Shown here one piece after another: positions 1 through 47,996 of a stretch of DNA of 47,996 nucleotides. Numbering within the stretch: position 1 is the stretch's first letter; each line of letters starts with the position of its first letter. A program made the position numbers and the translations under genes. Source of the DNA: an uncultured Opitutia bacterium (GTDB taxonomy: Bacteria; Verrucomicrobiota; Verrucomicrobiia; Opitutales; Opitutaceae); assembly GCA_903872425.1 (NCBI GenBank), contig CAIQKQ010000201.1, positions 1 to 47,996 of the forward strand, in the 5' to 3' direction. Below the pieces are notes generated by a model. That model saw nothing but the letters and a program-made list of their open reading frames with translations, was not told the DNA's origin and did not search any database.

Positions 1-79
1 CAAACACCGCCAGACCCGCGTAGAGCAAAACGCCGAAACGTCCGATGCGCCAGAGGATGCGGCGAAGCAGCGGCTTCAT
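1..79 (-). CDS. Start of an unidentified membrane-associated protein (partial)
   Basis: Only the first 26 codons lie in the window. The ATG is at 79, 13 bases beyond the hisS stop, so the gene probably shares the hisS transcript. The peptide opens with a basic stretch (MKPLLRRILWRIGRFG) followed by a hydrophobic run (VLLYAGLAVF), as in an N-terminal membrane anchor with a cytoplasmic positive end. Many membrane-anchored alpha/beta hydrolases begin this way, but no catalytic residue is visible, so no function is assigned. Confidence 0.5.
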   Translation of the reverse strand, partial: MKPLLRRILWRIGRFGVLLYAGLAVF

Positions 80-92
80 GGCGAGAACACAG

Positions 93-1412
93 CTAGGTTC
101 TCTCGCCCGTCAGTGTGTCGCGCACGGCGGCGAGTATGTCGGCGCGCGGTACCTCGTGCTCGGTGCGCGCGGTGAGGTCACGGATTTTTACGACGCCCTT
201 GGCAAGCTCATCGCCACCGTAGATCAGCGCGAGTCGCGCGCCCGACTCGGCGGCGGCCTTGAACTGCTTGCCGAACGCCAGTTCCTTCAGTGGATAATCC
301 ACCGCGAAGCCCGCCGCACGCAGCGTGTGGATGTCGGAGAACGCAGCGCGCCGCTCCGCCTCGCCCCCGATTACGCAATACACTTCAGGCGCACTCACGA
401 GGGCCGGCGTGAGGCCACGTTGTTCGAGCAGTAGTGCGAAAGTCATGTCGCCGATGGCGAAACCAACGGCGGGTAGGGCAGGGCCGCCGAGTTTTTCCAC
501 GAGATCGTCGTAGCGCCCGCCACCCGCGATCGCGCGCAACTCGCCTTTGCGGTCAAAGGCCTCGAACACGAAGCCGGTGTAATACGCCAGCCCGCGCACG
601 ACGCCGAGGTCCACCTGCACGTAGTCCGCGAGGCCCATCGCCGTGAGGTGGCCGAGGAGTTTTTTCCAGTCAGCTAGGCGGGCGGCGAGTTTTTCGCCGC
701 CGAGTGCGGTGAGCGTGGCTTCGAGCGCGGCGAGAGATTTGATCTCGAGAAACGCGAGCACTTTGTCCTTGAGCGAGGCATCGAGCGGGCCGAACTGCCC
801 AGCGTAGGTTTTGAACGCATCGTCGCCGAGCTTTTCAAACTTGTCCACCGCGCCAAGCACGGCTTGCGCGCGCAGCTTGTCGAGACCGAGCGCCTCAAGA
901 TAATAAAACCACAGGTTGCGGTCGCTTAAGCGCACAAAAAAATCTTGTTCCGTCAGGCCGAAAGCGCGGAGACATTGGATGAGCAGCGCGATCAGCTCGG
1001 TCTCCGCCTCCGGGCCGGATTCGCCGAACAGGTCGGCGTTGAACTGGTGGAAGCAGCGTCCGCGGCCCTTCTGCATCCGTTCGTAACGGAAAAACTCGGC
1101 GATACTGAACCATTTGATCGGGCGCTTGAGCGTACTAGCCTTCTCGCCGACGAGGCGGCAGACGGTGGGCGTCATCTCCGGTCGAAGCGCAACCTCGCGG
1201 CCTCCTTTATCGATGAAGCTGAAAAGCTGCGTCTCGATCTCGTCACCGGACTTGGCGCGGTAGAGGTCGAGGGGTTCGAGTACGGGCGCGTCGTATTCCT
1301 GGAAGCCGAAGGCGCGTGCGGTCTGCCGCCAGACGCGGAAAAGGTGGTTCCGACGCGCGAGGGCGTCGGGGTAAAATTCGCGGAAGCCAGGCAGGGATTG
1401 GAACGAGGGCAT
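93..1412 (-). CDS. hisS: Histidine-tRNA ligase
   Basis: Class II aminoacyl-tRNA synthetase of 439 residues that charges tRNA-His with histidine. The start is placed at the ATG at 1412 because the protein then opens with MPSFQSLPGFREFYP, the usual HisRS beginning, whereas the longer open frame adds 52 unrelated residues. Visible motifs are motif 2 (FRYERMQKGRGRCFHQFN), the histidine-binding segment VRGLAYYTG, GGGRYDDL, and motif 3 (AVGFAIGDMTF). The C-terminal 90 residues fit the HisRS anticodon-binding domain. In the histidine-binding loop Ala stands where E. coli HisRS has Asp (RGLDYY). It is 190 bases downstream of the HU gene, with a strong terminator between, so hisS needs its own promoter or read-through. 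Confidence 0.96.
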   Translation of the reverse strand: MPSFQSLPGFREFYPDALARRNHLFRVWRQTARAFGFQEYDAPVLEPLDLYRAKSGDEIETQLFSFIDKGGREVALRPEMTPTVCRLVGEKASTLKRPIKWFSIAEFFRYERMQKGRGRCFHQFNADLFGESGPEAETELIALLIQCLRAFGLTEQDFFVRLSDRNLWFYYLEALGLDKLRAQAVLGAVDKFEKLGDDAFKTYAGQFGPLDASLKDKVLAFLEIKSLAALEATLTALGGEKLAARLADWKKLLGHLTAMGLADYVQVDLGVVRGLAYYTGFVFEAFDRKGELRAIAGGGRYDDLVEKLGGPALPAVGFAIGDMTFALLLEQRGLTPALVSAPEVYCVIGGEAERRAAFSDIHTLRAAGFAVDYPLKELAFGKQFKAAAESGARLALIYGGDELAKGVVKIRDLTARTEHEVPRADILAAVRDTLTGERT

Positions 1413-1532
1413 GGTAGCGGGCGCCAAGACCTTGCGGCGCGGCGCGGCGCGCGGCGATGAAAAATTTGTGGGCGCGCAGGCAGCGAAAAGGAGGCAGGTG
1501 CGACGGAACGCCCCGCGCCATCTCAAACAAAA

Positions 1533-1555
1533 AGGCCGGCCACACAGGCCGGCCT
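1533..1555 (-). terminator. Rho-independent terminator of the HU gene
   Basis: On the minus strand a perfect 9-bp stem (AGGCCGGCC / GGCCGGCCT) with a TGTGT loop is followed by TTTTTGTTT. It lies 48 bases beyond the HU stop codon and upstream of hisS, so it should end the HU transcript. Confidence 0.88.
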
Positions 1556-1602
1556 GAACTTTTGCCATGTGGGGCTAGGCTCTCACGCCCACGCCGCACG
1601 CC

Positions 1603-1911
1603 TCACAGCTTGGCGATATCGATTTTCTTGATGAGCTGCTTCAAAATTTTCCCTGATTTGAATTTCACCACCGCGCGCTCGGGGATGACGACCTCGGTTT
1701 TTGGCTTGTTGGGGTTGCGGCCCACGCGGGCTTTGCGCTTTTGCACCTCAAGGACGCCAAAGTTGCGCAGCTCGACGTTACGGCCCTTCGCGAGTGCATT
1801 CATGATAATGTCCAGCGTCATTTGCACGGTGGCAACGACTTCTTTCTGAGGAAAGCCGGTTTTCTCGTAAATTTCCAGGACGATCTCTCGTTTGGTTAGG
1901 TTGGTGGACAT
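1603..1911 (-). CDS. HU/IHF-family DNA-binding protein
   Basis: Small basic histone-like protein of 102 residues that binds and bends DNA as a dimer. The family signature is clear at residues 64-88 (GRNPNKPKTEVVIPERAVVKF), including the arm Arg-Asn-Pro that intercalates at bends, and the N-terminal half has the expected helical pattern (LTKREIVLEIYEKTG, a dimer-forming VVATVQMTLDIIMNAL). The C-terminus carries an extra Lys/Ile tail (KQLIKKIDIAKL), so it is slightly longer than the roughly 90-residue family norm. Whether it is HU or IHF-alpha-like cannot be decided by eye. A sigma-70-like promoter lies upstream and a strong terminator downstream, so it is probably a single-gene unit. Confidence 0.93.
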   Translation of the reverse strand: MSTNLTKREIVLEIYEKTGFPQKEVVATVQMTLDIIMNALAKGRNVELRNFGVLEVQKRKARVGRNPNKPKTEVVIPERAVVKFKSGKILKQLIKKIDIAKL

Positions 1912-1964
1912 GGCGGTTTCACCGTGGGGTTGAGGAGGCTAGGATGGCTGGCTAAGTTGTTTGC

Positions 1965-1994
1965 GGTATAGAGTTACGCGGCACAACATAGCAA
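1965..1994 (-). promoter_or_regulatory. Putative sigma-70 promoter of the HU gene
   Basis: On the minus strand TTGCTA (1989-1994) and TATACC (1965-1970) are separated by 18 bases, about 50 bases upstream of the HU ATG. The match is good for such a GC-rich genome, but no transcript data support it. Confidence 0.5.
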
Positions 1995-2068
1995 ATCTTT
2001 AACGCATTCGCGTGCCACTCCATGTGTAACTCTCTAGGGTTCAAACCCTAGGCGGTAGATTTTTTTTT
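1971..2068 (+). other. Structured AT-richer intergenic segment with nested hairpins and a T-run
   Basis: The HU-ubiE spacer of about 310 bases contains three nested or adjacent inverted repeats read on the plus strand: GAGTTAC/GTAACTC (1971-1977 with 2026-2032), enclosing GGCAC/GTGCC (1980-1984 with 2012-2016), then a perfect 6-bp hairpin CTAGGG-TTCAAA-CCCTAG (2034-2051) followed after 8 bases by nine T (2060-2068). This could be a short noncoding RNA with its terminator, or simply operator and promoter DNA for HU. The 6-base loop excludes a tRNA T-arm. Bases 2069-2224 show no further structure or gene. Confidence 0.35.
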
Positions 2069-2224
2069 AGCAATCCTTTCATTTTTCCCATCCCGATTGC
2101 ATATTTTCGAGTAAATTGTCTTCGGAGGCCGGCTCCGTCAGGCAGTGGCGGAATCGCCAGCTGATATCGAACCGCACGTCGCGTTTGACTGTGAGCGCAT
2201 CACACGGTGTCGTGAGCGTTCGCC

Positions 2225-2923
2225 ATGCCTGATTCCACCGCCGTCAATACGATGTTTGCGCGCATCGCCCATCGCTATGATATGGCGAATCGCTTGCTCA
2301 GCGGCGGCGTGGACGGATGGTGGCGCCGTCGGCTTGTCGCTGACGTGCGGGCCGCCGCGCCGCGTGAGGTGCTCGACTTAGCCACGGGCAGCGGCGATGT
2401 CGCGCTCGCTTTGGCCCGCGCGTTGCCGGTGGCGACGCGCGTGACGGGCATGGATTTTTGCGCGCCGATGTTGGTCGAGGCAGAGAGGAAGCGCGCGGCC
2501 GCCAATGGCCTGCGTGCGCAGGTGGAGTTTCGTGCCGGCGACGCGCTCGCGTTGCCGCTAGCCGCCGCCAGTGTGGACGCGATTACCATCGCGTTCGGAC
2601 TCCGCAATCTCGCTGACCGCGCGCGCGGTCTTGCCGAGATGCGTCGGGTGCTGCGGCCGGGCGGGCGGCTGTTCGTGCTGGAGTTTTCGCAGCCGGCAGC
2701 GTGGTTCCGGCCGATATATTTTTTTTACCTGAAAAACATTCTACCAACGCTCGCGGCGTGGGTGACGGGCGACCGCGCGGCCTACGAATATTTGTGCGGA
2801 TCCATCGGGGATTTTCCCGGCCATATGGCATTGGCTGAAGAGATGAGTCGCGCGGGTTTCGCACGCGTGGGTGTGACGCGTATGACGTTCGGCATCGTGG
2901 CACTGCACGAAGGGCAGCTTTGA
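2225..2923 (+). CDS. ubiE: Demethylmenaquinone / 2-polyprenyl-benzoquinol C-methyltransferase
   Basis: SAM-dependent methyltransferase of 232 residues acting late in quinone synthesis at the membrane. It carries the UbiE/MenG marks in order: the N-terminal MFARIAHRYDMANRLLSGG, SAM-binding motif I (VLDLATGSGDVAL), AFGLRNL, and RVLRPGGRLFVLEFSQP. The ATG at 2225 directly precedes the conserved N-terminal block. Whether the substrate is demethylmenaquinone only (MenG) or also a ubiquinone precursor cannot be read from sequence; menaquinone is usual in this phylum. It converges with the IscA-type gene, with a GC-rich hairpin between the stops. Confidence 0.93.
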   Translation: MPDSTAVNTMFARIAHRYDMANRLLSGGVDGWWRRRLVADVRAAAPREVLDLATGSGDVALALARALPVATRVTGMDFCAPMLVEAERKRAAANGLRAQVEFRAGDALALPLAAASVDAITIAFGLRNLADRARGLAEMRRVLRPGGRLFVLEFSQPAAWFRPIYFFYLKNILPTLAAWVTGDRAAYEYLCGSIGDFPGHMALAEEMSRAGFARVGVTRMTFGIVALHEGQL

Positions 2924-2937
2924 CGCAACGTCGATAC

Positions 2938-2960
2938 GCGGCCCGGTGCGTGGCGGCCGC
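2938..2960. terminator. GC hairpin between convergent gene ends (weak terminator candidate)
   Basis: GCGGCC (2938-2943) pairs with GGCCGC (2955-2960) around an 11-base loop, between the stop codons of ubiE (2923) and the IscA-type gene (2963). There is no T-run on either strand, so terminator function is uncertain. Confidence 0.3.
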
Positions 2961-2962
2961 AA

Positions 2963-3280
2963 TCAGTTGAATGACTTCCCGCAGCCGCAGGTGCTTTTGG
3001 CGTTGGGATTTTTGATTTCAAAGCCCTTGCCATGCAGTCCATCATCAAAATCTATGCTTACGCCCGCAAGTAGCGCGAAGCTCGCGGGATCCACCACGAT
3101 GGGCACGCCAGCACTCTCAAGCTCGTGATCGCCGGGCTTTGGCTCATCGAAACTCATGCCATATTGCTGGCCGGAGCAGCCGCCATCGTCGACAAGGAGG
3201 CGGAGGCGTTTCGCGCCGGCGGCAGACTCGGCTTGCATGGCGCGCACGCGAGCGGCGGCGCGGGGACTAAGCGTGATCAT
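2963..3280 (-). CDS. HesB/IscA/ErpA-family iron-sulfur carrier
   Basis: Small A-type carrier of 105 residues that receives or passes on iron-sulfur clusters. The three conserved cysteines are present: Cys35 in GGCSG, and Cys98 and Cys100 in the C-terminal STCGCGKSF. The core IVVDPASFALLAGVSIDF matches the family. The start is taken at the ATG at 3280, three codons inside the longest frame, because MITLSPRAAARV matches the family opening. It stands alone, with no isc or suf genes nearby, so ErpA-like and IscA-like roles cannot be separated. It is divergent from the kinase gene, with a spacer of only about 35 bases. Confidence 0.9.
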   Translation of the reverse strand: MITLSPRAAARVRAMQAESAAGAKRLRLLVDDGGCSGQQYGMSFDEPKPGDHELESAGVPIVVDPASFALLAGVSIDFDDGLHGKGFEIKNPNAKSTCGCGKSFN

Positions 3281-3315
3281 GGCCCACACGATGAGTCAGT
3301 AGGTCGAGTGTGTCA

Positions 3316-4362
3316 ATGGAAGGGCGCAGCGAATTTCGTGCCACGACGCATTTCCCCGCTTGCAAGCGCGACCGAGGGAGTTTTCTGTGCCTTACCCAAG
3401 TGGCCGCCCTAAAACACATTTTCAACGAGCTTCACTATGAGATGACGCGCACCATTGCCGAAGGTGGCATGGGCGTAGTCTATCAGGCGCATCAAAAAGG
3501 GGCGGGTGGCTTCCGCAAGGTCGTTGCCGTAAAACTCATTCGCGAGGAATACTCCACGATTGAGGAGTTTCAGAGCAATTTCATCGGCGAGGCGCGGCTC
3601 GTAGCCGACCTCATCCACACCAACATCGTTCAGACCTACCACCTCGGACAGATTGGTGGGCAATACTTCATGGTCATGGAGTATGTGAACGGCGTGAATC
3701 TCGAGCAGTTCCTTGAGCGCCATCGCACACTCCAAAAGCCCATGCCGGTGGATCTGGCGGCTTTTGTCGTCTCCCGGATCGCGCGCGGCCTGACTTACGC
3801 CCACCAGAAGCGCGACACCGAGGGCCGGCTGCTCGGCATCGTCCACCGCGACATCGGACCCAAGAATATCATGATCGCCTACGAAGGCGACGTGAAGCTC
3901 ACCGACTTTGGCATCGCGAAAGCCCTCGACTTGATGTACAATGAGGAAGGGCAGGTTGTTGCCGGCAAGTTCGAGTATCTTTCGCCGGAACAGGCTGACA
4001 AACGTGTGACCGACGCCCGCGCGGACCTGTTCCCCCTCGGCATAGTGCTCACCGAGTTGCTCCTCGGTCGTAATATTTTCCGCGGCGATGACAGCGAGCA
4101 GTCCCGCGAAAATATTCTCAACCTGCCCATTCCTCTCTTCTCAACGCTGCGTCCCGACATTGATCCCAAGCTTGAGGCTATCATCCAAAAATCACTCCAG
4201 CGCGACCGCGACAAACGCTACCAGACCGCCTACGAAATGATGACGGCGCTAGAGATCTATCTTTATTCCGACGGTTACGGCCCCACCAACGAAAAACTCG
4301 GCGTCTATCTCAAGGAAGTTATGGGCCACCGCGAACACGGCATGTCACCGAAGTTTGCCTGA
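3316..4362 (+). CDS. PknB-type serine/threonine protein kinase, soluble
   Basis: Eukaryotic-type kinase of about 348 residues. Numbered from the ATG at 3316, the glycine loop is AEGGMGVVY (48-56), the ATP-binding lysine is K73 (VAVKLI), the alpha-C glutamate is E92, the catalytic loop is HRDIGPKN (H177-N184), the metal site is DFG (197-199) and the activation-segment end is YLSPEQ (221-226). The residue two after the catalytic Asp is Gly rather than the usual Lys; bacterial relatives often have Ser there (HRDVSPxN), so activity is likely retained. No transmembrane segment, PASTA repeats or sensor domain follow, unlike PknB/PrkC. The start is uncertain: a GTG at 3310 and later codons are possible because the kinase fold begins near residue 40. 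It ends inside the upstream region of rpoN, only 25 bases before that gene's ATG. Confidence 0.9.
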
Positions 4363-4387
4363 CGCCGGCCGCGCCAGCCTGCCAGCC

Positions 4388-5866
4388 ATGAGTGGTCCCG
4401 GTTTCAGCCACGAACTCCGCCAGCGCCAGACGCAGTCACTCGTCCTTGCGCCCCAGCTCGTCCAATCCCTGAAAATTTTGCAGGTCGCGGCGCTTGACCT
4501 CCGGTCTGTCATCCAAGAGGAGCTGCAAAACAACCCCACCTTGGAAGAGGTGCTGCCCACCGATGGCGTCAGCCTCGACCAAGAGCGCGACGCCGAGGCT
4601 GCCAGCAATACCGGCGATTCACCCGAAGGTGAGCCCGCCGAGGGCCGCGAGGAAATGGATTTCTCAAAGGAGTTCGAGATCCTGGGCAAGCTTGACCAAG
4701 ACTGGCGCGACCACCTTGCCAACGCCGGTGGCAACCAGCCGCACACCGCTGAGGATGCTGAGCGCCGCCAGCATTTCTTTGACTCGCTTGTCAGCGAGAC
4801 ATCGTTGCAGGAGCACCTGATGGGGCAGGCCGAGCTCGCCGATATCAGTCCGGCGGCCGTCGAGGCCATGCGCCATCTTGTCGGCAGCCTCGACGACCGC
4901 GGCTTTCTCACCCAGACGCCCAACGACCTCGCGCTTCAGTCTGGCCTGCCGCTAGAGGCCATGCAGGAGGCCGTGCGCCTGCTGAAAACCTTCGAGCCAC
5001 CCGGCCTAGGAGCTAAGGACCTCGCCGAGTGCCTGATCCTCCAGCTCCAGGCCAAGGGTCGCGGCGGCTCGCTTGCCGCCCGCATTGTGCGCGACCACTA
5101 TGCACTCCTCACCCGCCGCCGTATCCCCGATATCGCCCGCCGCGTGGGCGTCAGCGTGGAAAAAATTCAAGATGCCATCGCCGAGATCGGCGCGCTCGAC
5201 CCCGCCCCCGGCCGACGCTTTGCCGAGGACAACAACCGCGTGGTTGTCCCCGATGTGACCGTCGAGCCAGACGGCGACGGTTGGAAAATACACCTCAACC
5301 ACGACTACATCCCGCGCCTCCGCATCTCGCCCATTTACCGCGACCTCATTGCCAAGGGGACGCTCTCCAAGCAGGAGGGCCAATATCTACGCGAGCGCAT
5401 CAACTCCGGTAAATTCCTCATCAACTCCATCGCCCAGCGCCAGCAGACCATCGAGCGCATCACCCGCGAGATTCTCAAGGCACAGGCCGGCTTCTTCCAG
5501 CACGGCGTCGCGCAACTCCACCCGCTCACCATGACGCAGATCGCCGATGTCGTCGGCGTCCACGAAACCACCGTCAGCCGGGCCATTGCCAACAAGTTCA
5601 TCAAGACGCCGCACGGCGTCTTTGACTTCAAATTTTTCTTTACCCCTGGTTACCGCGCCGAGGGCGGCGACACGGTTTCCAATACGAGTGTAAAAGAAAT
5701 GATCGCCGACCTGATCGCCGGCGAGGATCGTAGCCACCCATTGAGCGATCAGGAAATCGTCAGCCGGCTGAAAGAAAAAGGCCTGAGCGTCGCCCGTCGC
5801 ACCGTCGCCAAATACCGCGAAGAACTCGGTCTTCTCTCAAGTAACCTTCGCCGCGAATACACGTGA
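4388..5866 (+). CDS. rpoN: RNA polymerase sigma-54 factor
   Basis: Alternative sigma factor of 492 residues that directs RNA polymerase to -24/-12 promoters, which need an AAA+ activator. Region I is recognisable (QSLVLAPQLVQSLKILQ), followed by an acidic linker, the core-binding region, a helix-turn-helix (MTQIADVVGVHETTVSRAI) and the C-terminal RpoN box ARRTVAKYRE at about residues 469-478, all in normal order and length. The ATG at 4388 was chosen over an in-frame TTG at 4355 that lies inside the kinase gene. The close kinase-rpoN arrangement suggests co-transcription. No enhancer-binding activator is encoded in this window. Confidence 0.96.
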   Translation: MSGPGFSHELRQRQTQSLVLAPQLVQSLKILQVAALDLRSVIQEELQNNPTLEEVLPTDGVSLDQERDAEAASNTGDSPEGEPAEGREEMDFSKEFEILGKLDQDWRDHLANAGGNQPHTAEDAERRQHFFDSLVSETSLQEHLMGQAELADISPAAVEAMRHLVGSLDDRGFLTQTPNDLALQSGLPLEAMQEAVRLLKTFEPPGLGAKDLAECLILQLQAKGRGGSLAARIVRDHYALLTRRRIPDIARRVGVSVEKIQDAIAEIGALDPAPGRRFAEDNNRVVVPDVTVEPDGDGWKIHLNHDYIPRLRISPIYRDLIAKGTLSKQEGQYLRERINSGKFLINSIAQRQQTIERITREILKAQAGFFQHGVAQLHPLTMTQIADVVGVHETTVSRAIANKFIKTPHGVFDFKFFFTPGYRAEGGDTVSNTSVKEMIADLIAGEDRSHPLSDQEIVSRLKEKGLSVARRTVAKYREELGLLSSNLRREYT

Positions 5867-5879
5867 GCCGGTGTGTTTG

Positions 5880-5931
5880 AAGCAGGAAACCAGAAAGCCT
5901 AGAATCAGATTGGCTTCTTGGGTTCCTGCTT
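5880..5931. terminator. Long hairpin between convergent rpoN and folE2
   Basis: AAGCAGGAA (5880-5888) pairs with TTCCTGCTT (5923-5931), and the inside nearly pairs further (agaaagcc with ggcttct), giving a long interrupted stem centred between the two stop codons. It could terminate transcription from both sides, though neither flank has a long T-run. Confidence 0.45.
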
Positions 5932-5965
5932 AAACTCGCTCCATGCTCATGGAGTGCTGCTTGTC

Positions 5966-6937
5966 TCAGCACACCAGCGACCCGAAATCCATAAAGTCTG
6001 CCGTGAAGCCGCCTTTTACTCCCTTACAGATCACGCTTACGGCGTCGTGCGAGTGCAGCGACTCAAGGTGCGAGCACGCGATGCGGAAGTCCACCACACG
6101 CCGGTCGGCGTCAAACTCCCGGTAGAGCAGTCGCGCGGCGTCCTCGACGAATTTCAGATACGCCCCGTTCAGCTCGGCGAACGCCTGTTCATCCTCCCGC
6201 TTCACCATCACCTGCGTCTCAGTCTGGAGCGCGGCGAGGCAGTGCGCCTGGATGTCCTCAATCCAAATCTTTTTGCCCTCGGCCTCTTCCAGCGTGACGC
6301 GCGCCTTGCTACGCTGCGAGTGCGGCACGCCGTAGGCCCCACGCGTGTCACGCGCGTGCTCTGTTAGCTCCGCGCTGCACGGGCAGGCCGAAGAATAGAC
6401 AAAGTCGAAATGCACGAACCGCCGGTAGCGCCCGTCGCGTGTCATCACGCCCTCGAACGCCACCTCGTAAAACTGCCAGCCCGACAGCCCGCTTCGCAGG
6501 CTCGGCCGCAACATCGGGTAAGAAAACGCCACCTTCAGCCGTGCGTCCTTTGTGTCCACCTTGCGCAGGTAGGCCTTCAGAATTTTTCCCATCCACTCGC
6601 CCGTCACGATGCCGTTTTTGTGCTCATAAAACGAGCGCATGATGCGGCTCATATTGATGCCCTTTAGCTCCGCTTCCAATGACACCGTGCCGGTCACGCT
6701 GGCCTCCAGTGTCAGCGTCTTGCCGACCTTCGTGCGGATTTTCAGGGGTAGGCGAAAATTATGGATACCGACCTGCTGGATGGGAACGTTGGCACCCTGA
6801 ATGGCATCGTGTGCGGCGCGCATCATATCGGGCAACGAGGCGACGTGCGCCGGGGTCGAGCGAAATTTCTTATCGTAGCGGCGCGCGAGCTTCGCAGGCT
6901 GGCCGCTGCTCGAGTTATGGAGATACATCGGTTTCAT
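5966..6937 (-). CDS. folE2: GTP cyclohydrolase FolE2 (type IB)
   Basis: Converts GTP to 7,8-dihydroneopterin triphosphate, the entry step to folate, biopterin and 7-deazaguanine pathways. The 323-residue protein has the FolE2 features: the segment [11 protein letters not shown] near residue 55, the active-site block [13 protein letters not shown] with cysteines at 185 and 187, and [12 protein letters not shown]. FolE2 is unrelated in sequence to the Zn-dependent FolE1. It lies 51 bases downstream of the PTPS-type gene on the same strand, so the two probably form an operon that supplies and then uses the dihydroneopterin triphosphate. Confidence 0.95.
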
Positions 6938-6959
6938 GGAAAAACGTTTTTGGTTGGGC

Positions 6960-6982
6960 CGGGCGGGTGACGTGACCGCCCG
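6960..6982 (-). promoter_or_regulatory. Intercistronic hairpin between the PTPS-type gene and folE2
   Basis: CGGGCGG (6960-6966) and CCGCCCG (6976-6982) form a 7-bp stem around a GTGACGTGA loop in the 51-base spacer. There is no following U-run on the transcribed strand, so it more likely affects mRNA stability or folE2 translation than termination. Confidence 0.3.
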
Positions 6983-6988
6983 CGCGGT

Positions 6989-7498
6989 TCAGCTACCGTC
7001 GGCGTCGGGGCCGTAAAAATCGGCGAAGTTGCGTGGCGTCTCGTAGAGACGCACGCGGTGCAGCTTGCCAGGCGGCGGGATCAGCGGCGCGATCTCGTGC
7101 CAGAACGCGATGACGAGGTTTTCCGTCGAAGGGATGATACCGCGCAGGAAGTCCACCTCGTCGTTGAGATTGCGGTGGTCGCATTTGTCCACCACGGCGC
7201 GGTGTAGCACGCGCTTCAGTTCGCCGAGGTCCATGATGTAGCCGGTGACCGGATCGGGCCGGCCTTTGAGCGTGACCTCCAGCACATAGTTGTGCCCATG
7301 CCAGTGTGGATTTGTGCAGAGGCCGTATTGTTTCTGGTTCCAGGCGAGGCTGCGCGTGGGATTGTAGAGCCGGTGCGCCGAGTTGAAATGCACCTGCCGC
7401 GTGATGAACACCGTCCCCGCCAGCACACGCGGTGCGGCGGCGCGGGAGGTGCGGACGGGCTTAGCGGCAGACTTGGATTTGGCGGCGGGACGCGGCAT
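6989..7498 (-). CDS. 6-pyruvoyl-tetrahydropterin synthase family protein (PTPS/QueD)
   Basis: Zn-dependent pterin enzyme of 169 residues that acts on dihydroneopterin triphosphate. Zinc ligands are visible as His42 (FNSAHRL) and His67/His69 (WHGHNY), with catalytic Cys61, the Asp107-His108 pair (CDHRNLN) and the substrate-binding Glu126 (PSTEN). The spacing C-x5-HGHNY and the context CTNPHW, together with DPVTGYIMDLGELK, are like the biopterin-pathway enzyme of animals (CNNPNGHGHNY) rather than the shorter C-x3-HGH of E. coli QueD. Product assignment (6-pyruvoyl- or 6-carboxy-tetrahydropterin) is therefore open. The first 25 residues are a basic Ala/Lys-rich extension outside the family fold. 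It is the upstream partner of folE2. Confidence 0.88.
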   Translation of the reverse strand: MPRPAAKSKSAAKPVRTSRAAAPRVLAGTVFITRQVHFNSAHRLYNPTRSLAWNQKQYGLCTNPHWHGHNYVLEVTLKGRPDPVTGYIMDLGELKRVLHRAVVDKCDHRNLNDEVDFLRGIIPSTENLVIAFWHEIAPLIPPPGKLHRVRLYETPRNFADFYGPDADGS

Positions 7499-7883
7499 GG
7501 AGGGTCAGTAAGTAACAACAAATCGCCCCCGGTCAACCCGCGCCGTCGCTTGCAGCCGACTGATCAGTCATCGGGTTGCAAAAACAACAGCATTGCAAGG
7601 GGGCAGTTACCTTGTTTTCTCCAGCAGTCAGAACATAGGCTTGTGCTTACAGCTAGGAGCAGCGCCAACGCTGTCTTTCCTTTGACGAGACGCCAATTCT
7701 CCCGCGTGAGCCAATAGACAATCCATGAGCTACAGTGAACGGCTTGTGCTGTCGCTCAGGCTGCTCCGCCGCTTGCCCATCCATCGCACCAGCCTAGGTC
7801 GCCGCTGAGCTTTGGGTCACCAGGTTTGACGTTTTCGCTTTCAAAATCCTTGCCGCATACGCGCACCCGCATTCATCTCCCGC
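7499..7883. other. 385-base spacer between divergent genes; palindrome near the PTPS-type gene
   Basis: This gap should hold the promoters of the PTPS-folE2 operon (leftward) and of the WalJ-like gene (rightward). It contains a perfect 12-base palindrome GACTGATCAGTC at 7558-7569, about 60 bases upstream of the PTPS start, which could be an operator. I see no convincing gene, tRNA or preQ1 riboswitch. A 27-codon frame at 7725-7808 has nothing to support it. Confidence 0.4.
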
Positions 7884-8684
7884 ATGAGCCTCCGGTTTTG
7901 CATCCTCGGCAGCGGCAGCGCGGGCAATTGCGCGTTCCTGCAGACCGATGGTGCGCGCATCTTGGTGGACGCTGGCTTTTCGGCCCGCCGACTCGGCGAG
8001 CTGCTCGCCACCATTGGCGAGTCGCTGGAACGCATCGACGCGATCTTCCTTACGCACGAACACAACGACCACGCGGCGGGCGTAAGCGGCTTAAAAAAAT
8101 TTCCGCACATCCGCGTCTTCGCCAATGCCGCCACGATGCGCGCGGTGCAGGACGGGCTTGGCCACCAGCCGGTGTGGTCGATCTTCGAGACCGGCGCGCG
8201 TTTCACGTTTCGCGACCTCGAGGTGCGTAGCTTCACCGTGCCGCACGACGCGCAGGAGCCGGTGGGCTTCACCTTCGCGACCGGCCACGAGGGCGATTTG
8301 CTTGCGCCGCGCCGCCGCGTCGCGTGGGTCACTGACCTCGGCCACGCGCCGCAGCACATCCACGAGCAGGTGCGCGATTGCGACGTGCTCGCCGTCGAGA
8401 GCAACCACTGTCCGCAGCTCCTCCAGGCCGACACCAAGCGCCCGTGGTCCACGAAGCAGCGCATCGCCGGCCGCCATGGCCACCTTTCCAACGAGGGCGC
8501 GCGCACGTTGCTTGAAGCCGTCGCGAGCCCGCGTTGGCGGCACGTTTTCCTCACGCACCTCTCGCGCGACTGTAATAGTCTCGCCGCCGTCGAGGCCGCC
8601 ATCGCCGGCCTGCGCTCGCGGCTGGCGTGTGAGTTCTCGATCGTCGCCCCCGGCATGGGCGCGCCGATGGTCGAGCTAACGTGA
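7884..8684 (+). CDS. WalJ/YycJ-like metallo-beta-lactamase-fold hydrolase
   Basis: Probable metal-dependent phosphodiesterase or nuclease of 266 residues. It has the family opening ILGSGSAGNCAFL, the metal-binding THEHNDHAAGV (about residues 57-67), a second metal site in VTDLGHAP, the segment ESNHCPQLL and the C-terminal GRHGHLSNEGA and FLTHLSRDCN. These are the marks of the YycJ/WalJ group, whose B. subtilis member is linked to cell-wall regulation and DNA repair; the substrate here is unknown. The ATG at 7884 fits the conserved start. The next gene on the same strand begins about 115 bases later, so a shared transcript is possible. Confidence 0.88.
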   Translation: MSLRFCILGSGSAGNCAFLQTDGARILVDAGFSARRLGELLATIGESLERIDAIFLTHEHNDHAAGVSGLKKFPHIRVFANAATMRAVQDGLGHQPVWSIFETGARFTFRDLEVRSFTVPHDAQEPVGFTFATGHEGDLLAPRRRVAWVTDLGHAPQHIHEQVRDCDVLAVESNHCPQLLQADTKRPWSTKQRIAGRHGHLSNEGARTLLEAVASPRWRHVFLTHLSRDCNSLAAVEAAIAGLRSRLACEFSIVAPGMGAPMVELT

Positions 8685-8801
8685 GGCCCGCCCGGTTCCC
8701 CTCCGTTTCTCTTGCAATTGGGTCTGTGTTCTCGGCGCGAGCTGAGGTGGCAAAAATTAGTGTGGCCACCTCGCCCGGAAACCTGCGAGTGTGACCTTCT
8801 C

Positions 8802-9290
8802 ATGAACCCTGTTCTCAAGCTGCTTCTCGAAGGCGGGAGTCTCACGACCGCGCAAATCGCGCAGGTCGCGGGCCTGTCTGTCGCCCAAGTTGAACAGCAC
8901 CTGGAACAGTTGAAGAAAGATAAAATCTTCCTCGGCTGGCATCCGGTGCTCGATCTCTCCCGGGAGGCCGCCGCTGCTGCCGCCGTGCGCGCGGTCATCG
9001 AGGTCAAGGTCACGCCGGAACGCGGCGGGGGGTTCAACCGGCTCGCAGAGCGCATCGCGCGCTTCGATGAGGTCGAGTCCTGTTACTTGATGTCGGGCGG
9101 TTTCGACCTCTTGGTGTTTGTGCGGCAGCCGTCGTTGCAAAAAGTTGCGGCGTTTGTGTCGGAGCGGCTTTCGACCATCGAGGGCGTGCTCTCGACTTCA
9201 ACCCATTTTATGCTGCGTTGCTACAAGGAGCAGGGCTTCCTGCTCGACGGTGGCGACGCGCCCAGCACCCGCCTCAACGTCGCGCCCTGA
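8802..9290 (+). CDS. Lrp/AsnC-family transcriptional regulator
   Basis: Regulator of 162 residues. An N-terminal winged helix-turn-helix is seen at about residues 13-40 (SLTTAQIAQVAGLSVAQVEQHL), followed by an alpha-beta RAM-type sensing domain (AVIEVKVTP, VESCYLMSGGFDLLVFV, STSTHFMLRCY). Such proteins usually bind an amino acid and regulate nearby metabolic genes. The ATG at 8802 was chosen because the HTH begins soon after; the longer frame starts with TTG and adds unrelated residues. It lies directly before a class I aminotransferase, as B. subtilis alaR precedes alaT, which suggests it controls that gene. An inverted-repeat element lies between the two. Confidence 0.85.
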   Translation: MNPVLKLLLEGGSLTTAQIAQVAGLSVAQVEQHLEQLKKDKIFLGWHPVLDLSREAAAAAAVRAVIEVKVTPERGGGFNRLAERIARFDEVESCYLMSGGFDLLVFVRQPSLQKVAAFVSERLSTIEGVLSTSTHFMLRCYKEQGFLLDGGDAPSTRLNVAP

Positions 9291-9320
9291 CCCACCCCTC
9301 CATTTCATCCTGATTTTAAA

Positions 9321-9519
9321 CACGGATGAATACGGATGGACACGAATCAGCCTCCGATATTTAATGGCCACAAAAAACACAAAGGGTCTGTTGGCGGATG
9401 AACCTCTCATGGCGCCTATGGGCGCGTGGAAGTTTTTCGCCGAAAATCTCGACAATTTTTGTGCTCTTCGGGGTCAGCCTTGTCTTGGTCTGATTCGTGT
9501 TAATCCGTGAAATCCGTGG
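9321..9519. repeat. Intergenic element with 30-base imperfect terminal inverted repeats
   Basis: The left arm (9321-9350, cacggatgaa...cacgaatcag) and right arm (9490-9519) are inverted copies sharing CACGGAT, ACGGAT and ACACGAATCAG blocks with small differences. The arms flank about 140 bases that include ggccacaaaaaacacaaag. No transposase or other frame is present. The element fits a nonautonomous MITE or REP-like repeat; near-identical 'cacggattaacacgaat' motifs are familiar to me from intergenic DNA of several environmental phyla. It sits between the Lrp-type regulator and the aminotransferase, ending 13 bases before the latter's ATG. Confidence 0.65.
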
Positions 9520-9532
9520 TCTACACCTCCCC

Positions 9533-10708
9533 ATGAATCCCTCCGATTACATCGCCCGCCATGTCGCCGGGCTCCCCAAGAGCGGCATCCGCGATTTCTT
9601 CGAGCTCGTCGCCAAGCTGAAAGGTCAGGACGTGATCTCGCTTGGCGTGGGCGAGCCCGACTTCGTCACGCCGTGGCATATCCGCGAGGCGGCGATCTAC
9701 GCCCTGGAAAAAGGCAAGACCTACTACACGTCCAATCTCGGTCTCATCGAGCTGCGCCGCGCGATCTCGACCTATGTGGAACAGCACTTCGGCATCAGTT
9801 ACCGGCCCGAGGATCAGGTTATAGTGACGGTCGGCGTGAGCGAGGCGCTTGATCTCGCGTGCCGGGCGTTCATCAACCCCGGCGACAAGGTGATGTTTCA
9901 CCAGCCTTGCTATGTCTCTTACTCGCCGAGCGTCGTGCTCGCGCACGGCTCCGCCATCGCGGTGCCGACCTACGCAAAGGACAATTTTGCGCTGACTGCA
10001 GAGGCGCTGCGCGCCGCATGGCAGCCGGGCGCACGACTGCTCATGCTCAACCTGCCGTGCAATCCCACGGGCGGCACCTGCACCCGCGAGCAGTTGGAGA
10101 AAATTGCCGAATTCGCCCGCGAGAAGGACCTGCTCGTGCTCACCGATGAGATTTACTCGGAGCTCACTTTTGAAGGTACGCACGCCAGCATAGCCAGCCT
10201 GCCCGGCATGGCGGAGCGGACCATTTTCCTGCACGGCTTCTCGAAGGCGTTTGCGATGACCGGTTGGCGCATCGGCTACGCGTGCGGCCCGGTCGTGCTG
10301 ATTGACGCGATGATGAAGGTACACCAATACTCTATGCTCTGCGCCTCGATCATCGCGCAGGAGGCGGCGCTGGAGGCGTTGTTGCGCGGCTGGGACAGCG
10401 TGCTCAAGATGCGCGAGCAATACCACCGCCGCCGCGACTTGATCGTGCGCCGCTTTAACGAGATCGGGCTCAAGTGCCACTCGCCGCGGGGGAGCTTCTA
10501 CGCGTTTCCCGATGTGACCGTAACCGGCCTCACGGAGAAGGACTTTGCTACCAACCTACTCACGTCGCAAAAAGTAGCCGTGGTGCCGGGCATCGCGTTC
10601 GGCGAAAACGGCAAGGGCCACGTCCGCGCCTGCTTCGCCACCAGCTACGAGCAGCTCATCGTCGCCTGCGACCGGATCGAGCGGTTCGTGCAAGGCGCCA
10701 AAAAATAG
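9533..10708 (+). CDS. PLP-dependent class I/II aminotransferase
   Basis: Fold-type I aminotransferase of 391 residues. The cofactor lysine is K238 in HGFSKAFAMTGWRIGY; other marks are GVGEPDF near the start, the PLP-phosphate segment VGVSEAL, NLPCNPTGGTC with the pyridine-contacting Asn, and TDEIYSELTF with the Asp that binds the PLP nitrogen. The substrate cannot be assigned by eye: aspartate, alanine and aromatic or methionine aminotransferases share these motifs. The preceding Lrp/AsnC gene makes an alanine-type (AlaT-like) role attractive. The ATG at 9533 follows the inverted-repeat element directly, so the element may carry or disturb its 5' leader. Confidence 0.9.
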   Translation: MNPSDYIARHVAGLPKSGIRDFFELVAKLKGQDVISLGVGEPDFVTPWHIREAAIYALEKGKTYYTSNLGLIELRRAISTYVEQHFGISYRPEDQVIVTVGVSEALDLACRAFINPGDKVMFHQPCYVSYSPSVVLAHGSAIAVPTYAKDNFALTAEALRAAWQPGARLLMLNLPCNPTGGTCTREQLEKIAEFAREKDLLVLTDEIYSELTFEGTHASIASLPGMAERTIFLHGFSKAFAMTGWRIGYACGPVVLIDAMMKVHQYSMLCASIIAQEAALEALLRGWDSVLKMREQYHRRRDLIVRRFNEIGLKCHSPRGSFYAFPDVTVTGLTEKDFATNLLTSQKVAVVPGIAFGENGKGHVRACFATSYEQLIVACDRIERFVQGAKK

Positions 10709-10791
10709 GTGCACGCCAGGATCGATACGGCGGCAAACGAAAGGTATTTCTTCCTTTGCGCCCTTGGCATCCTTCGCGTGAGATAAAAATC

Positions 10792-12324
10792 ATGAACCGC
10801 ACCGTCGCCATCGTCGGCCGACCCAACGTCGGCAAGAGCCGCCTTTTCAATCGGCTCGCGCGGAAGCGCATATCCATCGTCCACGACCAGCCGGGCGTCA
10901 CGCGCGACGTGATCTCTGCTGAGATCGCCGACGGCACCTACACGCTGCTCGATACCGGTGGCATCGGCTATAAGGGGCTCGACACGCCGGCCGCGCTCAC
11001 AAAGGCGTCGGAGGTGCAGGTGGACTTCGCGATCGAGGCGGCCGGGCTCATTCTTTTCGTCGTCGACGGACTCGGTGGCATGACCTCGCTCGACGAGAAG
11101 ATCGCCGCGCGGCTCCGCAAGGCAAAGAAGCCTGTGCGTCTCGTCGTCAACAAGGCCGACTTTGACGACACCAAGGTAGACCTTGCCGCCGCCTACCGCC
11201 TCGGCCTCGGCGAGCCGTTGCTCGTCTCCGCCGAACACGGCACGGGCGAGACGGAGCTGCGCCAGGCCATACTCGCCGCGCTCGGCCCCGTGCCGGGCAG
11301 CGATGCCGACGTTGCGGCCAGCGCCACCGCGAAGACGGCGGCCAGCCCGCTCTGCGTCTGCTTCATCGGCCGGCCCAACGTCGGCAAGTCCTCCCTCAGC
11401 AACCGCCTCCTCCAAAGCGACCGCCTGATCGTCAGCCCCGTACCCGGTACGACGCGCGACTCGGTCGAACTGCCATTCGATTTTCGCGGCCGCGACGGCA
11501 ATCTTTATCCGTTTCGATTGATTGATACCGCCGGCCTCAAGGCCGCGACCAAGCTCGCGTCACCGGTCGAGTATTTTTCCCGGCTGCGCTCGCTCGATGC
11601 GATCAAACAGACAGACGTGGTGTTCCTCGTGCTTGATGGTGTGGAGGGCGTCACGCAGCAGGACAAGGCCATCGCCGGCGAGGCCATCAAGGAGCGCAAG
11701 CCCATTGTGGTGGTTGTCAATAAATGGGATCTGGTGAAGAAATCGTTCAAGGCCGACGGCGGGTTCGAGCCCTACAAGAGCGAGCGCGATTACCGTGAGA
11801 AATACGAGCATGCGCTCTTCGAGCGGCTGTATTTCACGCCAGGCGCGCCGCTGATTTTCGTCTCAGCGATGAGCGGCTACGAGGTGGATCGGATGCTCAA
11901 CTCCGCCGTGAAGCTCCACCGGATGCTCGACACGAAACTCTCCACGGCGAAGCTTAACAAGACCATCGGCTATCTCGCCGAGCGCACGCCGCCGCCATCG
12001 ATTGGCGGAAAACGTTTTCGCATCTACTATGCTACGCAGACGGGCAATCGCCCGTTTCGCATCAAAGTATTTTGCAACCGTGAGGACAAGCTGCCCGAGA
12101 GCTACCGGCGCTACCTCGAGGCCGGGTTGGTCGAGGAGTTCGGGCTGAACGGCTGCCCGATTTATTTCGACCTTGTCGGCAAGGAGAAGCCGGAGCCGGG
12201 GATGTCCTTCAGCGCGCTGCGTGAGGCACAAGAGAAGGCGCGGCACATCGCACCGGTCCCTAAGTGGAAAAAACGCGAAGGCGCGGCAGGGCAACTTTCC
12301 TCCCATGAAACCATCGAAGACTGA
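10792..12324 (+). CDS. der: Ribosome assembly GTPase Der (EngA)
   Basis: Two tandem GTPase domains followed by a KH-like domain, 510 residues, required for 50S subunit maturation. Both domains start with a GRPNVGKS P-loop (near residues 9 and 189), with switch motifs DTGG and DTAG and the specificity motifs NKAD and NKWD. The C-terminal KH-like part includes KRFRIYYATQTG and a conserved YRRYLE segment. The ATG at 10792 gives the standard start MNRTVAIVGRPN. The last 20 bases overlap the next gene, so the two are probably translationally coupled. Confidence 0.96.
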   Translation: MNRTVAIVGRPNVGKSRLFNRLARKRISIVHDQPGVTRDVISAEIADGTYTLLDTGGIGYKGLDTPAALTKASEVQVDFAIEAAGLILFVVDGLGGMTSLDEKIAARLRKAKKPVRLVVNKADFDDTKVDLAAAYRLGLGEPLLVSAEHGTGETELRQAILAALGPVPGSDADVAASATAKTAASPLCVCFIGRPNVGKSSLSNRLLQSDRLIVSPVPGTTRDSVELPFDFRGRDGNLYPFRLIDTAGLKAATKLASPVEYFSRLRSLDAIKQTDVVFLVLDGVEGVTQQDKAIAGEAIKERKPIVVVVNKWDLVKKSFKADGGFEPYKSERDYREKYEHALFERLYFTPGAPLIFVSAMSGYEVDRMLNSAVKLHRMLDTKLSTAKLNKTIGYLAERTPPPSIGGKRFRIYYATQTGNRPFRIKVFCNREDKLPESYRRYLEAGLVEEFGLNGCPIYFDLVGKEKPEPGMSFSALREAQEKARHIAPVPKWKKREGAAGQLSSHETIED

Positions 12325-13219
12325 CCATCAAGGCGACGAGGCACTCGTCCTCGCCACCCCGAAACTGGAGCTGGTCGTGACGACCTCCGTCGGGCCGCGG
12401 GTGAGGTCGTTCCGCTCGCGCGCTGGCCGCGTGGGCAACGTGTTTCTCGAGCTGCCCGCCGACGAGAAACGCTCGCTGGGCTACCTGCTCCGCGGCGGCC
12501 ACCGTCTCTGGCACTCACCCGAAGACGCCGTCCGCACTTACCAGCCCGACGACGAGCCGCTCGACGTGAAATTTCTGCCCGAGGGTGTCGCACTCACACA
12601 ACCCGTCGAGGCGCGGACGGGTATGCAGAAAGGGATGAAGATCGAATTGCCCAGCGATCGCGTCGTAAAAGTCACCCACACGCTCAAGAATTGCGGCCTC
12701 TGGCCCGTCGAGTGCGCGCCGTGGGCGCTGACGATGTTGCGCGCCGACGGCTACGGCGTCGTGCCCCTGCTGCCCAAGGGCAACCACGCGGCAGGCGATT
12801 TTCTGCCGACCTACGCGATGGTGCCATGGTCGTTCACCGACCTGTCGCCGCCGGTCTGGAAATTTGGCCGCAACTTCGTCGGCGTGGATGTCGCTAAGGC
12901 TAAATCCGCGCAAAAAATCGGCCTCACCAACTATCCCGGCTGGTCGGCCTGCTGGATCGACGGCGTGACCTTCGTGAAATACGCGCCGGTCGTGCACGGG
13001 GCGGCCTACCCCGACCTCGGATGCGCGTTCGAGACGTTCACCAACGGTCATGTGTTGGAGTTGGAGACGCTCGGCGCACTCGCCAAGATCGCGCCCGGCA
13101 AAACGGTCACTCACGTTGAGTGGTGGACGATTCTTGAAGGCCTGCCGAAACCCGATAGCGATGCCGTGTTCGAGAAGAAACTCGTACCTGCCGTCGCCCG
13201 GTGGCTGAAGACCATATAG
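12305..13219 (+). CDS. DUF4380-like protein (galactose-mutarotase-type fold)
   Basis: Protein of 304 residues, function unknown. The block GGHRLWHSPED followed by RTYQPDD (about residues 58-80) and the beta-rich pattern (VVTTSVGPRVRSF near the N-terminus, THTLKNCGLWPVECAPWAL, THVEWWTILEG near the C-terminus) match what I recall of DUF4380, which is related to aldose-epimerase-type carbohydrate-binding folds. A sugar-related role is an inference only. The ATG at 12305 overlaps the last 20 bases of der. A 7-bp hairpin lies just after its stop and before fmt. Confidence 0.75.
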   Translation: MKPSKTDHQGDEALVLATPKLELVVTTSVGPRVRSFRSRAGRVGNVFLELPADEKRSLGYLLRGGHRLWHSPEDAVRTYQPDDEPLDVKFLPEGVALTQPVEARTGMQKGMKIELPSDRVVKVTHTLKNCGLWPVECAPWALTMLRADGYGVVPLLPKGNHAAGDFLPTYAMVPWSFTDLSPPVWKFGRNFVGVDVAKAKSAQKIGLTNYPGWSACWIDGVTFVKYAPVVHGAAYPDLGCAFETFTNGHVLELETLGALAKIAPGKTVTHVEWWTILEGLPKPDSDAVFEKKLVPAVARWLKTI

Positions 13220-13220
13220 G

Positions 13221-13237
13221 CCCGACCGCCGGTCGGG
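13221..13237. promoter_or_regulatory. Short hairpin between the DUF4380-like gene and fmt
   Basis: CCCGACC and GGTCGGG pair around a GCC loop, starting two bases after the upstream stop codon and ending 8 bases before the fmt ATG. It has no T-run, and its position over the fmt ribosome binding region suggests an effect on fmt translation rather than termination. Confidence 0.3.
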
Positions 13238-13245
13238 CGTGCAGC

Positions 13246-14259
13246 ATGAACCCGCCGCTCAAACTTGTTTTTCTCGGCTCTGATGCCATCGCACTGCCGC
13301 TGCTCAACTGGCTGGCCGAAGCAGGTGGCGCGCATGCGCAAGTCGTTGCGGTAATTACGCAGCCAGACCGGCCTGTCGGGCGCGGCCAAAAAATCCAGGC
13401 CAACGCGATCAAAACCTGGGCGCTGGCACATGGCGTGACTGTCTTCCAGCCGGAGAAACTTACCGACGACATCGCTGTCCAGTTGGCTACGCTCGCGCCC
13501 GACGTGGCGCTCGTCATGGCCTACGGCCACATTCTGCGCGACGACTTCATCGCCATCCCGCGTCTTGGCACGCTGAACTTACACACGTCGCTCCTGCCGT
13601 ATTATCGCGGTGCCTCGCCGATACAGACCGCCATTGCCAGTGGCGAATGCGAGACTGGCGTGACGCTCATGCGCATCGTCCGTGAACTCGACGCCGGCCC
13701 GGTCGTCGATGCGGAGCGCGTGACCGTCGCCCCGCATGACACCGCCTCCGAGGTGGAGCAAAAGCTGTCCACCGCTTGCGTTCCGCTGCTCGCGCGTACG
13801 CTACCCCCGCTCGCCGCTGGCACGCTGACGTTCACTCAGCAAGACCACGCCACCGCGACCTATTGCCGTAAATTGGAAAAACCCGATGGTGCGCTCAATT
13901 TCGCCGTCCCCGCGACTGTGCTCGCCGCCCGCATCAACGGTCTCTATCCGTGGCCCGGTTGTGTGGTCGAGATCGCCGGCCAGATGGTTAAGCTCGGTCT
14001 AGCCGACGTGGTTGCCACCGCCCGCACTAGCCCGTTGTGTCCGCCCGGCAACATTCTCGGACACGACCCTGAAGCCCTGCTCGTCAACACTGGCGACGGC
14101 GTGTTGCGCCTATTGCGCCTCCAACGCCCCGGCGGCAAAATGCTTCCGGCCGCCGATTTTCTACGCGGCTTTCCGCTTTTGCCCGGCACGCTGCTTCCCT
14201 CGCGACCGATGCCGGCACTGGTAGGGTCGCGCCCTTTTCCGCGGATGGGACACGCCTAA
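13246..14259 (+). CDS. fmt: Methionyl-tRNA formyltransferase
   Basis: Transfers a formyl group from 10-formyltetrahydrofolate to initiator Met-tRNA, 337 residues. The N-terminal domain begins LVFLGSDAIALPLL and contains TQPDRPVGRG and the signature HTSLLPYYRGASPIQ with the catalytic His and nearby Asp; ELDAGPVV follows. The C-terminal domain (LARINGLYPWPG-like region from about residue 225) is the tRNA-binding OB fold. The ATG at 13246 matches the family start. A tail of about 20 residues after the OB fold is not conserved in the family as I know it. No def gene is adjacent. Confidence 0.94.
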   Translation: MNPPLKLVFLGSDAIALPLLNWLAEAGGAHAQVVAVITQPDRPVGRGQKIQANAIKTWALAHGVTVFQPEKLTDDIAVQLATLAPDVALVMAYGHILRDDFIAIPRLGTLNLHTSLLPYYRGASPIQTAIASGECETGVTLMRIVRELDAGPVVDAERVTVAPHDTASEVEQKLSTACVPLLARTLPPLAAGTLTFTQQDHATATYCRKLEKPDGALNFAVPATVLAARINGLYPWPGCVVEIAGQMVKLGLADVVATARTSPLCPPGNILGHDPEALLVNTGDGVLRLLRLQRPGGKMLPAADFLRGFPLLPGTLLPSRPMPALVGSRPFPRMGHA

Positions 14260-14368
14260 TGGCCTGGATGACTTGCGTCGGATCATGCCAGATTGACCTA
14301 CGCGACCGTCGGCATCCGAAATTGGTTCTCGTTCTCCACCCCAATCTAGTTTTCCTTCACTGGCATCA

Positions 14369-15727
14369 ATGAAGCTCACTGACCTGAACCGTGACGGCGG
14401 CATCGGCGCAAACTCTCTCCTCCTCCAGCTCGGCGACCTCCGCATCCTCGTGGACTGCGGTCTCCACCCCAAGCAGACCGGCCGCCGCGCTACACCCGAT
14501 CTCGCCGCACTCCGCGGCAAGCGGCTCGACCTGATCATCCTAACGCACTGCCATCTCGACCACCTCGGCAGTTTGCCCGTCGTGATGCGCGAGCATCCCG
14601 ACACTCCCGTCGTGATGACGCAGCCTAGCCGCATGCTCGCCGAGCGCATGCTCCATAACTCCGCCAACGTCATGCTCCGCCAGCGTGACGAGGATAACGT
14701 TACCGACTATCCGCTGTTCACCCACGAGGAGTTGGAGCGTATCGCTCCGCGCTTCACCGCACTGCCGTTCGGCCACGCGAAAAAATTCTCCGGGGGCAAA
14801 GACGAAGTCGAGCTCACGTTTCATCCTGCCGGCCACGTCGCCGGTGCGGCGGGCGTCGAGCTGCGCCATAAGCATCGCGGCATTTTCCTCACGGGCGATG
14901 TGCTGTTCGATAATCAGCGAATCTTGTCTGGTGCGAAGTTTCCCGCGGGCAACTTCGACACGCTCATTACCGAGACCACCCGGGGCAATACTGCGCGCGC
15001 CATCAAGCACAGTCGTGCCGACGAAATGGCGCACCTCGTCGCCAGCATCAACGCCACCATTGAGCGCGGCGGCTCATTTTTGCTGCCCGTTTTCGCGCTC
15101 GGCCGGATGCAGGAAATTCTCACCATCGTTGCCGACGCGCGGAAATTTAATCGCCTCATTGAATGCCCCATCTTTGCCAGCGGACTCGGCCTCGACCTCG
15201 CCGACTACTTCGATGAGATCACGCGTAAAACGCGGCAGCTCCAGTTTAGTAAAAGTGTCATCAAGGACCTCCGGCTTAAGCCGCTCCCGCGCCAGCTTAA
15301 ACCCGGCGAAGATCAAAAGCAAAACGCGCTCTACATCGTCAGCTCCGGCATGATGGTTGAGCGCACGCCTAGCTACACACTCGCTTCTGGACTCGTTGGC
15401 CACGCCCGCAACACGGTCGGCTTTGTCGGCTACTGCGACCCCGACACTCCTGGTGGTCAGCTACTCGCGGCGAAGCCCGGCGACGATTTTCTCTTCAAAA
15501 CCGCAAATGTGAAGACGAAGATTAAGGCGAAGATTGAGCGTTTCCACCTCAGCGGCCACGCCGACCGCGAGGAACTGCTGGAGTTTGCCGTGCAGGCGAC
15601 GCCGCGCAGCATTGTTCTGACCCACGGAGACCCGGCTGCACGCAAATGGTTCGCCGAACAACTCGCGGCCAAGGCCCCCGACTCCAAGGTATTCGACCCC
15701 GTGCCGGGGCAGGAATACTTGGTGTAA
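14369..15727 (+). CDS. Metallo-beta-lactamase/beta-CASP ribonuclease-like protein
   Basis: Protein of 452 residues from the CPSF73/Ysh1-like RNA-processing nuclease family. The metal site is THCHLDHLG (about residues 59-67), with PAGHVAGAAG, FLTGDVLFDN, a beta-CASP insert (LLPVFALGRMQE, SSGMM), and the C-terminal LSGHADREEL and LTHGDPAA. All catalytic motifs are present, so it is probably an active endo- or exonuclease; the RNA target is unknown. It lacks the longer C-terminal domain of RNase J. A spacer of about 110 bases separates it from fmt. Confidence 0.88.
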   Translation: MKLTDLNRDGGIGANSLLLQLGDLRILVDCGLHPKQTGRRATPDLAALRGKRLDLIILTHCHLDHLGSLPVVMREHPDTPVVMTQPSRMLAERMLHNSANVMLRQRDEDNVTDYPLFTHEELERIAPRFTALPFGHAKKFSGGKDEVELTFHPAGHVAGAAGVELRHKHRGIFLTGDVLFDNQRILSGAKFPAGNFDTLITETTRGNTARAIKHSRADEMAHLVASINATIERGGSFLLPVFALGRMQEILTIVADARKFNRLIECPIFASGLGLDLADYFDEITRKTRQLQFSKSVIKDLRLKPLPRQLKPGEDQKQNALYIVSSGMMVERTPSYTLASGLVGHARNTVGFVGYCDPDTPGGQLLAAKPGDDFLFKTANVKTKIKAKIERFHLSGHADREELLEFAVQATPRSIVLTHGDPAARKWFAEQLAAKAPDSKVFDPVPGQEYLV

Positions 15728-15861
15728 AGGAGGAAGCCTGCAGCTTGGAAACGGAGGCTGGCCGCTGCGAACAGCTAAACCCGGCTGTGGCTCAATTTTC
15801 CCCGGCCTGCACGGATTTCACCTGACTTACGGACATCCAGCTTCCATGTTTTCCCCCCTGC

Positions 15862-16413
15862 GTGGCCCCCTCGCTTGAAACCACCACCTGCGATCATCCT
15901 TTCCGGCTGCTCTGGCGAATCCGGTGGGCGCTGGCGATTTTCATCGTCGGGCTGGTGCTCAGCGGCGTGACAGCGTTTCCGCTCTTGCACGAGCTGAACT
16001 GGCTCTGCGCGCGGCTCGGCTACGCCGCCGCCGTCCTCCCCGAGGGACACACCGGACTAGCCTACTGGTTACTGCTCATACGTCATGCGCTGGCCGAGGA
16101 GCACGCGCGTTTTCCCTTCCTTGCCTACGGCACAGACTGGCTGGCGTTTGCGCACATCGTCATCGCGTTTTTCTTCGTTGCGCCGCTGCGCGACCCAGTG
16201 CGAAACATCGCCGTGCTGCGCGCCGGCATGGCGGCATGTGTGGCGGTCGTCCCGCTTGCGCTTATCTGCGGTGGTGGTCGCGGCATACCACTCTATTGGC
16301 GGTTGATTGATTGCTCTTTCGGCGTCTTCGGCATCGTACCGTTGTGGCTGGCGTGGCGTTGGACGAAACGGCTGGAAATCTCAGGAAATAATTCAACAAC
16401 CATGAACGCATGA
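15862..16413 (+). CDS. Conserved hypothetical membrane protein
   Basis: Protein of 183 residues with a GTG start at 15862. Four hydrophobic segments are visible, at about residues 22-42 (RWALAIFIVGLVLSGVTAF), 85-105 (DWLAFAHIVIAFFF), 115-135 (AGMAACVAVVPLAL) and 148-165 (FGVFGIVPLWLAW). The loop DWLAFAH and the segment RGIPLYWRLIDCSFG look conserved, and I recall similar uncharacterised proteins from Bacteroidota and Verrucomicrobiota. No catalytic motif is recognised. It converges with the inositol-monophosphatase-type gene. Confidence 0.75.
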   Translation: MAPSLETTTCDHPFRLLWRIRWALAIFIVGLVLSGVTAFPLLHELNWLCARLGYAAAVLPEGHTGLAYWLLLIRHALAEEHARFPFLAYGTDWLAFAHIVIAFFFVAPLRDPVRNIAVLRAGMAACVAVVPLALICGGGRGIPLYWRLIDCSFGVFGIVPLWLAWRWTKRLEISGNNSTTMNA

Positions 16414-16469
16414 GCCTGAAATTCAGTTCTTGGTCTCTTGGTTTCTGAGTTTCTCCCCTGTTTTTTGCT

Positions 16470-17270
16470 TTATTTCATCTGCATTAGTTCCTGCAGACGT
16501 GCGTTCATGGTCGGGCTGCCGGCGCAGTAGACGATACGTTTCATTTTCAGGTCGAACAGTCTCATCGGGAACTGCTCACCGTTCAGGAAATGCACCTCAC
16601 CACCCGCCGCGAGCACGAGCGGGATGGCGGCGGCGAGATCCCAGATCTTTACGTTGAAGTCCACACAGCCGTCGAGCAGCCCAGCGGCAACGTAGGCGAG
16701 GTGCAGCGTCGCGGTCCCGAGGCCGCGGATCTTGAATTGCCCCAGTACAGCGTCGGCCAGCGGCACCAGTTTTTTGTCGGCCGGACTGTGGAAGCCGATG
16801 AGCGACTCTGGTGTGAGCGGTGCGTCGTTCACGCGCAACGCGCGCGCGCCGTCCCATGCGCCGAAGCCCGGCCCTCCGTGCAGCAGCACACGCCGACTCA
16901 GGTCATAGATGACGCCGATGGCTGGCTGGCCGTCGCGCACCAGTCCCAGAGAAATAGCGCAGTGCGGGATGCCGAGCGCGTAGTTGTTAGTGCCATCCAC
17001 CGGGTCGAGCACCCACGCGAACGGCGCGGTCACCGGTACGGGTGCGCCGGGGTCAGCCAGCTCTTCACTGAAAAACTGGTCGCGCGGAAACTGTGCGCGT
17101 AGCTCACGAAAAATGTTCTCTGAGATGGCGAGATCCACGGCCGTGACGCGGGTACCGTCGGCTTTCCATTCGCTTTTCACGCGGCCAAATTCGCGATGGA
17201 GCAGCTCCGTCTGCGCCAGCACGGCGCGTTTGGCTGCTTCGAGTCGGGTGGTGGTTTCGGTAAGCGACAT
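16470..17270 (-). CDS. Inositol monophosphatase family protein
   Basis: Mg-dependent phosphatase of 266 residues. The metal-binding motifs are in order: SEE with the first acidic ligands (FFSEELAD), DPVDGTNNY (second and third ligands), and KIWDLAAAIPLV with the final Asp. Length and motifs fit the SuhB/IMPase and CysQ-like superfamily, so substrates could be inositol phosphate, 3'-phosphoadenosine phosphates or a histidinol-phosphate-like compound. The ATG at 17270 gives a normal N-terminus; the longer open frame continues into the upstream spacer. It is divergent from the M48 peptidase gene about 105 bases away. Confidence 0.9.
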   Translation of the reverse strand: MSLTETTTRLEAAKRAVLAQTELLHREFGRVKSEWKADGTRVTAVDLAISENIFRELRAQFPRDQFFSEELADPGAPVPVTAPFAWVLDPVDGTNNYALGIPHCAISLGLVRDGQPAIGVIYDLSRRVLLHGGPGFGAWDGARALRVNDAPLTPESLIGFHSPADKKLVPLADAVLGQFKIRGLGTATLHLAYVAAGLLDGCVDFNVKIWDLAAAIPLVLAAGGEVHFLNGEQFPMRLFDLKMKRIVYCAGSPTMNARLQELMQMK

Positions 17271-17375
17271 AGCTTGCGACGAAACACCGGTGTGCGGTGA
17301 AAAACAAAACCCAAATTTGGCCGGCTGGTACGCTTGAGATTGCGGCGGCACACAAAACGCTTTTCTTTTACGCGT

Positions 17376-18179
17376 ATGAAAACCCGCCTGCCTTTCCTGC
17401 TTTGTCTTGCGTTGTCCTGGGCTCTGTCCACGGGCTGCCAGGTCGTGCCGGAAACTGGGCGCAAGCAATTGATGCTCGTCTCCCCCGCCGAGGAGGCTCG
17501 CTCGGGGCTGGCGGCCTTTGCTGACATCAAAAAAACGGAAAAACTCACCACCAACCCGGCCTATATCGCCCAAGTTCAGCGCGTGGGGGCGCGCATTGCA
17601 GCTTCCGTCGGCGCGCGAATGCCCGGCACCAACTGGGAGTTCGCGGTGTTTGACTCGGCTGAGGTCAATGCCTTCGCGCTGCCCGGCGGTAAGGTCGGCG
17701 TGTACACCGGCCTACTCAAATTGGTCGCTTCCGATGACGAGTTGGCCATTGTGATGGGCCACGAGATTGCACACGTCACCTCGCACCACGGCGGCGAGCG
17801 CACTTCCCAAAATCTTGCGGTCGCCGGCATTGGCGCACTGCTGGCCGTCGGCCTAGCCGAGCAGGATGTCAGCCCCGCACGGCGCAACCAAATCCTGACC
17901 GCCTATGGCCTCGGCTCGACCGTGGGGGTGCTGCTGCCCTTTTCCCGTGCGCACGAGAGCGAGGCCGACATGATCGGCCTGCAATTCGCGGCGGGCGCGG
18001 GCTACGACCCGCGCGCAGCGGCGGCGTTTTGGCGCAAGATGAGCGCTGCGCACACCGGCCCGCGGCCGCCGCCGTTCCTGTCCACCCACCCGGCCGACGC
18101 TGAGCGCATCGCTGCGCTGGAGGCGCTCGCTCCTCGCTTCATGGGCCTCTACACGGCGAGTAAGGCGCGCTACGAATAG
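17376..18179 (+). CDS. M48-family metallopeptidase, lipoprotein
   Basis: Zinc peptidase of 267 residues, probably anchored in a membrane facing the periplasm. The N-terminus is a lipoprotein signal peptide with lipobox LSTGC (Cys at about residue 20). The zinc motif HEIAH lies at about residues 129-133 (MGHEIAHVTSHH), and the third ligand is in HESEADMIG near residue 196. The architecture matches LoiP/YcaL/Oma1-like peptidases that act in envelope protein quality control. The ATG at 17376 is chosen because it begins the signal peptide; the longer frame adds 14 unrelated residues. It converges with dciA, 8 bases away. Confidence 0.92.
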   Translation: MKTRLPFLLCLALSWALSTGCQVVPETGRKQLMLVSPAEEARSGLAAFADIKKTEKLTTNPAYIAQVQRVGARIAASVGARMPGTNWEFAVFDSAEVNAFALPGGKVGVYTGLLKLVASDDELAIVMGHEIAHVTSHHGGERTSQNLAVAGIGALLAVGLAEQDVSPARRNQILTAYGLGSTVGVLLPFSRAHESEADMIGLQFAAGAGYDPRAAAAFWRKMSAAHTGPRPPPFLSTHPADAERIAALEALAPRFMGLYTASKARYE

Positions 18180-18187
18180 AAGTCCGG

Positions 18188-18649
18188 TCAACTGCTCCGG
18201 AACTGGAGCGAGCGGACGTGGGCGCAGCCGGGGAGAGCGCGGATGCGGTCAACGATGAGCTGTCGGTTCAGGAAGAGCTCGTTGCGGACGACCGCGTGCG
18301 TCGTGAGGATAGCGAGGCGACCACGTGCGTCAATCTGGGTGGCATGCGAGTAGGCGGCGTTGGGCGCGCCGACGAGCTCAGCCCAATGGTCGCGGATGGT
18401 CTGCTCGACCGAGGGGCGGCCAACTTGGTATTTCACCAGCAGGTCTTCGACCAACCCGGCCATCGCGCGTGTCGGACGTCGGCGCATGCGGCCGGAAGAT
18501 TCGTCGGGGACTCCGCGAAAATCCGCGATGAGCCGTTCAGCCACGCGGGAGAAATGCAGCACACTTTCGCTGTCCTTGACGGCTGCGATCGACCGTGGAG
18601 CGGAATCGGCGGGAGACGCAGGGCCGGTTGACTTGGCTGCAGCAGGCAT
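18188..18649 (-). CDS. dciA: DUF721 / DciA-type replicative helicase loader
   Basis: Protein of 153 residues. The C-terminal KH-like DciA domain is recognisable (DHWAELVGAPNAAYSHATQI, then LAILTTHAVVRNELFLNRQLIVDRI and a final VRSLQFR), while the N-terminal 60 residues are Ala/Ser-rich and probably disordered. DciA proteins load DnaB in bacteria that lack DnaC or DnaI. It follows the MsbA-type gene by 6 bases and is probably co-transcribed with it. Function is taken from the family. Confidence 0.8.
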   Translation of the reverse strand: MPAAAKSTGPASPADSAPRSIAAVKDSESVLHFSRVAERLIADFRGVPDESSGRMRRRPTRAMAGLVEDLLVKYQVGRPSVEQTIRDHWAELVGAPNAAYSHATQIDARGRLAILTTHAVVRNELFLNRQLIVDRIRALPGCAHVRSLQFRSS

Positions 18650-18655
18650 AGCGAC

Positions 18656-20395
18656 TCAGACCGACGCGCCCTGCAAATCGTAGAGGGACTTGTAGAGCGG
18701 GCTAGTGGCATAAACACTGGCGTGAGGACCGGCGGCGACGATGTGGCCTTGCTCGAAGACGAGAATGGTCGAGGCGTCGCGGATGGTGCTGAAGCGGTGC
18801 GCGATGATGAGCACGGTGCGGCCGGCCATGAGCTTTTTTAGCGCGGCCTGCACAAACGCCTCGCTCTCACTGTCGAGCGCGCTGGTGGCCTCGTCGAGGA
18901 TGAGGATGGGCGCGTCGCGCAGAAAAGCACGGGCGAGGGCGACACGCTGGCGCTGTCCGCCGGAGAGTGACGCACCGCGCTCGCCGACAATCGTGTCGTA
19001 GCCCTGTGGAAACGCGGAAATGAAATCGTGTGCAAACGCATCACGCGCGGCCGCTTCGACTTCGGCACGCGTCGCATTAGCCCGGCCGAGTAGGATGTTG
19101 TTGCCGATGGTGTCGTGAAACAGCACGGCCTCCTGCGAGACTAGGGCGAGGTTGCGGCGGAGGTCGGCGAGGCGCATTGCGCGCACGTCAATGTCGTCAA
19201 TGGTGACGGCTCCCGAAGTGGCGTCGTAGAAACGCGGCACGAGATTGGCAAACGTGGTCTTGCCTGCGCCGGTCGGCCCGACGAGCGCGCAGACAGTGCC
19301 GGCCGGAATGCGGGTGGAAATGTCACGCAGTACCGGCGTGTCGGCGCGGTAAGCGAAGGCGACATTGCGAAGCTCAATGTCGCCGCGCAGCCGCGCGACT
19401 GTGACGGGAGTAGCCGGATCGGCGATGGTGACGGGCTCGTTGAGTACTGTCTCTAGGCGGTCGAGGGCGGCGGTGCCGCGCTTCAATTCGGAGTTGAGCA
19501 GGCCGAGGCGTTTGATCGGCTCGTAGCATTGCTGAAGCGCGGTCAGGACGCCAAACAGCACGTCGAATTTGAGGCCCTTATGATAAGCGTAGACGAGCGT
19601 GAGCGCGACGCCGCAGGCCGAGATGAACTCGACCAGCGGGCCGATAAGCTGGACGTATTTGGCGATCTTTAGCTGCGCGGATAGTAGCGCGCGTGACGTG
19701 GACCGGAATTGGCCGGCGACCTGCTCCTCTAGCCCGAAAGCCCGGATCTCCCGGGCTGCGCCGAGGCTTTCGCCCAGCTGCGCCGAAAGCGAACCCATCT
19801 CTGCCTGCGACTGCTGCGCACGTTTGAGTACCTTGCGCGCGGCCTGCCGCACTGGAAACACCCCCAACGGCACAAGCGCGAGGCACACGAGCGCCAGTGT
19901 CACCCCTTCCGCTGCCACCGCCTGATAAATGACGAAGCCGATGGCGGCCACCAGCGTAAGTGGATGCTTCACCCCCTCGCTAGCAGTCAGAGTGATGGCC
20001 GATTGCACTTGTTGCGCGTCGGCCAAGGCCCGCGCGGTAAGGTCGCCGGCCCGCTGCCCTTGCAACCAGCCGAGGGGTAATACCTGAAGTTTGCGAAAAA
20101 AATCCAGCCGGATCGCCTCCAGCACGCGTGTGCCGATGAGCTGGAATAAATACGTGCCGGCAAACCCAGCCACCCCACGTACCAGAAATAGCGCCGGTAC
20201 GAGCAGCACGAGCCACGCAATCTCCCCCTCGGATCGTGTGCGCGCTCCGTCAAACACCGGGCCGATCACCTTCTTGAGCAGCAGCGGCAGACCGACCCCG
20301 CTAGCCGCCGAATACACGACGAGGCACACAAACGCCAACACGAGTTGCCCGCGCACGGGCTGGAGATGGCGGAAATATGGGCGGAAGCGTTTCAT
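18656..20395 (-). CDS. MsbA-type ABC transporter, fused permease and ATPase
   Basis: Half-size ABC exporter of 579 residues that works as a homodimer. Six transmembrane helices occupy about residues 15-310, followed by the ATPase: Walker A GPTGAGKTTF (near 373), Q-loop SQEAVLF, signature LSGGQRQRVALARA (near 477), Walker B ILILDEATSALD (near 498) and H-loop AHRFSTI. The overall design is that of MsbA, the lipid A flippase, but many lipid and drug exporters look the same, so the cargo is not certain. The downstream neighbour is dciA. The oppC stop lies 15 bases upstream, so read-through from the opp genes is possible. Confidence 0.92.
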   Translation of the reverse strand: MKRFRPYFRHLQPVRGQLVLAFVCLVVYSAASGVGLPLLLKKVIGPVFDGARTRSEGEIAWLVLLVPALFLVRGVAGFAGTYLFQLIGTRVLEAIRLDFFRKLQVLPLGWLQGQRAGDLTARALADAQQVQSAITLTASEGVKHPLTLVAAIGFVIYQAVAAEGVTLALVCLALVPLGVFPVRQAARKVLKRAQQSQAEMGSLSAQLGESLGAAREIRAFGLEEQVAGQFRSTSRALLSAQLKIAKYVQLIGPLVEFISACGVALTLVYAYHKGLKFDVLFGVLTALQQCYEPIKRLGLLNSELKRGTAALDRLETVLNEPVTIADPATPVTVARLRGDIELRNVAFAYRADTPVLRDISTRIPAGTVCALVGPTGAGKTTFANLVPRFYDATSGAVTIDDIDVRAMRLADLRRNLALVSQEAVLFHDTIGNNILLGRANATRAEVEAAARDAFAHDFISAFPQGYDTIVGERGASLSGGQRQRVALARAFLRDAPILILDEATSALDSESEAFVQAALKKLMAGRTVLIIAHRFSTIRDASTILVFEQGHIVAAGPHASVYATSPLYKSLYDLQGASV

Positions 20396-20410
20396 GCCGA
20401 GGCGGACATC

Positions 20411-21376
20411 TCAGTCTTTGGCGGCGCGCACGTCGAGCGCATCCCGCAGCCCGTCGCCAAGAAAGTTGAGCGAGAAGAGGGTGAGCGAAAAAATCCCTCC
20501 GGGGAAAACGAGCAACCACCAGCATTCTTCCATTCGCTCGGCCCCGTCCTTGATGAGTGTGCCCCACGAACTCATAGGCGCGTCGACGCCGAGGCCGAGG
20601 AAGCTGAGGAACGCCTCCAGCATCATCACCGCCGGCACCGTGAGAGTAGCATAGACGACGATGGGGCCGAGGGCGTTGGGTAGCACATGGCAGAAAAGGA
20701 TGCGCGCCGGTCTGTAGCCCAGCGCCCGCGCCGCCTCGATGTATTCCATCTTTTTGATCGCCATGACGTGGCCGCGCACGATGCGCGCCATGGTGAGCCA
20801 CTCGACGGCGCCGATGGCGGCGAACATCACCAAAATTTTCCCTGCGCCCTGCCAGCCGCTCAGACCAGGCAACGCGGTGAGCCAAGTGTCGAAGCGTTGC
20901 ATCGGGTCTTTCAGAAACACTAGGAGCAGAATGACAATGATAGTGAATGGGAGGGCATTAAGGATGTCGGCGGCGCGCATCATCAGCGTGTCGGCGCGCC
21001 CGCCCTGCCAGCCGGCGACGGCGCCATAGGTGACACCGATGGTGAGTGCGACGAACGAAGCGACAAAGCCGACGAGCAGCGAGATACGGCCACCGTAGAG
21101 AATGCGTGCGAGCAGGTCGCGGCCATGGAGATCGGTGCCGAGCCAGTGGGCGGCGCTGGGCGCGGCTAGGCCGTGGGCGAGATTTTGCTCACGCCACGAC
21201 TGGGCGAAGAATGGACCGATGACAAAGCACAGCAAAACCAGCGCGAGCAATGTACTACCGCCAAAGATCGCGAGCTGATTCCGGCGCAGGCGACGCCACG
21301 CATCTTGCCAAGGGGAGAGGCCGGCTGCCGCCTCTTCCGGAGGGGGAATGTTCAGTTGGGGGGGGCGATCGCTCAT
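20411..21376 (-). CDS. oppC: Oligopeptide ABC transporter permease OppC
   Basis: Inner-membrane permease of 321 residues, partner of OppB. The N-terminus has the OppC-specific soluble part and first helix (WRRLRRNQLAIFGGSTLL), then HWLGTDLHGRDLLARILYGGR, typical of the family, and the EAA loop EAARALGYRPARILFCHVLPNA that contacts the ATPase. The ATG at 21376 was preferred; an in-frame start at 21421 would overlap oppB. It is 14 bases downstream of oppB. No oppD or oppF ATPase is encoded here; they must lie elsewhere or be shared. Confidence 0.92.
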   Translation of the reverse strand: MSDRPPQLNIPPPEEAAAGLSPWQDAWRRLRRNQLAIFGGSTLLALVLLCFVIGPFFAQSWREQNLAHGLAAPSAAHWLGTDLHGRDLLARILYGGRISLLVGFVASFVALTIGVTYGAVAGWQGGRADTLMMRAADILNALPFTIIVILLLVFLKDPMQRFDTWLTALPGLSGWQGAGKILVMFAAIGAVEWLTMARIVRGHVMAIKKMEYIEAARALGYRPARILFCHVLPNALGPIVVYATLTVPAVMMLEAFLSFLGLGVDAPMSSWGTLIKDGAERMEECWWLLVFPGGIFSLTLFSLNFLGDGLRDALDVRAAKD

Positions 21377-21390
21377 GGACGGAGATTTTA

Positions 21391-22368
21391 CTATTCCAGC
21401 GCGAGCTTGGGGTTCATCCACGCCTGGAGGACGTCCGCGAGAAAATTACAGACCACGATGAAAGTGCCGTAAACGACGACGGTGCCGAGCACGAGGGTGT
21501 AGTCGCGACTGGTCACGCTCACGACAAACTCGCGGCCGAGGCCGGGGACTTGAAAAATCGTCTCAACGGCGAACGAGCCGGTGAGAATGCCGGCCGACGC
21601 CGGGCCGAGCCACGCGACGGCCGAGAGTAGGCCGCCTCGCAGAGCATGGTGGAAGACGACCCGCGATGCGGACGCGCCTTTCGCCCGCGCGGTGCGAATG
21701 AAATCCTGCGCGAGCACTTCGATCATGCCGCCGCGCGTCAGACGTGCGAGCGGCGCCGCGTAGGCGAGGCCGAGCACAAACACCGGCAGCACAGCGTCGC
21801 GCGGCTCATACCAACCGAAGGGGTTGAGCCAGCGCAGTTGCACGGCGAACAGGAGCGAGAACAGCGGTCCGCTTACAAATGTCGGTACACACAGGCCAGT
21901 GAGCGACCATGCCGACACCAGCCGGTCGATCCAGGTGTTGTGCCAAAGTGCGGCGACGACGCCCGCACCAATGCCCAGCCCTAGAGCGACAAGGAGCGCG
22001 AGCGTGCCGAGCTTGAGCGACACGGGCAGCTCGGTCGCGATGATTTCGTTGACCGTGCGGCTGGCGTATTTGAACGAAGGACGCAGGTCGATCCCGAACG
22101 CAGCCTTGAGATCGAAGCTGCTGCGCAGGGCGAGTGGGGTAAATTTTTTCGGGCAGAGGTCCCAGAGATAATCGCAGTATTGTTTCCAGAGCGGGTCATC
22201 GAGATGGTAATAGGCGTCGAGGTTGCGCTGGATCTCAGGTGGGAGAGATTTTTCCCGCGTGAACGGGCCGCCGGGCGCGAAACGCTGAAGAAAGAACGTC
22301 AGCGTGATGATGACGAAGAGCACCGGGACGGCTTGCAGCAACAGGCGGCGGGCGAGGTAGCGGAGCAT
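21391..22368 (-). CDS. oppB: Oligopeptide ABC transporter permease OppB
   Basis: Inner-membrane permease of 325 residues with six predicted helices. It opens with MLRYLARRLLLQAVPVLF, the usual first helix, then QRFAPGGPF, a long periplasmic stretch, and the EAA-type loop with ARLTRGGMIEVLAQDFIRTARAKG. The binding-protein gene oppA that would normally precede it is 6 kb away on the same strand, with glycoside hydrolase genes on the other strand in between. It is divergent from the GH31 gene, so its promoter should be in the 130-base spacer. Confidence 0.93.
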   Translation of the reverse strand: MLRYLARRLLLQAVPVLFVIITLTFFLQRFAPGGPFTREKSLPPEIQRNLDAYYHLDDPLWKQYCDYLWDLCPKKFTPLALRSSFDLKAAFGIDLRPSFKYASRTVNEIIATELPVSLKLGTLALLVALGLGIGAGVVAALWHNTWIDRLVSAWSLTGLCVPTFVSGPLFSLLFAVQLRWLNPFGWYEPRDAVLPVFVLGLAYAAPLARLTRGGMIEVLAQDFIRTARAKGASASRVVFHHALRGGLLSAVAWLGPASAGILTGSFAVETIFQVPGLGREFVVSVTSRDYTLVLGTVVVYGTFIVVCNFLADVLQAWMNPKLALE

Positions 22369-22498
22369 GGACTAAGCAAGGCGGAAGGATACGCGGGCGG
22401 AAAGGCGGAAATTGCCATTGATTATTCCTCGCACCGGGCAGGATAGTCCGACCGGCCTTTACGTTCCCCTCCGTGTTTATCCCGGCAACCCTTTCCCC

Positions 22499-25183
22499 GT
22501 GAAAAAAACATTCTTCCTTATTCGTGTCACACTGGTTTCCCTCCTCTGCGGTTTCAGCGCGCGGTCGGTTAGGGCCACCCCAACACCGGTGTTGTCGGCC
22601 ACGAAGGATGCCACCGGTGTGACGCTGCGGCTCTCGTCCGGTGTGTTGCGGCTAGAGGTGAGTGACGACCGTACGATCCACGTCACGGCCGGGGCAACGG
22701 ACATGCTGCCCGTGAAAACAGAGTTGGTGGTTAACCACCGCTGGACGCCAGCGGCGTTTGAGTGGCACGAGGACGGGGCGAAGTTCATGCTGCGCACGGC
22801 AAAATTTGGCGTTGAGGTGGATCGAGACACGGGCACGGTGGCATTTGTTGACGCCGCCGGGAAAACTCTCCTGCGCGAGCCGGTCGGCGGCGGCCGCACG
22901 ATGACCGAGACCAAACCGGCGACCGCCGGCGCGCCAGCGCTCTATCGCGTCGAACAATCCTTCATTGCGCCAGCCGACGAGCGGCTCTACGGCATGGCCG
23001 AAGCGCAGGACGGAGTGTGGAACTGGCGCGGGCTGCCGATCGAACTACGGCAGCTCAACACGCAGGCGGCGTTTCCGGTGCTTGTCTCCAGTAAGGGCTA
23101 CGGCCTCCTCTGGGACAACGCCTCACTCACGGACTTCAATCCCGTGGACCAACAAATTGAGCTCGTGGTCGAAGGCGCCGCCGTCCCTGCGTCCGTCGGT
23201 GGTCCGACGGCGACCGAGCAGTTGTCGGCTGCACCGGCGGCACCTCCCGCCCGTGGCCGCGGCCGGGGACCGGCACCGGCCGCGGTGCGCGTGGGAACGT
23301 TTACCAGTGGTGCGGCGGGCGAGTATGTTTTTTTTGCTAAGGACGGCGACCGCCGCAACGACCTCGGCATCGTCGTGGATGGCAAAACGGTTGCGCGCAT
23401 CCAGAACCAGTGGGTTCCATATACACTTCTGGGTCGCGTCACCCTTCCAGCCAACACTACGGTGCCGGTACGGCTGTTGGGCGGGGGGCGAGATGCAAAG
23501 CTTTTCGCGCGCCCGCTCGGCGACACAACCACGTTTCGCTCGCAGGTCGCCGAAGGTGTGGACTACTGGTTTTTCTACGGGCCGGAATTGGACGAAGTCG
23601 TCGCCGCCTATCGCACCGCGACTGGCACGGCCCCGCTCTGGCCGGAGTGGGCCTATGGTTTTTGGCAATGCCGCGAGCGCTATTCCAGCTCGCAGCAGAT
23701 TCTCGACACCGTCGCGGAGTTTCGCCGTCGACAAATTCCGCTAGATCTCATCGTGCAGGACTGGCAGTATTGGGGCAACCACGGCTGGGGTGCCTACGAG
23801 TGGGATACCGCGAAATATCCCGACCCGGCCGCAATGATCAACTCGTTACACGAACAGAACGTGCGTTTTATGATCTCAGTTTGGTCAAACCCCAAAGGTA
23901 AGGCCGGCGCCGATCTGACCGCGCACAAATATGTCCTCCCTGGCACTGACTGGGTTGACCAGTTCAATCCCGCGGCACGCGAACTGCGCTGGAAATACAT
24001 CAACGATGCTTTTTTCAGCGCCGGCACGGATGCCTGGTGGCAGGATGCCACCGAGCCAGCCGACGATGGCAACCCGATGGCCGGCAGCTCGGTGTTTTTT
24101 GGCCCCGGCGACCTCTATCGGAACTCCTATCCTCTCTTCGCTAACCAGACGATTTATGATGGCCAACGCGCGGCTGCACCGGACAAGCGCGTTGTCATCC
24201 TCACGCGCTCGGCCTTTCCCGGCCAGCAACGCTACGCGACGGCGCTCTGGTCAGGAGACATCAACGGCAACTGGGACTCATTCCGCCGCCAAATCCCTGC
24301 CGGCCTGAACGTGAGTGTCGCCGGCCTACCGTATTGGACGACTGACACCGGCGGCTTCTTCCGGCCACGCGACCAATACCAGTCCGAGGATTACGCCGAC
24401 CTGCTCGTCCGCTGGTTCCAATATAGCACTTTCTGTCCAGTGCAGCGCATCCACGGCTACCAGAGTGAGACGGAATTTTGGAAATATCCGTCGGCCGAGC
24501 CAACCTTGATCGCTTACGATCGGCTTCGCCACCGGCTAATCCCGTACACTTATTCGACCGCGTGGCGCGTGACTCATGATCACTACACGATGATGCGCCC
24601 CCTGGTGATGGATTTTCGCGACGATTCGGTGGCCGCCGACATTGCTGACGAGTACATGTTTGGCTCCGCATTTCTCGTGAGTCCGGTCACGCAACCGAAG
24701 GCGACGACGCGTGATGTTTATCTGCCGAAGGCCGGCTGGGTAAATTTTTGGACCGGCGAGCCGACGGCTGATGGCCGACACGCCACCGTCGCTGCGCCGC
24801 AGGATCAGATTCCGTTATTCGTCCGGGCGGGTAGCATTGTGCCGTTTGGTGCCGAGGTGCAATTTGCTCGGGAAAAACCCGCCGATCAAATCGAACTCCG
24901 CGTGTATCGCGGTGCTGACGGCAACTTCACCCTCTACGAGGACGAAGGCGACAATTACCACTACGAGCAAGGTGTATATGCCACGATTCCCATCCATTGG
25001 AATGAAGCGCGCAAGACACTCACCATCGGCGCTCGCGCCGGTGAGTTCCCGGGGATGTTGAAGGAGCGGACGTTTCGTGTCGTCTGGGTGCGCCCGGAAA
25101 AGGGCGCCGGCGCACTCGCCGTTAAGGATGCCGATACCGAAGTTCGCTATGTGGGTAATGCCGTTGAGATTCGCGCGCCGTGA
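22499..25183 (+). CDS. GH31 glycoside hydrolase (alpha-xylosidase-like) with PA14-like insert
   Basis: Secreted retaining alpha-glycosidase of 894 residues. The GTG at 22499 begins a Sec signal peptide (VKKTFFLIRVTLVSLLCGF); the longer frame puts 29 unrelated residues in front. Domains in order are an N-terminal beta-sandwich (about 40-235), an Arg/Gly/Pro/Ala linker, a PA14-like insert (about 262-342), the GH31 barrel, and C-terminal beta domains. The nucleophile is Asp516 in WWQDATEP and the acid/base is Asp587 in WSGDINGNW. A PA14 domain inserted in the N-terminal sandwich is known from the xyloglucan alpha-xylosidase CjXyl31A, which suggests the same substrate, but alpha-glucosidases cannot be excluded. 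It is followed by GH29 and GH27 genes in the same direction. Confidence 0.92.
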   Translation: MKKTFFLIRVTLVSLLCGFSARSVRATPTPVLSATKDATGVTLRLSSGVLRLEVSDDRTIHVTAGATDMLPVKTELVVNHRWTPAAFEWHEDGAKFMLRTAKFGVEVDRDTGTVAFVDAAGKTLLREPVGGGRTMTETKPATAGAPALYRVEQSFIAPADERLYGMAEAQDGVWNWRGLPIELRQLNTQAAFPVLVSSKGYGLLWDNASLTDFNPVDQQIELVVEGAAVPASVGGPTATEQLSAAPAAPPARGRGRGPAPAAVRVGTFTSGAAGEYVFFAKDGDRRNDLGIVVDGKTVARIQNQWVPYTLLGRVTLPANTTVPVRLLGGGRDAKLFARPLGDTTTFRSQVAEGVDYWFFYGPELDEVVAAYRTATGTAPLWPEWAYGFWQCRERYSSSQQILDTVAEFRRRQIPLDLIVQDWQYWGNHGWGAYEWDTAKYPDPAAMINSLHEQNVRFMISVWSNPKGKAGADLTAHKYVLPGTDWVDQFNPAARELRWKYINDAFFSAGTDAWWQDATEPADDGNPMAGSSVFFGPGDLYRNSYPLFANQTIYDGQRAAAPDKRVVILTRSAFPGQQRYATALWSGDINGNWDSFRRQIPAGLNVSVAGLPYWTTDTGGFFRPRDQYQSEDYADLLVRWFQYSTFCPVQRIHGYQSETEFWKYPSAEPTLIAYDRLRHRLIPYTYSTAWRVTHDHYTMMRPLVMDFRDDSVAADIADEYMFGSAFLVSPVTQPKATTRDVYLPKAGWVNFWTGEPTADGRHATVAAPQDQIPLFVRAGSIVPFGAEVQFAREKPADQIELRVYRGADGNFTLYEDEGDNYHYEQGVYATIPIHWNEARKTLTIGARAGEFPGMLKERTFRVVWVRPEKGAGALAVKDADTEVRYVGNAVEIRAP

Positions 25184-25218
25184 ATTTGAATATTTCCACC
25201 ACCTAATTGCGCGCTCCG

Positions 25219-27570
25219 ATGAAATGCGTTCCCTTGCTTCTCTCCGTGTTAATGGGCGCCGCCCAACTGGATGCAGCTGGTACATCGGCGGGGCGCATTT
25301 TTGAGGCAGAAGCGGCTGCTTATGGCAGCTGCACGAAACTAGCCGACGGCGAGGCTTCTGGCGGTTATCTCATCAGCCTTGGAAAGGTCGGGGACAGCAT
25401 CCAATTTAACAAACTTCCGGCGGCGAGCAAAGTGGCCATCCGTTACTCCTCGGTGCAAGTGGGGACGATTAGCGTCGCCATCAACGCCGCGCCACCACGC
25501 AAGGTGAATGTCCACTCTTCTGGCGCTCTGAGTGGCTCCTTTCTCCACGCGAGCATTGATCTCGTGATTCCCGCCGATGCCACCCTGACCATCAGCCTCG
25601 CAGACAGCGATGTCGCTCTGAACCTCGACCGCATTGCGATCGGTGACGGTGACTTGGGGCTGCCGCCGGACATCTGGAACCTGCCGCCCTTGCCGGTGGC
25701 TGCCGGGCCATATTCTGCCGACTGGAGGGCTTTGAGCCAGATGTATGCCGTGCCGGAGTGGTGGCGTGACGCGAAGTTTGGCGCGTGGGCGCACTGGGAT
25801 CCGCAGTCGATGCCGGAGCAGGGCGATTGGTATGCGCGCAAAATGTATCTGGAAAACGATCCAGTCTATGCGTTTCACGCCGCGACTTTTGGTCATCCCG
25901 CAGAATACGGTTACAAGGATATTGCCCACAACTGGGTGATTGACCGGTGGAATCCCGAAGAATTGATGAACCTGTATGTCGAGATGGGGGCCCGTTACTT
26001 CGTCGCGATGGGCGTGCACCACGACAACTTCGACTGTTGGGATTCCACCTTCCAGCCGTGGAACTCTGTCCGTGTTGGCCCCAAGGTGGACATTGTCGGC
26101 ACCTGGGAAAAGGTCGCACGTGCGCACGGCCTGCGCTTCGGCATTGGCTTTCACGACACGCCAGGACGGACATGGGGCCAGTTTATGACCGTGCGTTACA
26201 CCAGCGACAAACGCGGCCCGAACCAAGGCGTACCCTACGACGCCCTTCAGACGATTCTGGACGGAAAAGGCAAATGGTGGGAGGGCATGGACCCGGTGGA
26301 TTTATACGGACCAATCCACACCCGCGCGGACCCACTCCATTCCCCGTTCGCCAACCAATTCATGTGGCGGGTGGACGATGCCATTACGAAGTATCATCCT
26401 GATATGATCTATTTTGATGAGCACGCAGGCGATTCGCAAACAGATCTCGGGGTGCGAATGGGGCTGGGATTTCTCGCCCCGCCGCTGATCGCGAACTACT
26501 ACAACAAGTCTCTGCAATGGAACCGCGGAAAAATGGATGTCGTGGTCAACCTCAAGGGCGTGGGCGGGCGGTACAATAGCTTTCAAAACAGCCCCGAACT
26601 GCTTCCCCACGTCGACCGCTCCTTGGTCAAAAGCACTGAGACGATCATCGAATCTCAGATCACGGCCTATTCCTTCCAGACCGAGACCAGTATCGCTGAC
26701 TGGCATTACAAGACCGGCCAGAAATATATGGACGCCCCCACCATCATCCAGGCGTTGATGCGGAACGTTTCGCGCAACGGCACGATGCTCCTTAACCTCA
26801 CGCAACATGGACGTGGCGATCTCGATCCTGAAGTGGTGCGCATCTGCAAAGACGTTGGCGCATGGCTGAAAACCAACGGCGAGGCGGTTTACGGGTCGCG
26901 TCCGTTCGAGGTGTCGGGTGAGGGTGCAACTTGTTTTACCCGCAACGCCGGCAAAGTTTACGCTGCGGTGCTCGATTGGAGCGGGGGACCAATCACAATC
27001 AAAGCCCTTCGCGCTGGCGGGACGACTCTGGGTAAGATCTCCAAAGTCGAGCTGCTTGGCTCGGAGGTGGCGTTGAGCTTCATTCAAGACGAGCAGGCGT
27101 TGACCGTAACTCCCACTGGAGAGCCCCCGCCGCTCTTAGGCATCGCAAATGCCACCCTTGCTTCACGTGGCAGGGTCTTGCGCATCACCCACGACTTGGG
27201 CTGGTTTAATGACGACGATCCCGGCGTCGTAGCACCGGGTTGGATCCGGCGCTGCAATCTTGGTACTGCAGATTTCAACAATGACCTCACGATCAGTGAG
27301 ACGCCCGGTGAAGTGTGGAGCGCCTCCTTTACCGGAACCGGCGTCTCAATAGTCGCGCCGCGCGAGCCGGGCGCCGGAACGATCGAAATCCAAGTCGATG
27401 GCCAGGCGCCGGTCACCGCGGATTTGAACACCACGGGTGCGCGGCAGGCCCGGCAGGTGGTGAGCGAATTCTCCCGACTGGCTCCTGCCCATCACAATAT
27501 CCGCATCATTCATCGCGGTCCCGGCCCCGTGGCGGTGGATGCTTTGATTGTCCGCCTGAATGCTGAATGA
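25219..27570 (+). CDS. GH29 alpha-L-fucosidase, multidomain, secreted
   Basis: Exported enzyme of 783 residues expected to release alpha-linked L-fucose. The ATG at 25219 starts a signal peptide (MKCVPLLLSVLMGAAQLDA). A CBM6/35-like beta-sandwich follows (about 28-145: IFEAEAAAYG, VGDSIQFNKL, LNLDRIAIGD). The GH29 barrel spans about 170-560, with WWRDAKFGAWAHW, GVHHDNFDCWDS and the probable nucleophile Asp400 in MIYFDEHAGD. A beta-rich C-terminal region includes a jelly-roll-like module (about 670-783). The DEH context at the nucleophile differs from the common FDG/FDW form, so it belongs to a divergent subgroup. With GH31 it would suit fucosylated xyloglucan or similar glycans. Confidence 0.88.
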   Translation: MKCVPLLLSVLMGAAQLDAAGTSAGRIFEAEAAAYGSCTKLADGEASGGYLISLGKVGDSIQFNKLPAASKVAIRYSSVQVGTISVAINAAPPRKVNVHSSGALSGSFLHASIDLVIPADATLTISLADSDVALNLDRIAIGDGDLGLPPDIWNLPPLPVAAGPYSADWRALSQMYAVPEWWRDAKFGAWAHWDPQSMPEQGDWYARKMYLENDPVYAFHAATFGHPAEYGYKDIAHNWVIDRWNPEELMNLYVEMGARYFVAMGVHHDNFDCWDSTFQPWNSVRVGPKVDIVGTWEKVARAHGLRFGIGFHDTPGRTWGQFMTVRYTSDKRGPNQGVPYDALQTILDGKGKWWEGMDPVDLYGPIHTRADPLHSPFANQFMWRVDDAITKYHPDMIYFDEHAGDSQTDLGVRMGLGFLAPPLIANYYNKSLQWNRGKMDVVVNLKGVGGRYNSFQNSPELLPHVDRSLVKSTETIIESQITAYSFQTETSIADWHYKTGQKYMDAPTIIQALMRNVSRNGTMLLNLTQHGRGDLDPEVVRICKDVGAWLKTNGEAVYGSRPFEVSGEGATCFTRNAGKVYAAVLDWSGGPITIKALRAGGTTLGKISKVELLGSEVALSFIQDEQALTVTPTGEPPPLLGIANATLASRGRVLRITHDLGWFNDDDPGVVAPGWIRRCNLGTADFNNDLTISETPGEVWSASFTGTGVSIVAPREPGAGTIEIQVDGQAPVTADLNTTGARQARQVVSEFSRLAPAHHNIRIIHRGPGPVAVDALIVRLNAE

Positions 27571-27658
27571 ATTTTAACAGTGTTGTCGATTGGAACCTCC
27601 GCCCCGCCACCAATGCCCGCCGCTTGCTCGTTTGACTTCGCCAATCACGAAAACTGCC

Positions 27659-28346
27659 ATGCAGACAAACCGCATCCTAGCCGCCTTGTTAGGGATCTCG
27701 CTGGTAACAGTTGGCTTGTCCGCTGCCCCGACATCGAAGGTCGCCCTCGTTACCCCCACGCCGCCGATGGGCTGGAATAGCTATGACGCGTTCGGCGACA
27801 GCGTCACCGAGGCCGAAGTGTTAGCCAATGCGATCTATGTGAAGAACAAGCTACTCGCGCACGGCTGGAATTACATCGTCATTGATTTCCGCTGGTAATG
27901 ACCGTCGCACGCGTTACACCCCGGAGGAGCAGAGTACGCTCATGTCATTCTGGTGCCTCGCGCCGTCACCGCTCATGCTGGGCGGAAATCTGCCTGACAA
28001 CACTGATGCGGATCTCGCGCTCCTTACGAACGATGAGGTGCTCGCGGTTGATCAGGATCCGTTGGCCGCGCCCGCCGTGCGCATCAGTCAAAAGAGAGAC
28101 CAGGAGGCACACATCGAAGTCTGGGTTCGCCCGCTTCAGGATGGCGGTCGCGCTGTAGGACTTTTCAACCGTGGCGAGACCACTGCTGACATCTCATTGG
28201 ATTGGGCCGAGGCCGGACTTTTAGGTAAATGGACCGCCCGTGATTTGTGGGAGCATAAAAACATGGGAGATTACGACACTAGGCTCACCCACTCGGTATT
28301 GCCGCACGGTTCGGTACTGCTCAAATTGACCCCTACCGCAAAGTAA
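27659..28346 (+). pseudogene. GH27 alpha-galactosidase remnant with catalytic middle deleted
   Basis: The ATG at 27659 starts a signal peptide and the normal GH27 N-terminus (TPPMGWNSYDAFGDSVTE, then WNYIVIDFRW), and the frame stops at 27898. The GH27 C-terminal part appears at once in another frame from about 27885: RTRYTPEEQSTLMSFWCLAPSPLMLGG, LLTNDEVLAVDQDPL, and a C-terminal beta domain to 28346. A complete enzyme has roughly 250 or more residues between these blocks, holding the nucleophile and acid/base Asp residues; all are missing. An internal deletion that also shifted the frame explains this. The remnant cannot be catalytic. The rest of the coding sequence looks fresh, so the loss is probably recent. 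Confidence 0.85.
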
Positions 28347-28398
28347 GAGCGGTGGATGTTACCCCAAATTGCGGTTACTTCTTAGGGCGAAGACTGAT

Positions 28399-30045
28399 TC
28401 AATTTTTCAACGAGATATATTTGTAGGGGTGGAGGTCGAGGAGCGTGGGAAACCAGCCTTGCACATTCGGGCTGCGGGCGTAGACATGAGTGTAATAGTA
28501 AATCGGAATAACGGGGCATTCGTCCACGAGAATGGCGTCCATTTGCTGGTAGATGCTGTAGCGTTCGTCCTGCGTTTTGGCGGCGAGCGCGGACTCGAGG
28601 AGACGGTCGTAACTGGTGTTTTTCCACTGAGTATCATTGTTGCCGCTGTCGGAGCCCCAGATTTCGAGGAATACGTGAGGGTCAACATAGTCGGCGATCC
28701 AGCCCGCGCGCATCATCGTAAAATTATGCGTGTGCTGGGTGTCTTGATAGGCGGCCCATTCCTGATTGGCGAGACGCACCTCGACACCGAGTCTTTCGCG
28801 CCACATCTGTTGCACAGCCTCGGCGATGGCTTGGTGTGCCTCGGAAGTGTTGTAGAGTAGCTCGATTGGCGGGCAGCCTTTGCCGTCGGGGTAACCGGCT
28901 TCGGCGAGGAGGCGTTTCGCCTCCGCCAGACCCCCCGTGAGACGGGCACTAGGCGTGTAGCCGGCCGTTCCAGGATAGCTGACAGCATAGGCGGGCTGCT
29001 GGTCGCCACGCGTAATGTTTTTCACGATGGCCTCACGGTCAAGGGCGAGTGCAAGGGCGCGGCGCACGCGTTTATCGGTGAGCGGTGGCTTGGTGACATT
29101 GCAGCGATAAAAATAAATCCCGAGGTAAGGCTCGATGTGGAATGTGTCGGGGTGGTCGCGGCGGTAAGTGTCGATTTTTGTGAGTGGCATCGTTTCGGTC
29201 ACGTCGAGTCGGCCGGTGCGAAAGGCCTGTTCCTCAGCCGTGCTGTCGTCGATCGCGTGAAACTCGATGGCGTCGATCTTCACGTTAGCGGCGTCCCAAT
29301 AGTACGGGTTACGGACAACGGTGATTTTTTGCTTGGGCAGCCACTCCTTAAGGAGGAACGGGCCGTTGCTGACGAGGCGGCCGGGCTTCGTCCACGCGCC
29401 GTCTTTGGCGTCGAGCGAGCTGAACTCCGCAATGACTTTCACCGGCACCACGTCCCACGCCTGGTGACAGGCGATGATGTTGAGCAGGTAGGGCGTGGCG
29501 TTGCGGAGCGTGACGCTAAGCGTGCGGTCGTCGGGCGCGGCGAAGCCGACTTGGGTGAAATCGGTGAGCTTGCCGTCGTAATAGTCCTTGGCGCCGACGA
29601 CAAAATTGTAGAGCAGGTAAGCGTATTCGGAGGCGAATTTGGGCGATAACATCCGACGGTAAGACGCGATGAAATCCTGTGCGGTGAGCGGCGTGCCGTT
29701 GGACCATCGGGCGTTGGCGCGGATGTGAAACGTGTAAATTAGGCCGTCGGGCGAAATGTCCCACGATTCAGCGAGACCGGGCAACGGATGTAGGTCGTGC
29801 GGGTCGGGCGTGAGTAATCCCTCGAAGAGGGCCATGGCAATCTTTCCCTCGGTGACGCCTGTAATATCCTGTGGGTCAATGCCCTTTGGTTCCGCGCCAT
29901 TACCGAGGCGTAGAATTTGGGTGCGGGGTGTAGCGGAGGCTGAAGCAGCGGCAGAATTTTTTTGGCTACAACCGACGAGCACGAGCAGCGCGGTGGCGCA
30001 TAGGATTGATAGGGAAACGCGGGGGAGCATGCGGCGAAGTTGCAT
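28399..30045 (-). CDS. oppA: Oligopeptide-binding lipoprotein OppA
   Basis: Periplasmic solute-binding protein of 548 residues, SBP family 5. The lipoprotein signal peptide ends in LVLVGC (Cys at about residue 26). Family marks are GAEPKGIDPQ, MALFEGLLTPDP, LPGLAESWDISPDGLIYTFHIR, DFIASYRRML and RRALALALDREAIV. It delivers peptides to OppBC. Separation from oppB and oppC by a 6-kb block of opposite-strand glycosidase genes is unusual, because the three are normally contiguous. It lies about 95 bases downstream of the giant RCC1/CARDB gene. Confidence 0.94.
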   Translation of the reverse strand: MQLRRMLPRVSLSILCATALLVLVGCSQKNSAAASASATPRTQILRLGNGAEPKGIDPQDITGVTEGKIAMALFEGLLTPDPHDLHPLPGLAESWDISPDGLIYTFHIRANARWSNGTPLTAQDFIASYRRMLSPKFASEYAYLLYNFVVGAKDYYDGKLTDFTQVGFAAPDDRTLSVTLRNATPYLLNIIACHQAWDVVPVKVIAEFSSLDAKDGAWTKPGRLVSNGPFLLKEWLPKQKITVVRNPYYWDAANVKIDAIEFHAIDDSTAEEQAFRTGRLDVTETMPLTKIDTYRRDHPDTFHIEPYLGIYFYRCNVTKPPLTDKRVRRALALALDREAIVKNITRGDQQPAYAVSYPGTAGYTPSARLTGGLAEAKRLLAEAGYPDGKGCPPIELLYNTSEAHQAIAEAVQQMWRERLGVEVRLANQEWAAYQDTQHTHNFTMMRAGWIADYVDPHVFLEIWGSDSGNNDTQWKNTSYDRLLESALAAKTQDERYSIYQQMDAILVDECPVIPIYYYTHVYARSPNVQGWFPTLLDLHPYKYISLKN

Positions 30046-30141
30046 ATTGGTTAGTGGGCGGTACCGATCAGATCATGAGGCAGCGGTTTCCGGTTCGAAC
30101 GGTCCCGATCAGCGACGGGCTTTGACCAATCAAAAATTAAA

Positions 30142-33100
30142 TTACGGCACAGTGACACTGGCGGTCGCGGTTGCGCTGGCCCCCGCGGCCGTGACGACGC
30201 GGACGCGGTAGGTGTAAGTGTCGGTGGTTACCGTGTCGGTGGATGTGCTGTTGGCGGTGGACCCAATAATGGTGAAGTTGGTGGGCGAGGCCGAGACCGA
30301 CCGCTCGATCACATACGCCCCGCTTGTGAGCGCGCCGGGCAAGGTGAGTACGACTGCACCCAGCGAGGAGCTGAAGGCCGCGGATATGACTAGGGTGAGG
30401 CCAGAGGGATCGCTGACCGTTGCGAGCGGGCTGATGTTGAGCCGCATGAAGCGTGAGGTGGAGTTCGCGGTCGGTGTGCTGTCGCGGACGGTTACACGGG
30501 CAACGTAGGTAGCCTGGACGTTAGTGTTATTGCCGTCCACGGCGAGGACGAAGGGATTGTCCTTGAGGCCGCCAAAGCCGGAGAGGCTGTGTGCGCCGGA
30601 AGTGCCGGAATAGGGCGGTGTCAACGAAACGAGCGTCGTCCACGTCACGAGGTCGGGCGAGGACTGGACATCAATCTGCACGTCGTTTGCGCGGATATTA
30701 AAGTCGAAGGTTTCTGTCAGGTAGGTATCTGTGCCGCCGGGCAGCACCGTGAGAGTGGGGAAGCCGTTTTCAGCTGTCGGCTGGAAGAGCGTCTGCGGCG
30801 CGCCGATGAGATCTTTTCCAAGCGCATAGTCCTTAATGAGCGCGGCAAACGGCGGGCTGGCGGTAAAGGTGATCGCGGTGGTCGCAGCCCCAATCGAGGT
30901 GCCTCCTGTAGCGTTGGCCAAGGTGCTGAAAAGCGTCTGGCCAAAATACTGGCCGGCGTTGAGCGAGGTTGGTACCGGAGTGAGGGAGAAGGTGGCGGCG
31001 TGGAACTGCAGGTTGGTCTCACTCGATTCGGTAATGGCGTTGTCGGAGTCTACGAAAGTGCGGAAATAGAACTTAAAGTTGGCGAGCTGGGGGGCCTTGG
31101 CCGCGACGGTGCCGTCGTCTTCTGCGATGGTGGTGGCGACGAGGCCGAGCGCCCCGAGAGTGTCGCGCAGCGTGGGCAGATCAATGAAGTGCGTGACGGT
31201 TGCGCTACCCCCGTTGGGATGCTGGCCAGAGACTTCGGGGAGGAAGAGGCTGTGCGCGACCGGAGTGTAGGTTTTAATCACCGTGCCTTGGGTGAGGTCG
31301 GTCGCTGTGGTGGCGATGGCCATGAGGGCGAGCTGCACCTTAAACGGCTGCGAAGGCAGCACGGTGCCGAGACCGGTATTGGCGATGGTATATTGGACGA
31401 AGACTGGATCCTCAGGATGGTAGGGGTTGTTGGCCGAGAGGCCTTGGAAGTTTTGTATGATGAGGTCAGGCGCGCGCTGGATGACATAGCCGGGCCCGAG
31501 CACGCGCGTATTGTTGGCGAGGGTGAATTCAGCATTGGCCGCGCTGGCCGTGTCGGCCTGACCCGCATAGCGGATGAGCAGAAAATAATCGCCGCTCGGA
31601 ATGTCGAAGGGTAGGTTGATCTCACCGTCAAAGACGGCTTCGTTGCCGAACAGCTCGGTGTTGAGGTTGGCGAAGTTGCCGAGGTCAATGTCGTCGCTGT
31701 CGCCAAAGGTGCGATTGGTCGAGAGGTGAATTTCGAGGTCGGCGGCGTCGAGGCCGGAACCGAGCGCGGTGGAGGTGAAGTCTGCGCCGAGGTCGGCAAC
31801 AGTGATGGTGACCGGCAGACGACCGGTGCCGTTAGCGTCGTCGAGCAGGTAGGTACCGGTGGGCGCGACTACATCGGTGATGGCGAGGTCGAGATTGGAG
31901 GGCGGGACGGCGGCGTGCGTCGCGGGCGTGTTGGTGCGGTTAGTCGTATTGGTCGCCGGCACAGGCGAGAGCACGGAGAGACCGTCTACAAATACCGCCG
32001 AGGCCGTGGTCGTGCTGTTCTGCGAATAGACCCAGCTCAGCGTGTGGGTGCCGGAGCCGATGAGGAAGGCGACATTCGCCCAGTTGGTCGTGCCGGAGAT
32101 GACGGCCTGCACCGGGTCGGTGAAGAACGTCGTTGTCGGCAACTCGGCAAGCTGGCCGTCAATGAAGAATCCGAGTGTGTCTGAGGCCGTCACGCTGTCG
32201 GCGCGCCACCAGAAATCCACGACGGCCGGTCCGGTGACAGGCACTTGTAACGCTGCCTGCTGGCCGGTGGCGAGTACAGGCGAGCGGGCTACCTTGAGGC
32301 TGCCGCCATTGGGCGCGCTGGCGTCGGTCGCGCCGAACCACGAGCCGTCGCCACTGGTGGAGAAGCTTGGTAGATCGAGGTCGAGGCGGGCGAAGCTGGT
32401 GGTCAAGCTGCTGACCTGAGTGTAGGTCCACGAGACGGAATGTGTGCCGACGGGCACGGTGACGAGCTTGGGCTTGTAAGACGGCTGGAAGCCCGTGAGC
32501 GCAGCCGCGGAGAGCGCGCTGCCATTGGTCCACACCGACGGCGTCGTCCCAGTGGCGGTGAAAACCACGGCGGTGGTGTTCGACGTGGCACCGACGTTGG
32601 TAAAGTCGTCGCCGGCCACAAGGCTGACGATTTGGTAGGTCTCGCCGACGGTGAGCGTGCCGCTCGTCTGATTGGCGGGGGTGACGTTATCAATCGCGTA
32701 GGAAATTTTGTCGGCGGCCGCGCCGATGATTTGCCATGGAGCATTGAGGGTGGTCGGGCCGCTGACGGTGAGCGTGAGTGTGGCGGTCTGGCCGGCGGAG
32801 AGCGTGGGGCTTTGGAAGGCTGTACTGTCGGAGGCTCGTGTGTCTGTAACGGAAAACCACTGCGCGGTGCCCGAGCTGCTGCTGAAGGTGAAGGTACCGA
32901 AGTCGAGCGCGAGCCCGGGGGCGTTGGTCTTTTGGAGGAACACCTGGCGCGCGGCAGTGGCGACGATGGCATCACTCTCTTGCACGGCGCGGTCGCGATT
33001 GGCCGCGAAGATGAGAAAATAATTTCCGCCGACGGTATTCGGATTGAGCGGGATGTTAAACGGCCCAATCAGGGCGCTCGCAGTCGCGGTGGCGGAGCCG

Positions 33101-36100
33101 CCGAGGCCGGAGCTGAACGAGCGTGTGACGAGCAGCGTGTCGGTCGCGGGGTTGAGCGTGCCGTCGGACGAGAGATAGACCTCCAGTAGCACCGGCGTGT
33201 TGGCGGGAATCTCGCCGAGCGACGTGTTGCTCAAGCTGAATGTCACCGCGCTGAATGACGGACTGGTTGCGTCCAAGTCGGCCGTCCCGGACGCACTGAC
33301 ACTGTTGATGGCAAGCTTCGGCCGTAGGAGCGTGACAGGCGTGTCGGCGACATTGTTAGCTAGGTTTAGGTCGATCAGGCCGGTGGGCAGTGTGATCTCG
33401 GCGAGGAGGTGAAACGCACCTGTTCCGATATCCGGCACCGTGAGACCGGTGAACGTCACCGAGCGCGTCGAACCGCCCGGAATTACCGTCGAGATCGTCT
33501 GCGTGCCGCCGGTGAGCAGTGTGTCGCCGAGGTCCACGAGTGAGTCGGCGGAGAGGTAAAGCTTCACGACGGTTCCGGCTGGGATAGAGAACCCGCCTAG
33601 ATTGGCCACGGTCACAGAGGAGTTGGGCAGCGTGGTGTTGACGCCGAGGCTTGTGCCGGAAAGGGCGGGCGCGGTCACGCTCGCGTCGAGTGCGCCAACG
33701 GCAACCTGTTGGTCGGTGACGGTGACCGATGCGCCGGCGACTGCGCCGGTACCGTTGACGACGAACAATAGGTGGTAGACGCCGTTGAGTACATTCTGCG
33801 GGAGGTTAATCGCGTGCAGTGGGCTGGGCAGCGTGACGCTGGCTCCGGAGCCCAGGCCAGCCGTAAAGGAGTACTGGTCGAGCAGCACGTCGGCGTTGCG
33901 GTCGAGTGTGCCGTCGGCTGAGAGGAAGACCTCGATGCTCACGTCGCGGGCAAACGGCACCGCCCCGAGACCAGTATTGCTGAGGCGGTAGGTGACGTTG
34001 CCAAACGAACCCCCCGCGCCGACGCTCGTGGTGTTGGGAAACACAAAGCTGCCGAGCGAGAGCGATGGCCCGACGAGAGTAATGGACGTGGCCGCGACAT
34101 TGTTGCTGGTGTTGCGGTCGGTCGAACCGGCGGGCAGCGCGACGCGCGCAAGCAGGAAATAATTTCCCGGCGCCACGTCGGGGATGGCGACATTGGTCCA
34201 ACTAAGTAGGATGCTCGAGACTGGATTGATCGCGGCACTCTGCGTGATAGTTTTAAGCAGGATATCGTCGGCGCTGAAGGCGGCGTCGGCGGAAAGGTAT
34301 AGCTCAACCGTATAGCCGGCCGTGAAAGCCTGCAACGCATCCTGATTTTGCACGAAGGTCGAGATGCTGCCGACGTTGGTGTTGACGCCGAAACTACTGG
34401 TGGTGCTCGTTGGTGCAGTCACGGCGAGATCGGCCGCGCTGACGGTGACCGGAACAGCGAGGGCGTTGTTGGCCGTGCCGGGGTCGGCGTCCGTTGAGCC
34501 GCTCTCGAGGAGAGCGCCGTCGGAGTTAACGACGAGAAACAGATTATAGGCACCGCCGGCTGTGCCGGCAGGTACCGTGATGCTTCCGTGGGGCGACGGT
34601 GGCAGCGCGACCGACGACGGTCCGGCCGCGAGGCCTGCGGTATAGGTGAACTGATCGAGCAACGTCGCTGTGGCCGGACTGAAGCTAGCGCTCGTCGAGA
34701 GCCACGCCTGCACGAGTAGTTCTGTGCCGACGGGCAATACGCCCTCACGGAGGTTGCGGAGTGTATAAGTTACCCCGGTGAACGAGCCGCCGGCCGCCAC
34801 GGTCGAGCCGCCGCCCAGCACGGCGGTGGAGAGCGCGAAGTCAGGGCCGTGGACGCGCACGGGCAGAGCGGCGGTATTGTTGGCCGGGCCGGCGTCATTG
34901 TTGCCGGGTGCAGGGTCAATGCGTGCAAGCAATTGATAGCTTCCGGGCGCGACGGACGCGGGGATGGTGAGATTGGTGAACTGGATGAGCCGGCTGCCCG
35001 CCGCCGCGAGGCTGAGGCCGCTTGTCGTCGACGAGAGCAGCAGGTCGTCGGCGCTCAACACGGTGTCGGTGGAAAGATAAAGTGTGACGGTGAAGCCGGC
35101 GCTAAAAACCTGCGAGCCGACGTTCTGCGCGGAGACATTGATGACATCAATCGTTGCGCCGGTGCCGAGGATTTTCGCGCCGCCATCGGCGGGTGTGCCA
35201 ATGTTAGGCAGTGTTGGCGCGGTCACGGCGAGGTCGTGCGACTGTACGGCGACGGTCAGCGCGGCTGTATCGCTGAGCGTGCCGGACTCGGTGACAGCGG
35301 CATCTTCGTTGATCACGTAGAGCAACTGGTAGCTGCCGCCCACCGTGCCCGCGGGGATGGTAATATTGCGGGACGGCAGCGCGATCGCCGCGCCAGCCGC
35401 GAGGCCGCTGGCGGTCGTCGTGAACGTGAACTGGTCCACCAGCACGTCGGCAGCCGGATTGTGCGTGGTCGTGGTGCCAAGATAGGCCTTGACCAGGATG
35501 GTTCGACCGGCGGCGACCGCTCCCGTGCCACCGTTGCGGAGCGTGGCGGTCGTACCGCTAAGCGTGCCACTGGCGAGAACGGTATGGCTTCCGGCTACGG
35601 CCAGACTCTCGACGGTGAGATCGGGGCCGGCGATGGTCACAGTCGTCGCCGCGCCATTGGCCGGGCTGAAGGGGTTGGCCGGGTTAATTGGCGTGACTTG
35701 GGAGATAATGCGATACGTCCCAGGCGCGACCTCAGGGAGGGCGACGTCGGGCGCGACAAACGTAACGGTCTGCGAGGCAAGGCCGACGAGCGGCGCGGCC
35801 TGTGTCGAGGTCGCGAGCAACGTGTCGCCGGAGTCGAGCACGGCGTCGGTTGAGAGATAAAGACTGACGAGAAAGCTTGTCGTCTGCGTGCCCGAACCGG
35901 AGTTTTGCACCGTGACCGTGACGGGTTGCGCGATGCTGTTGACGCCGAGTGTCGTCGCTGGCACCGTCGGCGCGGTGACACCGAGGGTGACGCCGCTGAC
36001 CTGGACCGCACCGAACGACGGCGAGAAATTGAGACTGCCGTCGGCCACGCCGGTGCCGAGCTGGCCGACGGAGTTATTGCCCACAGCTCCGACGACGCCG

Positions 36101-37200
36101 CCGGTTGTGAGCGCGAACATAAAGTCTGCCCCACCCGCAATGGCGGTCCACGGGGCAAAACCGGTCTCGGTGTTGCCGATGAGCTGGGGCGAAGGGTTGG
36201 CGTTGTTGGTCACCTGCGAGACTGGCAAGTCAAGCTGGCCATTGAAATTAAAACCCCAGCCGAAGAGTTGGCCGGCGGTGTTAATGGCGTAGCTAGCGTT
36301 GTCGCCCGCGCCGACAGCCGACCATGACTGGGTGGACGCGATGCGGGTCGGTGTGGTGACGGCGAGACTCGTCGTGCCGGTGCCGATCTCGCCGTGGAGA
36401 TTGTAGCCCCACGCGTAAAGCTCGGTGCCGCGCAACGCGAGCACATGACCGAAGCCACCAGCGAGCTTGGTCCAGCCGGTGAGTGTCCCAATTTGGGTCG
36501 GAGTCGTGAGCGAGGCGGGCGAGCCAGCGGTGCCGCCGCGGCCAAGCTCACCGGTGCTGTTGTCGCCCCAAGCCCAGAGCTTGCCGTCGGCCGAGATGGC
36601 AATAGCGGCAACGTCGGTCGCGGCGATAGCAGAATAGGAGCGCGTGCCAACTACGACGGGCGTGCTGTGCGAGGTGGTGTTGCCCTGACCGAGCTGGCCG
36701 AAGCTGGCGTTACCCCACGCATAGAGGCGGCCAGGCGCGGCGGCGGTGTTCACGATGGCGAGGCCGAAGTTCTGGCCGGCGGCGACGGCACTAACGGTCG
36801 CGCCGGTCGGCAGGCCGGAGGCGCCGGTGGCGACTCGCACAGGCGTCGAAGCCGAGGTGGAGGCACCGGTACCCAGCTGACCGGATGCGTTGTTACCCCA
36901 GGCCCAGAGCGCGCCGGCGGTATCGATACCGAGCGAAAAATCGGTGCCCATCGCGATCGCGCTCCAAGTGTGTGAGCCGCTGACGAGGCCGGGCTGGGAA
37001 ACGGATGTAGTGAACGTACCTTGGCCGAGTTGGCCTAAGGTATTCGCGCCCCAAGTGCGGAGCGTGCCAGACGAGTCTATCGCGCCGCCGAAATCGCGGC
37101 CGGCCGCAATCGTGTCGGCGCGTACCGACACGGGAGCGAGCAGCGCAACGCCCGCGCCAAGGGCCAGCCGGCGGAGGAAGGTGGCGAGCGAGGTTTTCAT
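30142..37200 (-). CDS. Giant exported RCC1-CARDB repeat protein
   Basis: Protein of 2352 residues with a Sec signal peptide (MKTSLATFLRRLALGAGVALL). Residues about 28-395 hold seven RCC1 repeats (WGANTLGQLGQG, WGNNASGQLGTG and so on), enough for a full seven-bladed propeller. About 400-1420 hold eight CARDB-like Ig folds in four A-B pairs, recognised by LYLSTDxxLDxxDTLL and LLDQF motifs. About 1427-1745 hold two MAM/jelly-roll-like domains; the first carries a phage-tail-type motif near 1516-1548. A fifth CARDB pair starts near 1768 and 1910, and an FN3-like domain ends the protein (from about 2267). There is no PEP-CTERM or LPXTG signal. It starts 43 bases after the secretin stop, so it may be co-expressed with that machine. 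Adhesion or a surface-structural role is an inference. Confidence 0.9.
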   Translation of the reverse strand: MKTSLATFLRRLALGAGVALLAPVSVRADTIAAGRDFGGAIDSSGTLRTWGANTLGQLGQGTFTTSVSQPGLVSGSHTWSAIAMGTDFSLGIDTAGALWAWGNNASGQLGTGASTSASTPVRVATGASGLPTGATVSAVAAGQNFGLAIVNTAAAPGRLYAWGNASFGQLGQGNTTSHSTPVVVGTRSYSAIAATDVAAIAISADGKLWAWGDNSTGELGRGGTAGSPASLTTPTQIGTLTGWTKLAGGFGHVLALRGTELYAWGYNLHGEIGTGTTSLAVTTPTRIASTQSWSAVGAGDNASYAINTAGQLFGWGFNFNGQLDLPVSQVTNNANPSPQLIGNTETGFAPWTAIAGGADFMFALTTGGVVGAVGNNSVGQLGTGVADGSLNFSPSFGAVQVSGVTLGVTAPTVPATTLGVNSIAQPVTVTVQNSGSGTQTTSFLVSLYLSTDAVLDSGDTLLATSTQAAPLVGLASQTVTFVAPDVALPEVAPGTYRIISQVTPINPANPFSPANGAATTVTIAGPDLTVESLAVAGSHTVLASGTLSGTTATLRNGGTGAVAAGRTILVKAYLGTTTTHNPAADVLVDQFTFTTTASGLAAGAAIALPSRNITIPAGTVGGSYQLLYVINEDAAVTESGTLSDTAALTVAVQSHDLAVTAPTLPNIGTPADGGAKILGTGATIDVINVSAQNVGSQVFSAGFTVTLYLSTDTVLSADDLLLSSTTSGLSLAAAGSRLIQFTNLTIPASVAPGSYQLLARIDPAPGNNDAGPANNTAALPVRVHGPDFALSTAVLGGGSTVAAGGSFTGVTYTLRNLREGVLPVGTELLVQAWLSTSASFSPATATLLDQFTYTAGLAAGPSSVALPPSPHGSITVPAGTAGGAYNLFLVVNSDGALLESGSTDADPGTANNALAVPVTVSAADLAVTAPTSTTSSFGVNTNVGSISTFVQNQDALQAFTAGYTVELYLSADAAFSADDILLKTITQSAAINPVSSILLSWTNVAIPDVAPGNYFLLARVALPAGSTDRNTSNNVAATSITLVGPSLSLGSFVFPNTTSVGAGGSFGNVTYRLSNTGLGAVPFARDVSIEVFLSADGTLDRNADVLLDQYSFTAGLGSGASVTLPSPLHAINLPQNVLNGVYHLLFVVNGTGAVAGASVTVTDQQVAVGALDASVTAPALSGTSLGVNTTLPNSSVTVANLGGFSIPAGTVVKLYLSADSLVDLGDTLLTGGTQTISTVIPGGSTRSVTFTGLTVPDIGTGAFHLLAEITLPTGLIDLNLANNVADTPVTLLRPKLAINSVSASGTADLDATSPSFSAVTFSLSNTSLGEIPANTPVLLEVYLSSDGTLNPATDTLLVTRSFSSGLGGSATATASALIGPFNIPLNPNTVGGNYFLIFAANRDRAVQESDAIVATAARQVFLQKTNAPGLALDFGTFTFSSSSGTAQWFSVTDTRASDSTAFQSPTLSAGQTATLTLTVSGPTTLNAPWQIIGAAADKISYAIDNVTPANQTSGTLTVGETYQIVSLVAGDDFTNVGATSNTTAVVFTATGTTPSVWTNGSALSAAALTGFQPSYKPKLVTVPVGTHSVSWTYTQVSSLTTSFARLDLDLPSFSTSGDGSWFGATDASAPNGGSLKVARSPVLATGQQAALQVPVTGPAVVDFWWRADSVTASDTLGFFIDGQLAELPTTTFFTDPVQAVISGTTNWANVAFLIGSGTHTLSWVYSQNSTTTASAVFVDGLSVLSPVPATNTTNRTNTPATHAAVPPSNLDLAITDVVAPTGTYLLDDANGTGRLPVTITVADLGADFTSTALGSGLDAADLEIHLSTNRTFGDSDDIDLGNFANLNTELFGNEAVFDGEINLPFDIPSGDYFLLIRYAGQADTASAANAEFTLANNTRVLGPGYVIQRAPDLIIQNFQGLSANNPYHPEDPVFVQYTIANTGLGTVLPSQPFKVQLALMAIATTATDLTQGTVIKTYTPVAHSLFLPEVSGQHPNGGSATVTHFIDLPTLRDTLGALGLVATTIAEDDGTVAAKAPQLANFKFYFRTFVDSDNAITESSETNLQFHAATFSLTPVPTSLNAGQYFGQTLFSTLANATGGTSIGAATTAITFTASPPFAALIKDYALGKDLIGAPQTLFQPTAENGFPTLTVLPGGTDTYLTETFDFNIRANDVQIDVQSSPDLVTWTTLVSLTPPYSGTSGAHSLSGFGGLKDNPFVLAVDGNNTNVQATYVARVTVRDSTPTANSTSRFMRLNISPLATVSDPSGLTLVISAAFSSSLGAVVLTLPGALTSGAYVIERSVSASPTNFTIIGSTANSTSTDTVTTDTYTYRVRVVTAAGASATATASVTVP

Positions 37201-37243
37201 GGGCGGCCTTTCATGGAAAATGAGGGCGCGGGCGTGAGATCAA

Positions 37244-39001
37244 TCAGCGACGCGGGGAGGCGCTGGTGGGAACTTGGCGGGCAGGGGTCGTTGGCGCGGC
37301 GGGGGCGGGAGCAGCGGGCTTGGGCGTAGCGGCCGGCGCGGGGGCCATTTTCACGACCGAAGGAGGAGGAGGGAGGGGCTTAAACGGATCGGTGCCGTCG
37401 CGAACGCCGGGCAGGTCCTCGGGCTGGAGACCCATTGCACGAATATCGCCGGAATTAAAAATTTGTTGGATGGGCGCGCCATCCGAGCTGAGCGTCTTGG
37501 CGGTGATAAAAATAATGAGGTTGGTGCTACTCTCGTTTTTGCCGTTGGTCTTGAAGAGCCGACCGAGGAGCGGCAGGTCGCCGAGGAGCGGCACCTTGGT
37601 GGTGGTCTTGTTACTATTCTTCGTGAGCAAGCCGCCAATACCCATGGTGTAACCGTCCTTGATCGAAACATTGGTGGTAGCCTTGCGCGTGTCGAGGATG
37701 GGAATGTCCGTACCGCTGAAGGGGACAGAGCGGGTACTCTGGCTGACCTCGGGCGAAAGCGTGAGATGAATGTCGCCCTTGGCATTAACCTGCGGCGTGA
37801 CTTTAAGAATGACGCCGATCGGTTTATATTCGAAACCGCTGATGACGTAAACACCGGTCTGCTGGTTGTAGGTATATTGGGGGATCGGGTGCTCCTCGCC
37901 GACGTTGATTTCGGCCTCCTTATTGTTGAGCGTGACGATAGTGGGATTGGAGACGATCTTCGTGCCGCCGAGCGACTGGAGGGCGTTGAGGACGACGGTG
38001 AACTGCCCGGCGGAAAACACTGCGGTAGCGGCGCGCGAGACATCGGTGTTGTTTACGAGGCCCTGCAAATCAGTAAGAGCTGAGGTGGCGGTGTTATTAT
38101 TCGTCAGGGTGTTGGTGGGGGCGCCGCTGCCGGCGGTGAAAGTGGAGGAGGAATTGCCCGTGGTGGTATTGGTGTTGTTCGTGCTGTTGGTGCCGTTGGT
38201 GGCGTTGGTGCGGTTGTAGGTCAGGCTGCCTGGGCCGGCCGAGACGGCATAATTGCCGAGCGAGGTCCAATTCACGCCGAGGTTCTTCACGTCGCTGCTA
38301 TCCACCTCAATGAATTTGCTTTCGATAAGCACTTGATCAGTTGCGCGGTCGAGTTGTTCGATAACGGGCCGGAGCTTGGCCATCGTGGTCGGTCGAGCGG
38401 TGACGACGAGTCCGTTGATCCGGGTGTCCACGATCATTTTCTCGCCGTTGCCGGAGATGAGGGCGCTGAGCGGGCTCGCGGTGAGATCGGGCTTTTTTTT
38501 GGGGTCGTTGGAGTCGCCACCAGCCAAGTCGAGTGCCTTGGCATAGTTCAGGATGAAAATCTCGGTTACTAGAGGCTCTTGGTTGAGCGCGTCTTGGCTG
38601 ACGACCTTAATGATTTTAGGGTCTTCAATGAAAGTGTAACCAACCGGCGAGAGAACGGCCTTGTAGATGTCGCGCCACGTCACGTCATGCAGCTTAATGG
38701 AGGTTTTGCCCACGAGCGTATCAGGAATGACGACATTAAGTTCAAAGAGATCGGCGACGTTGCGGAGAATAACACGGATGTCTTCGTCGGGAAAATCCAC
38801 GGTGAGCGTGTCCTGAGCCTTGATGACTGTGGTCTTGCTCGCATCAGGGGTGATGACAAAGCCCGGTGCCGTCGGTGCAGCCGGAGTGGTCGCCGGTGTC
38901 GTGGACGCGGGGGCCGCAGGCGCGGCCGGGGCGGCGGCGGGCTGGGCGCGAAGCGCGGCAGCAGCAAGCAGTGCGGCGGCGAAGTAGGGCGTGGTTTTCA
39001 T
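37244..39001 (-). CDS. Secretin (PilQ/GspD family)
   Basis: Outer-membrane channel protein of 585 residues. A signal peptide (MKTTPYFAAALLAAAAL) is followed by a Pro/Ala linker, an N0/STN-like domain (about 60-130: LTVDFPDEDIRVILRNVADLF), an N1-type ring domain, an Asn/Thr-rich loop (about 260-305), and the secretin pore domain with GGTKIVSNPTIVTLNNKEAEI and the signature VPLLGDLPLLGRLF near residue 480. A Pro-rich tail ends it. The preceding pilM-pilN-pilO genes point to a type IV pilus or pilus-like secretion system. It has no lipobox, so it may depend on a pilotin or self-insert. The start overlaps the PilP-position gene by four bases. Confidence 0.92.
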   Translation of the reverse strand: MKTTPYFAAALLAAAALRAQPAAAPAAPAAPASTTPATTPAAPTAPGFVITPDASKTTVIKAQDTLTVDFPDEDIRVILRNVADLFELNVVIPDTLVGKTSIKLHDVTWRDIYKAVLSPVGYTFIEDPKIIKVVSQDALNQEPLVTEIFILNYAKALDLAGGDSNDPKKKPDLTASPLSALISGNGEKMIVDTRINGLVVTARPTTMAKLRPVIEQLDRATDQVLIESKFIEVDSSDVKNLGVNWTSLGNYAVSAGPGSLTYNRTNATNGTNSTNNTNTTTGNSSSTFTAGSGAPTNTLTNNNTATSALTDLQGLVNNTDVSRAATAVFSAGQFTVVLNALQSLGGTKIVSNPTIVTLNNKEAEINVGEEHPIPQYTYNQQTGVYVISGFEYKPIGVILKVTPQVNAKGDIHLTLSPEVSQSTRSVPFSGTDIPILDTRKATTNVSIKDGYTMGIGGLLTKNSNKTTTKVPLLGDLPLLGRLFKTNGKNESSTNLIIFITAKTLSSDGAPIQQIFNSGDIRAMGLQPEDLPGVRDGTDPFKPLPPPPSVVKMAPAPAATPKPAAPAPAAPTTPARQVPTSASPRR

Positions 39002-39513
39002 TTGCGTTTGGAAATGGGCCGGGTGGTTTCCTCGCCGTGATAGCGGAGGGTAAAAGAGTCGCTTTGGATGGCGGAGATGGTGAGCTCGTAAGTTTTGCCG
39101 TCCTTGGCATAAACGCCGAAGATGCTTTCGCCGACTTTGCGTCGGGTTTGACCGCCGAAGAGCAAGAGCGACTCGCCACCGAGCACAATGGTGCCGCTAG
39201 GCTTGATATTGTCCGCGATGGCTTCGATCAACTCGCGGTCAGGCAGCATCTTAGGCGCTGCCACGGGAGTGGAAATCGCGCTGTCAGAACTGCTGCCAGC
39301 TGAGGCGTCGGGTGGTATATCTTTGAAGGCAACCGGGTTAAATGGGTCTTTCACGACGGCGGGCAGCGGGACAACCGGCTTGGGTAGGACGAGTTTCTCT
39401 GCGAGCGCGAGGGCGGCTTTGCGCTGCATCGGCGGCGGCACGGTATCGGCAGCCGTTAGCGCGACGGGCAGGGCCAGAAGCACGGCAAAGGCGAGAGTGG
39501 TGCGGCGGTTCAT
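38998..39513 (-). CDS. PilP-position periplasmic protein
   Basis: Protein of 171 residues with a signal peptide (MNRRTTLAFAVLLALPVALTA), no lipobox, a KDPFNP segment at about residue 55 like the DPF motif of PilP, and a C-terminal beta domain (SGTIVLGGESLLLFGG, GESIFGVYAKDGKTYELTI). It sits between pilO and the secretin with four-base overlaps on both sides, exactly where PilP/GspC-like connectors occur, and may link the inner-membrane PilN/PilO pair to the secretin. Sequence similarity to PilP is weak, so the call rests mainly on context. Confidence 0.65.
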   Translation of the reverse strand: MNRRTTLAFAVLLALPVALTAADTVPPPMQRKAALALAEKLVLPKPVVPLPAVVKDPFNPVAFKDIPPDASAGSSSDSAISTPVAAPKMLPDRELIEAIADNIKPSGTIVLGGESLLLFGGQTRRKVGESIFGVYAKDGKTYELTISAIQSDSFTLRYHGEETTRPISKRK

Positions 39514-40130
39514 TTGGAGGTAGTAACCGTGGCGGGTGGGATGGCCAGCAGTTCGACGTTCGCATTGAGGGTGAGTTTCGCAGTCGGCTCAGCTCCAGTT
39601 TCGACGTCGCGGTTAGTCGTGGCGAAGACGACGTTACTAAAGCGGCTGAAACGCGGACCGGTCTCGATGCGGCGCACTAAATCCACTGCCTGCCGAAAAT
39701 CGCCGCTGACCATGAGCGAGTAGGCGTCGGCGACGTAGGTGGTCTTGGGGGGCGGCCCCTTGGCGGACGACGGAAGGATCGGGCCGAGGGAACGGGTGCT
39801 GATCTCTTTAACACCGGCGGCAGCCTCAATTTTGTAAAAATACTGAAGGTTGAGCGACGTCTCTTTCGGGCGCACGGCGCGTTCCTGTATCTCCTTGTTG
39901 GCGGCGAGAATTTGGTCGAACTCCTTCTGAAGATCCTTGCTGTTTTTGATGTTCGTATTGAGGCGCTTGGCCTCAGCCTGTTTTTCGTCGTGGATTTTCG
40001 TCTGCTCGTCCACGGCGTCAGCGCGGAAATACAGTACGGCAGCGAGTATCAAGCTGACGACGCCGCAGGCGACGCTCACGGGCTGTTTCTTGGCGAATGC
40101 CACGAGGTCTTTGCCGGTGATCGGTTTCAT
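39510..40130 (-). CDS. pilO: PilO-like inner-membrane assembly protein
   Basis: Protein of 206 residues with a short cytoplasmic N-terminus, one transmembrane helix (about 18-36), a coiled-coil stretch (about 40-85: rich in Lys, Glu, Gln) and a ferredoxin-like periplasmic domain (DAYSLMVSGDFRQAVDLVRRIE). This is the PilO layout. It would pair with PilN to form the alignment subcomplex of a type IV pilus-like machine. Start and stop codons overlap both neighbours by four bases, which indicates translational coupling. Confidence 0.75.
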   Translation of the reverse strand: MKPITGKDLVAFAKKQPVSVACGVVSLILAAVLYFRADAVDEQTKIHDEKQAEAKRLNTNIKNSKDLQKEFDQILAANKEIQERAVRPKETSLNLQYFYKIEAAAGVKEISTRSLGPILPSSAKGPPPKTTYVADAYSLMVSGDFRQAVDLVRRIETGPRFSRFSNVVFATTNRDVETGAEPTAKLTLNANVELLAIPPATVTTSK

Positions 40131-40792
40131 TTTTTGGCCTCCTTGTCCTTGGCCTCTTTGTTATCTTTCGGTGCGGCTTCCTTAAATTTCATGACGAGGT
40201 CAAACGCGAACCAGCCGGTTGCGGCGTCAATGCCTTGGTTGCTCGCCGAGACATCCTCAAAGAGTGCGCCGTAAGTTTGGTCCTCCCGGAGTTGGCGTAT
40301 ATAGGCGTCGGCCTCGCCGGCGGCCTCGTCCGGCGTGCCGCGCGCGTGGCCGCGTAGGGTGACGGCCGTGGGACGGTATTCAATGTGGGTGAGCGCGACT
40401 TTACGGGGTAGATGCTCGCCGAGGTGGAGGACGAAATCGGAAAGCACGAATTTCCCTGGTCCGAGAAACTCATCGAGCTCATGCAATTTCTTTTCCTCGA
40501 CCTGAAATTTCTGGAACAGCGCCACGGCCTTCAGACTGCTTTTCTCAAATTTCTGAATGTCCACCTCAGATTGAGTCACCTCAGCGGCCAACTCGTGCAC
40601 ACCCAACTCGCGGTTAACTGTAATAATCAGCAAGGTTAGCGTGATGGTGACAGCTGCGATGTTGATGAAAAACGCCGTCCGGACCGTCTTCGTGTCGGGC
40701 AATCGTTCGGCATTGCGAAAGTTGGGATGCCAAGCGGGTGTGACCAGCGTCGCCGGCTTCTGGTCACGAGACTTTGTCGGAAGCAGCGGCAT
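40127..40792 (-). CDS. pilN: PilN-like inner-membrane assembly protein
   Basis: Protein of 221 residues with a cytoplasmic N-terminal segment of about 40 residues, one transmembrane helix (about 42-62: FINIAAVTITLTLLIITV), a coiled coil and a periplasmic domain (LTHIEYRPTAVTLRGHARG). The family PilN binds PilM through its N-terminal tail and pairs with PilO. A charged Lys/Glu/Asp tail (KDNKEAKDKEAKK) is an extra. It overlaps the end of pilM by 29 bases and pilO by four. Confidence 0.75.
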   Translation of the reverse strand: MPLLPTKSRDQKPATLVTPAWHPNFRNAERLPDTKTVRTAFFINIAAVTITLTLLIITVNRELGVHELAAEVTQSEVDIQKFEKSSLKAVALFQKFQVEEKKLHELDEFLGPGKFVLSDFVLHLGEHLPRKVALTHIEYRPTAVTLRGHARGTPDEAAGEADAYIRQLREDQTYGALFEDVSASNQGIDAATGWFAFDLVMKFKEAAPKDNKEAKDKEAKK

Positions 40793-41819
40793 GGTTGACG
40801 GGGGTGGTGTGTTGTGCCATTAGGCCGAAGAGGCCGAGATGACGAGGAGCCAGCACGGAGGCCACCGGAGGGGCCAAAGTGATCTGGCGGGCTTGAAGCC
40901 AAGCGGCGAGGTCGGGTTTGAACACTGGCACCGCGAGTTGCTCCGCCAACGCAGCCTCGATCCATGCGAGCTTGGGCGGCAGCCCTGGACAGATAACCTG
41001 CCCGATGGACTGGCCGGTCTGCACTTCGTAGAAGCCGATAGAGGATTGAAGATCCTTAAGCAGCTTCTTCGTGAGCAGCGGTGCGAGGCCGGTGAAATCG
41101 AACGCGTTAGAATAAAAAAGTTTCTGCGCCGACTCCTCGTCCTTGAGATTCAGCTCCTTTTGCACGACTGGGATCATGCCGACAAAACCTTGGGTGATGG
41201 CACGCGTCGCCTCCAGCCCGCCCGTCGCGGAGACGATAAAAGACTGCGTGGCGTCTGCCGCCATTTCCAGCACCAAGGCCGGTGTCTTGCTCTTGGTGAA
41301 CGCGAGATAGTCCGCCAGCGCGCCGAGTAAGGCAAGCGTGCCTAACTCAAGTCGGTCGGGATAAAGCCCAGCTGCGAGCAATCTTTCCTGCTCACTCACG
41401 ACATCTTCGGAGGGCAAGCCGCAGATAATTGCCTCTTTCTGCGTAGCCTGCGCCATGTCATATTCCTTGCCGTCCTGGGCGTTGAGTAATATAAGCGTAT
41501 GCTGGTCGGGCTCGATGCGAAGCTGCTGCGCGGTTACCTCGTTGAGGTAGCCGGCCTCTTTAACGCGTTTTGGATCAAGCGTTACCCGTCGCACCACGCG
41601 GCGCGTTGGGTAGATGCCGCAAACGGCTTGCGTGAAGTTGGCTGCGCGCTTCGGCTGCAACGACTTCAACGCACCCGTCAGCCCGGCTTCGTCGTCCGAC
41701 GCGCATTCCCGCAATTCCTCTACAACCAATGGCGGTATGGCTGCAGATGTCCGTGCCACCGTTATCGTGTGCTCGGCGCAATCGGCGAAGAAGTGCTTGG
41801 TTTTTGGCTTTAGAAACAT
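40764..41819 (-). CDS. pilM: PilM-like actin-fold ATPase
   Basis: Cytoplasmic protein of 351 residues, first gene of the pil series. It is a diverged member of the PilM/FtsA-like family: an N-terminal phosphate-binding-like start (FADCAEHTITVART), the central LELGTLALLGALADYL and LVLEMAADATQSFIV (second phosphate-binding region), and a final GLPPKLAWIEAALAEQL segment. The assignment is supported mostly by its position ahead of pilN, pilO and the secretin. No pilin, PilB, PilT or PilC gene lies in this window. Confidence 0.7.
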   Translation of the reverse strand: MFLKPKTKHFFADCAEHTITVARTSAAIPPLVVEELRECASDDEAGLTGALKSLQPKRAANFTQAVCGIYPTRRVVRRVTLDPKRVKEAGYLNEVTAQQLRIEPDQHTLILLNAQDGKEYDMAQATQKEAIICGLPSEDVVSEQERLLAAGLYPDRLELGTLALLGALADYLAFTKSKTPALVLEMAADATQSFIVSATGGLEATRAITQGFVGMIPVVQKELNLKDEESAQKLFYSNAFDFTGLAPLLTKKLLKDLQSSIGFYEVQTGQSIGQVICPGLPPKLAWIEAALAEQLAVPVFKPDLAAWLQARQITLAPPVASVLAPRHLGLFGLMAQHTTPVNHAAASDKVS

Positions 41820-41999
41820 GAGGCATCAGCCACCGGCGAACCGGCAGCGGGCAGGACTTGGGCTGGACTGAGTCAAAGTCACGCGCGCGCAGCCTTCCAG
41901 CCTCACATTTGCGAGACAAGACTATTCCCCGGCCGGTTCGGCCGCCGGACAATGGCGGCTCGGGAAGTTAGGCCATCCCCAACCCCGTGCCGGGCGCGG

Positions 42000-42101
42000 T
42001 CACTTCTGCCAGAGGCGCTTCTTGTGCCGGTTGGCCTTAAGCCGCTTCCGGCGCTTGTGCTTGTTCATTTGCAGCCGGCGCTTCTTTTTAATATTGCCCA
42101 T
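42000..42101 (-). CDS. 33-residue basic protein, bS22/mS38-like (AURKAIP1/COX24 domain)
   Basis: A gene too short for most gene finders. The ATG at 42101 encodes 33 residues starting [20 protein letters not shown] and ending in LWQK, with a TGA at 42000-42002. More than half of the residues are Lys or Arg. The pattern KKRR-x2[18 protein letters not shown] matches the AURKAIP1/COX24 domain, shared by the mitochondrial small-subunit protein mS38 and the 33-residue mycobacterial ribosomal protein bS22. It probably binds 16S rRNA in the small subunit. It stands alone between a glycosyltransferase gene and pilM. Confidence 0.8.
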
Positions 42102-42217
42102 TGTGTGACGAGGTTGGTGTTAGTGAGAACGGGCACCGTGCAAACCGCCCGGCCCCCTGTCCAGCCTGATTTTTCCCCATCTATGTCAGCACAGCCAGTT
42201 GCATCGCCCAGTGACCG

Positions 42218-43018
42218 TCAGGTGTCGCCCACGTGTTTGGCGTCGGCCGGACGCTCGGAGAGTGGCAGGAGATTCTCGTACAGTCGGCCGTAGCGCACGA
42301 AACACGCATAGCCGGCGGTCACGGCCACGAACAGCCCGGCGAAGCCGTCCAGAAAACCCAATCGTACCACATAGCTCCGAAAAAAACGCCAGCCGCCACG
42401 CAACGCCGCCTTCCACGCCGCCGCGATGGGCGACGTTGCCTGTTGGTGGCGCGCGAAGTAGTCGGCCTGACGGTTGATGCGTGCGACGAAGCTGCGCGTG
42501 TTTGGGTAGCCGTGGTGGAGCAGGTCGCCGTGCAGTCGGACTACACGCCCAGCAGGCTTGATGGTTGTGTGATAAGGGTCACCGCCCCAGCGACCGGACC
42601 CGCGTCGCACGAGCCGCAGCACGCGGTCGGGATACCACTCACCATGGCGTACCCAGCGACCGAGCAATTTGGTGCAACGTGGAATTTCTGCGCCCGCCAC
42701 ATCGGCTGGCGGCGTGGTAAGAAATTTCTCCAACTCCGCGCGCAGGGCCGATGAGATCTCCTCGTCGGCATCCATCGCCAGCACCCACGGTGAGGTGCAA
42801 CGGTCGAGCGCGAGATTTTTCTGCGTCGTGTAGTCCGTCCACGCGTGCTCGTACACCACTGCACCCAACCTATGCGCGACACCGGCGGTATCGTCGCGGC
42901 AGTCATTGACCACGACGACGGCCTCGGCCGTCCAGCCCGCGACCGATTGCAGACAGCGGCGCAAGTTGGCCTCCTCGTTACTGGCGATGACGGCGACACT
43001 GAGCGGCAGGACGGGCAT
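42218..43018 (-). CDS. Family 2 glycosyltransferase, WaaE/KdtX-like
   Basis: Sugar transferase of 266 residues, probably acting on lipopolysaccharide core at the inner membrane's cytoplasmic face. It shows VAVIASNEEANLRRCLQSV, VVVNDCRDDTAG, YTTQKNLAL and the catalytic-metal motif AMDADEE, then HGEWYPDRVLRLVRRG and HHGYPNTRSFVARINR, as in the WaaE/KdtX group. A C-terminal hydrophobic stretch may contact the membrane. The ATG at 43018 matches the domain start; the longer frame runs antisense to serS. It is divergent from serS with about 170 bases between. Confidence 0.85.
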   Translation of the reverse strand: MPVLPLSVAVIASNEEANLRRCLQSVAGWTAEAVVVVNDCRDDTAGVAHRLGAVVYEHAWTDYTTQKNLALDRCTSPWVLAMDADEEISSALRAELEKFLTTPPADVAGAEIPRCTKLLGRWVRHGEWYPDRVLRLVRRGSGRWGGDPYHTTIKPAGRVVRLHGDLLHHGYPNTRSFVARINRQADYFARHQQATSPIAAAWKAALRGGWRFFRSYVVRLGFLDGFAGLFVAVTAGYACFVRYGRLYENLLPLSERPADAKHVGDT

Positions 43019-43187
43019 GGCGCGATGCTTGAAGCCAACCGCCGCGCGAAGCAAGGTGGAAGCGGTTACGGCCGTTTCCGCCTGCGTGATCCGGCGGGTT
43101 GCAGTGGCTGATCGCGCCATTGTCGGAAAACCGCTTTCACACTTGCCGCGACGCGCGGGCGCTGACGATAGTGGAGAACTTTCCGCC

Positions 43188-44459
43188 ATGCTCGATTCCA
43201 AGCTCCTTCGCGAATCTCCCGAAGTCGTCCGCGCCGCCATTGCTAAGAAACACCTCGACGTTGACCTCGACGCCGTGCTCGCGCTCGACGCCGCGTGGCG
43301 CGTGCAGTTGCAAGAGGTCGAGGCGCTGCGTGGGCAGCAGAAAGCCGCAAACACTGCAATGGCCGCGCTGCCGAAGGGCTCGCCGGAGTTCGTGGCCAAA
43401 GTCGCCGAGATGAAAGCCGTCTCCGCGCAGGTTAAAGAGAAGGACGCCGCGCTGAAGGAGACCGAGGAGCGTTGGAAACAGGCGATGCTCACACTGCCCA
43501 ACCTCCCGCACACCAGCGTGCCCACTGGGCGCACCCCCGAGGAAAACGTCGTGTTCTCCACGCATGGTGACACTGCCGCGCTATCCTCGGTCGCCGTGCC
43601 GCACTGGGAGATTGGCGGCTTCGACCGGTTGTTTGATTTTGCGCGCGGGGCCAAGGTCACGGGCGCGGGCTTTCCGTTTTACGTTGGGGACGGAGCGCGG
43701 CTTGTGCGCGCGTTGCTCCAATTCTTTTTGGACGAGGATGTGAAAGCCGGCTACACCGAGGTTAGTCCACCCATCTTCGTTAACGCCGCCAGCGCCACTG
43801 CCACTGGTCAGCTCCCTGACAAGGAGGGCCAGATGTATGAGACCACGCCCGACCACCTCTACGCTGTGCCGACCGCCGAGGTGCCGCTGACCAATTTTTT
43901 TCGCGACGAGATCCTTCCTGAGGAGTCGCTACCCGTGCGCCGATGCGCCTACACGCCGTGCTTTCGCCGCGAGGCAGGTAGTTACGGCAAGGATGTGCGC
44001 GGCCTCAACCGCCTACACCAGTTCGACAAAGTCGAGTTGCTCAAATGGGTTCATCCCATGACGAGCTACGACGAACTAGACAAGCTCCGCGACGACGCTG
44101 AGCGCTTGCTCCGTAAGCTTGGGCTACCCTACCGTGTGCTGCTGATGTGTGGCGGCGACCTCGGCTTCGCACAGACGAAAAAATACGACCTCGAAGTCTG
44201 GGCGGCTGGGCAGAAACGCTGGCTGGAAGTTTCGAGTTGTTCAAATTTCGAGGCCTTTCAGGCCCGTCGCGCGCAAATTCGCTACCGTGCAATGGAGACA
44301 GGCAAGCCCGAGTTGGTCCACACCCTCAACGGTTCCGGCCTCGCCATCCCGCGCGTGCTGGCTGCGCTCCTAGAAAATAACCTTCAGCCCGATGGGCGCG
44401 TAAAAATTCCCTCGGTGCTTGTCCCTTATTTTGGGAAGGAATTTTTGAGCTTTGGGTGA
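43188..44459 (+). CDS. serS: Serine-tRNA ligase
   Basis: Class II synthetase of 423 residues. An N-terminal coiled-coil arm (about 1-105) binds the long variable arm of tRNA-Ser. Motif 2 is PCFRREAGSYGKDVRGLNRLHQ, TAEVPLTN precedes it, and motif 3 is NGSGLAIPRVLAALLENN. The ATG at 43188 follows a GGAG element about 12 bases upstream and gives the standard start MLDSKLLRESPEVV; the longer open frame is antisense to the glycosyltransferase. A structured stretch follows the stop codon. Confidence 0.96.
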   Translation: MLDSKLLRESPEVVRAAIAKKHLDVDLDAVLALDAAWRVQLQEVEALRGQQKAANTAMAALPKGSPEFVAKVAEMKAVSAQVKEKDAALKETEERWKQAMLTLPNLPHTSVPTGRTPEENVVFSTHGDTAALSSVAVPHWEIGGFDRLFDFARGAKVTGAGFPFYVGDGARLVRALLQFFLDEDVKAGYTEVSPPIFVNAASATATGQLPDKEGQMYETTPDHLYAVPTAEVPLTNFFRDEILPEESLPVRRCAYTPCFRREAGSYGKDVRGLNRLHQFDKVELLKWVHPMTSYDELDKLRDDAERLLRKLGLPYRVLLMCGGDLGFAQTKKYDLEVWAAGQKRWLEVSSCSNFEAFQARRAQIRYRAMETGKPELVHTLNGSGLAIPRVLAALLENNLQPDGRVKIPSVLVPYFGKEFLSFG

Positions 44460-44492
44460 GTTTATCCGCTTGCTCCGTCGCAGAAACGCAAA

Positions 44493-44550
44493 GGGGAAAA
44501 ACAGTCCGAATACGAGGGGGTCGAATCCTGCTCGAGCCAGTTTTTGCCCC
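44493..44550 (+). terminator. Long structured hairpin downstream of serS
   Basis: GGGGAAAAAC (44493-44502) pairs with GTTTTTGCCCC (44540-44550) apart from one bulged G, enclosing a smaller CGAG/CTCG stem (44513-44516 with 44531-44534). The inner loop reads GGTCGAATCC, which resembles a tRNA T-loop, but no other tRNA arm can be built. It most likely ends the serS transcript. Confidence 0.45.
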
Positions 44551-44592
44551 TTCTAGTTTTAGCTCAAACAACTGTCTCCAACCTCAGCCGTT

Positions 44593-45303
44593 TCACCGCC
44601 AGAGATTGTATTTCAGGATCGCGTAGATTGCGCGGAAACCGTCGCGCCAGCCGATTTTTTTACCCTCGGCGTAGGTGCGACCATAGTAACTAATTCCCAC
44701 CTCGTAGATTGTGCAACCAGTGCGCGCGACCTTGGCTGTAATCTCCGGCTCGAAACCAAAGCGGTTTTCCTCGATAGTAATTTTTTGGAGAATCTCGCGA
44801 CGGAAAACTTTGTAGCATGTCTCCATGTCAGTGAGGTTGATGTTCGTCATCATGTTGGAGAGCAGCGTCAGAAACTTATTGCCCATCATGTGCCAAAAAT
44901 AAACCACCCGATGTGCGTCGCCGCCGGAGAAACGCGAGCCGAAGACCACGTCGGCTCGGCCGGTGATGATGGGCGCAAGCAGGCGGGGGTATTCGTTGGG
45001 ATCGTATTCTAGGTCGGCGTCCTGGATGATGACAATGTCCCCGGTGGCGGCGGCGAAGCCGGTGCGCAGCGCGGCGCCTTTGCCTTGGTTGACGTCGTGA
45101 TAGACGACGCGAGCAAGCTGGCCATCCACCTCGGTGCGCAGCAGGTCGCGCGTGCCGTCGGCTGAGCAGTCGTCTACAATGATGATCTCCATCCGCGCAA
45201 CGGGCGCGGCGCGGACGGCGGCGAGAATGGCGTGGATGGTTTTCCGCTCATTGTAGCAGGGGATGACGATGGAGACGAGCGGCTCGGGGGTGGCGGAGGA
45301 CAT
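44593..45303 (-). CDS. Family 2 glycosyltransferase, dolichyl-phosphate mannose synthase-like
   Basis: Polyprenyl-phosphate sugar transferase of 236 residues. It has [37 protein letters not shown], the metal motif QDADLEYDP, and [13 protein letters not shown], all typical of DPM1-like enzymes that make undecaprenyl-phosphate-linked mannose or glucose. It lacks C-terminal transmembrane helices, as in the short DPM1 class; the end ([15 protein letters not shown]) looks amphipathic. The ATG at 45303 matches the domain start. It is divergent from the LuxD-like gene, 118 bases apart. Confidence 0.9.
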
Positions 45304-45421
45304 GACAGCGGCCAAGTCAGGCGAAGATGGCGGCCGGCGCAAGCCCGGAGCACAGTCGGAGGGCAAGGGTTGTGCCAATTGCGCGTTGCCAAGTGGTGGG
45401 AAAATTCTGTGAGTTTTAGGT

Positions 45422-46039
45422 GTGGCCCAACCTCCCAGCCCGACCACCGACCTGGCACCCGCTGCGGCGGGGCAGCCTCAGCTGCAAACTGAGTTTGTGA
45501 GCTTCCACAATCGCGCCGACCTGCGGGTCGCCGCTTGCCTTGATCACGTCGGTACGGGCTTACGCTCCCGTCCGTGGGTGCTGCTCGCACCGAAATACGG
45601 CGAGACCAAGAAAAATAATCTCCAGCTTGCCTATCACCTCGCCGCCAACGGTCTCAATGTGCTGCGTTTTGACCACACCAACCATGTGGGTGAGAGTGAG
45701 GGTGAGACGACCGCCTTTACCATCCCTGGCGCGGCGGCGGACGTGACTGCTTGCCTTGATTACCTCGAGGAGAGCTTAGGGGTGAGGCAGGTGGTGGCCG
45801 TGGCTAATAGTCTCTCCGCTCGTTGCTTGCTGCGGGTAGCGGGGAACGACACTCGCATTATAAAGCTCATCAGTGTGGCGGGGGTGGTAAACCTGCTCGG
45901 CACGATGCAGGAGATTTACCGGGAGGACATCCTTGGTTTGTATCGCGGCGGGCACCGTTGGGGGTGTGACGAACTTTTTGGGGCTGGAGATCAACGGCGA
46001 CATGTTTTTGGAAACTATTTTGAGCGCAGAATTGCATGA
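45422..46039 (+). CDS. LuxD-like acyltransferase/thioesterase, N-terminal part of a frameshifted fusion
   Basis: Alpha/beta hydrolase starting at the GTG at 45422. It follows LuxD of luminous bacteria (a myristoyl-ACP thioesterase) closely in pattern: [15 protein letters not shown] for LuxD's [22 protein letters not shown] for AASLSARV with nucleophile Ser130, and [12 protein letters not shown] for AVGVVNLRDTL. The reading continues normally to LYRGGHRWG at about 45964, where five G (45960-45964) shift the frame; the codons after that, to 46039, are spurious. Removing one G joins it to the following entry as [16 protein letters not shown]. Expected reaction: release or transfer of a fatty acyl group from a carrier. 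Confidence 0.8.
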
Positions 46040-47123
46040 CCTCGCGGGCTCAGTGCAGGACGCAGGAAAACTACGTGTACCGTTGGTATATTTTTACCCC
46101 GAGCAGGACGCGTGGGTCGCGCGAGCCGAGGTGGAGCAGATGCTCGCGGCCTGCCCGCAGGGGCGAATGGTGACGGTGGCGGCGGCCATGCATGAGGTAC
46201 AGGAGAGCCCTCGCGCTGCCGAGGAGCTGTTTCGCCAAGTGGTATGGGCATGCTGGCATGACACGCCACAACCCGACGACACCAAGGCGGTGCCGCATGC
46301 GCCGGATAAAAAAACACTGTTGGCACAAAACCGTCGCGAGCGTGAGCGATTGCGACGTGCAGGGACGCCGTCGGAGGGGGAGACAGAGTTTTGGACGGGA
46401 TATCTGAAGAAATACAGTATTCTCGAAAAATCTACGGACTATCGAGCCTACCTAAATCTGGTTGGCCATCTGTGCGGACCGCCGCGGCCGGGCGTGCTGG
46501 TGCTCGATGCTGGGTGCGGTAACGGCCTGTTTGGGCGATGGATGTTGCGTGAAGCCTGGCGTCACCTGCCACCCAGCAATGAATTGCCACCCACCTACGT
46601 CGGGCTCGATCTGACCACGCAGGGGCTGGCGGATGCGCTGACCGGCCAGCTTGGCGTCGGACGAAGAATGTTGCCCGTTGCGCCCGGCCTGCAATATGCG
46701 ATGGTGGATTTTGACCTGCTGAGCGACGGCCACGCGCGACTGCCGTTCCGTGACGACACGTTTGACGTGATTTGTTGCAGCCTCGTGCTCTCCTATCTCA
46801 AACGGCCGCAGGCACTGCTCGCCGAACTCCATCGCGTGCTGCGGCCTGGGGGGGTGTTTGTGGCTTCAAGTATGAAGCCACACTGCGACCTCTCAGTCAT
46901 CTACCGCGATTCCATCGGCCGCCACGTGACGACCGGTGACGTGGACTCGGGGCGGGATTTGTTACGCGCTGCTGGTAAGATCAAGCTCAAGGAGGAGACT
47001 GGCCATTATACGTTCTACTCACCGGCCCAGCTCGCGACCATCGTGATGGATGCTGATTTTAATGTGAGAAGATCTCAGCTCTCGCTCGGCAACCAAGCGG
47101 CAGTCATCCAAGCGTTCAAGTGA
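45933..47123 (+). CDS. C-terminal part of the fusion: end of LuxD-like domain plus SAM methyltransferase
   Basis: True sense begins near 45965. The first part completes the LuxD-like domain: [15 protein letters not shown], the catalytic Asp in YPEQDAWV (codon 46107-46109, LuxD's DDWV) and His in AAMHEVQE (46191-46193, LuxD's SSHDL). After a charged linker, from about 46380 comes a class I methyltransferase: motif I VLVLDAGCGNGLFG, VDFDLLSDGHARLPF, DVICCSLVLSYL and HRVLRPGGVFVASS. Ser, Asp and His are all intact, so the shift looks recent or artefactual. The stop TGA overlaps the GTG start of the sensor kinase by four bases, which argues for coupled translation. I know of no characterised LuxD-methyltransferase fusion. 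Confidence 0.82.
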   Translation: MVCIAAGTVGGVTNFLGLEINGDMFLETILSAELHDLAGSVQDAGKLRVPLVYFYPEQDAWVARAEVEQMLAACPQGRMVTVAAAMHEVQESPRAAEELFRQVVWACWHDTPQPDDTKAVPHAPDKKTLLAQNRRERERLRRAGTPSEGETEFWTGYLKKYSILEKSTDYRAYLNLVGHLCGPPRPGVLVLDAGCGNGLFGRWMLREAWRHLPPSNELPPTYVGLDLTTQGLADALTGQLGVGRRMLPVAPGLQYAMVDFDLLSDGHARLPFRDDTFDVICCSLVLSYLKRPQALLAELHRVLRPGGVFVASSMKPHCDLSVIYRDSIGRHVTTGDVDSGRDLLRAAGKIKLKEETGHYTFYSPAQLATIVMDADFNVRRSQLSLGNQAAVIQAFK

Positions 47124-47996
47124 CAGCCTACCTAATAATTTCTTCGTTCCTGAACTTTGTTGCGGGCGCACTGCTCGCGTTTGCCGTGATGCTGCGTGGG
47201 CGTAAGAACGAGATCAATCTGCGCTTCGGCTTGTTCACGCTGTGCGTAGGGGCGTGGTCGGCGGCCTATGTATTGTGGCAACTATCGGAGGACGGAACGA
47301 AGGCATTGTTCTTCTCCCGCCTACTGATGGTGCCGGCGTATTTCGTGCCGGTGCTATACCTGCATTTTGTCGCGCGGCTCTGCGGCGAGCCGGTGCGTTG
47401 GTGGCTTCGTGCAGGCTACTTGGGTGCGCTCAGTTTCATGGTACTGGGCTTTAGCCGGATCATGGTGAGCGGCGTGATGCTGGAGATGGACTTCCCTTTC
47501 TGGCCACAAGCCGGCCCAGGGTTCGCCGTTTATCTTGGCTTCTTTGCTATATATATGTTGCGGTCGTTGTTGTTGTTGCGTCGGCACGCACGGCTCTCTG
47601 TCGGCGACCGGTCCGACCAGTTCCGCTATATCTTTATTGCCACGCTGGTCGGCTTCCCGGGCGGCGCGACGAATTTTCCTCTCTGGTATGATGTGCGGGT
47701 TCCACCGGTCGGCAACGGACTAATCTTCCTCTACCTCGTGATCGTGGCGCTCATCATCTCACGTTACCAGCTTCCGCTCGCGGCTTACGACCTGGTGCAG
47801 GCGGCGATTTATCTGGGTATGGCGGCGACGCTCGCTGTGTGTTTTCTGTTAATCCAGATGGCCGTATCGCGCTTGCCAACGAGTCTGCTCGCCGCTGGCT
47901 CGGGGCTGATCGCGCCGATGGCATTGCCGCCAAGCTCGCGCCCGAGACGTTAGGCGCGGACTGGCGCACCGAACCGACGTTTCACCTGCGCGCTGA
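47120..47996 (+). CDS. 7TM sensor histidine kinase, N-terminal part (frameshifted, cut by window end)
   Basis: GTG start at 47120. Residues 1-235 contain about seven transmembrane helices with the His-kinase 7TM pattern (NLRFGLFTLCVGAWSAAYV, FSRLLMVPAYFVPVLYLHF, GNGLIFLYLVIVALIISRYQL). The frame stops at 47953, but another frame from about 47839 reads VFSVNPDGRIALANESARRW and on to the window end, a clear PAS-domain beginning. Adding one T to the four-T run at 47842-47845 joins the two (AVCFSVNPDG). The gene therefore continues past the window, probably with HisKA and ATPase domains. The 7TM region would sense a ligand in the membrane or periplasm. Confidence 0.75.

What the first reader, a model, noticed from the sequence alone, without database searches (positions are those of the whole stretch)
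30142..37200. Giant secreted protein combining an RCC1 propeller with CARDB tandem domains
The 2352-residue protein pairs a complete seven-repeat RCC1 propeller at the N-terminus with ten CARDB-like Ig domains, two jelly-roll-like domains and an FN3-like end. RCC1 propellers are common in eukaryotic regulators and in some secreted bacterial proteins, but an exported RCC1 head on a long Ig stalk suggests an extracellular binding tip. No anchoring motif is visible.
Basis: partly seen in the sequence, partly recalled or inferred. Interest (0 to 1): 0.6.

Follow-up and report, generated by a model that had tools for sequence, protein, structure and literature searches.

The report
Pilus-operon giant protein with propeller head
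A huge exported protein with a seven-bladed propeller at one end of a long rod is encoded as the last gene of this bacterium's type IV pilus assembly operon, and relatives fill the same position with giant proteins that often carry a different propeller, which suggests an unrecognised family of pilus-linked attachment proteins.

Summary
A 2352-aa ORF (30142-37200, minus strand) encodes a signal peptide, a complete seven-blade RCC1 propeller (UVR8 fold, Z 53), nine or ten CARDB-like domains, a MAM-like jelly roll and a C-terminal FN3. In 80 pilQ loci from Opitutia, the gene 3' of pilQ is an RCC1 giant in 12, another Ig-stalk giant in 39 (22 of 38 scanned carry a PD40 propeller), absent in 25 and unreadable in 4. 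A search of 387 phylum genomes seeded only with the RCC1-CARDB head found seven pilQ-adjacent loci, including the six best; four come from genomes outside the profile. The other 23 RCC1 loci had no pilQ. PilY1 (PF05567) is found in 0 of 57 relatives and 1 of 288 phylum genomes. Best reading: a type IV pilus-linked extracellular adhesin with an exchangeable propeller head, working like PilY1 but not a family member. Export route, pilus association and ligand are inferred. Closest precedent found: PilX2, an RCC1-propeller protein required for T4P-2 function in Saccharibacteria (PMC12206443).

The parts
30142..37200 (-). giant protein gene, 2352 aa, last gene of the pilMNOPQ cluster
   Evidence: dN/dS 0.15 against nearest orthologue
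37117..37200 (-). signal peptide, aa 1-28 (MKTSLATFLRRLALGAGVALLAPVSVRA/DT), Sec-like; the RR pair is not kept in all orthologues
   Evidence: sequence; alignment; pLDDT under 50 for aa 1-26. No dedicated signal-peptide predictor was available
36001..37116 (-). seven-blade RCC1 beta-propeller, aa 29-400
   Evidence: Pfam; model; UVR8 Z 53.3; profile hits HERC2 and UVR8
32938..36000 (-). eight tandem CARDB-like Ig domains, aa 401-1421, as alternating A/B pairs
   Evidence: Pfam CARDB 9.2e-9; one such pair is multiplied in the G002 orthologue
32371..32937 (-). first jelly-roll-like domain, aa 1422 to about 1610, interrupted by a ~55-aa module (about aa 1503-1573)
   Evidence: by eye and alignment; no independent structural match
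31960..32358 (-). MAM-like jelly roll, about aa 1615-1747
   Evidence: meprin MAM Z 10.9, rmsd 3.2 over 120 aa, low-confidence model
31510..31893 (-). ninth CARDB-like domain, aa 1770-1897
   Evidence: E 5e-4 (1e-4 to 9e-10 in three full-length orthologues)
30991..31476 (-). possible tenth CARDB-like domain, aa 1909-2070
   Evidence: by eye and alignment
30418..30990 (-). conserved C-terminal module, aa 2071-2261 (TFDFN.RA.D ... VRD ... RFMRL), kept in pilQ-linked RCC1 giants out to Coraliomargarita, where it is close to the C-terminus
   Evidence: alignment A3
30145..30417 (-). FN3 domain, aa 2262-2352; fastest-evolving part; missing from the distant orthologues
37244..39001 (-). pilQ secretin gene; its stop is 43 nt before the giant's start
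   Evidence: TIGR02515 PilQ 1.6e-70, under that model's curated cut-off; PilQ and GspD structures
38998..39513 (-). PilP-position gene (4-nt overlap with pilQ)
   Evidence: position and conservation; no family match
39510..40130 (-). pilO-like gene
   Evidence: profile best match Myxococcus PilO 3jc8_Oa E 0.01, also 5uvr and 2rjz PilO at 0.2 and 0.45
40127..40792 (-). pilN-like gene
   Evidence: profile best match Myxococcus PilN 3jc8_Na E 7e-4
40764..41819 (-). pilM-like gene
   Evidence: TIGR01175 PilM 1.4e-9, under its cut-off; sole PDB match Myxococcus PilM 3jc8_Ma E 0.0033

Best explanation
The protein is an extracellular adhesin, or substrate-recognition protein, of the type IV pilus system that the pilMNOPQ operon assembles. 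It is made with the pilus pore, crosses the inner membrane by the Sec pathway (signal peptide) and folds as a propeller on a long rod of Ig-like domains. It is then displayed at or near the pilus, most simply carried out by the pilus machine through PilQ as a tip-associated protein. The propeller is the far, ligand-binding end and the conserved C-terminal module the near end. In related bacteria the same operon position carries giants with another propeller (PD40 in at least 22, BNR/YCF48 in one) or giants in which only Ig-like domains were detected, or none, so the slot would set what the pilus sticks to. Shown here: the protein's anatomy, operon position, repeated occupation of the slot by two main giant classes, and linkage of the RCC1-CARDB head to pilQ loci. 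Inferred: export through PilQ, physical association with the pilus, orientation, adhesion, and the ligand.
For: (1) Operon: pilM to pilQ genes overlap by 4-29 nt, and the giant starts 43 nt after pilQ with no terminator-like site between them. PilM, PilN and PilO profiles each have the Myxococcus T4P machine protein as best PDB match. (2) Slot conservation: of 80 pilQ loci, 12 have an RCC1 giant, 39 another giant, 25 none, 4 unreadable; gaps of 9-84 nt in most RCC1 loci. Reading frames of 1000+ aa are otherwise uncommon in the same loci (67 in 1066 kb). (3) The slot is a unit: where no giant is present, polyprenyl synthetase follows pilQ in 19 of 25; in 9 giant-bearing loci the same gene lies after the giant. 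(4) Head-seeded search of 387 genomes: 7 pilQ-adjacent loci, including the top six, four of them outside the profile; 23 other RCC1 loci of the same list and 18 of an earlier search have no pilQ beside them. (5) Propellers recur in the slot: RCC1; PD40 in 22 of 38 other giants and in G024, G025, G029; YCF48/BNR in G056. (6) PilT and prepilins are present; no PF05567 PilY1 in 57 relatives, 1 of 288 in the phylum; no propeller gene seen beside the prepilin clusters looked at in five genomes. (7) Precedent: TM7x PilX2 has a seven-blade RCC1 propeller and is required for T4P-2 function (PMC12206443); PilY1 pairs a signal peptide with a propeller at the pilus tip (PMC7541494).
Against: No expression, localisation or binding data. 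PilY1 genes normally lie with minor pilins, not after pilQ, and PilY1 has its conserved propeller at the C-terminus, the reverse of this protein. In Myxococcus a bulky sfGFP on PilY1.3 stops pilus function, possibly by blocking passage through PilQ (PMC7541494), so a 2352-4628-aa protein may not pass that way. The head does not evolve faster than the stalk (dN/dS 0.16 against 0.13), so there is no sign of an arms race at the tip. 25 of 76 readable loci have no giant, so it is not required for the machine. The C-terminal module resembles ends common in Verrucomicrobia secreted proteins (own knowledge), so it may not be a pilus-binding part.
Confidence: 0.58

Rival explanations
1. A soluble protein secreted by the pilus system, like V. 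cholerae TcpF and E. coli CofJ: the pilus carries it out and releases it, and it acts away from the pilus as a colonisation or matrix factor.
For: Operon-encoded exported protein with no anchor and no pilin N-terminus found; TcpF is encoded in the pilus operon and carried by a minor pilin (PMC9565799).
Against: TcpF forms a trimer hooked to the pilus by a flexible N-terminus (PMC9565799); here the signal peptide runs almost straight into a folded propeller. A rod of ten or so Ig-like domains fits a tethered stalk better than a released factor.
Confidence: 0.15
2. A pilus-machine accessory that sits on the cell surface around the PilQ pore (collar or stabiliser) and is not itself the ligand binder.
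For: Strict position next to pilQ in carriers; giant absent in a third of readable loci, as an accessory could be.
Against: Size varies from about 1100 to over 4600 aa and head types differ, which is unlike a part with a fixed place in a ring; many genomes with PilQ do without it.
Confidence: 0.12
3. An ordinary surface or matrix protein that happens to be co-transcribed with pilQ and has no dealings with the pilus.
For: Verrucomicrobiota genomes hold many other large RCC1 proteins; operon neighbours can be unrelated, as the polyprenyl synthetase that often follows shows.
Against: Two main, largely unrelated giant classes occupy one slot across several families, and the RCC1-CARDB head is found at pilQ while other RCC1 loci are not. 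Chance linkage should decay over that distance.
Confidence: 0.15

Closest known systems
PilY1/PilC family (PF05567), pilus-tip protein of type IVa pili
   Same: Large exported protein with type I signal peptide, one beta-propeller and a variable other part, tied to type IVa pili; PilY1 supports priming and adhesion (PMC7541494).
   Different: No PF05567 domain; RCC1 propeller instead, at the N-terminus; Ig stalk; gene after pilQ, not with minor pilins.
PilX2 of the TM7x type IV pilus 2 (Saccharibacteria)
   Same: A seven-blade RCC1 propeller in a pilus locus; required for T4P-2 function and proposed as its adhesin (PMC12206443).
   Different: PilX2 is described as a putative minor pilin with the propeller at its C-terminus; here no pilin part, more than 2000 aa, Ig stalk, next to pilQ, another phylum.
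TcpF / CofJ, type IVb pilus-dependent secreted proteins
   Same: Operon-encoded and exported; proposed in the rival reading to leave the cell with the pilus (PMC9565799).
   Different: No sequence or domain likeness was sought or seen; type IVb systems; no propeller-on-stalk architecture known (own knowledge).
UVR8 / HERC2 / RCC1 RCC1-like domains
   Same: Same fold and repeat family for the head (Z 41-53, 24-26% identity for the best rows).
   Different: Intracellular eukaryotic regulators; no functional link implied.
Large Ig-stalk adhesins of bacteria
   Same: Long tandem Ig-like stalk with a terminal globular domain (own knowledge of the class).
   Different: No sortase, autotransporter or other surface-sorting family matched; coupled instead to a type IV pilus operon.

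Membership tests
PilY1 (PF05567) | C-terminal PilY1 propeller domain PF05567 | tested here: not met
   Pfam scan of the window protein and three other RCC1 slot giants shows no PF05567
PilY1 (PF05567) | type I signal peptide, not a pilin | tested here: met
   sequence and alignment; no N_methyl match in Pfam scan; no dedicated signal-peptide program was available
PilY1 (PF05567) | encoded with minor pilins | tested here: not met
   lies after pilQ; prepilin genes are elsewhere
PilY1 (PF05567) | located at pilus tip and needed for pilus extension | not testable with these tools
   needs genetics and imaging
Type IVa pilus operon (pilMNOPQ) | PilM, N, O, P, Q genes in this order on one strand | tested here: met
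   order; M, N, O, Q by profiles; PilP by position only
Type IVa pilus operon (pilMNOPQ) | retraction ATPase PilT and prepilins in the genome | tested here: met
RCC1 propeller | seven RCC1 repeats closing into a seven-blade propeller | tested here: met
CARDB | match to PF07705 above the curated cut-off | tested here: met
   whole-protein 35.9 bits against 22.7, but no single domain passes on its own; units shown by internal profile
Sortase-anchored, PEP-CTERM, autotransporter or lipoprotein surface protein | C-terminal sorting signal, barrel or lipobox | tested here: not met
   no such family in Pfam or NCBIfam; no lipobox cysteine in the N-terminus; C-terminus ends in an FN3 domain

The most novel reading that the evidence does not exclude
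The gene position after pilQ in Opitutia is a cassette for interchangeable giant pilus adhesins: the machine is constant while the propeller head (RCC1, PD40/TolB-like, BNR/YCF48) and the stalk (CARDB or Big_7) are swapped or lost, in place of PilY1, and RCC1 propellers were recruited to type IV pili independently in Verrucomicrobiota and Saccharibacteria.
Probability: 0.4. Interest if true: 0.8.

Novelty: new variant of a known kind. Interest (0 to 1): 0.64.

Why it matters
These genomes have type IV pili but no detectable PilY1, so what makes their pili stick is unknown. A conserved slot next to pilQ that is filled with propeller-on-a-stalk giants gives a testable set of candidates in a widespread group. 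It also puts a second case beside the RCC1-propeller pilus protein of Saccharibacteria, which would make RCC1 propellers a recurring extracellular recognition head rather than only a eukaryotic regulator fold. In the held library, searches for PilQ with Opitut, PilQ with CARDB and Verrucomicrobi, and RCC1 with CARDB found no paper.

Tried and rejected
PilY1 homologue: no PF05567 match. The first such search rang nowhere, even in controls, so it was repeated over 288 phylum genomes, where one match shows that the search can ring. RCC1 as such as a pilus marker: rejected, since RCC1 proteins are common in the phylum and most are not near pilQ. Tat export: the twin arginine is not conserved. Fast-evolving tip: not seen. 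Phage origin of the ~55-aa inserted module: no match in the phage collection. A regular expression for RCC1 repeats was first written wrongly and gave no useful counts; corrected. The first ORF picking lost some pilQ genes to antisense frames in GC-rich DNA; redone by tblastn. The C-terminal model is of low confidence (pLDDT 63.5), so only the MAM-like and FN3 matches are used. Three last literature searches aimed at pilQ-linked giants or propellers returned no paper on such a gene in this group.

Full report
What was claimed and what is there. The ORF is there on the minus strand, without internal stops. Pfam gives the RCC1-like domain at 4.6e-83. A model of residues 1-650 built on 12 relatives (mean pLDDT 86.2) has seven four-strand blades and superposes on UVR8 at Z 53.3, rmsd 2.0 over 359 residues. 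A profile of the protein's own repeats finds eight CARDB-like units at 401-1421 and a ninth at 1770-1897; a tenth is likely by eye. Pfam alone sees CARDB only in sum. Of the two jelly rolls one has a structural match (MAM-like, Z 10.9), as has the FN3 end (Z 10.6), both in a low-confidence model. Against the nearest orthologue dN/dS is 0.15, so the protein is kept by selection.

Upstream on the same strand lie five genes that overlap by 4-29 nt. The fifth is a PilQ-like secretin (TIGR02515 1.6e-70, below that model's cut-off). Profiles of the first three, made from relatives, each find the Myxococcus pilus machine protein as best match among all solved structures: PilM 0.0033, PilN 7e-4, PilO 0.01. 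These are weak E-values taken singly, but three in the right order, from one machine, are strong together. The fourth, in the PilP place, has no family match. The giant starts 43 nt after pilQ, and no terminator-like site lies between them. The genome also has PilT and prepilins.

Conservation of the position. In all five genomes of the same genus, and in G028, the full or contig-cut orthologue sits directly after pilQ. A scan of genome contigs with a PilQ alignment gave 80 loci, nearly all Opitutia. I classified the next gene in each: 12 RCC1 giants, 39 other giants, 25 without a giant, 4 unreadable at contig ends. The RCC1 giants include Puniceicoccaceae, Opitutales and Coraliomargarita members, whose head and C-terminal module align with the window protein at about 24-30% identity. 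Of 38 other giants scanned, 34 have Big_7 domains and 22 a PD40 beta-propeller; G056 has a YCF48/BNR propeller giant there. Where no giant is found, polyprenyl synthetase follows pilQ in 19 of 25 loci; in 9 giant loci that gene lies after the giant. On a PilQ tree the three states need at least 12 changes, with RCC1 needing 4. The state is clustered by kinship, so the 80 loci are not independent.

A test not seeded by pilQ. I searched 387 genomes of the phylum with the head alignment alone (propeller plus first CARDB domains) and asked of the 30 best loci whether pilQ lies next to them. The other 23, which match RCC1 repeats only, do not. Nor do 18 loci from the earlier search, one of which (L015) is a further tandem copy farther downstream of pilQ in G044. 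So RCC1 proteins in general are not pilus-linked; this head type is.

How it most likely works. An exported propeller on a long Ig rod is the shape of an adhesin. Its gene is made with the pilus pore, these genomes lack detectable PilY1 (0 of 57 relatives; 1 of 288 in the phylum), and the prepilin clusters looked at carry no propeller gene that I could see. PilY1 in Myxococcus is a signal-peptide protein with a propeller that primes the pilus and rides at its tip (PMC7541494). In Saccharibacteria, PilX2 bears a seven-blade RCC1 propeller, is required for T4P-2 function, and is proposed as its adhesin (PMC12206443). I therefore read the giant as a pilus-linked adhesin with the propeller outermost, at 0.58. 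The steps shown are anatomy, operon place and lineage-wide linkage. Passage through PilQ, attachment to the pilus, orientation and ligand are inferred. The main difficulty is size: a bulky tag on Myxococcus PilY1.3 stops pilus function, possibly by blocking PilQ (PMC7541494), and this family reaches 4628 aa.

Membership. It is not a PilY1: the defining domain was sought and not found, and gene place and domain order differ. It may still work like one. It belongs to the RCC1 fold family and, with the caveat above, to CARDB. Novelty: a new variant of a known kind, a pilus-linked propeller protein of a new domain make-up and gene position.

Noticed in passing
window 32480-32700 region (giant aa about 1503-1573); L101 giant aa 1880; L106 giant aa 1887: A ~55-aa module (GETYQIVSLVAGDDFTNVGA...FTATGTTPSVW) sits in the first jelly roll of the window protein and near orthologues, is missing in L132, and has extra copies at another place in L101 and L106, as if it moves within genes. 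Similar pieces match other proteins in G038 and G039. No phage match.
   Followed up: partly
L063:1983-15866 (G002): The G002 orthologue has grown to 4628 aa by about eight extra tandem copies of one CARDB pair (window aa 773-1049) at 51-56% identity to the window pair.
   Followed up: partly
G044:C33 (L073, L074, L175): RCC1 giants in tandem after pilQ: frames of 2215, 2616 and 2932 aa.
   Followed up: partly
L197:1434-6077 (G003:C11): A 1547-aa protein with a PilX-like start directly follows a prepilin cluster, perhaps a Verru_Chthon-type cassette (family name from memory).
   Followed up: no
L135, 3' end of the slot giant (G034): The slot giant reads on past the usual ...VYEVP end into an ORF6N/Bro-like tail, a fusion or assembly fault (tail named from memory).
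   Followed up: no
window 22412-27570: Two adjacent plus-strand glycosidases, GH31 and alpha-L-fucosidase, next to ABC transporter genes; an OppA-like binding protein starts about 97 nt 3' of the giant.
   Followed up: no
G102:C32:2685-3140 (L195): The only PF05567 PilY1 match in 288 phylum genomes lies in a genome that also has the RCC1 giant after pilQ.
   Followed up: no
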